NCBI GenBank assembly: GCA_017554385.1
Contig: JAFZIL010000075.1
Span: 1-46,207, forward strand
Source: Prevotella sp.
GTDB lineage: Bacteria > Bacteroidota > Bacteroidia > Bacteroidales > Bacteroidaceae
Length of the DNA: 46,207 bases
Reading direction: 5' to 3'
Shown here: one piece after another, positions 1 to 46,207 of the stretch
Numbering within the stretch: the first letter of the stretch is position 1
Layout: each line of letters starts with the position of its first letter
Translations under genes and position numbers: made by a program
The notes under the pieces: model-generated
What the model saw: only the letters and a program-made list of their open reading frames with translations
Databases searched by the model: none
Told to the model about the DNA's origin: nothing

Positions 1-14
1 GTCGAATTTGTTGT

Positions 15-75
15 TTTGTTGTTATCGGATGGATAACTTGCTGATTACAAGTTTGTTACGAATGATAACAACAAA
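15..75. repeat. Inverted repeat with GATAAC motifs
   Basis: Perfect 12-bp arms TTTGTTGTTATC (15-26) and GATAACAACAAA (64-75) flank a 37-bp spacer. The spacer holds a further GATAAC (32-37), which itself forms a short dyad with GTTATC at 21-26. The element lies about 50 bp upstream of the promoter of the DUF6078 gene, so it could be an operator or the 3' end signal of a gene outside the window. The sequence alone does not decide between these. Confidence 0.45.
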
Positions 76-125
76 TGAAATTATGACAACAAACTGTTAT
101 TTTGGCTGTTTTTTGCTCAAAAAGC

Positions 126-156
126 TTGCAAAAACGGGAAAAATTTCGTATATTTG
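126..156 (+). promoter_or_regulatory. Bacteroidetes -33/-7 promoter of the DUF6078 gene
   Basis: A TTG at 126-128 is followed after 20 bp by TATATTTG (149-156), which matches the TAnnTTTG -7 box of Bacteroidetes primary-sigma promoters. It lies 22 bp before the chosen ATG, giving a short leader. Confidence 0.65.
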
Positions 157-178
157 CAGTGAAAAACCAATAAAAAAC

Positions 179-619
179 ATGACTAAAATGAAGAACAAAC
201 TCGATTTCAGCCAGATTCCCCCATCTTGGGACTACTGTTTTAACAACCATTGTACGAAATGCGAGGAGTGTCTGCGCTATCACTCGGGCAGCGAGATACC
301 CGACGACCGCCAGCGCGGACACGCCATCTTCCCCAACGCCGTGCAGGAGGACGGCTGTCCGTTCTTCCGTGCCGACGAGCCGGTGCAGATGGCCACGGGA
401 TTCATCAACGAGAACAATCCCGCCATGCGACAGGCCTTCATCAGCCTGCGCCACCAAATAGAGAACATCACTGGTGGCGGGGGCTCCTACTACCTCTACC
501 GCAACGGCAGCAAGTGGCTTACGCCCAAGCAGCAGGAGCAGATGCGCAAGCTGTTTGTCGACGCTGGCTATCCCGAGCCCACATACGACCGCTATAAATA
601 CAGCTATGACTTCTCGTAA
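179..619 (+). CDS. DUF6078 family protein
   Basis: A 146-residue soluble protein with no signal peptide. The N-terminal third is cysteine-rich (CFNNHCTKCEECLR at about residues 21-34, then CPFF near 59), which suggests a metal site. The C-terminal part has the family pattern of a YYLYRNG stretch, LTPKQQ, a G-Y turn and a closing D-Y-K-Y. This is recognisable as DUF6078, a Bacteroidales family without a known role. The ATG at 179 is chosen because a good -7 box ends 22 bp upstream; an ATG three codons later is also possible. The reading frame is open further upstream, but that stretch is AT-rich and carries the promoter. The stop codon abuts the 22-bp array that precedes the VapE gene. Confidence 0.8.
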   Translation: MTKMKNKLDFSQIPPSWDYCFNNHCTKCEECLRYHSGSEIPDDRQRGHAIFPNAVQEDGCPFFRADEPVQMATGFINENNPAMRQAFISLRHQIENITGGGGSYYLYRNGSKWLTPKQQEQMRKLFVDAGYPEPTYDRYKYSYDFS

Positions 620-621
620 TT

Positions 622-731
622 CGTTACAAATACTCTGTGACACCGTCACGAATACTCCATTACATCGTTACAAATAGTCTGTAATGACGTTACAAATAGT
701 CTGTAAAACCATTACACATAGTCTGTAATCA
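622..731. repeat. Five tandem 22-bp units (iteron-like array)
   Basis: Units start at 622, 644, 666, 688 and 710 with an exact 22-bp step. The conserved core is CGTTACAAATAGTCTGTAA with a variable three-base end. Across unit junctions the ends form dyads, such as GTGACACCGTCAC at the first junction and GTAATGACGTTAC at the third. The dyads differ in sequence while largely keeping pairing. The array fills the gap between the DUF6078 stop and the VapE start almost completely, ending 15 bp before the ATG. Arrays of this length and period in front of replication genes are typical of plasmid iterons or initiator operators; that role here is inference. Confidence 0.85.
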
Positions 732-746
732 TACACACCCGACAAG

Positions 747-2879
747 ATGACTGCAATGAAAATAACACTGATAAGGACTGACAAACAGAATGTGCCCCAC
801 GTATCTACGCGCACGTTAGAGAATTTTCTGGAGCGCATCAAGACCGACGACACGAAGGGAAGCGTAGCCGCCTTGCGGCGCGAGCTGCCCTTCCTCATCA
901 CCTACGGAGGGAAGTTCCAGGACCTGCACCGGCTGCCACGCGTCTATCCGGCTGCCGAGCTAGCGAAGGACGAGGGCGGCGACCTGCTGTTCCACCGGTG
1001 GAACGGTCTCGTGGTGCTCACCATCGGTCCACTTAGCGACCAAGCTGCCGTAGAGAAGGCGAAGCAGTTGGCTATGGGCATGCCCGCGACGCTCGCTGCC
1101 TTTGCCGGCAGCAGCGGACGGACAGCCAAGCTGCTGGTGCGCATAGTCCCTGCCAACGGCCGTCTGCCGGAGACGGAGGAAGAGGCCGACAGCCTCTATC
1201 GTGCGGGCTACCAGTATGCCACGATGGCCTACGGCGGACTGTTCTCAGGCACCATCGTCAAGCAGGAGCCTACGGTGCGTGCCAGCTTCCGCATGACCCT
1301 CGACCAGCAGCCCCTGCTCAACATGAAGGCTACGCCGCTGATGGTCGAAGTCGCCATGCTCGCCTCGACCCTCTCCACACCCGCCTCGCCTCCCTCAACT
1401 ATCACGACTGTTCCCACCACGACCAAGCAGCGGCAGACCGACTACGACAAGTACCAGAACTATGAGTTCCTCTACAGACGTGCCTGCGACGAGGTGGCTG
1501 CAGAGATGGAGGGTCGCTTCGACGATGATCCGCACCGCGAAGAGCTGTTCATCACCGAGACGGCGCGACGGCTGCGACAGATGAGCTTCCCTGAAGAGGA
1601 GGCCGTGCTCCACCTGCGTTCGCATCTCTGGACGCGCCACGAGGACCAGTACATCCGTACCATCGTGGCCTCTGTCTACAGCGAGGAGCCGAAGAAGACA
1701 GACAAGAACGCCGATCCCGCAATCCGCATACGCAAGAGTCAGCAGGAGGTCATCGACCTCTTGGAGCAGCGCTATGCCTTCCGCTTCAACACCGTGATGG
1801 GCTACACCGAGTACCGCCCCAACAACACGTGGGTGGCCGACTACCAGCCGGTAGACGAACGAGTACAGAACAAGATGGCCATCGAGTGCCGACTGGCAGG
1901 CATCGACGCCTGGAGCAACGACATAGCACGCTACCTGCGCTCCACCTACGTACCAGCGTACAACCCCGTGAACGACTATTTAGACAAGTGCCACGGCAAG
2001 TGGGACGGGCACGACCGCATCCGCGAGCTGGCACGCACGGTGCCCACCACCAACGAGCTGTGGCCCGACTGGTTCTACACGTGGTTCCTCGGCATGGTGC
2101 GCCAGTGGCGCTCCACCGTCTTCGACCGCTATGGCAACCAGGTGGTACCACTGCTCATCTCCACACAGGGCTGGAACAAGAGCTCGTTCATCCTGTCGCT
2201 GCTGCCGCCCGAGCTACAGTGGGGATACACCGACCAGCTGCAGGTCTCGGAGAAGCGCACCACGCTGCAGGCCATGAGCCAGTTCCTGCTCATCAACCTC
2301 GAGGAGTTCAACCAGATATCGCCGCAGCTGCAACAGGGGTTCCTGAAGAACATCATCTCGCTGCCGACGGTGAAGGTGAAGCGTCCCTACGGCAAGCACG
2401 TAGAACAGTTCCCGCGCCTGGCATCGTTCATCGGTGCCACCAACCAGGCCGACGTGCTGTGCGATCCCAGCGGAGCACGCCGTTTCCTCGGCGTCGAGCT
2501 GACGGGTCCCATCGACATGAGCCGTCGCCCCAACCACGAACAGCTGTTCGCACAGGCTATGGCAGCCCTCGATGCCGGCGAGCGCTGGTATTTCGACGAA
2601 CAGCAGACGGCAGAGATCATGGCGTCGAACCGTCGGTTCCAGCAGCTCTCGCCAGCCGAGCAGTGGTTCTACGACCTCTTCGAGCCTGCCGCCAACGAGC
2701 AGGAAGGCGAGTATCTGTCGACTACCACCATCTATGCCCATATCAAGAAGCTGGCGGGCAGCGACCTGCGCGCCGGGAGCCTCAACCATTTCGGACGCGT
2801 GCTTGCCAATATCGACGGAATGCAGCGGAAGCGCACCACCGCGGGCTCGCTTTACCTCGTAAAATGGCGGAAAAAGTAG
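747..2879 (+). CDS. VapE/VirE-type P-loop helicase, BT4734-like N-terminal domain
   Basis: A 710-residue protein. The N-terminal ~200 residues resemble the BT4734/BF3469-type domain (AFAGSSGRTAKLLVRIV, then TVRASFRMTLDQQPLLN). The C-terminal ~300 residues are the VapE/VirE ATPase: a P-loop variant QGWNKSSF (474-481), an acidic Walker B-like NLEEFNQI, a KRPYG segment, and FIGATNQADVL followed by ARRFLG as the sensor/arginine-finger region. Homologues sit in prophages, satellites and integrative elements, where they act in replication initiation or regulation; many are also chromosomal in Bacteroidales. The N-terminal domain reads VVLTIG where an archaeo-eukaryotic primase would need acidic residues, so primase activity is doubtful. 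No integrase or capsid gene is nearby. An ATG three codons downstream (756) is an alternative start. Confidence 0.82.
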   Translation: MTAMKITLIRTDKQNVPHVSTRTLENFLERIKTDDTKGSVAALRRELPFLITYGGKFQDLHRLPRVYPAAELAKDEGGDLLFHRWNGLVVLTIGPLSDQAAVEKAKQLAMGMPATLAAFAGSSGRTAKLLVRIVPANGRLPETEEEADSLYRAGYQYATMAYGGLFSGTIVKQEPTVRASFRMTLDQQPLLNMKATPLMVEVAMLASTLSTPASPPSTITTVPTTTKQRQTDYDKYQNYEFLYRRACDEVAAEMEGRFDDDPHREELFITETARRLRQMSFPEEEAVLHLRSHLWTRHEDQYIRTIVASVYSEEPKKTDKNADPAIRIRKSQQEVIDLLEQRYAFRFNTVMGYTEYRPNNTWVADYQPVDERVQNKMAIECRLAGIDAWSNDIARYLRSTYVPAYNPVNDYLDKCHGKWDGHDRIRELARTVPTTNELWPDWFYTWFLGMVRQWRSTVFDRYGNQVVPLLISTQGWNKSSFILSLLPPELQWGYTDQLQVSEKRTTLQAMSQFLLINLEEFNQISPQLQQGFLKNIISLPTVKVKRPYGKHVEQFPRLASFIGATNQADVLCDPSGARRFLGVELTGPIDMSRRPNHEQLFAQAMAALDAGERWYFDEQQTAEIMASNRRFQQLSPAEQWFYDLFEPAANEQEGEYLSTTTIYAHIKKLAGSDLRAGSLNHFGRVLANIDGMQRKRTTAGSLYLVKWRKK

Positions 2880-2962
2880 CCTAATCCATCCGACAAGCGG
2901 CGTTTCGAAGGAGAAATCATCACTTTTTTTCCATAAAAGATGTGAATCTCAATTTTTTTGCC

Positions 2963-2970
2963 TAATTTTG
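2963..2970 (+). promoter_or_regulatory. -7 box of the metallopeptidase gene
   Basis: TAATTTTG fits TAnnTTTG and lies 47 bp before the ATG. No convincing -33 TTTG is found at the usual distance; the T-run just upstream is too close. Confidence 0.5.
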
Positions 2971-3017
2971 CAGGCTAAATAGAAGTGCAGAAGTAACAAA
3001 CAAAAAATAGAAGAATT

Positions 3018-3893
3018 ATGAAACTTACAGGCAGAAGAGCAAGCTCGAACGTGGAAGACCGTCGAGGAATGAGTACGGGTGCCAAGGCCGGCATTGGCGG
3101 TCTGGGTGGTATTATCGTGATTGCATTGATGACGCTGATGGGTGGCGGCAATCTGGGTGACGTAGTACAGAACGTAGTACAGCAGCAGATGCAGGCACCG
3201 ACAGAAACCGTCGGCGAAGAGAACTTCACCGAGGAGGAGCAGCAGCTGGCCGAGGAGTGCAAGCAAATCCTGGCCTCGACCGAGGATGTATGGACCAAGG
3301 TGTTCCAGGAGAACGGCTGGGGCCAATACCAGTACCCCACGTTGGTGCTTTTCTCTAACCAGGTCAACTCTGCCTGCGGCTCGGCTACGGCAGCCGTAGG
3401 TCCGTTCTACTGCTCGGGCGACCAGAAGCTCTACGTAGACCTCTCGTTCTTCACCGAGATGAAACGCCAGTTGGGCGTAGAAGGCAACACCTTTGCCTAT
3501 GCCTACGTGATTGCCCATGAGATTGGCCACCACGTGGAGTACCTCACGGGTACGCTGAACAAGGCCCATCAGGCCATGAGCCAGACCGACAAGGTGAACG
3601 CCAACAAGCTGAGCGTCCGACTGGAGCTGCTTGCCGACTTCTATGCCGGCGTATGGGCACACCATGAGGATGCCATGAACCATTCGCTGGAATATGGCGA
3701 CATGGAGCGCGGCCTGGAGCTGGCCAAGGCTATCGGCGACGACTGGCTTCAGAAGAAGGCACAGGGAAGGGCCACACCCGAATCGTTCACCCACGGCACC
3801 AGCGACCAGCGCAAGCGCTGGCTGAAGAAGGGCTTCGACACGGGCGACGTGCGTCAGGGCAACACCTTCGACAAGAGCGATGCAGAGCTGTGA
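3018..3893 (+). CDS. Neutral zinc metallopeptidase, YpfJ family
   Basis: A 291-residue protein with a basic N-terminus and one membrane segment (about residues 25-42), followed by a periplasmic domain. The zinc site is HEIGHH at 167-172, with the third ligand probably Glu203 in ELLADFYAG. The extended motif VIAHEIGHHVEYLTG and the downstream AGVWAHH are typical of the YpfJ/zinc_peptidase family (PF04228). The length is usual for the family. Substrates are not known. It has its own -7 box upstream and is followed by two copies of TTAAGAG before purU. Confidence 0.88.
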   Translation: MKLTGRRASSNVEDRRGMSTGAKAGIGGLGGIIVIALMTLMGGGNLGDVVQNVVQQQMQAPTETVGEENFTEEEQQLAEECKQILASTEDVWTKVFQENGWGQYQYPTLVLFSNQVNSACGSATAAVGPFYCSGDQKLYVDLSFFTEMKRQLGVEGNTFAYAYVIAHEIGHHVEYLTGTLNKAHQAMSQTDKVNANKLSVRLELLADFYAGVWAHHEDAMNHSLEYGDMERGLELAKAIGDDWLQKKAQGRATPESFTHGTSDQRKRWLKKGFDTGDVRQGNTFDKSDAEL

Positions 3894-3907
3894 TTAAGAG
3901 TTAAGAG
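3894..3907. repeat. Two-unit heptad repeat in spacer
   Basis: TTAAGAG occurs twice in direct tandem right after the metallopeptidase stop codon. It is a small member of the 7-bp-period runs found in other spacers of this window. Confidence 0.5.
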
Positions 3908-3948
3908 TTATTGCTACACAAACACAAACTTACGACTTAAAAGAAAGA

Positions 3949-4812
3949 ATGAAACCAACCGCAATACTGCTTCTGCACTGTCCTGACCAACAGGGCATCA
4001 TCACAGAAGTAACCAAGTTTATTACCGACAACAAGGGCAACATCGTCTACCTGGACCAGTATGTGGACCGGCAGGACGGCATGTTCTTCATGCGTATTGA
4101 ATGGGAACTGGACGGCTTCCTGATTCCCCGCGAGAAAATCTACGAATACATCACGACGCTCTATGCCCAGCGTTACCAGATGAAGTTCTCGCTCTACTAT
4201 AGCGACAAGCGTCCACGCATGGCCATCTTCGTCTCGAAGATGAGCCATTGTCTCTACGACCTGCTGGCCCGCTGGAAGGCAGGAGAGTTTGCCTGCGACA
4301 TTCCGTGTATCGTGTCGAACCATGAGGATCTGCGCTATGTGGCCGAGCAGTTCGGCATTCCCTACTATGTGTGGAGCATCAAGAAGGACCACTCGAACAA
4401 GGCCGAGGTAGAAGCAGCCGAGATGGAGCTGCTGAAGAAGGAGGACATCTCGTTCATCGTGCTGGCACGCTACATGCAGATTATCAGCGACGAGATGATT
4501 GCCGAGTACCCCCACCACATCATCAACATCCACCACTCGTTCCTGCCTGCCTTCGTAGGAGCCAAGCCCTATCATCAAGCCTGGGAGCGCGGCGTGAAGA
4601 TTATCGGTGCTACGAGCCACTATGTGACGGCAGAGCTCGACGCAGGCCCCATCATCGAACAGGATGTGGCCCGCATCACGCATAAGGACACGCCCGAGAG
4701 TCTTGTGCTGAAGGGCAAGGACTTGGAGAAGATCGTGCTGTCAAGGGCTGTGGCCAAGCACATCGAGCGCAAGATACTCACGTTCAAGAACAAGACGATC
4801 ATTTTCAGTTGA
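3949..4812 (+). CDS. purU: Formyltetrahydrofolate deformylase
   Basis: A 287-residue cytosolic enzyme that hydrolyses 10-formyl-THF to formate and THF, balancing the one-carbon pool. An N-terminal ACT domain (about 1-85, starting LLLHCPDQQGIITEV) is followed by a formyltransferase-fold domain. The catalytic Asn-His-Asp set is visible as N193 and H195 (INIHHSFLPAF) and D231 (LDAGPIIEQD). The length matches the family. It lies directly ahead of four histidine-biosynthesis genes in the same direction. AICAR released by HisF/HisH feeds purine synthesis, which uses formyl-THF, so a metabolic link is plausible, but co-transcription is inferred only from spacing. Confidence 0.93.
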   Translation: MKPTAILLLHCPDQQGIITEVTKFITDNKGNIVYLDQYVDRQDGMFFMRIEWELDGFLIPREKIYEYITTLYAQRYQMKFSLYYSDKRPRMAIFVSKMSHCLYDLLARWKAGEFACDIPCIVSNHEDLRYVAEQFGIPYYVWSIKKDHSNKAEVEAAEMELLKKEDISFIVLARYMQIISDEMIAEYPHHIINIHHSFLPAFVGAKPYHQAWERGVKIIGATSHYVTAELDAGPIIEQDVARITHKDTPESLVLKGKDLEKIVLSRAVAKHIERKILTFKNKTIIFS

Positions 4813-4847
4813 TTTGAGGTTTGAGGTTTGAGATTTGAGGTTTAATG
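4813..4847. repeat. Heptad repeat run in purU-hisH spacer
   Basis: Successive 7-bp units TTTGAGG, TTTGAGG, TTTGAGA and TTTGAGG, then a decayed TTTAATG, fill the whole spacer from the purU stop to just before the hisH ATG. Confidence 0.8.
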
Positions 4848-4849
4848 GT

Positions 4850-5473
4850 ATGCAAGTAGCCATCGTAAAATATAATGCCGGCAACATATACTCGGTAGTC
4901 AATGCCCTGAGACGACTCGGAGTGGAGCCGCTGCTGACTGACGATCCCGATGCTTTGCGGCAAGCCGACCGCGTGGTGTTCCCTGGTCAGGGCGAGGCTC
5001 GTGGCGCTATGGAGTATCTGCGGGCACGAGGACTTGATGAAGTCATCCGTTCGCTCACCCAGCCGGTACTGGGCATCTGCATCGGTCAGCAGCTGCTATG
5101 CCGTCACAGCGAGGAAGGCGACGTGGACTGTCTGGGCATTTTCGATGCCGAGGTGAAACGTTTCAGTCCTAACCGGCACGAAGACAAGGTGCCCTGCATG
5201 GGGTGGAACAAACTGCGCTTCGCGCAGAATGAGAAAGGAGAAATGAGGAATGAGAAATTGTTCGCCGGCTTAGAGGAGAGCCCGTACGTTTACTTCGTCC
5301 ATAGCTATTATGTTCCTGTGTGTGAGGACACTATCGCCGTTGCCGACTTCATCCTACCCTACTCCGCAGCCCTGCATAAGGACAACTTCTATGCCTGCCA
5401 GTTCCATCCCGAGAAGAGCGGAAACGTGGGCGAACAGATTCTGCGGAACTTCCTCGCCATCGACAAATTGTAG
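4850..5473 (+). CDS. hisH: Imidazole glycerol phosphate synthase, glutaminase subunit
   Basis: A 207-residue class I glutamine amidotransferase that feeds ammonia to HisF. The catalytic triad is visible: C77 in GICIGQQ, H186 and E188 in CQFHPEKS. The ATG at 4850 gives the conserved start MQVAIVKYNAGN; an in-frame TTG upstream lies within repeats and is not needed. Between MGWN and LFAGLEE the loop (NEKGEMRNEK, residues 127-136) is about seven residues longer than the E. coli loop as I recall it. That stretch is encoded by four tandem 7-bp units, so it looks like a repeat expansion tolerated in a surface loop. Confidence 0.93.
   Translation: MQVAIVKYNAGNIYSVVNALRRLGVEPLLTDDPDALRQADRVVFPGQGEARGAMEYLRARGLDEVIRSLTQPVLGICIGQQLLCRHSEEGDVDCLGIFDAEVKRFSPNRHEDKVPCMGWNKLRFAQNEKGEMRNEKLFAGLEESPYVYFVHSYYVPVCEDTIAVADFILPYSAALHKDNFYACQFHPEKSGNVGEQILRNFLAIDKL
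5228..5255. repeat. Heptad repeat run inside hisH
   Basis: Units AATGAGA, AAGGAGA, AATGAGG and AATGAGA lie in tandem inside the coding sequence and encode residues 127-136, a loop that is short in other HisH proteins. Confidence 0.8.
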
Positions 5474-5491
5474 AATAGTCCAATGGCTAAA

Positions 5492-5527
5492 GTAAATTGT
5501 AAATCGTAAATCGTCAAATTGTAAATT
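5492..5527. repeat. Heptad repeat run in hisH-hisA spacer
   Basis: Units GTAAATT, GTAAATC, GTAAATC, then GTCAAATT with one extra base, then GTAAATT, end just before the hisA ATG. Confidence 0.75.
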
Positions 5528-5530
5528 AAA

Positions 5531-6268
5531 ATGGTAGAACTGATTCCCGCCATTGACATCATCGACGGCAAGTGCGTGCGCCTGACCAAAGGCGATTACG
5601 AGCAGAAGACCGTCTACCGCGACTCTCCTGCCGATGTGGCGCAGGAGTTCGAGCAGCTCGGCTTCAAGCGGCTGCACGTAGTAGACCTGGACGGTGCGAA
5701 GTCGAAGCACATTGTCAACGACCAAGTGCTGCGTGAGATTACCCAGCGCACATCATTGGTGGTAGACTTCGGCGGGGGTATCAAGACCGACGAGGATATA
5801 GAGAAAGCCTTCGATGCCGGTGCCTCGATGGTGACAGTAGGGTCTATCGCAGTCACGCGCCCCGATCTCTTCGGCCAATGGCTCCAGAAATACGGTGCCG
5901 ACCGCATGATACTCGGTGCCGACGTGAGGAACGGGAAAATCAGCATCAACGGATGGAAGGAAGACTCTACCGAAGACCTGTTACCGTTTCTCAGGAAATA
6001 CATCGACCAAGGTGTGAAGACCGTACTCTGTACTGAGATCTCCAAGGACGGAACCCTTCAAGGTCCGGCCATTAACCTATATAAAGAGGTGATGACGGCC
6101 TACCCCACCCTGCATCTCATAGCCAGCGGTGGCGTGTCGTCGAAGGAAGATATCGAGGCACTCGACCAAGCCGGCATCCCTGCAGTGGTCTTCGGCAAGG
6201 CCATCTACGAAGGTCGCATCGACTTGAAGGAACTCGTAACATTAAACCGAGACCGAGTATGGGATTAG
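5531..6268 (+). CDS. hisA: ProFAR isomerase (HisA)
   Basis: A 245-residue TIM barrel that isomerises ProFAR to PRFAR in histidine synthesis. The catalytic acid and base positions are D9 ([11 protein letters not shown]) and D131 (LGADVRNGK). Phosphate-binding glycine loops are present (VDFGGGIK and IASGGVSS). Length and start are normal. Its 3' end overlaps hisF by 10 bp, indicating translational coupling with the next enzyme in the pathway. Confidence 0.96.
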
Positions 6269-7041
6269 CAAAGAGAATTATACCCTGTTTAGATGTAAAG
6301 GACGGCGAGACCGTGAAAGGCGTCAACTTCGTAAGCCTGCGGAGTGCGGGCGACCCTGTAGAGCTGGGCAAGGCCTATTCGCAGCAGGGAGCCGACGAGC
6401 TGGTGTTCCTTGACATTACGGCCTCGTTCGAGGGGCGCAAGACCTTTACAGAAATGGTCACCCGCGTGGCACAGGAGATCAACATCCCCTTCACCGTGGG
6501 TGGCGGCATCAACGAGCTGGCCGACGTAGAGCGTCTGCTTTATGCGGGAGCCGACAAGGTCAGCGTGAACAGCGCAGCCATCAGACGACCCGAGCTGATA
6601 GAAGAAATCACCAAGAGGTTCGGCAGTCAGGTGTGTGTCGTCGCCATCGACGCACGCATGGACGATGAGCCGTCGACATTGAAAGCCGAAACATCCTGGC
6701 ATTGTTATCTGAAAGGCGGTAGGGAGCGTACTGAGCGTGGACTCTTCGAGTGGGCCCATGAGGCACAGGAACGTGGTGCCGGTGAAATACTCTTCACCTC
6801 GATGAACCACGACGGCGTGAAGAACGGCTATGCCAACGAGGCACTTGCCCGGCTGTCGGACGAGCTCAGCATCCCCATCATAGCCAGCGGCGGTGCCGGA
6901 TGCAAGGAGCACTTCCGCGATGCGTTCACGGTGGGACATGCCGATGCCGCACTCGCTGCCAGCGTATTCCACTTCGGCGAGATACCCATCCCCGAACTGA
7001 AACAATACTTAAAGAACGAAGGAATAAACGTTAGACTATGA
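6259..7041 (+). CDS. hisF: Imidazole glycerol phosphate synthase, cyclase subunit
   Basis: A 260-residue TIM barrel that converts PRFAR and ammonia to IGP and AICAR, partnering HisH. Catalytic aspartates D12 ([10 protein letters not shown]) and D131 (VVAIDAR) match D11 and D130 of the well-studied enzyme. The phosphate loops FTVGGGI and IASGGAG are present. It starts inside the end of hisA and its stop overlaps the hisIE start (ATGA), so the three genes are tightly coupled. Confidence 0.97.
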
Positions 7042-7712
7042 CAATAGACTTTGACAAGATGGACGGTCTGGTGCCTGCCATCATACAGGATGCTGACACA
7101 CGCCAAGTGCTGATGCTCGGTTTCATGAACCGCGAAGCATTTGAGAAGACAGAAAAGACGGGAAAGGTGACCTTCTGGAGTCGCACACGCCAGTGTCTGT
7201 GGACAAAGGGCGAGACGAGCGGCCATTTCCTGAACGTTGTCGACATCAAGGTCGACTGCGACAACGATACCCTGCTCATCAAGGTACACCCCGACGGTCC
7301 CACCTGCCACACAGGAACCGACACCTGCTGGGGCGAAGAAAACAGTGCGCTGCATGGTTCTGCCATGCAGGAACAATCGTCAACGGCCTTCCTCACTGAG
7401 CTTCAGGACTATATAGACCGCCGGCACGAGGAGATGCCCGAGGGCAGCTATACCACCTCGCTTTTCAAGAAAGGCGTGAACAGGATTGCGCAGAAAGTGG
7501 GCGAAGAGGCGTTAGAGACTGTCATCGAGGCTACCAACGGTACATCGGAAAAACTTGTCTACGAGGCCAGCGACCTGCTTTACCATCTCATCGTGCTGCT
7601 GACGAGCAAAGGTCTGCGCATCGAGGATGCCGTAGAAGAACTGCACCGCCGTCACGACCCGAACTGGGATGCCGAGCGCCGCAAGGCCAAGGCAGAAGGA
7701 AAGATGAAATGA
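7038..7712 (+). CDS. hisIE: Bifunctional phosphoribosyl-AMP cyclohydrolase / phosphoribosyl-ATP pyrophosphatase
   Basis: A 224-residue fusion catalysing steps 2 and 3 of histidine synthesis. The N-terminal HisI domain (about 1-110) has the zinc cysteines C90 and C97 in [12 protein letters not shown] and the preceding VDCDNDT acidic motif. The C-terminal HisE domain (about 120-210) has the helical [11 protein letters not shown] and [12 protein letters not shown] segments. The ATGA overlap with hisF supports the start. hisG, hisD, hisC and hisB are absent here, so the pathway genes are split elsewhere or lie outside this window. Confidence 0.95.
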
Positions 7713-7733
7713 TTTGAGATTTCTGTTTTTACT

Positions 7734-8438
7734 ATGCTGATTGACTATAAGAACGTTCATATAAGCCAGAACGACGGACAACAGACGCTTTCCGACGTGA
7801 ACTTCCACGTGGACGAAGGCGAGTTTGTCTATATTATTGGCCGGGTGGGCTCAGGAAAAAGCTCACTCCTGAAGACGCTCTATCAAGAGCTGGACATCGA
7901 CGAGGCCGAGAAAGCCGAAGTGTTAGGCCATAACATGCTCACCATCAAGCGCAAGCAGGTACCTGCCCTGCGCCGCGAGATGGGCATCATCTTCCAGGAC
8001 TTCCAGCTGCTGGCCGACCGCACAGTATACAAGAACCTGCGCTTCGTGCTCAGAGCCACCGGATGGGGAAAGAAAGAAGTGGACGCCCGCATCAACGAAG
8101 TACTCTCGCTTGTTGGCATGAGCGACAAGATGCTACGCATGCCCCATCAGCTTTCAGGTGGAGAACAGCAGCGCATCGCCATTGCCCGTGCGCTGCTCAA
8201 CCAGCCCAAGCTCATCATTGCCGACGAGCCGACAGGCAACCTGGACCCTGAGACCGCCAAGGGCATCATGGAACTGCTGCGCCAGATTTCGCAAAGAGGC
8301 ACAGCCATTATCATGACGACCCATAACATGCCCTTGCTCGATTTGTATCCAGGCATTGTCTATCGCTGCTTCGAGGGTCATCTGGAGGAAGTGACAGGCG
8401 ACTACAACAAAATGAAGATTTCGGAAGAAGAAGAATAA
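7734..8438 (+). CDS. ftsE: Cell-division ABC transporter ATPase FtsE
   Basis: A 234-residue ABC ATPase. Walker A is GRVGSGKSS (G36, K42), the Q-loop is in IIFQDFQLL, the signature LSGGEQQR starts at L140, Walker B is LIIADEPT (D164, E165), and the switch His is in TTHNMP. The segment LLADRTVYKNLRFVLRATG and overall size fit FtsE, which works with FtsX at the septum to activate peptidoglycan hydrolases. ftsX is not adjacent, so LolD-like or other small ABC ATPases are the alternative. It follows hisIE by 21 bp and precedes lysC by 35 bp. Confidence 0.8.
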   Translation: MLIDYKNVHISQNDGQQTLSDVNFHVDEGEFVYIIGRVGSGKSSLLKTLYQELDIDEAEKAEVLGHNMLTIKRKQVPALRREMGIIFQDFQLLADRTVYKNLRFVLRATGWGKKEVDARINEVLSLVGMSDKMLRMPHQLSGGEQQRIAIARALLNQPKLIIADEPTGNLDPETAKGIMELLRQISQRGTAIIMTTHNMPLLDLYPGIVYRCFEGHLEEVTGDYNKMKISEEEE

Positions 8439-8473
8439 CCACAGATAATACATAAATAAAAAAATAAGCAACT

Positions 8474-9790
8474 ATGAAAGTGATGAAATTCGGTGGCACC
8501 TCGGTTGGTACGCCACAACGCATGAAGGAAGTAACCCAGCTGGTTACGAAGTCGGGCGAGCCCGTGTTTGTAGTACTCTCAGCTATGGCAGGCACTACAA
8601 ACTTGCTGGTCGAGATTTCTGACTATCTCTACAAGAAGAATCCCGACGGAGCCAACGAAGTAATCAACAAGATGGAGCAGAACTACGATCGCCACGTTGA
8701 AGAGCTATACAGCACCGACGAGATGAAGGAGCAGACGCGACAGTTCCTGCGCGATGAGTTCAACTACCTGCGCTCGTTTACCAAGGAGCTGTTCACCTCG
8801 TTCGAGGAGAAGAGCATCGTGGCCCAGGGTGAGATGATGTCGACCAACATGGTGGTGAACTACATGAAGGAGCAGGGCATCAACGCTGTCCTGCTGAATG
8901 CGCTCGACTTTATGCGTACAGACAAGAACGCCGAACCCGATCCCGTATATATCAAGGAGAAGCTTGCTGCCATCATGGAGAACAATCCCGGACAGCAGGT
9001 CTACCTGACCCAGGGATTCATCTGCCGTAATGCCTACGGCGAGGTGGACAACCTGCAGCGTGGCGGTAGTGACTATACTGCATCGCTCATAGGAGCTGCC
9101 ATTGGTGCCGAAGAGATTCAGATATGGACCGACATCGACGGCATGCACAACAACGACCCGCGTGTCGTAGACAAGACCCAGCCTGTGCATCAGCTACAGT
9201 TTGAAGAGGCAGCCGAGTTGGCTTACTTCGGTGCAAAGATCCTGCATCCCACCTGTGTGCAGCCTGCCAAGTATGCCGGCATACCCGTTCGCCTGCTGAA
9301 CACGATGGCCCCCGAAGCCGAGGGTACCACCATCAGCAACAAGACCGAGTATGGTAAGATCAAAGCCGTTGCAGCCAAGGACAACATCATCGCCATCAAG
9401 ATCAAGTCGAGCCGCATGCTTCTGGCCACAGGCTTCCTGCGCAAGGTGTTCGAGATCTTCGAGAGCTACCAGACCCCCATCGACATGGTGTGTACCTCAG
9501 AGGTCGGTGTCTCGATGTCGATAGACAACTCAGCCCATCTTGGCGAGATTATGGACGAGCTGAAGAAATATGGCACCGTGACCGTCGACACCGGCATGTG
9601 TGTCATCTGCGTGGTGGGCGACCTTGACTGGTCGAACATCGGCTTTGAGACCCGCGTGATGGATGCCATGAAGGACGTGCCTGTCCGTATGATCAGCTAT
9701 GGCGGTTCGAACTATAACATCTCGTTCCTCATCCGCGAGGAAGACAAGAAGCGCGCACTGCAAAGCCTGAGCGACCACCTGTTCAATTAA
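8474..9790 (+). CDS. lysC: Aspartate kinase
   Basis: A 438-residue monofunctional aspartokinase, first step of the lysine, threonine, methionine and DAP pathway. The kinase domain begins KFGGTSVG (5-12) and contains the substrate motif GRxx-like RGGSDYTASLIGAAI. Two C-terminal ACT domains (about 300-438) should mediate feedback control by an amino-acid end product. It is followed directly by lysA, an arrangement that pairs entry to and exit from the DAP branch. Confidence 0.95.
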   Translation: MKVMKFGGTSVGTPQRMKEVTQLVTKSGEPVFVVLSAMAGTTNLLVEISDYLYKKNPDGANEVINKMEQNYDRHVEELYSTDEMKEQTRQFLRDEFNYLRSFTKELFTSFEEKSIVAQGEMMSTNMVVNYMKEQGINAVLLNALDFMRTDKNAEPDPVYIKEKLAAIMENNPGQQVYLTQGFICRNAYGEVDNLQRGGSDYTASLIGAAIGAEEIQIWTDIDGMHNNDPRVVDKTQPVHQLQFEEAAELAYFGAKILHPTCVQPAKYAGIPVRLLNTMAPEAEGTTISNKTEYGKIKAVAAKDNIIAIKIKSSRMLLATGFLRKVFEIFESYQTPIDMVCTSEVGVSMSIDNSAHLGEIMDELKKYGTVTVDTGMCVICVVGDLDWSNIGFETRVMDAMKDVPVRMISYGGSNYNISFLIREEDKKRALQSLSDHLFN

Positions 9791-9812
9791 GAATTAGAAA
9801 TTAATAATTTTG
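9785..9812. repeat. Heptad repeat run in lysC-lysA spacer
   Basis: Units AATTAAG, AATTAGA, AATTAAT and a decayed AATTTTG begin in the last codons of lysC and run into the spacer. Confidence 0.65.
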
Positions 9813-9832
9813 ATTACACAGGCCGAAATACG

Positions 9833-10993
9833 ATGAAAGGAATATTCCCTGTAGACCGGTTTGAGCAACTGCGTACGCCCTTCTACTATTACGATATGGC
9901 GTTATTGCGCCAGACACTCGACACCATCAACCAAGAAGTACGGAAGCATGAAGGCTTTGTTGTACACTACGCAGTGAAGGCCAACGCCAACCCCGAGGTG
10001 CTTAGCGCCATCCGTCAGGCAGGTTTTGGTACCGACTGCGTCAGCGGTGGCGAGATTGAGGCCAGCATTCGTGCAGGATTCCCCGGACGGAAGATTGTCT
10101 TTGCCGGTGTGGGAAAGAGCGACTGGGAGATCAACCTCGGACTGGACGCTGACATCTTCTGTTTCAATGTGGAAAGTATTCCCGAGCTGGAGGTCATCAA
10201 CGAGTTGGCTACCAAAAAAGGGAAAGTGGCTCGCGTGGCTTTCCGACTGAATCCAAATGTCGGTGCCCACACCCATGCCAATATCACCACCGGACTTGCC
10301 GAGAACAAGTTCGGCATAGCCATGCGTGACATGCTTACCGTCATTGAGCATGCCCGGGAACTGTCGAACATCAAGGTGGTGGGACTGCATTTCCACATTG
10401 GGTCGCAGATTCTCGACATGGGCGACTTCCAGGCGTTGTGCAATCGTATCAACGAATTGCAGAACGAGTTGGAACGCCACCGCATCACCGTTGAGCATAT
10501 TAATGTAGGAGGTGGACTGGGCATAGACTATCAGCACCCCAACCGTGTGCCAATGGCCGATTTCCGTTCCTACTTCGACACCTACGCACGCCAACTGAAA
10601 CTGCGTCCGGGACAGACGCTCCACTTCGAACTTGGCCGGGCTGTCGTAGCCCCTTGCGGTAGTCTTATCACGCGTACCTTATATATTAAGGAAGGGGCAG
10701 TGAAGAAGTTTGCCATCGTAGATGCCGGGTTTACGGATCTCATCCGTCCAGCACTCTATCAGGCCTACCACAAGATTGAGAACATCTCAAGCGAAGAACC
10801 GAAGGACACATACGATGTTGTGGGTCCTATCTGTGAGTCGACCGATGTGTTTGCCAAGCAGATTGATTTGAACGCCACACACCGCGGTGACCTGTTAGCC
10901 ATCCGCTCGGCAGGTGCCTACGGTGAGATTATGGCCTCGCAATACAACTGCCGTCCATTGCCGAAAGGATACACCAGCGACGATCTGGCATAA
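9833..10993 (+). CDS. lysA: Diaminopimelate decarboxylase
   Basis: A 386-residue PLP enzyme that converts meso-DAP to lysine. The Schiff-base lysine is K49 in VHYAVKAN. Other family marks are the GGGLGIDY phosphate loop, the HFHIGSQI motif, and CESTDVF with the catalytic cysteine near the C-terminus. It is slightly shorter than proteobacterial LysA but typical for Bacteroidetes. It probably shares a transcript with lysC (42-bp gap) and with mltG, 17 bp downstream. Confidence 0.95.
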   Translation: MKGIFPVDRFEQLRTPFYYYDMALLRQTLDTINQEVRKHEGFVVHYAVKANANPEVLSAIRQAGFGTDCVSGGEIEASIRAGFPGRKIVFAGVGKSDWEINLGLDADIFCFNVESIPELEVINELATKKGKVARVAFRLNPNVGAHTHANITTGLAENKFGIAMRDMLTVIEHARELSNIKVVGLHFHIGSQILDMGDFQALCNRINELQNELERHRITVEHINVGGGLGIDYQHPNRVPMADFRSYFDTYARQLKLRPGQTLHFELGRAVVAPCGSLITRTLYIKEGAVKKFAIVDAGFTDLIRPALYQAYHKIENISSEEPKDTYDVVGPICESTDVFAKQIDLNATHRGDLLAIRSAGAYGEIMASQYNCRPLPKGYTSDDLA

Positions 10994-11010
10994 TCACAAA
11001 TCAGAAAAGA

Positions 11011-12036
11011 ATGAACAAACATCAAGCAAAGTATTATCTCATACCCGCAGCTGCCTGTCTGATAGGGCTTCTCTTTCTGGTATTCTATTATACTTGTACC
11101 GCTTTTTCGGCAAAAACCGAAACAGAATACGTGTATATCGATGATGACGACAATGCTGACTCGGTATTTGTCAAGCTCAGCCCAATAGCATCGTCACACG
11201 GCATCACCGGACTGCGCACGCTCATACGCCACTGCGACTATCATGAGAAAGTGCATAGTGGCCGTTATGCCATTGAGCCCGACTTGCGTATCGTCAGTCT
11301 TTTCCGCAAGCTGAAGAACGGTCAGCAGTCGCCGCTCATGCTTACGATACCCGAGAGTCGCACCATACCCCGACTTGCCGCCATATTAGGCAAGAAACTG
11401 ATGATTGACAGCACGGCAATAGCCCAGGCGCTGACCGACAGCATCTACTGCAACAAGCTGGGTTACGATGTATACTCCATCCCCGCGATGTTCGTACCAA
11501 ACACCTACGAGGTCTACTGGAACATCTCTGTTGACCAGCTGATGGAACGACTGAAGAGCGAACATGACGTTTTCTGGAACAAAAGCCGTCGACAGAAGGC
11601 CAATGCACTTGGGCTGACACCTGAAGAAGTGTGTACCGTTGCCAGCATTATCGATGAAGAAACGGCCAACACGGAAGAGAAGCCTATGATTGCAGGCATG
11701 TACCTGAACCGCCTCAAGGAAGGAATGCCCCTACAGGCCGACCCTACCGTGAAATTTGCCATTGGCGACTTCTCCATACGCCGCATCTACAAGAACATGC
11801 TTGACACCGATAGTCCTTACAACACTTACAGGAACGAAGGACTGCCACCAGGTCCCATCAAGATTGCCTCGGTGAAGGGCATCGATGCCGTGCTGAACCG
11901 TGTTCCCCACGACTATCTGTATATGTGCGCCAAGGAAGATTTCTCCGGCACCCATAATTTCGCACGCACCTATTCCGAACATCTTGCCAATGCCGCACGC
12001 TATGCCAAGGCATTGAACGAGCGGGGAATCAAATAA
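11011..12036 (+). CDS. mltG: Endolytic murein transglycosylase MltG (YceG family)
   Basis: A 341-residue inner-membrane protein with one N-terminal membrane helix (about residues 9-33) and a periplasmic YceG domain. The active-site region is VASIIDEET (210-218), followed by NRLKEGMPLQADPTVKFA and the conserved YNTYRNEGLPPGPI. The enzyme cleaves nascent glycan strands and is thought to set strand length during peptidoglycan growth. Size and motifs are standard. Confidence 0.93.
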   Translation: MNKHQAKYYLIPAAACLIGLLFLVFYYTCTAFSAKTETEYVYIDDDDNADSVFVKLSPIASSHGITGLRTLIRHCDYHEKVHSGRYAIEPDLRIVSLFRKLKNGQQSPLMLTIPESRTIPRLAAILGKKLMIDSTAIAQALTDSIYCNKLGYDVYSIPAMFVPNTYEVYWNISVDQLMERLKSEHDVFWNKSRRQKANALGLTPEEVCTVASIIDEETANTEEKPMIAGMYLNRLKEGMPLQADPTVKFAIGDFSIRRIYKNMLDTDSPYNTYRNEGLPPGPIKIASVKGIDAVLNRVPHDYLYMCAKEDFSGTHNFARTYSEHLANAARYAKALNERGIK

Positions 12037-12066
12037 GAACGTATCGTACGTGAATAGTATCGTTCC

Positions 12067-13521
12067 ATGAATGCCGCAGCTGTTGTCCTTACTACTGTCA
12101 TCATCTATCTTCTGATACTGTTTTCCATCAGTCGATGGACAACGTCAAGGCATTCGACAAACGACACGTTCTTTCGTGGGAACAGGCGTTCTCCCTGGGC
12201 CTTGGTAGCATTCGGCATGATAGGAGCCTCTGTCTCAGGGGTGACTTTCGTGAGCGTACCGGGTATGGTTCTCACCTCATCGATGACCTACCTGCAAGTA
12301 TGTATAGGCTTTATCCTGGGCTACATAGCAGTAGCATTTATCTTGCTGCCCGTCTACTATCAGCTGAACCTGACGACCATCTACACCTATCTTGGCCATC
12401 GCTTCGGACAGAGTTCCTACAAGACGGGCTCTACTTTCTTCCTCTTTTCCAAGTTAGTAGGAGCGTCAGTGAAGTTCTATGTGGTCTGTATCATTCTACA
12501 GCAATTCGTCCTAAGTGCCCTTGGCGTTCCATTCCCCGTAACCGTTGCCGCTATGGTCCTGCTCATCTGGATTTACACACGGCGTGGCGGCATAGGCACT
12601 TTGGTCTTTACCGATACATTCCAGACCATCTGTCTCTTCGCTGCCCTGCTGTTGATAATATGGCAGGCCATAGACACGATGGGACTGTCACTGAACGAAG
12701 CCATCGACAAGATTGCATCCGACGAGCGGAGTCAGGTGTTTGTATGGGACAACTGGAAGAGTCCTCGCTATTTCTGGAAACAGCTGCTTAGCGGTGCATT
12801 CATTGTGATTGTGATGACGGGGCTCGATCAGGACATGATGCAAAAGAACCTGACCTGCCGCACCCTCAAGGACGCACAGAAGAACATGTGTACCTACGGC
12901 GTGGCTTTCCTACCAGCGAACCTGTTGTTCCTGGCCCTTGGCATCCTGCTGGCGCAATGGTACACAGGAGTATATGGAGTCAGCACGCTACCCGAAGGCG
13001 ATCAGTTGCTGCCTGCTTTTGTAGCCCAGCAAGGGCTCCCCGTTCTGCTGCTCTTCACGATTGGCATCATGGCAGCCTCGTTCTCAAGTGCCGACTCCGC
13101 CCTCACATCGCTGACCACAAGCTTTTGTGTAGACATCTGTCAGGATTCGGACAATGAGAAGCTACGCAAACAGGTCCATCTATCTATATGCCTGCTCTTT
13201 GCCCTGGTCATCCTTACTATCCATGCTCTGAACAACCAAAGTCTTATAGACACCATCTACCTCATCGTTTCCTATACCTATGGTCCGCTACTCGGGCTCT
13301 TTGCTTTCGGGCTGTTCACTAAGAAGCCTGTTACCGACCGTCTCGTTCCCTATATCTGCCTGCTGTCACCATTCCTCTGCTACGCCATTGACTGGCTATG
13401 CCAACGACAGTTCAACTACCATTTCGGCTACGAGCTGCTGATGCTTAATGGTCTGTTGACATTTCTCGGATTATGGCTGATAAGGGGAAAGCGAAGCGAA
13501 AACAAAATAAATGAGCGTTAA
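12067..13521 (+). CDS. Sodium:solute symporter (SSS family)
   Basis: A 484-residue polytopic membrane protein with about 13 predicted helices. SSS-family marks include the N-terminal FGMIGASVSGVTFVSVPG region, TRRGGIGTLVFTDTFQ, and MAASFSSADSALTSLTTSF, the sodium-site helix. The transported solute cannot be read from the sequence. It lies 30 bp after mltG and may be co-transcribed. A separate promoter follows it, so the next gene is independent. Confidence 0.88.
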   Translation: MNAAAVVLTTVIIYLLILFSISRWTTSRHSTNDTFFRGNRRSPWALVAFGMIGASVSGVTFVSVPGMVLTSSMTYLQVCIGFILGYIAVAFILLPVYYQLNLTTIYTYLGHRFGQSSYKTGSTFFLFSKLVGASVKFYVVCIILQQFVLSALGVPFPVTVAAMVLLIWIYTRRGGIGTLVFTDTFQTICLFAALLLIIWQAIDTMGLSLNEAIDKIASDERSQVFVWDNWKSPRYFWKQLLSGAFIVIVMTGLDQDMMQKNLTCRTLKDAQKNMCTYGVAFLPANLLFLALGILLAQWYTGVYGVSTLPEGDQLLPAFVAQQGLPVLLLFTIGIMAASFSSADSALTSLTTSFCVDICQDSDNEKLRKQVHLSICLLFALVILTIHALNNQSLIDTIYLIVSYTYGPLLGLFAFGLFTKKPVTDRLVPYICLLSPFLCYAIDWLCQRQFNYHFGYELLMLNGLLTFLGLWLIRGKRSENKINER

Positions 13522-13533
13522 TAATCGCAAATC

Positions 13534-13565
13534 TTTTGGAGTTTCAGCCTTTTTTTGTAACTTTG
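13534..13565 (+). promoter_or_regulatory. -33/-7 promoter of the glycosyltransferase gene
   Basis: TTTTG ends at 13538 and TAACTTTG spans 13558-13565, a 19-bp spacing that matches the Bacteroidetes consensus well. The ATG follows 20 bp later. Confidence 0.75.
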
Positions 13566-13585
13566 TCTCCGAAATCTAAAAAGCA

Positions 13586-14335
13586 ATGAACAAGAGCGAC
13601 TGTATCGTCATCATTCCTACTTATAACGAGAAGGAAAACATTGAGAAAATCATCCGGGCCGTATTCGGGCTGGAGAAGTGTTTCCATATCCTGGTTATCG
13701 ACGACGGTTCGCCTGACGGGACGGCAGCTATAGTCAAGCAACTCATGCAGGACGAGTTCTCCGACCGGCTGTTCATCATGGAGCGAAGTGGCAAGCTCGG
13801 CCTCGGTACTGCCTACATCGCAGGGTTCCGCTGGGCACTTGACCATGGCTATGAATACATCTTCGAGATGGATGCCGACTTCAGCCATGATCCCAACGAC
13901 CTTCCACGTCTATATGCCGCCTGTGCCGACGAAGGCTATGACCTTGCCATCGGTTCCCGTTATATCAGTGGCGTGAACGTTGTCAACTGGCCCATCGGAC
14001 GCGTACTGATGTCCTATTTCGCCTCTAAGTATGTGCGCATCGTAACGGGCTTCAAGGTGCACGACACCACTGCAGGATTCAAGTGCTACAAGCGCCGCGT
14101 GCTGCAGACCATTGAGCTCGACAAGATCCGCTTCAAGGGTTATGGCTTCCAGATTGAGATGAAATACACCGCCTACAAGATCGGCTTTAAGATCAAGGAA
14201 GTGCCCGTTATCTTCGTCAACCGCCGGGAAGGCGTCTCCAAGATGTCGGGAGGCATCTTCGGTGAGGCATTCTTCGGCGTGATGCGGTTACGCTGGGACG
14301 GCTGGACGCGAAAGTATCCCCCACTACCTGCATAA
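13586..14335 (+). CDS. Polyprenol-phosphate mannosyltransferase-like glycosyltransferase (GT2)
   Basis: A 249-residue GT-A glycosyltransferase without C-terminal membrane helices. It has VIIPTYNEKENI at the N-terminus, the VIDDGSPDGT motif, the metal-binding DADFSHDP and the acceptor-side GSRYISG. This is the DPM1-like pattern: transfer of a sugar from a nucleotide donor to a polyprenyl phosphate on the cytoplasmic face. The exact sugar (mannose or another) is not proven. It has its own promoter and could serve O-glycosylation or envelope glycan synthesis. Confidence 0.88.
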   Translation: MNKSDCIVIIPTYNEKENIEKIIRAVFGLEKCFHILVIDDGSPDGTAAIVKQLMQDEFSDRLFIMERSGKLGLGTAYIAGFRWALDHGYEYIFEMDADFSHDPNDLPRLYAACADEGYDLAIGSRYISGVNVVNWPIGRVLMSYFASKYVRIVTGFKVHDTTAGFKCYKRRVLQTIELDKIRFKGYGFQIEMKYTAYKIGFKIKEVPVIFVNRREGVSKMSGGIFGEAFFGVMRLRWDGWTRKYPPLPA

Positions 14336-14379
14336 GTCACTAACAAAGATATAAGTTTTACCATTAACTAATTAATCAA

Positions 14380-16452
14380 TTGAAAACATTAGCATTGTTC
14401 AGCAAGTGTCTGACGGCCATTGCCATCAGCCACTTGTTTTTTTTCCAAGTACAGGCACAGCCCAAGATCAGCTGGGACGCACTGAGCCTGTCTGTTGACG
14501 GGCACCGTGTTTGTCCTGTAATGGGCGAGATCCACTATTCGCGCATCCCCCAAGATGAATGGCAACGAGAAGTAAGGATGATGAAGGACGGCGGTGTGAC
14601 CATCATTGCCACTTACGTCTTCTGGAACCACATCGAAGAGGAAGAAGGTATCTTCCGTTGGGACGGCCAGCGGTCATTGCGTCAGTTCCTTGAGGTGTGC
14701 AAGTCCGAGCAGATGCCTGTGGTGCTTCGGTTAGGTCCGTTCTGTCATGGCGAGGTGCGTAATGGTGGCATTCCCGATTGGATGTTCAGCAAAGGCTGCA
14801 AGTTGCGTACCGAAGACAAAAACTTCATGAAATACGCGGAACGCCTTTACCAACAGATATTTACGCAAGTACAAGGATTGCAATGGAAGGACGGAGGTCC
14901 CGTCATTGCAGCACAGTTCGACAACGAGTATCGTGGACGCGGTGAATACCTGATGGCGCTGAAAAAGATAGCACTCGGCATTGGCTTCGACCTTCCATTC
15001 TATACACGGACAGGCTGGCCCGACTTACGCACGCCAGTACCTTTTGGCGAGATGCTGCCCCTCTACGGTGACTATGCCGACGGTTTCTGGGACAAGGAAA
15101 CGAAAGAATGTGCAGGCAACTATCACAAAGCCTTTAACTTCAAGAGTTTCCGCTCGTCTACCGCTATCGGCACCGACCTCTTAGGCCAACAGGAAGCCAA
15201 GGTCAATGCTGGCGACGAGCAGTATCCTTACTTTACCTGCGAGCTTGGCGGTGGTATGGCAACAGCCTATCATCGACGTCCCTACATCTATCCTGAGGAC
15301 ACTTACTCTATGGCTATCGTGAAACTGGGTAGCGGCTCAAACCTCTTAGGCTACTATATGTACCACGGAGGTACGAACCCCGAAGGACGGCTCCACACCC
15401 TGAACGAATGTCAGACCTCACCGGGAACAGCCAATAACGATCTGCCCGTTATGACCTACGACTTCCAGGCACCACTTGGGGAGTTTGGACAGACCTATCC
15501 CCAATACTACATGCTCCGTCCGCTACACCTGTTCATGCACGACTTCGGTGAAGTTCTCGCACCCATGGAGGCCCACTTCCCTGCCCCGCAGAACCTCGCC
15601 CTCGGTGAAGACCGTGAGCTTAGATGGTCCTATCGTTCGAAGGACGGCAGTGCATTCCTGTTCATCAACAACTACGAACGCCTGCACCATCTCTCCGACA
15701 AGCACAACGTTGTCTTCGAGGTATGCGGCATCAAGTTCCCCAAGATCACCATCCCCTCTGGTACCATGTGCATCTTCCCTGTCAATATGGAAGGTATCAG
15801 CTATGCCACTGCCCAGATGGTTGCCAAGCGCAACGGCAACATCTATCTGATGCAGGTAAAGGGCATCCCCACCACTATCGCCCTCAGCAATGGCAAGACG
15901 CTCAAGAACGTCAAGGCCAAAGGTGCCACAAAACCAGTTTATAAGAACATCTACCTGCTTAGTGTAGACGAGGCAGAACAATTATTCTTGAACCATAGAC
16001 AACAAAACAGTGACATTCAAGTACTTACATACAAGAAAGAGAAAGAGGCAGGGAGTCAGCGCACCATTGTAAAAGGCAAGGCCAAGGTTGCCGAGGCCCC
16101 CTCTGACAACGACTATGAGACGGCTGCCGTTTACAAGATTGTCCTCAATGACACTTCTTTGTTGCATGGCCGCCACCTGCTCAGCATCGACTATCGAGGA
16201 GATTGCGCACGCCTCTATGCCCACTCGACGACAAATGAGTGCAAGACTGTCCGTCTCGTGGCCGATAATTTCCAGTATGGCCGTCCGTTCCTCTTCGGAT
16301 TGTGGCGACTTCCGGAGAACACCACCGAACTGGAATTGCGCATTATGCCCATGCAAACCGACATGCCTGTCTACTTGCCACGAGAAGCCGACAAAACACC
16401 TGGCGAAGGTATCAAGAAAATGGTTGTAACTTCCGAAGAGGAACAATTTTGA
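14380..16452 (+). CDS. GH35 beta-galactosidase-type enzyme, secreted
   Basis: A 690-residue glycoside hydrolase. TTG is taken as the start because the next in-frame ATG (14521) would remove the signal peptide, which is clear (hydrophobic run ending VQAQ near residue 27). GH35 marks are GEIHYSRIP, RLGPFCHGEVRNGGIPDW, the likely acid/base E183 in QFDNEY and the likely nucleophile E288 in TCELGGG. GYYMYHGGTNP closes the barrel. GH35 enzymes remove terminal beta-galactose from galactans and other side chains. Its position just ahead of the SusC promoter places it in the same glycan locus. Confidence 0.9.
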   Translation: MKTLALFSKCLTAIAISHLFFFQVQAQPKISWDALSLSVDGHRVCPVMGEIHYSRIPQDEWQREVRMMKDGGVTIIATYVFWNHIEEEEGIFRWDGQRSLRQFLEVCKSEQMPVVLRLGPFCHGEVRNGGIPDWMFSKGCKLRTEDKNFMKYAERLYQQIFTQVQGLQWKDGGPVIAAQFDNEYRGRGEYLMALKKIALGIGFDLPFYTRTGWPDLRTPVPFGEMLPLYGDYADGFWDKETKECAGNYHKAFNFKSFRSSTAIGTDLLGQQEAKVNAGDEQYPYFTCELGGGMATAYHRRPYIYPEDTYSMAIVKLGSGSNLLGYYMYHGGTNPEGRLHTLNECQTSPGTANNDLPVMTYDFQAPLGEFGQTYPQYYMLRPLHLFMHDFGEVLAPMEAHFPAPQNLALGEDRELRWSYRSKDGSAFLFINNYERLHHLSDKHNVVFEVCGIKFPKITIPSGTMCIFPVNMEGISYATAQMVAKRNGNIYLMQVKGIPTTIALSNGKTLKNVKAKGATKPVYKNIYLLSVDEAEQLFLNHRQQNSDIQVLTYKKEKEAGSQRTIVKGKAKVAEAPSDNDYETAAVYKIVLNDTSLLHGRHLLSIDYRGDCARLYAHSTTNECKTVRLVADNFQYGRPFLFGLWRLPENTTELELRIMPMQTDMPVYLPREADKTPGEGIKKMVVTSEEEQF

Positions 16453-16514
16453 CGCACAAACGCACAACATGATTGTTAAAGAGCGGAAAAAACAGGCTCC
16501 GTCCAGCAGTTTTT

Positions 16515-16540
16515 TTAAGAATTGCTTGCTCAATTCTTAA
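16515..16540. promoter_or_regulatory. Perfect 10-bp dyad over the susC -33 element
   Basis: Arms TTAAGAATTG (16515-16524) and CAATTCTTAA (16531-16540) enclose a 6-bp loop that contains the TTG serving as -33. Flanking T-run and A-run extend the pairing. This may be an operator or a terminator of upstream transcription. The long T-run precedes rather than follows the stem on the + strand, which makes a + strand terminator less likely. Confidence 0.5.
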
Positions 16541-16556
16541 GAAAAGTGTAAATTTG
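16526..16556 (+). promoter_or_regulatory. -33/-7 promoter of the susC operon
   Basis: TTG at 16526-16528 and TAAATTTG at 16549-16556 with a 20-bp spacer. The ATG follows 61 bp downstream, leaving an untranslated leader of about 55 nt. Confidence 0.7.
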
Positions 16557-16617
16557 CAACGCAAAAAAAGCAAAACTAATTTACGAAACTACAAATACTA
16601 TCACTAATTTATTATTT

Positions 16618-19600
16618 ATGTTTAAAAGTTTAACAAACCTAATTCCTACGGGCCGCAAAGCTCGTCGATTAGCGTTGACTGCCGCACTCATTCTTGGGGG
16701 CGTCGTCTCTGTGTCAGCGCAGACGAAGGTAACAGTCAAGGACGCCACTGGCGAAGCCGTGATTGGTGCCAGCGTAATTGAAAGAGGTACGCGCAATGGA
16801 GGTATTACCGACTTGGACGGTAATTTCACCATCAACGTACAGAGTAAGAACCCCATCGTCGTTTCCTATGTGGGTATGAAGTCGAAGACCGTCAGTGTGG
16901 CTGGAAAGAAAGCCGTCACCGTGGTGCTTGAAGACGACAACACAACGCTGAACGAGCTGGTGGTCATCGGCTACGGTTCGGTGAAGAAGAAGGACATCAC
17001 CGGTTCAGTGGCTACCGTGAACAGCGAAGCTCTTGTTGCCGTGCCTGTGGCCAATGCCTCCGAGGCCCTGACGGGTAAGATGCCAGGTGTGCAGATTACC
17101 ACCACTGAGGGTTCGCCAGATGCCGAAGTGAAGATCCGCGTGCGTGGCGGTGGCTCCATTACCCAGTCGAACGACCCGTTGTATATTGTCGACGGTTTCC
17201 CCGTTGATGGTATCAGCGACATCCCCGCCAACGACATTGAGGACATCACCGTGCTGAAGGACGCTTCGTCTACCGCTATTTATGGTTCGCGTGGTGCCAA
17301 CGGTGTTATCCTGGTTACGACAAAGAGCGGTACTGAAGGCAAGACCAAGGTAAGCTACAACGCTTACTACAGCTGGAAGAAGATTGCCAAGACCCTTGAC
17401 GTACTTTCGCCTTACGACTATGCCAAGTGGCAGTATGAGCTGGCCCTGCTCAGAAACAACAACGATCCTGACAAGATCTCGTCGTATACCGATTTCTTTG
17501 GAAACTATCGCGACATCGACCTTTATCAGGATGTTGAGTCGAACGACTGGCAGGACATCATGTACGGTCGCACGGGACATACCTTCAACCACAACGTCAA
17601 CATCAATGGTGGCTCTGAGACCATCAAGTATGCATTTAGCTATGCACACATGAACGACAAGGCTATCATGCTCGGTTCAAGCTTCAAGCGTGACAACTTC
17701 TCGTTGAAACTGAACACCAAGCCCACCAAGCGTACTACACTGGACTTCCAGGCCCGCTACGCCATGACCGACGTGAATGGTGCCGGTGCAAACGAGGCAA
17801 CGGGTACCTACGACACTGACCGTCGTCTGAAGTATGCTGTCATCTATACCCCCATCCCCTTGAAAAACCTTGATCCCACTGCCGGTACCGACGATGACAT
17901 GGGTAACCTCTACAACCCCATTCAGTCGAATCTGGACAACGACCGAAAGAAGGAACGCAAGAACCTGAACATGGCAGGTGCCTTCGGATGGGAGGTCATC
18001 AAGAACCTGAAGTTGAAGACCGAGTTCGGCTACGACTACTACGACCAATACGACCAGCGTTTCTGGGGTCTGACGGCCTACAGTGTCCGTAACTACGCCG
18101 ATCAGGAATATGCCGACCATCCCATCATCAGCCTTACTGACACCAATCGTGAGCGCTTCCGCAACACAAACACCGTCAGCTACGACTTCAAGGGCATCTT
18201 CGGAAAGAACAGCAATCACTCTCTGAACGTCATGGCCGGTCACGAGTGGATTATCACCAAGCGCCGTGAGAACATTAACCAGGTGGTAGGCTTCCCTACC
18301 GACTACGATTCTGACAAGGCATGGCGTCTGGTTGCTCAAGGCCATGCTGCAGCTACCAGCGACATCTACAGTCCTGACGACAAGCTGCTGTCATACTTCG
18401 GACGTGCCAACTACAACTTCATGGACAAATACCTTCTGAGCTTCACCTTCCGTGCTGATGGTAGTTCGAAGTTTGCCGAGGGCAACCGCTGGGGCTACTT
18501 CCCCTCAGCAGCAATCGCATGGCGTATCTCTCAGGAGTCGTTCATGAAGGGTGCTGAGAAGTGGCTTGACGACTTGAAATTGCGTTTCAGCTATGGTACT
18601 GCCGGTAACAACAACATTCCTTCCGGACAACTCATCCAGGAGTATGAGCCCTATAGTGCTACAGCCAACCAGCGCACTTGGGTCAACGGATTCACCAATC
18701 CCCTGCGCCCCTCTACCTACATGGCCAACTCTGACCTGAAGTGGGAAACCACCATCACCCGCAACGTAGGTCTCGACTTCACCGTCCTTGGAGGAAAGCT
18801 GAACGGTAGTATCGAAGCCTACATCAACACCACTAAGGATCTGCTCATCGCCTTCCCCGTACAGGGTACTGGCTACGACTATCAGTATCGCAACATGGGT
18901 AAAACAGAGAATAAAGGTATTGAGTTAAGCTTCACGTACCATATTATTAATAAGAAGGACTGGGGCATCGACTTTGCTGCCAACATCGGCTTCAACAAGA
19001 CGAAGATCAAGGATCTCGGTGCTATGGATGACTTCGGATGGAACTCTTACTGGGCTTCTACCGAGATCGGCAACGACTATAACGTAGCCGTCAACAGTGC
19101 CGTGGGTGAGATTATCGGCTATAAGAACGCCGGACGCTATGAGGTGAGCGACTTCGACTCGTATGATCCCTCGACCGGTTGGAAACTGAAGGACGGCGTG
19201 GCTGATGCCACCGCAGTCATCGGAGCCCTGCGCCCCGGTTCCTTGAAGCTGGTCGACATCGATGGCAATGGAACCATCGGCAATGAGGATATTGTGACAA
19301 TTGGTGACGTGAACCCGACCGCCTTTGGTGGATTCACACTCTCTGGCCGTGCTTATGGCTTCGACCTTGCTGCCAACTTCAACTACAGCATCGGCAACCA
19401 GGTCTACAATGCCAACAAGATTGAGTACACCTCGACCAGCAAGTATCAGTATCGCAACATGATCGACATCATGGCCGACGGTGAGCGTTGGACTAATCTC
19501 GACCCTGCTACAGGCCTGCTGACCAACGATCCCGTGCGTCTGGCTGAGCTGAATGCCAACACCACGATGTGGTCGCCCTACATGAGCAAGATGGTGCTCA

Positions 19601-19866
19601 CCGACTGGGCTGTCGAAGATGCCGACTTCCTGCGTCTGAACACCCTGACCCTGGGCTACACGCTGCCTAAGAACCTGACTAAGAAAGCTGGCATCAACAG
19701 CCTGCGCTTCTATGCTACTTGCTACAATGTATTCACCATCACAGGTTACACCGGATTCGACCCCGAGGCCGACTGTATTCGCAGAACCACTCTTACGCCT
19801 AATGTCGACTACTCCGGCTATCCCAAGAGCCGTCAGTACGTTTTTGGTCTTAACCTGAATTTCTAA
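16618..19866 (+). CDS. SusC/RagA-family TonB-linked outer-membrane transporter
   Basis: A 1082-residue outer-membrane transporter that moves oligosaccharides into the periplasm with SusD as lid. In order: signal peptide (cleavage near VSAQ, residue 35), a carboxypeptidase-like regulatory domain (TVKDATGEAVIGASV), a TonB box region (about residues 105-125), the plug (GVQITTTEGSPDAEVKIRVRG, LYIVDGFPVDG), then a beta-barrel ending in the aromatic FGLNLNF. Length and the plug signature are typical of SusC. It heads an operon with SusD and a surface lipoprotein. No ECF sigma/anti-sigma pair or hybrid two-component regulator is next to it. Confidence 0.97.
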   Translation: MFKSLTNLIPTGRKARRLALTAALILGGVVSVSAQTKVTVKDATGEAVIGASVIERGTRNGGITDLDGNFTINVQSKNPIVVSYVGMKSKTVSVAGKKAVTVVLEDDNTTLNELVVIGYGSVKKKDITGSVATVNSEALVAVPVANASEALTGKMPGVQITTTEGSPDAEVKIRVRGGGSITQSNDPLYIVDGFPVDGISDIPANDIEDITVLKDASSTAIYGSRGANGVILVTTKSGTEGKTKVSYNAYYSWKKIAKTLDVLSPYDYAKWQYELALLRNNNDPDKISSYTDFFGNYRDIDLYQDVESNDWQDIMYGRTGHTFNHNVNINGGSETIKYAFSYAHMNDKAIMLGSSFKRDNFSLKLNTKPTKRTTLDFQARYAMTDVNGAGANEATGTYDTDRRLKYAVIYTPIPLKNLDPTAGTDDDMGNLYNPIQSNLDNDRKKERKNLNMAGAFGWEVIKNLKLKTEFGYDYYDQYDQRFWGLTAYSVRNYADQEYADHPIISLTDTNRERFRNTNTVSYDFKGIFGKNSNHSLNVMAGHEWIITKRRENINQVVGFPTDYDSDKAWRLVAQGHAAATSDIYSPDDKLLSYFGRANYNFMDKYLLSFTFRADGSSKFAEGNRWGYFPSAAIAWRISQESFMKGAEKWLDDLKLRFSYGTAGNNNIPSGQLIQEYEPYSATANQRTWVNGFTNPLRPSTYMANSDLKWETTITRNVGLDFTVLGGKLNGSIEAYINTTKDLLIAFPVQGTGYDYQYRNMGKTENKGIELSFTYHIINKKDWGIDFAANIGFNKTKIKDLGAMDDFGWNSYWASTEIGNDYNVAVNSAVGEIIGYKNAGRYEVSDFDSYDPSTGWKLKDGVADATAVIGALRPGSLKLVDIDGNGTIGNEDIVTIGDVNPTAFGGFTLSGRAYGFDLAANFNYSIGNQVYNANKIEYTSTSKYQYRNMIDIMADGERWTNLDPATGLLTNDPVRLAELNANTTMWSPYMSKMVLTDWAVEDADFLRLNTLTLGYTLPKNLTKKAGINSLRFYATCYNVFTITGYTGFDPEADCIRRTTLTPNVDYSGYPKSRQYVFGLNLNF

Positions 19867-19872
19867 ACATAT

Positions 19873-19879
19873 AGGAGGT
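19873..19879 (+). promoter_or_regulatory. Perfect Shine-Dalgarno before susD
   Basis: AGGAGGT lies 7 nt before the susD ATG. Bacteroidetes genes rarely carry a strong Shine-Dalgarno, and I see none at the other starts here, so it may mark special translation of susD within the operon. Confidence 0.6.
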
Positions 19880-19886
19880 ATCTAAA

Positions 19887-21731
19887 ATGAAAAATCAAAT
19901 CAAACTATCAATATTGTCGCTTTCGTTGCTGACATTAGCATCATGCGACCTGGACGCCCCCACTCAGTCAACACTCGACGAATCGACCATGTTCTCAACC
20001 TATGCACTGGCTGAGGCAGAGGTGATGTCAATCAATGTATCGTTTGGTGAGACCAACTCTTACCGCGGACGTTTCCTGCCCTACTACGGTTTGAACACCG
20101 ACGTAGAAGTGACGAGTGGCTCGTATCCTTCATTGTTATCAAAGAACGAAGACAAGCAGAGCCTTTGTAACTACTCTACCCTGCCCGCCAACAGCCAGAT
20201 GAACACTGACAACAATGCCTATGCCATGTTCTATCAAGGCATCGAGCGTGCCAACCTGGCTATCGAGGGTATTCGTAAGTATGGCAACATCGAGAGCAAC
20301 AAGGACATGGCCCAGCTGCTGGGTGAGGCCCTGACGCTGCGTGCCGTGCTCTATAACGACCTGATTAAGGGTTGGGGCGATGTTCCTGCTCGCTTCACGC
20401 CCAACAACAACGACAATATCTACCTGCCCCGTACCAACAAGGATGACATCTATCTGCAATTGCTGGCCGACCTGAAAGAGGCAGAGGACTATTGCTACTG
20501 GCCCAACGAGAACAACATCACCAAGACCACTGAGCGCGTGAGCAAGGCTTTCGTCAAGGGTCTTCGTGCACGCATCGCCCTTTCAGCCGGTGGCTATGCC
20601 CTTCGTGGCGACGGCTTCCGCAAGAGCAACAATCCCGAGCTGTCTTCTGACAAGATGTATGCCATTGCCAAGGAGGAATGTCTCGACATCATCAATAAAG
20701 GCTGCAACAACCTCGGTTCGTTCGAGGAGAACTTCCACAAGCTTTGCGAAGATAACGTGACTGCCGGTGGCGAGAGCATCTGGGAGATTCCCTTCTCGGC
20801 AGGTCGTGGCCGCGTGCTCTACACCTGGGGCATCAAGCACAATGCCAAGGACCAGTACACACAGCAGGCACAGGGTGGCGTCAACGGCCCCACACCGTTC
20901 CTCTACTACGACTATGATCCCGATGACATCCGTCGCGACATCACCTGCATACCCTACGACTGGAGCAAGGAGCTTGTCGACGGAAAAGCCAGCCAGCAGC
21001 TGCGCGCCATCAACAAGTGGAACTTCGGCAAGCTTCGCTACGAGTGGATGAAGCGTATCGTCACCTCGACCAACGACGACGGCATCAACTTCCAGTACAT
21101 GCGTCTGGCCGACATCTATCTGATGGCTGCCGAATCTATCAACGAGATTGACGGTCCCAGTGCTGCATGGACCTACATGGAGCCTGTGCTCAGCCGTGTG
21201 CTGCCTGCCACTAAGGTGAGTGCACTGCGTACGGCGTACACCGCCAGCAAGGAGGCCTTCTTCAATGGCATCGTCGACCAGCGCGCCTTCGAGTTTGCTG
21301 GTGAGCAGCTGCGCAAGGCCGACCTCGTACGCTGGGGTATCATCGACACCAAGATGGAACAGGCCAGGCAAAAGGTGCTGAACCTTGGCAGCCGCACGGG
21401 TGAATATGCCGGACTGTGTGACAAGGTCTATTACTTCATCAACCCCAACGATAAGGAGACCATTATCCTTTACGGTCTGCAGAGAGGCGAAACCGAAGAT
21501 GGCTCCTCTGACTGGAAGGCAGCAATGAAGGAAACCTACGGTAGCGACATCGAGTTCCATAGCAAGAACTGGTTCATCGACTCTTCCGGCAATCAGACCC
21601 TCAACGACGACTATGCCAACGGTCTGTTCGTCGAAAAACCAAGCACACACTGTGTATGGCCCATCTGGCAGACTTTCATTGACAAGAGCAATGGCTATCT
21701 GAACAACGATGGTAACCTTGGACAATTATAA
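19887..21731 (+). CDS. SusD/RagB-family surface glycan-binding lipoprotein
   Basis: A 614-residue lipoprotein with the lipobox cysteine at C20 (LTLASC). It contains the SusD helical scaffold: the N-terminal AEAEVMSIN region, then a TPR-like core with ALTLRAVLYNDLIKGWGDVPAR, and the C-terminal RRADLVRWG-like segment (EQLRKADLVRWG) with ADIYLMAAE. It binds glycan and caps the SusC barrel. The gene follows susC by 20 bp and precedes a second surface lipoprotein by 18 bp. Confidence 0.96.
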   Translation: MKNQIKLSILSLSLLTLASCDLDAPTQSTLDESTMFSTYALAEAEVMSINVSFGETNSYRGRFLPYYGLNTDVEVTSGSYPSLLSKNEDKQSLCNYSTLPANSQMNTDNNAYAMFYQGIERANLAIEGIRKYGNIESNKDMAQLLGEALTLRAVLYNDLIKGWGDVPARFTPNNNDNIYLPRTNKDDIYLQLLADLKEAEDYCYWPNENNITKTTERVSKAFVKGLRARIALSAGGYALRGDGFRKSNNPELSSDKMYAIAKEECLDIINKGCNNLGSFEENFHKLCEDNVTAGGESIWEIPFSAGRGRVLYTWGIKHNAKDQYTQQAQGGVNGPTPFLYYDYDPDDIRRDITCIPYDWSKELVDGKASQQLRAINKWNFGKLRYEWMKRIVTSTNDDGINFQYMRLADIYLMAAESINEIDGPSAAWTYMEPVLSRVLPATKVSALRTAYTASKEAFFNGIVDQRAFEFAGEQLRKADLVRWGIIDTKMEQARQKVLNLGSRTGEYAGLCDKVYYFINPNDKETIILYGLQRGETEDGSSDWKAAMKETYGSDIEFHSKNWFIDSSGNQTLNDDYANGLFVEKPSTHCVWPIWQTFIDKSNGYLNNDGNLGQL

Positions 21732-21749
21732 TCAAAAACAAAGACAACA

Positions 21750-23339
21750 ATGAAAACATTCAATCATATTGCAATATGCATCATGGCGCTGGGAGCCTTT
21801 GTCGTTACCAGCTGTAGCGATGCTCCCGACGAGATCACGAGCTACCAGCTCAACCGCAACTTCTCGCCCGTGGATTTCCAGGCCAAAGGTGTCAGCACGA
21901 CATCTGCCCGCCTACAGTGGACGCCCGTCGACCATGCTGACAAATATCTGATCGAGGTATTTGCCGACGACAGCCTCACCTTCGCTGGTTCGCCTACTAA
22001 GACCCTGGAGGCCGAGACCAACAGTATCGAGGTGACCGGTCTTCTCTACGACACAGACTATTCGGCACGTGTACAGGCCATCACAAGCAGCGATGCCTCG
22101 CGCAACTCCAAGTTTAGCGAGGTCTATTTCCGCACCAGCGCCCAGCAGTTCTTGAAGACGTTCAAGGAAGAGAACATTGCTGACCGCAGTGTCACCGCTA
22201 CATGGAATGTCGACGAGGTGGGCAGCGACATCACTACCCTCCGTGCCATCGATGCCAACGGTGCCGTAGTGTCTAACAAGCAGCTCACCGCTGAAGAGAT
22301 TGAAGCAGGAAAGGCCGTCATCGACGGTCTCACACCTGAGACGGTCTATACCATCAAGCTGCTTAACGGTGAGAAGGAACGCGGCAGCCGCAGCGTCACC
22401 ACCATTGCCGACCTGAACGGAGCCATCGTCGTTCATCCGGGTGATGACATCAAGGCCATCTTTGCCGAGGCTGCCGACGGTGCCACCCTTGCTCTCTATG
22501 GAGGTACCCACGTCATCAGCGGTGGTGATGACACAGCAGCTGGTGCGCTGGTGGTCAACAAGAATCTCACCATCAAGGGCATCTATCCTACGAACATCCC
22601 CGTCATCAACGGACGCTTCCAGATTGAGGACGGAGCATCGCTCAGCCTCAGCCAACTCGTTCTCGACGGTACAGGCACCAGTGGCGACCAGACGTTTAAC
22701 TTCAAGACTGCCGACGCTACCTACGGTGCACTCGACGTGCAGAATTGCGAGATCAAGAACTACACCAAGGGCGTCTACTACGGCAACGTCACGGCTACCA
22801 TCGAGTCTATCACGTTCAACAACTGTCTCATCCACGACGTCATCTGCGAGGGCGGCGACCTCTTCGACTGCCGCAAGAGCTACATCAAGGTGCTGACATT
22901 CTCCAATAGCACCATCTACCACTGTGCTACCACGCGCGACTTCATCCGCTACGACGATGCTTCTGGCAGCTTCGCCGATGCAGCTCCCGTCATCACCGTC
23001 GACCACTGCACCATCGACGACTGCTGCAATGAGACAGCCAACAAGCGTCTGCTCTACGTGCGCTTCGTGGGCAACAGCATCACCTGGACGAACAACCTCG
23101 TGACCAACACCAAGGCCATCTTCTCCAACCAGAGCAAGACTGCCGTGCCCACCTTTGGCAACAGCGCCTACTTTGCAGCCGACAACCTGAAGAACGTCGT
23201 CGAGAAAGATGGTAACCTCTTCACCGACGACAAGGCCACATGGCTCAACGCTTCTCCCTACAGCGCTGCTTCACCTGTCTTCACCTATAACGAGGACAAC
23301 GCCAAGAAGGGCTGGGGCGACCCCCGCTGGGCAAAATAA
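21750..23339 (+). CDS. Surface lipoprotein with FN3, DUF4957 and DUF5123 (beta-helix) domains
   Basis: A 529-residue lipoprotein with cysteine C22 (FVVTSC). Two fibronectin-III-like domains (about 35-230; VSTTSARLQWTPVDHADKY) are followed by a right-handed beta-helix region matching DUF4957 and DUF5123, with repeated NCxI turns, ending in a GWGDPRW motif. Proteins of this build sit downstream of SusD in pectin-type loci of Bacteroides and are taken as surface glycan-binding proteins or non-catalytic relatives of pectate lyases. No lyase active site could be identified by eye. A strong hairpin terminator follows. Confidence 0.85.
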   Translation: MKTFNHIAICIMALGAFVVTSCSDAPDEITSYQLNRNFSPVDFQAKGVSTTSARLQWTPVDHADKYLIEVFADDSLTFAGSPTKTLEAETNSIEVTGLLYDTDYSARVQAITSSDASRNSKFSEVYFRTSAQQFLKTFKEENIADRSVTATWNVDEVGSDITTLRAIDANGAVVSNKQLTAEEIEAGKAVIDGLTPETVYTIKLLNGEKERGSRSVTTIADLNGAIVVHPGDDIKAIFAEAADGATLALYGGTHVISGGDDTAAGALVVNKNLTIKGIYPTNIPVINGRFQIEDGASLSLSQLVLDGTGTSGDQTFNFKTADATYGALDVQNCEIKNYTKGVYYGNVTATIESITFNNCLIHDVICEGGDLFDCRKSYIKVLTFSNSTIYHCATTRDFIRYDDASGSFADAAPVITVDHCTIDDCCNETANKRLLYVRFVGNSITWTNNLVTNTKAIFSNQSKTAVPTFGNSAYFAADNLKNVVEKDGNLFTDDKATWLNASPYSAASPVFTYNEDNAKKGWGDPRWAK

Positions 23340-23358
23340 GCACAACATCATTATCAAG

Positions 23359-23393
23359 AGAAAGCCTGCCAGACAATTCCTGGCAGGCTTTCT
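23359..23393. terminator. Bidirectional hairpin terminator
   Basis: A 14-bp stem with core AAAGCCTGCCAG paired to CTGGCAGGCTTT and a 7-nt loop. A-rich and T-rich flanks fit termination for both the SusCD operon and the convergent kinase fusion gene. Confidence 0.85.
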
Positions 23394-23419
23394 TTAGGTT
23401 TGTACGTTTGAGCTTTTCA

Positions 23420-25390
23420 TCAGCTGTTTGCCTGGCTATACTTAGCGATAGTGTCAACGAGTGCGGTAGGATTGCCCATGTCATAGCGTTCGCCTTGCAG
23501 ACGTACACCGAGCATGCCTGTGCGCTGGCGCACGGCCTCGAGAGCCGATGTAAGTTCGATTTCGGACACAGATTGTGCTGGGTCCTCAGGGTGGGCAGCG
23601 CGTTTCTCATCAGCCTTGCGGATATCATCCTCCAGCTGATGGAACACTTCAGGTGTCAGGATATACTGGCCAAAAACGGAGCAGTATTCACGTTGACCGT
23701 CAGGCCCCTTTACACCAAGGAACTCCTCGGCATAGGCAGCGGTGGGTTTCTCCTTCAGGGTTGTAACATTGAGGAAGCGGGCATCCTTGTCTTCCCAAAC
23801 ACCTGTCATGATACCGAAATGACTGACCTTGCTCACTTCTACGGGATAGAGGCCAACAGTAAGACGGTTGTAACGCTCATAGCTCTCGATGAGTTGCAGG
23901 GCACAGGTCTTGTTGGTCGTAGTACGATAAAGCGTATCGCCAAGCATGAGCAGAACGGGCTCACCGTGAGCAAACTGGGCGGCTTGATAGACAGCATGAC
24001 CAAAGCCTCGTTTCTCGCGTTGATAGACGTAGTGAAGGCGCTTGCCAATGTCAAGAATGTGGTTCTCATATTCTTGGCATTCCGAGTTAAGCTTAGCCAA
24101 ATGACACTCTGACAGTGGACGCTCGAAAAAGTCCGCATACATCTGACGCTCCTCTTCAGACCCAAGCACGAGACAAATTTCCTCGATGCCACTCTTAATA
24201 AGCTCTTCCAACAGGATAAGAATAACGGGGCGCACCATTCCATCGGGACAGGGAATAGGGAAGAAGTCTTTCTTCAGCCCCCGAGTAGCAGGATAGAGAC
24301 GGGTACCAAAACCTGCAACGGGAATGATAGCACGACGAACAGTATGGACGGGCTGCAACGTGAGTGTATATGCTGGCATGCCTTGGGACTCGAGATAGTC
24401 GCGCAACTGCTGCTGAGTATTGGCATCGCGTGCAAGAAACTGTACGGCACCATCGCCATGCGAGCCCACGCCCTTGCCACCGTAAACAAGCTTCTGGATA
24501 TACTCATCGGCAAGCACAGCCTTGAGCTTGGGCGAAGCAAGCTCCTCAGGACACATCGGAGCCACCTGCCTATTGAACACTTCTTCGGTTTCAGTCATCA
24601 ACTTGCCCAGCTCTTCGACTCGACCCTCGGCCATATACTTGATGGCACGGTTGATGAACTCCTGATTCTTTGCGCCCAAAGCGTCGTGCTCCATGCGCTC
24701 CTGCTCGTTTGAGGGGAAAGGATAGGCCTTGTTCAGGTCGGCAAGAATCTTGATAGTGTTCTTGCTGCCACACAGGTCGGCGAATACCCAGTACAGATGA
24801 CGCTTTACCTTGAGCGCCTGCACCTCAATCTCATCACCGTCGAATGTCATTAGGTTGGGCTTGATACCGAAAGCACACGCCTGATCGAGTCGGCCACAAC
24901 GCGAAGAAGTGCGCAGCTCGCCAAGGTACGCAATGTTCATCTCGCCCATCGTGTTCAGGTGTAGCTTATAAATAATATTGAACGCGCGGGCAACAAGCAC
25001 ACAGATGGCAGCACTCGAGCTAAGACCACTCTTCATGGGGAGCGTCATGTCGGTGATACGGATGCGCACACCGCCCACCTTGTACCACTCGAGCATATAG
25101 CTGGCTACACCTGCACAATAGCAGAAGAAGGAGCCCGACTTGGCAATGCGCTTCAGCTCTTGTTCGTCCATGCGGCAAGCGAAGTCCTGCCATTCCCCGC
25201 TCATCTGCGTCGCCGTGCTCTGCATCTCAAAGATGCTCGACTTCTCTATCTCGGCATATATTCCCTGTTCGATACCAGTAACGATAGCAGCACCAGCAGG
25301 AATGTCGGCATTCATCGTACGATAGTGACCTGCCCAGTCAGTATGTTCGCCAAAAAGGCACAGACGACCTGGCACAAAAAGCTTTATCAT
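23420..25390 (-). CDS. Bifunctional GHMP sugar kinase / sugar-1-phosphate nucleotidyltransferase
   Basis: A 656-residue fusion. The N-terminal GHMP kinase has GRLCLFGEHTDW (8-19, galactokinase-like motif 1), the ATP loop GLSSSAA (122-128) and GGKGVGSHGDG (304-314). From about 352 a GT-A nucleotidyltransferase begins (AIIPVAGFGTRLYPAT, then KKDFFPI and LMLGDTLY), closest to the GalU/uridylyltransferase type. The protein should phosphorylate a free sugar at C1 and load it onto a nucleotide, yielding a nucleotide sugar. The order is opposite to Fkp, where the kinase is C-terminal. The start at 25390 is chosen because a -7 box lies at 25424-25431; the frame is open further upstream but crosses that promoter. 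Substrate unknown; galactose or a uronic acid would suit the neighbouring pectin locus. Confidence 0.82.
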   Translation of the reverse strand: MIKLFVPGRLCLFGEHTDWAGHYRTMNADIPAGAAIVTGIEQGIYAEIEKSSIFEMQSTATQMSGEWQDFACRMDEQELKRIAKSGSFFCYCAGVASYMLEWYKVGGVRIRITDMTLPMKSGLSSSAAICVLVARAFNIIYKLHLNTMGEMNIAYLGELRTSSRCGRLDQACAFGIKPNLMTFDGDEIEVQALKVKRHLYWVFADLCGSKNTIKILADLNKAYPFPSNEQERMEHDALGAKNQEFINRAIKYMAEGRVEELGKLMTETEEVFNRQVAPMCPEELASPKLKAVLADEYIQKLVYGGKGVGSHGDGAVQFLARDANTQQQLRDYLESQGMPAYTLTLQPVHTVRRAIIPVAGFGTRLYPATRGLKKDFFPIPCPDGMVRPVILILLEELIKSGIEEICLVLGSEEERQMYADFFERPLSECHLAKLNSECQEYENHILDIGKRLHYVYQREKRGFGHAVYQAAQFAHGEPVLLMLGDTLYRTTTNKTCALQLIESYERYNRLTVGLYPVEVSKVSHFGIMTGVWEDKDARFLNVTTLKEKPTAAYAEEFLGVKGPDGQREYCSVFGQYILTPEVFHQLEDDIRKADEKRAAHPEDPAQSVSEIELTSALEAVRQRTGMLGVRLQGERYDMGNPTALVDTIAKYSQANS

Positions 25391-25423
25391 ATCTTCTGTG
25401 TTATTTACATTTAAAACTTCCTG

Positions 25424-25431
25424 CAAAGTTA
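25424..25431 (-). promoter_or_regulatory. -7 box of the kinase fusion gene
   Basis: Read on the - strand this is TAACTTTG, an exact TAnnTTTG, 33 bp upstream of the chosen ATG. It rules out the longer open frame as the translated start. Confidence 0.7.
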
Positions 25432-25474
25432 AGCATTTTTTTTTGAAATATTCGTGATTTGCGTTTTTTTTATG

Positions 25475-25482
25475 TAACTTTG
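25475..25482 (+). promoter_or_regulatory. -7 box of the LysE-type gene, near-leaderless start
   Basis: TAACTTTG ends 8 bp before the ATG at 25491, so the transcript should begin at or within a base or two of the start codon. A weak TTCG lies at the -33 distance. Confidence 0.65.
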
Positions 25483-25490
25483 CACCCATT

Positions 25491-26153
25491 ATGCCATTTC
25501 ATGTGCCAATCAACATATTGGATTTCATCTTCAAGGGCATGCTTATTGGGATGATTGCCTCGGCTCCGATGGGACCCGTCGGAGTGCTTTGTGTGCAGCG
25601 TACGTTGAAGAAAGGACGCTGGTACGGATTCGTCACAGGAATAGGTGCTGCAGCCAGCGACATCATCTACGCAGGCATAACAGGCTTCGGAATGGCCTTC
25701 GTCATGGACTTCATCAACAACACGCAGAACCGGTTCTATCTGCAGATTATCGGTTCGCTCATGCTCCTGGCCTTCGGCTGGTATACCTATCGCACAGACC
25801 CGACAAAGAAGATGCACCGCTCAGGTCAGGACAAAGGCACGCTGACCTACAACGCCGTGACAGCTTTCCTTGTCACGCTGTCTAATCCACTCATCGTATT
25901 CCTTTTCATGGCACTCTATGCCCAATTCGCCTTCGTGCTGCCCGACCACCCATTCGAGATGGTCGTGGGCTTCTTGAGCATCGTGGGCGGTGCACTGCTA
26001 TGGTGGTGGGGACTTACGTGGCTGGTCGACAAAATCAGGCTGAAGTTCGACGAAAACGGCATACGCATCATCAACCAAATTATCGGCGTGGCCGTCATCA
26101 TCGGTAGCGTTATCATGTTGCTCGGTACTACGACCAACCTATTAAGATTCTAA
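25491..26153 (+). CDS. LysE/RhtB-type amino-acid exporter
   Basis: A 220-residue membrane protein with about six helices. The family signature near the N-terminus is PMGPVGVLCVQRTLKKGRW, and TLSNPLIVFLFMALYAQF matches the second conserved block. LysE-family proteins export amino acids or related small molecules; the substrate here is open. The stop is one base before the ATG of the DUF4924 gene, so the two are co-translated. The promoter places the start codon at or next to the transcript 5' end. Confidence 0.87.
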   Translation: MPFHVPINILDFIFKGMLIGMIASAPMGPVGVLCVQRTLKKGRWYGFVTGIGAAASDIIYAGITGFGMAFVMDFINNTQNRFYLQIIGSLMLLAFGWYTYRTDPTKKMHRSGQDKGTLTYNAVTAFLVTLSNPLIVFLFMALYAQFAFVLPDHPFEMVVGFLSIVGGALLWWWGLTWLVDKIRLKFDENGIRIINQIIGVAVIIGSVIMLLGTTTNLLRF

Positions 26154-26154
26154 T

Positions 26155-26700
26155 ATGTACATAGCACAGGAGCTGAGAAAACAGAACATCGCCGAGTATC
26201 TTCTGTATATGTGGCAGATTGAAGATACCATACGTGCATTCGGCTGTTCGCTGCCACGCATACGCCGCGAATACATCAGCCGCTTCGACTATACCGATGA
26301 ACAGAAAGACGAAGAGGCCGACTGGTTTGGCAACCTTATCCGCATGATGAACGAGGAAGGGTGCCGCGAACAGGGACACCTGCAAATCAACAGCGTCACG
26401 TTGCAATTGCTTGCAGAGCTACACCAACAGCTACTCGCCTCGCCCAAGTTCCCCTTCTACAGCACAGCCTACTACAAAGTGCTGCCATTTATCGTAGAGC
26501 TGCGCAACCGTGGGGCAAGGAAAGAAGAAAACGAGATAGAAACTTGCCTGAACCTGCTCTATGGCGTCATGATGCTTCGCCTACAGAAAAAAGAGGTCAC
26601 ACCAAACACGCAACACGCCGTACAAGAGGTGTCGACCTTCATAGGTATGCTCTCCGACTACTATAAGAAAGACAAAGAGGAAGGTTTGAAGTTTGAATAA
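26155..26700 (+). CDS. DUF4924 family protein
   Basis: A 181-residue, mostly helical cytosolic protein without signal peptide. The beginning MYIAQELRKQNIAEYLLYMWQIEDTIRA and the INSVTLQLLAELH and FYSTAYYKVLPFIVELR segments match DUF4924, a Bacteroidetes family of unknown role. I recall it near rfbD and prfC in other Bacteroidales, which fits the order here. It starts 1 bp after the LysE-type stop, and its stop is 10 bp ahead of the rfbD start. Confidence 0.85.
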   Translation: MYIAQELRKQNIAEYLLYMWQIEDTIRAFGCSLPRIRREYISRFDYTDEQKDEEADWFGNLIRMMNEEGCREQGHLQINSVTLQLLAELHQQLLASPKFPFYSTAYYKVLPFIVELRNRGARKEENEIETCLNLLYGVMMLRLQKKEVTPNTQHAVQEVSTFIGMLSDYYKKDKEEGLKFE

Positions 26701-26710
26701 CGAAATAAAT

Positions 26711-27568
26711 ATGAACATACTGATTACCGGCTGCAACGGCCAACTTGGAAATGAAATGCAGTTGCTGGAACGGGAATACCCGCAGCATACCTATTATAAT
26801 ACAGATGTTGAAGAATTGGACATCACCAACCAGCAGGCTATCGAGGCATTTGTCAACGAGCATGCCATCGACGGCATCGTGAACTGCGCCGCATATACCG
26901 CCGTGGACAAAGCCGAGAGTGACAACCAGCTATGCACCGCCCTCAACACCGAGGCTCCAGCCTATCTGGCAATGGCCATAGAAAAACGAGGTGGATGGCT
27001 TATCCAGATCTCGACCGACTACGTGTTCAATGGAACAAAACACACTCCATACGTAGAGACTGACACTCCCTGTCCCGACAGCGTCTACGGCTCTACAAAA
27101 CTGGCAGGTGAGTTTGGAGTTCTGAAATTCTGCCAACGAACGATGATTATCCGTACGGCATGGCTCTACAGCACCTTTGGCAACAACTTCGTGAAGACGA
27201 TGATACGACTGGGCAAGGAAAAGTCGGAACTGGGCGTCATCTTCGACCAGATAGGTACGCCAACATACGCCCGCGATTTGGCCAGCGTCATCATGACTGC
27301 TATCGAGAAAGGCATTCAGCCTGGCATCTACCATTTCTCGAACGAGGGAGTCACCTCATGGTACGACTTCACGAAGGCCATCCACCGCATCGCCGGCATT
27401 ACCAGCTGCCACGTACGTCCCCTGCATACCGCTGAATATCCTACTCCTGCCCATCGTCCCAACTACTCCGTGCTCGATAAGACAAAAATCAAGCAGACCT
27501 ACGGCATTGAGGTCCCCTATTGGGAAGAAAGCCTCGCAGTATGTATTCACAAACTGCTTGCTCAATAA
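26711..27568 (+). CDS. rfbD: dTDP-4-dehydrorhamnose reductase
   Basis: A 285-residue short-chain dehydrogenase/reductase that makes dTDP-L-rhamnose, the last step of activated rhamnose synthesis for surface polysaccharides. The nucleotide-binding GCNGQLG is at the N-terminus, STDYVFNG carries the catalytic threonine/serine region, and VYGSTK gives the Tyr-x-x-x-Lys pair. The ATG at 26711 directly precedes the Rossmann fold; an in-frame ATG at 26693 overlaps the previous gene and adds a non-conserved hexapeptide. rfbA, rfbB and rfbC are not in the window. Confidence 0.92.
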   Translation: MNILITGCNGQLGNEMQLLEREYPQHTYYNTDVEELDITNQQAIEAFVNEHAIDGIVNCAAYTAVDKAESDNQLCTALNTEAPAYLAMAIEKRGGWLIQISTDYVFNGTKHTPYVETDTPCPDSVYGSTKLAGEFGVLKFCQRTMIIRTAWLYSTFGNNFVKTMIRLGKEKSELGVIFDQIGTPTYARDLASVIMTAIEKGIQPGIYHFSNEGVTSWYDFTKAIHRIAGITSCHVRPLHTAEYPTPAHRPNYSVLDKTKIKQTYGIEVPYWEESLAVCIHKLLAQ

Positions 27569-27576
27569 TAATAGTA

Positions 27577-27601
27577 GACACGGTTTTCTCCAATCCGTGT
27601 C
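27577..27601 (+). terminator. Weak hairpin between rfbD and prfC
   Basis: GACACGG and CCGTGTC form a 7-bp stem around an 11-nt loop. There is no T-run after it, so it may be only a partial terminator or an RNA-stability element. Confidence 0.4.
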
Positions 27602-27616
27602 AAATGAATCAAAACA

Positions 27617-29209
27617 ATGGCAAATCAAGAGATAGAAAGAAGAAGAACGTTTGCGATTATATCGCACCCCGATGCCGGTAAGACCACGCTGACCGAGAAG
27701 TTTCTGCTTTTTGGTGGACAGATTCAGGTGGCAGGTGCAGTAAAGAACAACAAAATCAAGAAGACCGCCACCTCGGACTGGATGGAGATTGAGAAGCAGC
27801 GCGGAATCTCCGTGTCGACCTCAGTGATGGAGTTCGACTATACGCCTGAAGGCAAGGATATAGAGTACAAGGTGAATATCCTCGACACTCCTGGACACCA
27901 GGACTTCGCCGAAGACACCTTCCGCACATTGACAGCCGTCGACTCGGCTATCATCGTTGTCGACGGTGCCAAGGGCGTTGAGACGCAGACGCGGAAGTTG
28001 ATGACCGTTTGCCGCATGAGGAAGACGCCCGTCATCATCTTCATCAACAAGATGGACCGCGAAGGACGTGACCCCTTCGACCTGCTTGACGAACTAGAAA
28101 AGGAACTGGAAATCAAGGTGCGCCCACTCTCATGGCCCATCAACCAAGGTGCCAAGTTCAAGGGCGTATACAATATCTACGAACAAAAGCTCGATCTCTT
28201 TACGCCCGATAAGCAACGCGTGACGGAAAAGGTTAGTGTGGAGCTCGGTTCTGCCGAGCTCGACACCCGTATTGGCGAACAAGATGCCGCCAAACTCCGC
28301 GAAGACCTGGAACTGGTAGAAGGTGTCTACTCCGACTTCGATGTCGAGACATACCGTAGTGCCGAGGTAGCTCCCGTTTTCTTCGGCTCAGCACTGAACA
28401 ACTTCGGTGTACAAGAGTTGCTGAATTGCTTTGTAGAGATTGCCCCATCTCCCCGTCCCACCAAGGCCGAGGAGCGGGATGTGCAGCCCGAGGAGCCGAA
28501 GTTCACAGGTTTCATCTTCAAGATTACCGCAAACATTGACCCCAACCACCGCTCGTGCATCGCCTTCTGCAAGGTTTGCTCAGGTCGTTTCCAGCGCAAC
28601 CAGCCATACTTACATGTGCGTCAGGGAAAAACCATCCGATTCACCTCACCCACGCAGTTTATGGCCCAACGCAAGTCGACCATCGACGAGGCATGGCCTG
28701 GAGATATTGTGGGACTGCCAGATACAGGTGGAATGTTCAAGATCGGTGATACCATCACTGAGGGCGAACAACTTCATTTCCGCGGACTGCCATCATTCTC
28801 TCCCGAACTATTCAAGTATATTGAGAATGACGACCCGATGAAGGCCAAACAACTGCAAAAGGGTATTGACCAGCTGATGGATGAAGGTGTAGCCCAGTTG
28901 TTTGTCAACCAGTTCAACAACCGCAAGATTATCGGCACTGTTGGACAGCTGCAGTTCGAGGTCATTCAGTACCGCTTGGAAAATGAGTATAACGCCAAGT
29001 GTCGCTGGGAGCCTGTACACCTGTACAAGGCCTGCTGGATATCAAGCGACGACGAGCAGGAACTGGAAGCATTCAAAAAGCGTAAGTACCAATACATGGC
29101 GAAAGACAAGGAAGGACGCGATGTATTCTTGGCTGACAGTGGCTATGTGCTCAGCATGGCTCAGCAAGACTTCAAACATATACAGTTCCACTTCACCTCA
29201 GAGTTTTAG
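27617..29209 (+). CDS. prfC: Peptide chain release factor 3
   Basis: A 530-residue translational GTPase that recycles RF1/RF2 from the ribosome. The G1 loop is SHPDAGKTT (16-24), followed by the RGISV switch, DTPGHQDF (G3), NKMD (G4) and the RF3 C-terminal domain with [20 protein letters not shown]. Length and motifs are standard. It is not functionally linked to the flanking carbohydrate genes. Confidence 0.97.
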
Positions 29210-29253
29210 TCGGGATACCCCTACCCTATTTATATCTTACAAACTACTTCTAC

Positions 29254-30600
29254 ATGAAACTAACAAAAATCATTTCATGCCTCGTGTTGGCTATGCTCTG
29301 CACTGTGGCTATGGAAGCCAAGAAAAAGGTTTCCACTAACGAACTATGGCCTGATGGCACCCCCATTTCCCAATGGTTCAGTGACACGACACGTGTTGAT
29401 GTCTCCACATTAGGCAAACGCTACGTGGTCACCGACTATGGCATAAAAAACTACTGCGAACAAGTGCAAACAGAAAAGCTACAGGCTGTTATAGACCGCT
29501 GTGCCTCAGAAGGCGGCGGTGTGGTGGTCATTCCACGCGGCTTCGTAGTAAGCGGTAGCCTGTTCTTCAAGCCAGGCACCCATCTGCTCATTGAGGAGAA
29601 CGGCGAACTGCGCGGCAGTGACCGAATCCGTGACTTCAAACTCCTGAAAACCCGCATGGAGGGGCAGACGCTCGACTACTTTGCCGCATTGGTCAATGCC
29701 GACGGCTGCGACGGTTTCACCATCACCGGCCCAGGCACCATCAACGGCAACGGTCAGCCATACTGGGAGGAGTTCTGGATTCGCCGTAAGTTCAACAAGG
29801 ACTGTACAAACCTCGAAGCCATGCGCCCGCGCAACGTATACATTTCTAATTGTAAGGATGTTACCGTGCAGGACGTGCGCATCATCAACTCGCCCTTCTG
29901 GACGAACCATCTCTACAAGTGTGAACGCGTGCGCTACTTGGGCTGCTACATCTTCGCCCCCACAAACAACGTGACACCTGTAGACCCAAAGCGGGGTGCC
30001 CCTTCGAGCGATGCCATCGACCTCGATGTGTGCAAGGATGTGCTTATCAGCGGTTGCTACATGAGCGTCTGCGACGATGCCGTAGTGCTGAAGGGTGGCA
30101 AAGGCACGTGGGCCGACAAGAATCCCGACAACGGTCCATGCGAGAACATCCTCGTTAGCGATTGTACATATGGACGGGTGCATGGCTGCATGACACTCGG
30201 CTCTGAATCACTGCACGACAAGAACGTCGTCCTGCGGCGTTGTAAGGTACATGATGCCAATCGCGTACTGTGGTTGAAGATGCGACCCGACACACCACAG
30301 CACTACGAATATGTGCGCGTAGAAGAGATGACAGGCGACTGCGCTTCATTCCTCGTAGTGAGGCCCTGGACACAGTTCTTCAAGCCCGAACAGCGCGACG
30401 ACATGCCGCTGTCGCAGTGCAACAACATCACCATCCGCAACATTAAGATGGACTGCAAGAACTTCTTCGACGTGGGCAAGAGTGACAAGTACCGCCTGGT
30501 GGATTTCACTTTTGAGGACATCAACGTCAACGACGAGAAGAAAGCCTTCGATGCCTCGATCATCGAGAACTGCGTGGTGAAGAATGTGCAGATAAAATAG
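29254..30600 (+). CDS. GH28 polygalacturonase-type enzyme, secreted
   Basis: A 448-residue right-handed beta-helix hydrolase with a signal peptide (hydrophobic run ending near AMEA, residue 22). GH28 active-site residues are placed at D253 and D256 in SSDAIDLD, D274 and D275 in CDDAVVLKGG, then VHGCMTLGSES and VLWLKMR in place of the usual GHG and RIK blocks. The family attacks galacturonic acid linkages in pectin, including exo-acting enzymes on rhamnogalacturonan. Together with the GH2 downstream it completes the pectin gene set started at the GH35/SusC locus. A strong terminator follows. Confidence 0.9.
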   Translation: MKLTKIISCLVLAMLCTVAMEAKKKVSTNELWPDGTPISQWFSDTTRVDVSTLGKRYVVTDYGIKNYCEQVQTEKLQAVIDRCASEGGGVVVIPRGFVVSGSLFFKPGTHLLIEENGELRGSDRIRDFKLLKTRMEGQTLDYFAALVNADGCDGFTITGPGTINGNGQPYWEEFWIRRKFNKDCTNLEAMRPRNVYISNCKDVTVQDVRIINSPFWTNHLYKCERVRYLGCYIFAPTNNVTPVDPKRGAPSSDAIDLDVCKDVLISGCYMSVCDDAVVLKGGKGTWADKNPDNGPCENILVSDCTYGRVHGCMTLGSESLHDKNVVLRRCKVHDANRVLWLKMRPDTPQHYEYVRVEEMTGDCASFLVVRPWTQFFKPEQRDDMPLSQCNNITIRNIKMDCKNFFDVGKSDKYRLVDFTFEDINVNDEKKAFDASIIENCVVKNVQIK

Positions 30601-30619
30601 CCCTTACGCACAAAAACAC

Positions 30620-30653
30620 AAGAAAACGGACGAATGTCAGCGTCCGTTTTCTT
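30620..30653 (+). terminator. Rho-independent terminator after GH28
   Basis: AAGAAAACGGACG pairs perfectly with CGTCCGTTTTCTT (13 bp, 8-nt loop), with a T-rich tail. Confidence 0.85.
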
Positions 30654-30663
30654 ATATTCTTAT

Positions 30664-30671
30664 TACTTTTG
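30664..30671 (+). promoter_or_regulatory. -7 box of the GH2 gene
   Basis: TACTTTTG fits TAnnTTTG and lies 24 bp before the ATG at 30696. It overlaps the upstream in-frame TTG, so that codon is not the start. Confidence 0.6.
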
Positions 30672-30695
30672 CCGAAAACAACAAACTACTTAGCA

Positions 30696-33600
30696 ATGAA
30701 TCGATTTCTTCTGGCAATGACCACGCTGATGCTTGTGCTGACAACATCGGCGACGGAGAGAAAAAAACTGAACTTCAACGCCGACTGGTTGCTAAAGGTG
30801 GGCGACATCGCCGAGGCAGCCAATCCCGATTTCAACGACAGCGGGTGGCAGGGCGTCACCCTACCCTATGCCTTCAACGGCGACGAGGCCTTCAGAAAAG
30901 ACATCGTCGACCTCACCGATACCGTTTGCTGGTATCGAAAGCACTTCACACTCACAGAACAGCAACTACAAGGAAAGGTGTTCATCGAGTTCGAAGGTGC
31001 CCGCCAGGGTGCCGATGTATACTTGAACGGACATCACGTAGGCTTCAACGACAATGGCGTCATGGCCTTCGGCTTCGACCTTACGCCTTATATAATGAAA
31101 GGTGAAAATGTCATTGCCGTTCGATGCGACAACTCATGGCAATATCGTGACCGCGTGCTGAACAGCCGCTACCAATGGAACGACAAGAACTTCAATGCCA
31201 ACTACGGCGGACTGCCTAAGAACGTGTTCCTCCATATCACGGACAAACTCTACCAGACGCTGCCACTCTATAGCAGTTTGGGCACAACGGGCACGTATGT
31301 CTATGCCACCGATTTTTATTATGCAGGCCTCCACCACGACGTTCCTGTTGCCACCATTCATGCCGAGTCGCAGGTGAGGAACGACGACACCAAACCTCGC
31401 ACCTTCAGGATGGGGATGCGGATGCGCGACCTTGAAGGCAAGTTGAGGTTCATCACGATGTCAGACTCCATCACTTTGCAGCCCGGCGAGACCCGCACGG
31501 TGTCGGCAGCCCAGACCTCCTCCCCCCTGCACCTGTGGTCGTGGGGCTATGGTTATCTATATACCGTTGAGACGTGGCTCATGGAAAACGATCAGGATTT
31601 CGACGAGGTTGTCACCCGCACCGGCTTCCGCAAGACTGAGTTCAAGGACGGTAAGTTCTACCTGAACGACCGATGCCTAATGGTTCACGGCTACGCCCAG
31701 CGTACGTCGAACGAATGGCCGGGCGTAGGTATCAGCGTCCCTGCCTGGCTCAGCGACTACAGCAACGACCTCATGGCGAAGAGCGGAGGTAACCTCGTAC
31801 GCTGGATGCATGTCTGTCCTTGGAAGCAGGACATCGAGTCGTGCGACCGCGTGGGACTCCTTCAGGCAATGCCCGCTGGCGATGCCGAGAAGGATGTGGA
31901 GGGGGCACGCTGGAAACAGCGCACCGAGGTCATGCGTGACGCCATCATCTACAACCGCAACAATCCCAGCATCATCTTCTATGAGTGCGGCAACTACCGC
32001 ATCTCGAAAGAGCACATGGAAGAGATGAAGGTAATACGCGACCAGTACGACCCATACGGAGGACGCGCCATTGGCTGCCGCGAGATGCTCGACCGTCCTG
32101 AAGCTGAATATGGTGGTGAGATGCTCTACATCAACAAGAGCGGAACCAAGCCCATGTGGTCGATGGAGTACTACCGCGACGAGGGCCTGCGCAAGTACTG
32201 GGACGAGTATTCCTATCCTTTTCATAAGGAGGGCGACGGCCCGCTCTACCGTGGTGCACCGGCTCTTGACTACAACCACAACATGGACGCACTGGCACGT
32301 GGGATGGTGGAACGTTGGCATGAATACTGGCTTGAACGGCCTGGCACGGGCAAGCGAGTCAGCTCAGGTGGCGTGAAAATTGTATTCTCCGACACCAACA
32401 CCCATCATCGCGGAGAGTCAAACTACCGCACCAGCGGCGTGGTCGATGCCATGCGTATTCCCAAAGACGCCTTCTATGCCCATCAGGTGATGTGGGACGG
32501 CTGGGTGTCTCCAGAGAAAGACCGCACATACATCGTCGGACACTGGAACTACGGAGAAAGTGAAAAAGTAAAAGTGAATAGTGAAGAATCAGCTTCCGCT
32601 GCTGTTGTCAAGCCCGTCTATATCATCAGTACCGGCGACGAGGTGGAGCTCTTCGTCAATGGCAAGTCGATGGGTAAGGGCGAACGTTCCTTCAATTGGC
32701 TCTTCACCTTCGAGAATGTGAGGTTCGAAGCCGGCAAGATAGAGGCAGTATCCTATACCAAGGGGAAGGAAACGTCACGTTATAGCATTGAGACCTCCGG
32801 CGAGCCTTATCAGCTGAAGCTTACTGCCATCGAGAACCCCGAGGGTTTCAAGGCCGATGGTGCCGATATGGCACTTGTTCAGGTCGAGGTACTCGACCGC
32901 AAGGGCCGTCGCTGTCCGCTGGCTGACCCAATGCTCCACTTTGCCTTACACGGCGAAGCTCGCTGGATTGGTGGAATCGGCACACGCGACAATGCGAAAT
33001 ACTCAATGGTCAATGCGCAATCAGCAAAAGACTCTACGCTACTTGATTCTGCCAACAAGAAGAACACCAGCGACAACTATGTCGGCGCGATGTCACTGCC
33101 TGCCGAGTGTGGTGTAAACCGTGTGCTCGTCCGCAGTACGACAACACCAGGCGAAGTGGTGCTGTCAGTCTGTGCCGACGGCCTGCGACCTGCCTATCTG
33201 ACACTGAAGTCCCAACCGAGCTCTGCTGCCGATGTTTTACCCTCAATGACTCTGCAACCCGTGCTTGACCGTGGTGAGACACCAGCAACGCCTTCCTATA
33301 CAGACAGTTATTTGAGCGTCGACATCGTCAATGCCAAGAGCGGCAGCAATGCAGCAACAGCCCGCAATTCCTTTGACGACAACGAGCTGACAGAATGGAA
33401 GAGCGACGGCGAGAAAGAGAATGCCTGGGTGACCTATCAGCTTGAACGCCCGGCTACTGTCAGCGAGATCACTATGAAACTAACAGGTTGGCGACAGAAA
33501 TGCTATCCAATTGAGGTTTATGCCGGAATGAAGAAGGTGTGGGAAGGCATTACACCCGCTACACTCGGCTATGTCCACATCACCATCGACAAACCTGTAA

Positions 33601-33773
33601 AAGCTAAGGAATTAACTATCCGGATGGTAGGACCCGCACAGGACAGCAAGAAGTTTGGATTGATTAAAGAACTGGCAGGCGGTGCTGCCAACGAGATGGA
33701 TCGCATGAAAAGTGCCAAGGGTAAGACCGAACTGCGCATCGTAGAAGTAGATTTTCTTGAAAGCGTGAAATAA
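30696..33773 (+). CDS. GH2 beta-galactosidase-type enzyme with DUF4982 and discoidin-like domains
   Basis: A 1025-residue secreted enzyme. In order: signal peptide (1-20), GH2 sugar-binding domain (WYRKHF, GARQGADVYLNGHHVG), an Ig-like domain, the TIM barrel, a DUF4982-like Ig domain (VELFVNGKSMG), a further Ig-like domain and a C-terminal F5/8-type (discoidin/CBM32-like) domain from about 870. The likely nucleophile is E491 in WSMEYY. At the acid/base position the canonical GNE is GNY here (N433-Y434), and the nearest glutamate is E430 in FYECGN, a variant I associate with one Bacteroidetes GH2 subgroup. Two low-complexity 7-bp-period runs sit in frame at residues 622-631 and 766-777. Confidence 0.88.
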   Translation: MNRFLLAMTTLMLVLTTSATERKKLNFNADWLLKVGDIAEAANPDFNDSGWQGVTLPYAFNGDEAFRKDIVDLTDTVCWYRKHFTLTEQQLQGKVFIEFEGARQGADVYLNGHHVGFNDNGVMAFGFDLTPYIMKGENVIAVRCDNSWQYRDRVLNSRYQWNDKNFNANYGGLPKNVFLHITDKLYQTLPLYSSLGTTGTYVYATDFYYAGLHHDVPVATIHAESQVRNDDTKPRTFRMGMRMRDLEGKLRFITMSDSITLQPGETRTVSAAQTSSPLHLWSWGYGYLYTVETWLMENDQDFDEVVTRTGFRKTEFKDGKFYLNDRCLMVHGYAQRTSNEWPGVGISVPAWLSDYSNDLMAKSGGNLVRWMHVCPWKQDIESCDRVGLLQAMPAGDAEKDVEGARWKQRTEVMRDAIIYNRNNPSIIFYECGNYRISKEHMEEMKVIRDQYDPYGGRAIGCREMLDRPEAEYGGEMLYINKSGTKPMWSMEYYRDEGLRKYWDEYSYPFHKEGDGPLYRGAPALDYNHNMDALARGMVERWHEYWLERPGTGKRVSSGGVKIVFSDTNTHHRGESNYRTSGVVDAMRIPKDAFYAHQVMWDGWVSPEKDRTYIVGHWNYGESEKVKVNSEESASAAVVKPVYIISTGDEVELFVNGKSMGKGERSFNWLFTFENVRFEAGKIEAVSYTKGKETSRYSIETSGEPYQLKLTAIENPEGFKADGADMALVQVEVLDRKGRRCPLADPMLHFALHGEARWIGGIGTRDNAKYSMVNAQSAKDSTLLDSANKKNTSDNYVGAMSLPAECGVNRVLVRSTTTPGEVVLSVCADGLRPAYLTLKSQPSSAADVLPSMTLQPVLDRGETPATPSYTDSYLSVDIVNAKSGSNAATARNSFDDNELTEWKSDGEKENAWVTYQLERPATVSEITMKLTGWRQKCYPIEVYAGMKKVWEGITPATLGYVHITIDKPVKAKELTIRMVGPAQDSKKFGLIKELAGGAANEMDRMKSAKGKTELRIVEVDFLESVK
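32559..32586. repeat. Heptad repeat run inside the GH2 gene (first)
   Basis: Units AGTGAAA, AAGTAAA, AGTGAAT and AGTGAAG encode the polar stretch SEKVKVNSEE at residues 622-631, at an inter-domain position. Confidence 0.75.
32991..33025. repeat. Heptad repeat run inside the GH2 gene (second)
   Basis: Five units of the form AATnnnn (AATGCGA, AATACTC, AATGGTC, AATGCGC, AATCAGC) encode residues 766-777. Confidence 0.7.
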
Positions 33774-33815
33774 TCAGTATCATCTTTGACACTGTCTTTC
33801 AAGACAGGACAACAT

Positions 33816-33855
33816 AAGCGTGCCAAAATGTCAGCATTGACGTTTTGGCACGCTT
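33816..33855 (+). terminator. Rho-independent terminator after GH2
   Basis: AAGCGTGCCAAAA pairs with TTTTGGCACGCTT, and the inner GTCA/TGAC extends the stem to about 18 bp with one G-T pair and a 4-nt loop. A small CTGTCTT/AAGACAG hairpin lies just upstream. Confidence 0.85.
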
Positions 33856-33908
33856 TTCGCATAAACGATGGCAGAAACATTTACAACTAATTAAAATAAC
33901 AAGGTATT

Positions 33909-34181
33909 ATGACAATCAAACCATTAGCTGACCGTGTGTTGGTAGTACCCGCAGCGGCCGAAGAGAAAATCGGTGGAATCATTATTCCCGACACAGCAAA
34001 AGAGAAGCCCCTGCGCGGTATCATCAAAGCCGCAGGAAAGGGAACCAAAGACGAGGAGATGCTCCTCAAGGAAGGCGACGAAGTGCTTTACGGCAAATAT
34101 GCCGGAACCGAAATCGAACTCGACGGTGAAAAGTTCCTGATGATGCGCCAGAGCGATGTACTCGCCATCATCGAGAAATAG
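33909..34181 (+). CDS. groES: Co-chaperonin GroES
   Basis: A 90-residue co-chaperonin that caps GroEL. It has the N-terminal KPLADRVLV, the mobile loop around [17 protein letters not shown], the roof GKGT and the closing DVLAIIE. It directly precedes groEL. I see no CIRCE element (TTAGCACTC inverted repeat) between the upstream terminator and the start, so heat control by HrcA is not supported here. Confidence 0.97.
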
Positions 34182-34213
34182 TTCATTTATAACAATTTTC
34201 ATTCTTTATTTAG

Positions 34214-35848
<1,635 letters not shown>

Positions 35849-35880
35849 GCAGAACAGTTGGTTCTTAATAAATGCACCTT

Positions 35881-35930
35881 AGGAGGTAAGCACGAAAGCA
35901 GATAGGATCTGCGATTAGTGTTTACCTCCT
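35881..35930. terminator. Branched hairpin between convergent groEL and the barrel gene
   Basis: AGGAGGTAA (35881-35889) pairs with TTACCTCCT (35922-35930), and GCAGAT/ATCTGC makes an inner hairpin (35898-35912). On the - strand the outer arm contains the stop codon of the barrel gene. A T-rich stretch follows on the + strand. Confidence 0.7.
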
Positions 35931-38900
35931 TTCTTCTGATGGGAAACGTCCTTCCCTACCCCAACCACGGGAACCGTTGTTGTCTTCTCGCCAGTCATTG
36001 TCACGGAAACCGCCACGCCGGTCGCCACCTCCGTTTCTTCCGCCAAAAAAGTTTAGACGATAGCTAACATGGAGCATGGCATACGATGTAATGGCATTGA
36101 CTTCCTGGTCGCGCCATCCGTTAGCATTGACGGTGCGGCTGAAAGTTGTTTGTTCGTGCAAGATATCATACCATTGAAGCATAACAGTTAGCTTCTTACC
36201 ACGCAGGAAGCTGTGACTGAGTTGCGCATTCCATATCAGTTCGTTGGTATTAAGTGTTTCGTCGGAATAGCCACGCTTGCTGTAGACATGAAAGTCTGTG
36301 GACAGATTCGAACCCCATGGGAAAGTAATCTTCGTGTTGCCACCGTATCGGTAGTTCCAAGTAGTCAAGTTACGCGATGCCTGTAGGCGGTTCTCAGTTC
36401 GTGCATAGGTGACACGACCATTGAGCGAGAAGCTGAGCCACTTGTTCCGGAAGCTAAGCGACATGTCGGGCGAGAGGTTGTAGGTATGAGTCGTGTTTCT
36501 ATCAGCTTCTGCGGTACGGTTCAGGTTCACATAACCTATCTGATGGCGATAACTACCATTGATACCACCGCTGATGTCCCATCGGTTCAGTGTGTCAAGA
36601 CCAATATTGAACGAACTGCCAATACTGACACTCCAGTTGCCATTGATATTCTCTGGTCTCGAAATGCGTCCACCAGTAGTCTCGTTATATGTCACTATAT
36701 TGCCAACGGCATTAGATGTGCGCTGGAATTGGGCATTCATGTTGTAACTCCAATGTCGTTGCGCCTTAGGAATCTGCATACCAAGGCTGTCCTCAACGAA
36801 AGATGGCGCACGCTGCTTCTGGAAATTCGTCTGCAGGTTAGTGGTAAACGACGGTTTAAGCCCAGGGTTACCCATTGAAATATTCAGAGGATTTGTATCA
36901 TCGTATATATCGAGTAGCTGAGTGATGTTTGGTTGCTGCGTCTGTCCTCGCAACTGAACCTGCAGGTTGGTCTGCTGGTTGAAACGGTAGCGCAGATTCA
37001 GCGTAGGTGAGAGGTTGGTAACTGTACGCACGGTATCAACGGGTACACCCAAATACTGCTGAATATAATGCGACTTTTGTGGTTGGATATTGACACCCAC
37101 GTTCATATTTATCTTTTCTCGGACATAGCGTAACTGTACGTCGGCATTATGCCCGTACTCCGTCCGTTCGGAATAACGGCTCAAACGATCGCTAAGATAC
37201 ATCTCATAGGGATTGTCGAGGAAGCCAAAGAGAGCTGTCCATTCGCGATAGTCGTTGAGTGCTTCAAGGAAAGCCTGATCACTGTAATCAGGAAAATCGT
37301 AGGTTGACGGATCGTTCTTTTGGTGGTTGTAGTTGAAGCGGTAGTTCAACTGCAAGAAGAGGCCCTGCGCTCCAAAACCGCGACGCTGATTGCGGTTAGC
37401 GCCAAAAGGCCCGCGATTTCTCTGCTGGGAAATGGCGGAGCGAGTAGAGTCCACTGGAGCAGGAGTCGGCTGGAAGGAGAGCAAGGGCTCGGTGTAAGTG
37501 GCACCAATAGAGTAGCCGAAGCTATTATTGCCAGAGATAGTGTAGCGGTTCGTCTGATATATAGAATCCTCACCGAACTGATTAAGTGTCTGGTAGAGAT
37601 GTACGGCAGACAGATTGGCATTGCGGTTGTCTCCTTTGCTATAGTTGATTCTTCCGCTGATGGCTACGTTGCGTCCCCTCTTGCCGATACGACGATATAG
37701 CTGCATCTCTGAACTGAGGTTCTTGCTTTCACCATAGCCCAACGACTTGTTCTGACGGTCGTTCACAATCAGCCCTTGGCTATCCATGTATTTACGACTT
37801 TCGGCGCTGAGTGCATCAGTAACATAATCGAAAGGATTAGCGTTGAACGAAGCAGACGTTGAGAAAGAACGGTTGTCGTTGGTAGAGAAACTGACATTAG
37901 GACGGAACGACAGGTTTGTCATCGAATCGACCTGCCACTGTAAGTTCATGTTACCCGTCCAGTTGTTACCCCGCGAATAGCTCTGACTAATACTATTAGA
38001 GAAGGCACCTCCACGGGTGTTCACAAAGTTCTCTGACCCAGTACGGTTCCAATTGTCAGCATCGCTGCGGTTCCAGGTCACACGACCACTGGCTTTCAGG
38101 TTCTTATTGTTCTCATAGCTTACATCGAGTGCGGCAGTCTTCGTTTCACGCTGACCGTTATTATTGCCTCTTCCTCGCCCGCCTCGTCCGCTGAAGTTGC
38201 GGTCATTCACATTATTGGCATTACCCATGAACGTATATCGCATGGCACCAAAAGGCTTCATGGCCGTAAGGCGTATGCCGTAGCGTTGGTCGGTGCCGTA
38301 GCCAATATCAGGATTAGCCTGCAATCCCTTTCGGGCACTGCGCTTCGTAACAAACTCTAATACGAAGTCGTCATTGCCATCGTCAATGCCTGTCATACGG
38401 CTCAGGTCACTTTTTTCATCGTATGCCTTCACTTGGTCGATGACATAAGAAGGGAGGTTTTTCATCACAGCATCGTTGTTCCCTGTCATAAAGTCACGCC
38501 CGTCTAACTTGAACTTTCGAACGTCTTTGCCATTGATGCTAATTTTTCCGTCTTCATCAATCTTTGCACCTGGCAACACCTCAACCAAAGCCTCGATAAC
38601 AGAACCTTCAGGAACACGGTAAGCATCGGCATTGTAAATGACCGTATCGTCCTTGATGACCATCTTAGGTATGTTAGCTGTAACTACAGCTTCCTTCAAA
38701 AGAACTGCGTCAACCTCCATAAGCAGATCACCTAAAATTGTTGTACGGCTGCTTACATTCACATTACGCACTAATGGCTTATAACCAAGATAGGTGGCTT
38801 TCAGCAGATAGCTTCCAGATCTTACACTATTAAACACGAAAGCACCACGTTCGTCAGAGTATGTTCCTCCGACAAACGTGGTGTCTTTTTTTTCTAATCT

Positions 38901-39047
38901 GTAAAGTTGTAAGGTGGTCTTGGCAAGAGCCTTTCCTTCTTCCTTATCAATGATTCTGCCCGATAATGTACGTTGTTGGGCGCTAATAGGTAGCAAGCCC
39001 AACACAATCACCGTGAATAAGGAAATCGAATATCGCAGGTGCAACAT
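35922..39047 (-). CDS. TonB-dependent-receptor-like outer-membrane beta-barrel protein
   Basis: A 1041-residue protein with a signal peptide (ending near ISAQ, residue 24), a carboxypeptidase-regulatory-like domain (TLSGRIIDKEEGKAL to about 115), a plug-like region (VVTANIPKMVIKDDTVIYNAD, LPGAKIDEDGKISINGKDV) and a large barrel of the OMP_b-brl_3 type. It has no SusD partner, so it is not a SusC. Glycine/arginine/asparagine-rich loops occur at about 285-300 and 535-550. The barrel appears to end at HVSYRLNFFGG and is followed by a ~35-residue Gly/Arg-rich tail, unlike barrels that end in an aromatic residue. The transported ligand is unknown. Confidence 0.87.
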   Translation of the reverse strand: MLHLRYSISLFTVIVLGLLPISAQQRTLSGRIIDKEEGKALAKTTLQLYRLEKKDTTFVGGTYSDERGAFVFNSVRSGSYLLKATYLGYKPLVRNVNVSSRTTILGDLLMEVDAVLLKEAVVTANIPKMVIKDDTVIYNADAYRVPEGSVIEALVEVLPGAKIDEDGKISINGKDVRKFKLDGRDFMTGNNDAVMKNLPSYVIDQVKAYDEKSDLSRMTGIDDGNDDFVLEFVTKRSARKGLQANPDIGYGTDQRYGIRLTAMKPFGAMRYTFMGNANNVNDRNFSGRGGRGRGNNNGQRETKTAALDVSYENNKNLKASGRVTWNRSDADNWNRTGSENFVNTRGGAFSNSISQSYSRGNNWTGNMNLQWQVDSMTNLSFRPNVSFSTNDNRSFSTSASFNANPFDYVTDALSAESRKYMDSQGLIVNDRQNKSLGYGESKNLSSEMQLYRRIGKRGRNVAISGRINYSKGDNRNANLSAVHLYQTLNQFGEDSIYQTNRYTISGNNSFGYSIGATYTEPLLSFQPTPAPVDSTRSAISQQRNRGPFGANRNQRRGFGAQGLFLQLNYRFNYNHQKNDPSTYDFPDYSDQAFLEALNDYREWTALFGFLDNPYEMYLSDRLSRYSERTEYGHNADVQLRYVREKINMNVGVNIQPQKSHYIQQYLGVPVDTVRTVTNLSPTLNLRYRFNQQTNLQVQLRGQTQQPNITQLLDIYDDTNPLNISMGNPGLKPSFTTNLQTNFQKQRAPSFVEDSLGMQIPKAQRHWSYNMNAQFQRTSNAVGNIVTYNETTGGRISRPENINGNWSVSIGSSFNIGLDTLNRWDISGGINGSYRHQIGYVNLNRTAEADRNTTHTYNLSPDMSLSFRNKWLSFSLNGRVTYARTENRLQASRNLTTWNYRYGGNTKITFPWGSNLSTDFHVYSKRGYSDETLNTNELIWNAQLSHSFLRGKKLTVMLQWYDILHEQTTFSRTVNANGWRDQEVNAITSYAMLHVSYRLNFFGGRNGGGDRRGGFRDNDWREDNNGSRGWGREGRFPSEERR

Positions 39048-39101
39048 GTTTAGTTTTTGGTTTTGTTCCTGCTATATTAGACTCCAGAAGCGTGCAAATG
39101 T

Positions 39102-39185
39102 TTAATTCGAATTCACTTTATTCCGATAAATAAATATACCGATGATCACGATGGCCACACAGGCAATAATCTCAAGCCACTTCAT
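39102..39185 (-). CDS. 27-residue single-helix membrane protein downstream of serA
   Basis: ATG at 39185 starts 7 bp after the serA stop and encodes MKWLEIIACVAIVIIGIFIY followed by a short polar, positively charged end. Nearly the whole peptide is one membrane helix with a basic tail, so it would sit N-out/C-in or span as a tiny bitopic protein. Tight spacing behind serA suggests translational coupling. I do not recognise a family. It could be chance, since AT-rich spacers can encode hydrophobic runs, but the start, stop and spacing all fit a gene. Confidence 0.45.
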   Translation of the reverse strand: MKWLEIIACVAIVIIGIFIYRNKVNSN

Positions 39186-39192
39186 TTTGCGC

Positions 39193-40110
39193 TTATTTGT
39201 TGACTTGGAAACGGGTGTCGCCATCCTTGAAGAAGGCGTTGATTTGCTTAGCGGCAGCAATACCGGCATTGGTGTTGGCCTCAGCGGTCTGTGCGCCCAT
39301 CTTCTTCGGAGTCGAGAAGTAACGGCCTTCGAACTTCAGGAAGTCTGCATTGGCATCGGGCATGATGTCAGTCACGAACTTCAGGTCCTGACGCTCTTCC
39401 ATGAGCTTCAGCAATTCAGGCTCGTTGATAACCTCTTTACGGGCAGTGTTCACAAGAATGCCACCTTTCTTCATCTTGTTCACCAAGGCATAGTTGATGC
39501 TCTGTTTGGTCTCAGGTGTGGCGGGGATATGCAGTGAAACTACGTCGCAAGTCTCGAACAAGGCATCCTGATTAGCCACGGCGTGTACGCCAGCAGCCTC
39601 GATCACATCGGCAGGACAGAAGGCATCATAGGCATAGATATCCATACCAAAGCCCTTGGCGATGCGAGCCACGTTGCGCCCAACATTTCCAAAAGCGAGA
39701 ATACCTAACTTCTTGCCCATCAGCTCAGTACCAGCCTTACCATTATAGAACTGGCGAACAGCAAACACGAGCAGACCAAACACCAACTCGGCCACTGCGT
39801 TTGCATTCTGGCCAGGGGTGTTCTCGGCCACCACCTTATGAGCTGTAGCGGCAGCAAGGTCGATATTGTCGTAACCAGCACCGGCGCGAACAACGATCTT
39901 CAACTGCTTTGCAGCATCAAGCACCTCGGCATCAACCTTGTCTGAACGGATAATCAGCGCGTCGGCATCCTTCACGGCGTCAAGCAGTTGTGCCTTCTCA
40001 GTATATTTCTCTAACAGGGCCAGCTCATTGCCGGCAGCTTCTATTTCTGCTTTAATTCCGTTGACAGCAGCTGCTGCAAACGGTTTCTCTGTTGCAACAA
40101 GAATTTTCAT
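39193..40110 (-). CDS. serA: D-3-phosphoglycerate dehydrogenase, short form without ACT domain
   Basis: A 305-residue NAD-dependent dehydrogenase, first step of serine synthesis. It has VVRAGAGYDNIDL, the Rossmann loop AFGNVGRNVA and NTARKEV. It lacks the C-terminal ACT/regulatory domain of the E. coli enzyme. Where most SerA have the catalytic histidine in TPHIG, this one reads TPKKMGAQT (K269, K270), the lysine type that I recall from Entamoeba and Bacteroides enzymes (type IIIK). It is downstream of serC with a heptad-repeat spacer. Confidence 0.93.
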   Translation of the reverse strand: MKILVATEKPFAAAAVNGIKAEIEAAGNELALLEKYTEKAQLLDAVKDADALIIRSDKVDAEVLDAAKQLKIVVRAGAGYDNIDLAAATAHKVVAENTPGQNANAVAELVFGLLVFAVRQFYNGKAGTELMGKKLGILAFGNVGRNVARIAKGFGMDIYAYDAFCPADVIEAAGVHAVANQDALFETCDVVSLHIPATPETKQSINYALVNKMKKGGILVNTARKEVINEPELLKLMEERQDLKFVTDIMPDANADFLKFEGRYFSTPKKMGAQTAEANTNAGIAAAKQINAFFKDGDTRFQVNK

Positions 40111-40114
40111 AACG

Positions 40115-40142
40115 CTTAATTCTTAACTCTTCATTCTTAATT
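40115..40142. repeat. Heptad repeat run in serC-serA spacer
   Basis: Units CTTAATT, CTTAACT, CTTCATT and CTTAATT fill the spacer and enter the stop codon of serC. Confidence 0.8.
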
Positions 40143-41208
40143 AGTGCTGTGCCTCAAATTCCTTCATACAGGCGACGAGTGCATTGCAGCCCTCGATGGT
40201 CTGGGCGTTGTAGCAGCTGGCACGGAAGCCGCCTACACTGCGGTGACCCTTCACACCAACCATTCCCTTGCTGACGGCGAAGTCGAGGAAGTCCTTCTCC
40301 AACTCCTTGTATTCGGGAGCCATGACGAAGCAGAGGTTCATCAGCGAACGGTCTTCTTCCTTAGCTGTACCTACGAAGAGCTTGTTGCGGTCAATCTCAC
40401 CGTAGACGATCTCGGCGCGCTGCTTGGCCAACTTGTCCATAGCCTCGACACCACCCTGACGCTTGATCCAGCGAAGATTCTCTAATGCACAATAGATGGG
40501 CACCACAGGAGGCGTATTAAACATAGAGCCCTTGTCGACGTGCGTACGATAGTCGAGCATGGTGGGAATCTCGCGTGGAGCCTTGCCCAGCTTCTCGTCC
40601 TTCAGAATGATGATAGTCACACCGGCCATGGACAGGTTCTTCTGAGCACCAGCATAGATGGCATCGTACTTGGCAACATCAACAGGACGACTCATAAAGT
40701 CCGACGACATGTCGGCAATCAGAGGCACATTGACATCAAGATCCTTGCGGATCTCCGTACCATATATAGTATTATTAGTGGTGATGTGCAAGTAGTCAGC
40801 ATCAGCGGGTACCGTCCAGTCCTTCGGGATGAAGGTGTAGTTGGCATCAGCAGAAGAAGCCACCTCTACTACTTCTCCAAACAGTTTTGCTTCCTTCATA
40901 GCCTTCTTAGCCCACACACCTGTGTTCAAGTAGGCTGCCTTCTTGATGAGGAAGTTATATGGAATCATGCAGAACTCAAGCGAGGCACCACCTCCAAGGA
41001 AGATCACCGAGTAGCCATCAGGCACCTGGAGCAACTCCTTGACAAGTGCTACAGCCTCGTCGACGACGGGCTGGAAATCCTTTGCACGGTGGCTGATCTC
41101 CATCAGCGAGAGTCCTGAACCATTGAAGTCTAAACACTGTTGGGCTGTGGCCTCGATGACCTCACGGGGAAGCATCGACGGGCCTGCATTGAAGTTATAC
41201 TTCTTCAT
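40141..41208 (-). CDS. serC: Phosphoserine aminotransferase
   Basis: A 355-residue PLP enzyme for the second step of serine synthesis, which also supplies the pyridoxine pathway in many bacteria. The start [13 protein letters not shown], the LGGGASLEF phosphate loop and the PLP lysine K190 in [12 protein letters not shown] are diagnostic. It is the first gene of the serC-serA unit, with a plausible -7 box on the - strand about 50 bp upstream. Confidence 0.96.
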
Positions 41209-41257
41209 AATTTTTGAATGTTTATTTAATATGAAACCTTTGTTCAGTTTTGCGGTG

Positions 41258-41265
41258 CGAAATTA
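41258..41265 (-). promoter_or_regulatory. Possible -7 box of serC
   Basis: Read on the - strand this is TAATTTCG, one mismatch from TAnnTTTG, 49 bp upstream of the serC ATG. Confidence 0.35.
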
Positions 41266-41317
41266 CACTTTTATTTTGAGTTAGACAAATATTTCGGGGA
41301 AAAAATGCAATTCGGTG

Positions 41318-41347
41318 TTGGTAGTTCATATTTATTTTGTACCTTTG
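41318..41347 (+). promoter_or_regulatory. -33/-7 promoter of pheS
   Basis: TTG at 41318-41320, a 19-bp spacer, then TACCTTTG at 41340-41347. It overlaps the upstream in-frame extension of pheS, supporting the ATG at 41379. Confidence 0.7.
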
Positions 41348-41378
41348 CACGCGAAATTGCAATTTATACATAACAAAT

Positions 41379-42437
41379 ATGATATTAGATAAGATTGACC
41401 AACTTCTGAAAGAAGTACAGACGCTGAGCGCAAAGAACGCTGACGAGGTAGAACAGCTGCGACTGAAATACCTGAGCAAGAAAGGCGAGATTACGGCCCT
41501 GATGAACGACTTCCGCTCGGTTGCTGCCGACGAGAAGAAGACCATCGGCATGAAGATCAACGAACTGAAGACGCTGGCCACCGAACGTATCAACCAACTG
41601 CGTGAGGAATGCCAGACACAGGAAGGCGGCGACGAGGCCATCGATCTAACCCGCACCCCCTACCCCATGCAGTTAGGCACACGCCATCCGCTGACCATCG
41701 TCACCAACGAGATCATCGACATCTTCAGCCGCATGGGCTTTGTGCTTGCCGACGGTCCCGAGGTGGAAGACGACCTTCACGTGTTCACTAAGATGAACTT
41801 TGCTGCCGACCATCCCGCCCGCGACATGCAGGACACGTTCTTCGTGAGCCAGCATCCCAACGACGTGACCAAGAACATCCTGCTGCGTTCGCACACATCG
41901 TCGGTACAGGCCCGTGTGATGGAGCAGATGCATACCGAAGACGGCAAGCTTACCGCTCCCATCCGCGTCATTTGTCCCGGCCGTGTCTATCGCAACGAGG
42001 CTATTACCGCTCGTGCCCACTGTTTCTTCCATCAGGTGGAAGGCCTCTATATCGACAAGAACGTGTCGTTCACCGACCTGAAGCAGGTGCTGCTCTCGTT
42101 TGCCAAGGAGATGTTCGGTGCCGACACAAAGATTCGTCTGCGCCCCAGCTACTTCCCCTTTACCGAGCCCAGTGCAGAGATGGACATATCTTGCTTCATC
42201 TGCGGTGGCGAGGGTTGCGGCTTCTGCAAGCATACTGGCTGGGTTGAGATCCTGGGTTGCGGCATGGTCGACCCGAACGTACTGGAACTCTGCGGCATCG
42301 ACTCCAAGGAGTACAGCGGCTATGCCTTCGGTATGGGCGTTGAGCGTATCACCAACCTGAAATACCGTGTCAGCGACCTGCGCATGTTCTCGGAAAACGA
42401 CACCCGTTTCCTGCGCGAGTTCGAGTCGGCTGACTAA
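41379..42437 (+). CDS. pheS: Phenylalanyl-tRNA synthetase alpha subunit
   Basis: A 352-residue class II synthetase subunit. An N-terminal coiled coil (about 1-85) binds tRNA. Motif 2 is RVYRNEAITARAHCFFHQVEG, and motif 3 lies in SGYAFGMGVERITNLKY. A four-cysteine insert CFICGGEGCGFCKHTGW may bind zinc, as seen in several phyla. The ATG at 41379 fits the promoter and the usual MILDKIDQ-type start. pheT is not adjacent. The next gene starts two bases after the stop. Confidence 0.96.
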   Translation: MILDKIDQLLKEVQTLSAKNADEVEQLRLKYLSKKGEITALMNDFRSVAADEKKTIGMKINELKTLATERINQLREECQTQEGGDEAIDLTRTPYPMQLGTRHPLTIVTNEIIDIFSRMGFVLADGPEVEDDLHVFTKMNFAADHPARDMQDTFFVSQHPNDVTKNILLRSHTSSVQARVMEQMHTEDGKLTAPIRVICPGRVYRNEAITARAHCFFHQVEGLYIDKNVSFTDLKQVLLSFAKEMFGADTKIRLRPSYFPFTEPSAEMDISCFICGGEGCGFCKHTGWVEILGCGMVDPNVLELCGIDSKEYSGYAFGMGVERITNLKYRVSDLRMFSENDTRFLREFESAD

Positions 42438-42439
42438 GA

Positions 42440-43726
42440 ATGGAGCGTCTTTGGAACAGCAACTATTTGAAGGTGATGGCAGCGAACTTCTCGCTGTTCT
42501 TCGCCTTCTATGTTTTGTCACCCCTGCTTCCGCTTTATCTCAGTGAGACGTTCCATGCCACAAAGGACGTCATCGGCCTGATACTCTCTGGCTATACCAT
42601 CACCACCCTGCTCGTACGCCCTTTCAGTGGCTACATCGTCGACACCTTCAACCGTAAGACCGTGCTGATGGTCTGCTTTGCAGCCTTCTCCATTTTCTTT
42701 GCCGGATACTTGGCAGCTTCCACCTTATTATTATTTACGATAGTGCGCACACTTCACGGCGGACCTTTCGGGGCACTGACGGTGGCCAACTCTACCGTGG
42801 CCATCGATGTGCTGCCAGCCTCGCGCCGCAATGAAGGCATAGGCTATTACGGTCTGAGCAACAACCTGGCCATGGCCATCGCACCTACCGTTGGCATTTT
42901 CCTGTATCATCAGACCCACAGCTTCGAACTGCTCTTCTGGGTAGCCTTCATCGTGGCTACTGCCGGCCTCCTCGTCGATGCCACCGTAAAACTGAACAAA
43001 AGCGCAACATGTAGAGTGGATAAAAAAAAGATTGCTACCGCTCCACAGGACAACTCTGGCGCGGTAGCAAACGCTAAACTCTATACTATACACTCTAAAC
43101 TAAGCCTCGACCGTTTCTTTCTATTGCGCGGCTGGCTCTTGGCAGTCAACATGGTGTTCTTCGGCTTCTGCTTCGGCGTACTGAGCAACTACTTGGCCAT
43201 CTACAGCAAAGAGCAATTAGGCTTTACCGGCGGCACCGGCACTTATTTCCTGCTATGCAGCGTAGGACTCATTCTCTCGCGGTTGCAAGGCAGCAAGTCG
43301 CTGCGCCAAGGCCGTCTGACTCATCATGCTGGTATCGGCATGCTTATATCGCTCGTAGGCTATACCATTTTCATTCTCGCTCCGACGCTCGACAGTCTTA
43401 CCCCGATGTCCTCACCTTTGCTCATCACTGTGGGCTACTATGGCTCTGCCCTGCTCATCGGCTTAGGCAATGGCCATCTGTGGCCCGCCTTCCAGAACAT
43501 GATGATAGCCATGGCCCACCACAATGAACGAGGCACTGCCAATTCCACCATCCTCATCTCCTGGGATATTGGCATGGGATTGGGGATTCTCGCAGGTGGC
43601 ATCATTGCCGAACACCTGGGCTATGCTGCCGCTTTCTGGTGCGTAGCAATAGTCAATGCAGTCGGCGTTGCCCTGTTTTTCAACAGGACAAGCCGCTTCT
43701 ACACCATTAGTAACTGCGGGCAATGA
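42440..43726 (+). CDS. Major facilitator superfamily transporter
   Basis: A 428-residue, 12-helix transporter. The first half has [28 protein letters not shown], the MFS loop-2 motif. The substrate is unknown; sequence style resembles drug or sugar efflux types. The central cytoplasmic loop (about 185-222) carries an unusual stretch encoded by an A-run, a 10-bp inverted repeat and a 7-bp-period run. Translation is probably coupled to pheS (2-bp gap). Its 3' end overlaps the convergent proS by 20 bp. Confidence 0.88.
43032..43070. repeat. 10-bp inverted repeat inside the MFS gene
   Basis: TTGCTACCGC (43032-43041) and GCGGTAGCAA (43061-43070) are perfect arms with a 19-bp spacer. The pair lies in the central-loop coding segment, immediately ahead of a 7-bp-period run. 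Confidence 0.75.
43074..43101. repeat. Heptad repeat run inside the MFS gene
   Basis: Units CTAAACT, CTATACT, ATACACT and CTAAACT encode residues about 212-221 of the central cytoplasmic loop. Confidence 0.75.
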
Positions 43727-45188
43727 TGACACGGGCCTTCGACGGCTTGCCGCTCACCATGTCGGTGCCAGGTGTCTGCTCTACGCCGAAAGGCACACAA
43801 CGTATCGTGGCCTGTGTTTCTTCCTTGATCTGAGCCTCGGTCTCGGCTGTGCCGTCCCAGTGGCAGAGGAAGAAACCGCCATCCTTGATGCGCTCCTTGA
43901 ACTCCTCGTAGTTATCGCACTCGTAGATACGCTCATCGCGATATTTGCGGGCCTTCTTGAAAATATTCTTCTGAATGTCGTCGAGCAACTGCTCCACATA
44001 TTCTACGATGCCTTCCAACGGACGGGTTTCCTTTTCCAACGTGTCGCGACGCATCACCTCGATGGTTCCGTTCTCCAAGTCGCGTGCACCAAGCACTAAT
44101 CTCACGGGCACACCCTTCAGCTCGTAGTCGGCAAACTTAAAGCCTGGACGCTTATTGTCAGCATCGTCGAACTTCACGGTGATGCCCTTCTTACGAAGCT
44201 GTTCGATGATGGGCGTCACCTCCTTGTTTACCAGTTCCATCTGCTCGGGCTTGGTGGCAATGGGGATGATGACCACCTGGATGGGGGCAAGACGCGGGGG
44301 CAACACCAGACCGTTGTCGTCAGAGTGGGTCATAATAAGAGCACCGATGAGACGGGTTGAGACACCCCACGAAGTAGCCCAGACATATTCGGGCTTGTTC
44401 TCCTTATTTAGATAGGTCACATCGAATGCCTTGGCAAAGTTCTGACCCAGGAAATGCGAGGTGCCGCTCTGGAGAGCCTTTCCGTCCTGCATCATGGCTT
44501 CGATAGTGTAAGTGTCAAGCGCACCGGCAAAACGCTCGGTCTCGCTCTTCACGCCCTGCACAACCGGCACGGCCATCCATTCCTCGGCAAACGTTGCATA
44601 GACCTTCAGCATCTGCTGTGCTTCGGCTTCGGCTTCCTCGCGTGTAGCATGGGCAGTATGTCCTTCCTGCCAGAGGAATTCCGAAGTACGCAGGAACGGA
44701 CGTGTACGCATCTCCCAGCGCATCACATTGCACCACTGATTACACATCAAGGGCAGATCGCGCCACGAGTGGATCCAGTTCTTATAGGTGTTCCAGATAA
44801 TCGTCTCCGAGGTAGGACGGATAATCAGCTCTTCCTCGAGCTTAGCAGCGGGATCAACAACGACGCCGCTCTTATCCTCCGTAGCCTTCAGACGGTAGTG
44901 GGTCACCACGGCACACTCCTTGGCGAAACCCTCCACATGCTCGGCTTCCTTAGAGAGGAACGACTTTGGGATAAGCAGGGGGAAATAGGCGTTCTGTGCA
45001 CCCGTCTCCTTGAACATCTTGTCTAATTGCTGCTGCATCTTCTCCCAGATGGCATAGCCATAGGGCTTAATGACCATACATCCGCGCACAGCCGACTGTT
45101 CGGCCAAATCTGCCTTCACTACGAGGTCGTTGAACCATTGAGAATAGTTCTCGGCATGTTTTGTCAAATCTTTCAGTTCTTTTGCCAT
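43707..45188 (-). CDS. proS: Prolyl-tRNA synthetase (short, archaeal/eukaryote-like type)
   Basis: A 493-residue class II synthetase. Motif 2 ([26 protein letters not shown]) and the C-terminal extension (ending IIARSY) match the short ProRS type that lacks the INS editing domain and is usual in Bacteroidetes. The conserved [16 protein letters not shown] precedes motif 2. It is transcribed alone, with a -7 box at 45234-45241 on its strand, and overlaps the end of the MFS gene. Confidence 0.96.
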
Positions 45189-45233
45189 ATTACTTTATAT
45201 TGCTTTTAATGTTCTCTTTCTGCAATTCGGGTG

Positions 45234-45241
45234 CAAAGGTA
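45234..45241 (-). promoter_or_regulatory. -7 box of proS
   Basis: Read on the - strand this is TACCTTTG, matching TAnnTTTG, 46 bp upstream of the proS ATG. No clear -33 element was found. Confidence 0.55.
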
Positions 45242-45333
45242 ATGAAAAAAAACGAAAATCCTACATTCACGGCAAAGAAATCGAAAGTATTTTGTTTTCC
45301 TTGTATTCTTAAGGTCTGCCTTGGTGTGAAAAC

Positions 45334-45421
45334 ATACTGTTTGACATCGTCAAAGATACTGCTTGGCATCATCAAAGATACTGTTTGACATTGTCAAAGA
45401 TACTGCTTGACACCCAAAAAG
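45334..45421. repeat. 22-bp tandem array, flavour A (four units)
   Basis: Units start at 45334, 45356, 45378 and 45400. Units 1 and 3 carry the dyad TTTGACATCGTCAAA or TTTGACATTGTCAAA plus the linker GATACTG. Unit 2 is a partly paired variant, and unit 4 has lost its right arm. The step is exactly 22 bp. Confidence 0.85.
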
Positions 45422-45465
45422 AGACCTATTCTCGTAGCAAGCGAGAACTATTCTCGTAGAAACGC
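45422..45465. repeat. 22-bp tandem array, flavour B (two units)
   Basis: CTATTCTCGTAG occurs at 45426 and 45448, again 22 bp apart and directly continuing flavour A. The first copy carries the dyad TTCTCG/CGAGAA. Confidence 0.7.
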
Positions 45466-45500
45466 TACACCGCAAGCTTGTAGGAACAGCACCGTTGAGC

Positions 45501-45567
45501 TCGCAAACAGCCCCTGTCAAGGCTACTGACAGCCCCTGTTAGACCTTCTGACAGGGGCTGTTTGCGA
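45501..45567. repeat. 19-bp perfect inverted repeat
   Basis: TCGCAAACAGCCCCTGTCA (45501-45519) is the exact reverse complement of 45549-45567, separated by 29 bp that hold another CAGCCCCTGT. It would form a strong hairpin in RNA or a cruciform in DNA. It has no T-run and is not a usual terminator. Confidence 0.85.
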
Positions 45568-45595
45568 CCCAATCAGCCCCTGTTTACAAGCTTGT
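45508..45595. repeat. 22-bp tandem array, flavour C (four units)
   Basis: CAGCCCCTGT occurs at 45508, 45530 and 45574, and the near-reverse form CAGGGGCTGT at 45552, all on an exact 22-bp step. A degenerate CAGCACCGTT at 45487 may be an older unit. The frame of the step is within two bases of that of flavour A, so the whole stretch behaves as one 22-bp-period tract. Confidence 0.8.
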
Positions 45596-45616
45596 TTGGG
45601 TCATTGGTGGGAAAGA

Positions 45617-45649
45617 GGGGGCACGTAGGGGGCACGTAGGGGGCGCGTT
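45617..45649. repeat. Three 11-bp G-rich tandem units
   Basis: GGGGGCACGTA twice, then GGGGGCGCGTT. A complementary GTGCCCCC at 45662-45669 could pair with it. The 11-bp step is half the 22-bp period just upstream. Confidence 0.75.
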
Positions 45650-45727
45650 TTTAGGCAAGATGTGCCCCCCGCAAATGCCCATATACAAAGGGAAAACAAG
45701 CAAAAGGGGCACGAGGGCACCTTTTTT

Positions 45728-45735
45728 TATTTTTG
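45728..45735 (+). promoter_or_regulatory. -7 box before the small membrane-protein gene
   Basis: TATTTTTG fits TAnnTTTG. It ends 7 bp before the GTG at 45743, suggesting a leaderless or nearly leaderless transcript. No -33 TTTG was found. Confidence 0.45.
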
Positions 45736-45742
45736 CCCGTAG

Positions 45743-45949
45743 GTGAGACTGCAAAAGAAGTCAAAGCCATCGTACCATTTTTTGGACAAGGTGGCGCTGG
45801 TAGTCTTTACTGTTCTCGGCTATTACACCAGGAAACAACATATGGACGACGATCTGGTCTTCCTCTGGTTGCTGGCTGGCATGCCCGTTCTTATCGTGTC
45901 GGTGATTTGGGGCATCAATGAACTGATGGCTTGGATGAACGGGAAATAG
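45743..45949 (+). CDS. Small two-helix membrane protein, unknown function
   Basis: A 68-residue protein from a GTG start. A basic N-terminus is followed by two hydrophobic segments (about 16-29 and 38-62) separated by a short charged turn KQHMDDD, and it ends in a lysine. No family is recognised. If translation began instead at the ATG in the turn, only the second helix would remain. It lies just downstream of the 22-bp repeat tract and upstream of a long inverted repeat. Confidence 0.55.
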   Translation: MRLQKKSKPSYHFLDKVALVVFTVLGYYTRKQHMDDDLVFLWLLAGMPVLIVSVIWGINELMAWMNGK

Positions 45950-45985
45950 CAGAAAAAAGGTCGAAAATAGATAAAAACAGTATGT

Positions 45986-46032
45986 AAAGTGTCGCCAAAG
46001 TTGTTAAAAATCACAAACTTTGGCGACACTTT
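45986..46032. repeat. 17-bp perfect inverted repeat
   Basis: AAAGTGTCGCCAAAGTT (45986-46002) is mirrored by AACTTTGGCGACACTTT (46016-46032) with a 13-bp spacer. The right arm ends 13 bp before a -7 box. It could be an operator of the downstream gene, a terminator for the membrane-protein gene, or an element end. Confidence 0.85.
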
Positions 46033-46045
46033 GAAAATAATATTC

Positions 46046-46053
46046 TAACTTTG
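46046..46053 (+). promoter_or_regulatory. -7 box near the right edge
   Basis: TAACTTTG is an exact TAnnTTTG. A TTTG inside the right arm of the 17-bp inverted repeat (46019-46022) lies 23 bp upstream, slightly long for -33. Confidence 0.55.
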
Positions 46054-46069
46054 CAGAAAAATTCATCAC

Positions 46070-46156
46070 ATGGATAAAATAATAGGAAAACACCAGGTAC
46101 AACATACAAACGGTGTTGATAACGACATGGGGCATGAAGGAAAACCTGCACAGTGA
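46070..46156 (+). CDS. 28-codon ORF behind the edge promoter
   Basis: The first ATG after the -7 box (16 bp downstream) opens a 28-residue frame that stops at TGA. The peptide is polar and rich in histidine and glycine, with no recognised family. It may be a leader peptide, a non-coding leader, or the front of a gene that continues in the overlapping frame after a frameshift. Confidence 0.25.
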   Translation: MDKIIGKHQVQHTNGVDNDMGHEGKPAQ

Positions 46157-46207
46157 TGAATTCCAGAAAGTATTGACAATGAATGATTTATTCGTTGAGA
46201 ATACCGA
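46134..46207 (+). CDS. Possible partial gene cut by the window edge
   Basis: ATG at 46134 opens MKENLHSDEFQKVLTMNDLF and runs to the window end without a stop. The frame is open from 46086. An ATG at 46179 in the same frame is a later option. I do not recognise the family from 24 residues. Confidence 0.3.
   Translation, partial: MKENLHSDEFQKVLTMNDLFVENT

Follow-up and report, generated by a model that had tools for sequence, protein, structure and literature searches.

Minisatellites are tandem repeats with units of about 10-100 bp, and elements of the REP type differ in sequence between genomes. Plasmid iterons place their sites at steps of about 22 bp on one face of the helix but are direct repeats at one replication origin, in contrast to the arrays described here, which are palindromes at dozens of chromosomal places. 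Among the described systems of the order Bacteroidales, BrickBuilt is a MITE minisatellite of Porphyromonas gingivalis with 19 intergenic places in one strain and 23-nt tandem units, each with one conserved and one less conserved half; leader and tail segments adjoin the repeats (PMC4596501). That source reports matches from P. gingivalis and P. gulae only, and its mention of 22-nt tandem repeats in strain W83 comes without their places. REP, BIME and REPIN elements are short palindromes outside genes, clustered and with partners in differing orientation, and REP dimers are mostly 20-100 bp apart (PMC3733652, as far as accessible). The Lrp-type protein BarR binds semipalindromic 15-bp sites, several in a row, and like residues lie two helical turns apart in two homologues (PMC10201364, in part). 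Among the titles and abstracts screened from the open-licence literature, none dealt with 22-bp arrays in Prevotella; "Prevotella" and "22-bp direct repeat" both occur in the accessible text of PMC8102008.

We analysed a window of 46,207 nucleotides from Prevotella sp. (GCA_017554385.1, contig JAFZIL010000075.1, positions 1 to 46,207 of the forward strand), in which the following features were annotated.

622..728, no strand assigned: second array, built from family D cores TTACA-7-TGTAA at 22-bp steps (from TRF, dyads and lag-22 identity).
43707..45188, minus strand: proS (prolyl-tRNA synthetase), the neighbour gene, given for context only.
45189..45328, minus strand: spacer region 5' of proS, between the tract and the gene start.
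45329..45414, no strand assigned: flavour A, about four 22-bp units with the dyad TTTGACATCGTCAAA and GATACTG between (from TRF, dyads and a lag-22 identity of 0.79).
45417..45462, no strand assigned: flavour B, two complete cores GAGAACTATTCTC at a distance of 22 bp and, in addition, a weaker first half (from dyads, core positions and lag-22 identity).
45463..45499, no strand assigned: linker with a dyad (CTACACCGCAAGCTTGTAG), copies of which align at contigs C69 and C32.
45500..45602, no strand assigned: flavour C, four cores AACAG-CCC/GGG-CTGTT with steps of 22, 22 and 22 bp (from core positions and spacers).
45603..45736, plus strand: element E, a repeat about 130 bp long that is dispersed in the genome and contains three 11-bp repeats beginning GGGGGCAC.

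The closest named proS genes were from Prevotella and Prevotellaceae MAGs, many of rumen origin. The earlier note on this DNA knew of no named element with this build. Indeed, no sequence match to one was found, although BrickBuilt and the REP/BIME elements are close in kind. According to TRF, the arrays are made of head-to-tail units with one period, as bacterial minisatellites are. Like BrickBuilt, they occur in Bacteroidales, are intergenic and dispersed, and have tandem units of about two helical turns, whereas BrickBuilt has 23-nt units, a single sequence family, 0-6% indels within elements and IS5-family-like terminal repeats (PMC4596501). The steps seen here were 22 bp in 64/70, 17/17 and 12/12 cases, which sets the arrays apart from BrickBuilt by period and not by sequence comparison. 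A possible counterpart of its leader and tail segments is element E, which stands close to one side of an array in 9 of the 10 copies inspected; no shared pair of terminal repeats came to notice among them. As a dispersed cluster of palindromes, the tract is akin to a BIME. From REP and REPIN elements the arrays differ in their step, which is fixed at 22 bp and common to several unrelated families. By eye, no constant GTAG or CGTC tag at the palindrome foot was seen beside cores A-D in the arrays listed.

This genome, which is 81% complete, gave one Y1_Tnp match. The corresponding RAYT-like gene (L149:2262-3066) lies between hisC and hisD as judged by eye, and a C array is about 1.3 kb away with one gene between. 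Inverted copies of a different, GTAG-containing repeat flank the gene on both sides, and a similar repeat lies beside element E at L161. A RAYT/REP origin of the arrays was rejected, since the sole Y1_Tnp gene is flanked by its own GTAG-type repeat and not by these arrays. In Lrp-type arrays such as those of BarR, 15-bp palindromes at two-turn intervals can be accompanied by binding at multiple sites, and this is, by analogy, the model that we favour for the arrays, with a putative protein as the binder (PMC10201364, in part). In contrast to the Lrp case, the arrays here are not tied to one gene set, and Lrp sites as such were rejected, because two Lrp-family (PF01037) genes were found against at least five core families.

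The periodicity of the tract was quantified. Between 45329 and 45602, the identity at lag 22 was 0.58, compared with a mean of 0.25 (sd 0.03) in dinucleotide shuffles, and 0/1000 shuffles matched this score, whether at lag 22 itself or across lags 8-44. The 22-bp step that the earlier note had read in each flavour was thus borne out, with lag-22 identities of 0.79 for A, 0.83 for B and 0.58 for C. TRF reported A (45330-45412, period 22, 3.8 copies) and a part of C (45507-45554, 2.2 copies), and B was absent from its list for the window. The core centres of C read CCC, CCC, GGG and CCC in order, and the C part forms a long quasi-palindrome, with 45473-45594 matching itself on the other strand at 74%. 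Dyads had been ascribed to A and B, where they are present, but C has them too. They fall on an 11-bp grid in each flavour; this is not independent evidence, because a dyad in a period-22 array forces a second axis 11 bp off. The offset of this grid between flavours was 3 bp from A to B, and 3 and 5 bp for the others. The nearly common register claimed across the flavours is not preserved exactly, as it slips by 3, 3 and 5 bp between them. The tract had also been declared non-coding: we saw no convincing gene over it, but the argument that 22 is not a multiple of three is weak logic. A search of the window with Rfam at gathering thresholds gave no match, and ARAGORN found no tRNA in it. Near the contig end, a long inverted repeat (AAAGTGTCGCCAAAGTT..AACTTTGGCGACACTTT) was observed at 45986-46032.

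The second 22-bp locus of the window proved real as well, with 4.8 copies reported by TRF at 622-726 and a lag-22 identity of 0.76 at 622-728. The gene that follows this family D array downstream encodes BT4734-like and VapE-like domains. As a separate observation, the genes at 747-2879 of the window and at L047:11272-13359 both carry BT4734-like_N, VapE-like and DUF3874 domains, and 22-bp arrays (of families D and F) lie about 14-20 bp before their starts.

We then compared the conservation of spacing with that of sequence. Cores of families B, C and D were located by their arms alone in 55 sequences of this genome (14 of them chosen for holding matches), and distances between neighbouring cores 15-29 bp apart were counted on a single strand. 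For family C, 64/70 distances were exactly 22 bp, the others being 16, 20, 21, 21, 23 and 27; omission of the 10 distances contributed by flavour-A arrays, whose arms are C-like, left 54/60. All distances were 22 bp in family B (17/17) and in family D (12/12), the latter despite a core of 19 bp with a 3-bp gap. Across families, cores measured 15-19 bp and gaps 7 or 3 bp. Without the A arrays, family C comprised 25 arrays with 79 cores, and its 54 seven-base spacers had 44 distinct sequences. The middle five spacer positions carried 0.0 to 0.4 bits and consecutive spacers differed at 47% of sites (n=29), while the first and last base were conserved at about 1.4 bits, so that the true C core is about 17 bp. 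Neighbouring C cores differed at 22% of sites, centre flips counted. The CCC/GGG centre was flipped in 18/54 neighbouring pairs with the 22-bp phase retained: core orientation in family C flips and the phase is kept. Among the 17 spacers of family B there were 16 distinct sequences, and consecutive ones differed at 38% of sites (n=6); counted among the 11 B arrays are an array of a different family (L047) and another that falls within a predicted gene (L062). The 12 spacers of family D had 6 distinct sequences. Cores were rarely alone, as 23/34 strict C cores had another listed core within 120 bp, and a weaker core adjoined 9 of the remaining 11 by eye.

Recent head-to-tail copying would carry the spacers along, and their divergence therefore points to a constraint on distance, i.e. 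on helical phase. The exact distance combined with variable spacers favours a spacing constraint over recent copying in 22-bp steps. The claim that the period is conserved while the sequence changes is upheld by the exact step and the divergent spacers of B and C. Of the two causes that had been offered for it, selection on spacing is the better one (22 bp in 17/17 B, 64/70 C and 12/12 D distances). Copying in 22-bp steps is, as a recent event, not supported for B and C (spacer differences of 38% and 47%) but possible for homogeneous arrays such as A.

All flavours can be written, by eye, as an arm of 6, a gap of 7, an inverted arm of 6 and a gap of 3. We scanned 41 sequences of this genome (823,284 bp including the window) for any sequence with inverted 6-bp arms in this arrangement. 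Pairing with gaps of 7/3 at a minimum of 16/18 pairs was found at 18 intergenic and 3 coding places, these labels being approximate because genes were called crudely as the longest open frames. Gaps of 5/5 and 9/1 gave 11/1 and 6/1 intergenic/coding places, mostly the same arrays with the arms shifted, and spacings other than 22 (periods 16-36) gave at most 3 intergenic places each at the same cut. At a looser cut of 14/18 pairs with coding places included, 12/3 gaps (period 27) reached 40 places and a spacing of period 30 reached 39, against 39 for 7/3 (period 22); the contrast in favour of period 22 hence depends on the strict cut and on intergenic DNA. The scanned stretches were mostly from long contigs, and all contigs except C74 were chosen for a match to the A/B or C query, which biases array density upward and leaves the comparison between spacings unaffected. 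At least four further core families with a 22-bp step occur here, namely GGGACA/TGTCCC, AACGGA/TCCGTT, GGAAGTATTCC and AAGTATCATACTT. Thus, this genome holds several unrelated core families, mostly arrayed, nearly always 22 bp apart and with variable spacers. We also observed a palindromic family around GTCCGAACGGTTCGGAC with a step of 21 bp instead of 22 (L029:14933, L037:10157 and L055:14908). In addition, 11-bp direct repeats of the type TGTAGAGTTTA, half the usual step, adjoin 22-bp arrays at L065:11863-11985 and 12453-12506 and at L161 past 10285.

The flavours are dispersed in this genome. The A/B query gave 12 matches, with flavour A at 3 places besides the tract (85-92% identity), and the C query gave 38 matches at 25 places. 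Family B, searched with sequence combined from two loci, matched 12 times (11 places), and family D gave 9 matches at 8 places. A search of 99 further genomes, sampled evenly across the genus and scored at a limited number of candidate places in each, gave a match in 1 genome for the A/B query and in 0 for the C query. The single A/B match (G072) had 79% identity over 73 bases and lay inside a period-22 array. When the whole tract was compared with 60 related genomes, this one included, again at such candidate places, only this genome matched. These searches scored 8 to 11 candidate places per genome (8 to 14 over all genome searches), and weak matches elsewhere may be missed. The flavour words are nearly specific to this genome. 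The exact two-core C pattern was not found in viral contigs. The genome G072 owns a dispersed 22-bp family of its own, ATTCCCACCGGGGGAAT, seen in 3/5 sampled stretches (L182:12677, L184:16519 and L186:12995). Upstream of proS, none of the 20 inspected out of 80 named relatives showed such a tract by eye (420 bp each, 275 bp in L070). The proS upstream gap of Palleniella intestinalis (L091) has two 22-bp units with different words, a lone, suggestive example of one locus that holds a different vocabulary. In L091, 22-bp repeats with AAAG/CTTT words were seen at about 4570-4630, upstream of proS, and at 11380-11474, and like words occur in the L086 and L210 arrays.

We next asked how common period 22 is in other genomes, counting intergenic tandem repeats with TRF, one per place. 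This genome had 98 such places, 13 with period 22 and 5 with period 44; periods 20, 21 and 23 had 1, 10 and 1. Its period-21 repeats are mostly triple heptamers by eye, and three are the 21-bp palindromic family (L029, L037, L055). The sample of 24 further genomes from the genus (719 kb) had period 22 (24) or 44 (4) at 28/87 places, and the neighbouring periods 19, 20, 21, 23, 24 and 25 had 0, 1, 2, 0, 1 and 1. At least one period-22/44 repeat was present in 11/19 genus genomes sampled at 19 kb or more; several sampled contigs were tiny, e.g. 340 bases for G012. In 80 named proS regions (829 kb) there were 83 places, with 8 of period 22, 2 of period 44 and 10 of period 21. All 10 period-22/44 repeats fell in the 54 loci titled Prevotella, Prevotellaceae, Bacteroidaceae and similar (569 kb), and the other 26 loci (259 kb, split by title) had 0. 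Counts of period 22/44 were 2/25 in other families of the class (365 kb) and 0/4 in other classes of the phylum (345 kb), and 50 kb of E. coli, coding DNA included, gave one repeat only, of period 21. Period-22 arrays are thus real and widespread in the genus as far as sampled, and an excess of lag-22 periodicity beyond the two loci of the window, a check set out in the earlier note, was found both here (pairing scan) and in relatives (TRF). The units are mostly unrelated between species.

The core/spacer pattern did not extend in the same way. Self-complementarity at p<=0.05 was found in 8/38 period-22 consensus units from the two sets of relatives against 3/38 units of other periods, a test with little power, since in this genome it passes just 3/18 period-22 units against 2/19 others. 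Dyad chains at an 11-bp step occurred at 7 places in the named loci against 0-4 at other steps, a modest excess; in further genomes there were none in G016 and G045, 2 in G024 and 3 in G072. Clustering of variable positions (p 0.05) was seen in 1/19 arrays in relatives and in 2/9 here. Given these outcomes, the core/spacer pattern is demonstrated for this genome only, by pooling of arrays. The 6-7-6-3 dyad as a general rule was dropped, because many period-22 arrays elsewhere have no clear dyad or core/spacer split, and a palindromic core is no general feature of the arrays beyond this genome.

Our preferred explanation, held tentatively, places the tract with repeats of the REP/BIME/minisatellite type, as a group of dispersed non-coding palindromes in intergenic DNA, their cores phased at two helical turns, probably through a putative DNA-binding protein. 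The unit would be a palindromic core of about 15-19 bp with the next core two helical turns (22 bp) on. The cores would act at the level of DNA, and the step may persist because all cores have to lie on one face of the helix. A putative oligomeric protein would bind neighbouring sites together; it could be a nucleoid protein, resemble a repressor or be an unknown mobiliser of the repeats. The arrays would grow, shrink and spread within the genome, so that each species may end with its own vocabulary. Several points count against this explanation: the genome-specific words, which are odd for the sites of a conserved regulator, the 21-bp palindromic family here, the register slips between flavours and the strong RNA fold. 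Further points are the many arrays of relatives without a clear dyad, the rarity there of clustered variable positions, the modest excess of dyad chains and the levelling of periods at the looser cut, and the 23-bp arrays of G045 (L181) count against a simple rule. A broader version, which we consider doubtful, is a system common to the genus: DNA-binding proteins that evolve fast, or an enzyme with two-helical-turn steps, would build and maintain 22-bp-phased arrays, the vocabulary turning over between species and the phase being inherited.

Mutation alone could also produce such arrays. They would then be minisatellites expanding about two turns at a time, through slippage or hairpin-mediated template switching, with arms repaired against each other and neither function nor selection on spacing. 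Template switching would keep arms complementary as they change, and homogeneous arrays do exist (A at C25; L032 15567-15746, with 8.1 copies and 94% match), as do the many period-22 arrays of other species without a clear dyad. However, consecutive spacers of B and C differ at 38% and 47% of sites and yet keep an exact length, and period 22 in relatives (24 places) far exceeds periods 19, 20, 23 and 25 (0, 1, 0 and 1), which makes this explanation rather unlikely to our minds. Alternatively, the arrays might matter as RNA stem-loops alone, as bidirectional terminators, stabilisers of mRNA 3' ends or sponges. RNA from either strand of the tract has a very stable predicted fold (z -8.8 and -7.5), a necessary outcome for nested palindromes, and arrays in this genome mildly prefer convergent gaps (5/18 array-bearing gaps vs 24/184 overall; 1/18 vs 50/184 for divergent gaps). 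Relatives, in contrast, do not avoid divergent gaps (6/25 vs 52/262), and an orientation bias of the arrays was rejected as weak and inconsistent between genome sets. Selected RNA hairpins should give more G-U than A-C mismatches, but imperfect dyads in gaps between co-directional genes had 12 G-T (G-U) against 16 A-C on the transcribed strand, weak evidence for action at the DNA level. Moreover, an exact 22 bp would not be needed for cores of unequal length, and 45189-46207 has 2 terminator-like sites against 0.9 expected. We consider a role as RNA hairpins unlikely.

Another possibility is a composite MITE-like element made of arrays and element E, possibly with foldback ends, that a transposase would mobilise in trans, as with BrickBuilt, and in which the 22-bp step is inherited. 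Element E has 13 matches in this genome, one of just 44 bp, and by eye 9 of the 10 copies inspected have a 22-bp array on their left, at most about 100 bases off; the tenth (L161) instead adjoins a repeat similar to the one flanking the RAYT-like gene. At C69, A, B, linker and first C core recur in the same succession, and two copies of element E in inverted orientation flank the arrays there. Against this, the C query found 25 places and element E only 13 matches, so many arrays have no E, and neither a target-site duplication nor shared terminal repeats were demonstrated. By eye, no common downstream or neighbour gene was seen among the E copies. We judge a composite element to be quite improbable.

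On the practical side, the arrays may break assemblies, as copies of flavour A lie about 60 to 300 bases from contig ends at C43 and C25, and their use as strain markers is conceivable. If the spacing is selected, as the phasing explanation would have it, the arrays would form a natural set of sites with a conserved phase and an unconserved sequence, and their host genus is a common inhabitant of the rumen and gut; what sets the step, be it chromosome packing, gene insulation or a mobile element, would be testable.
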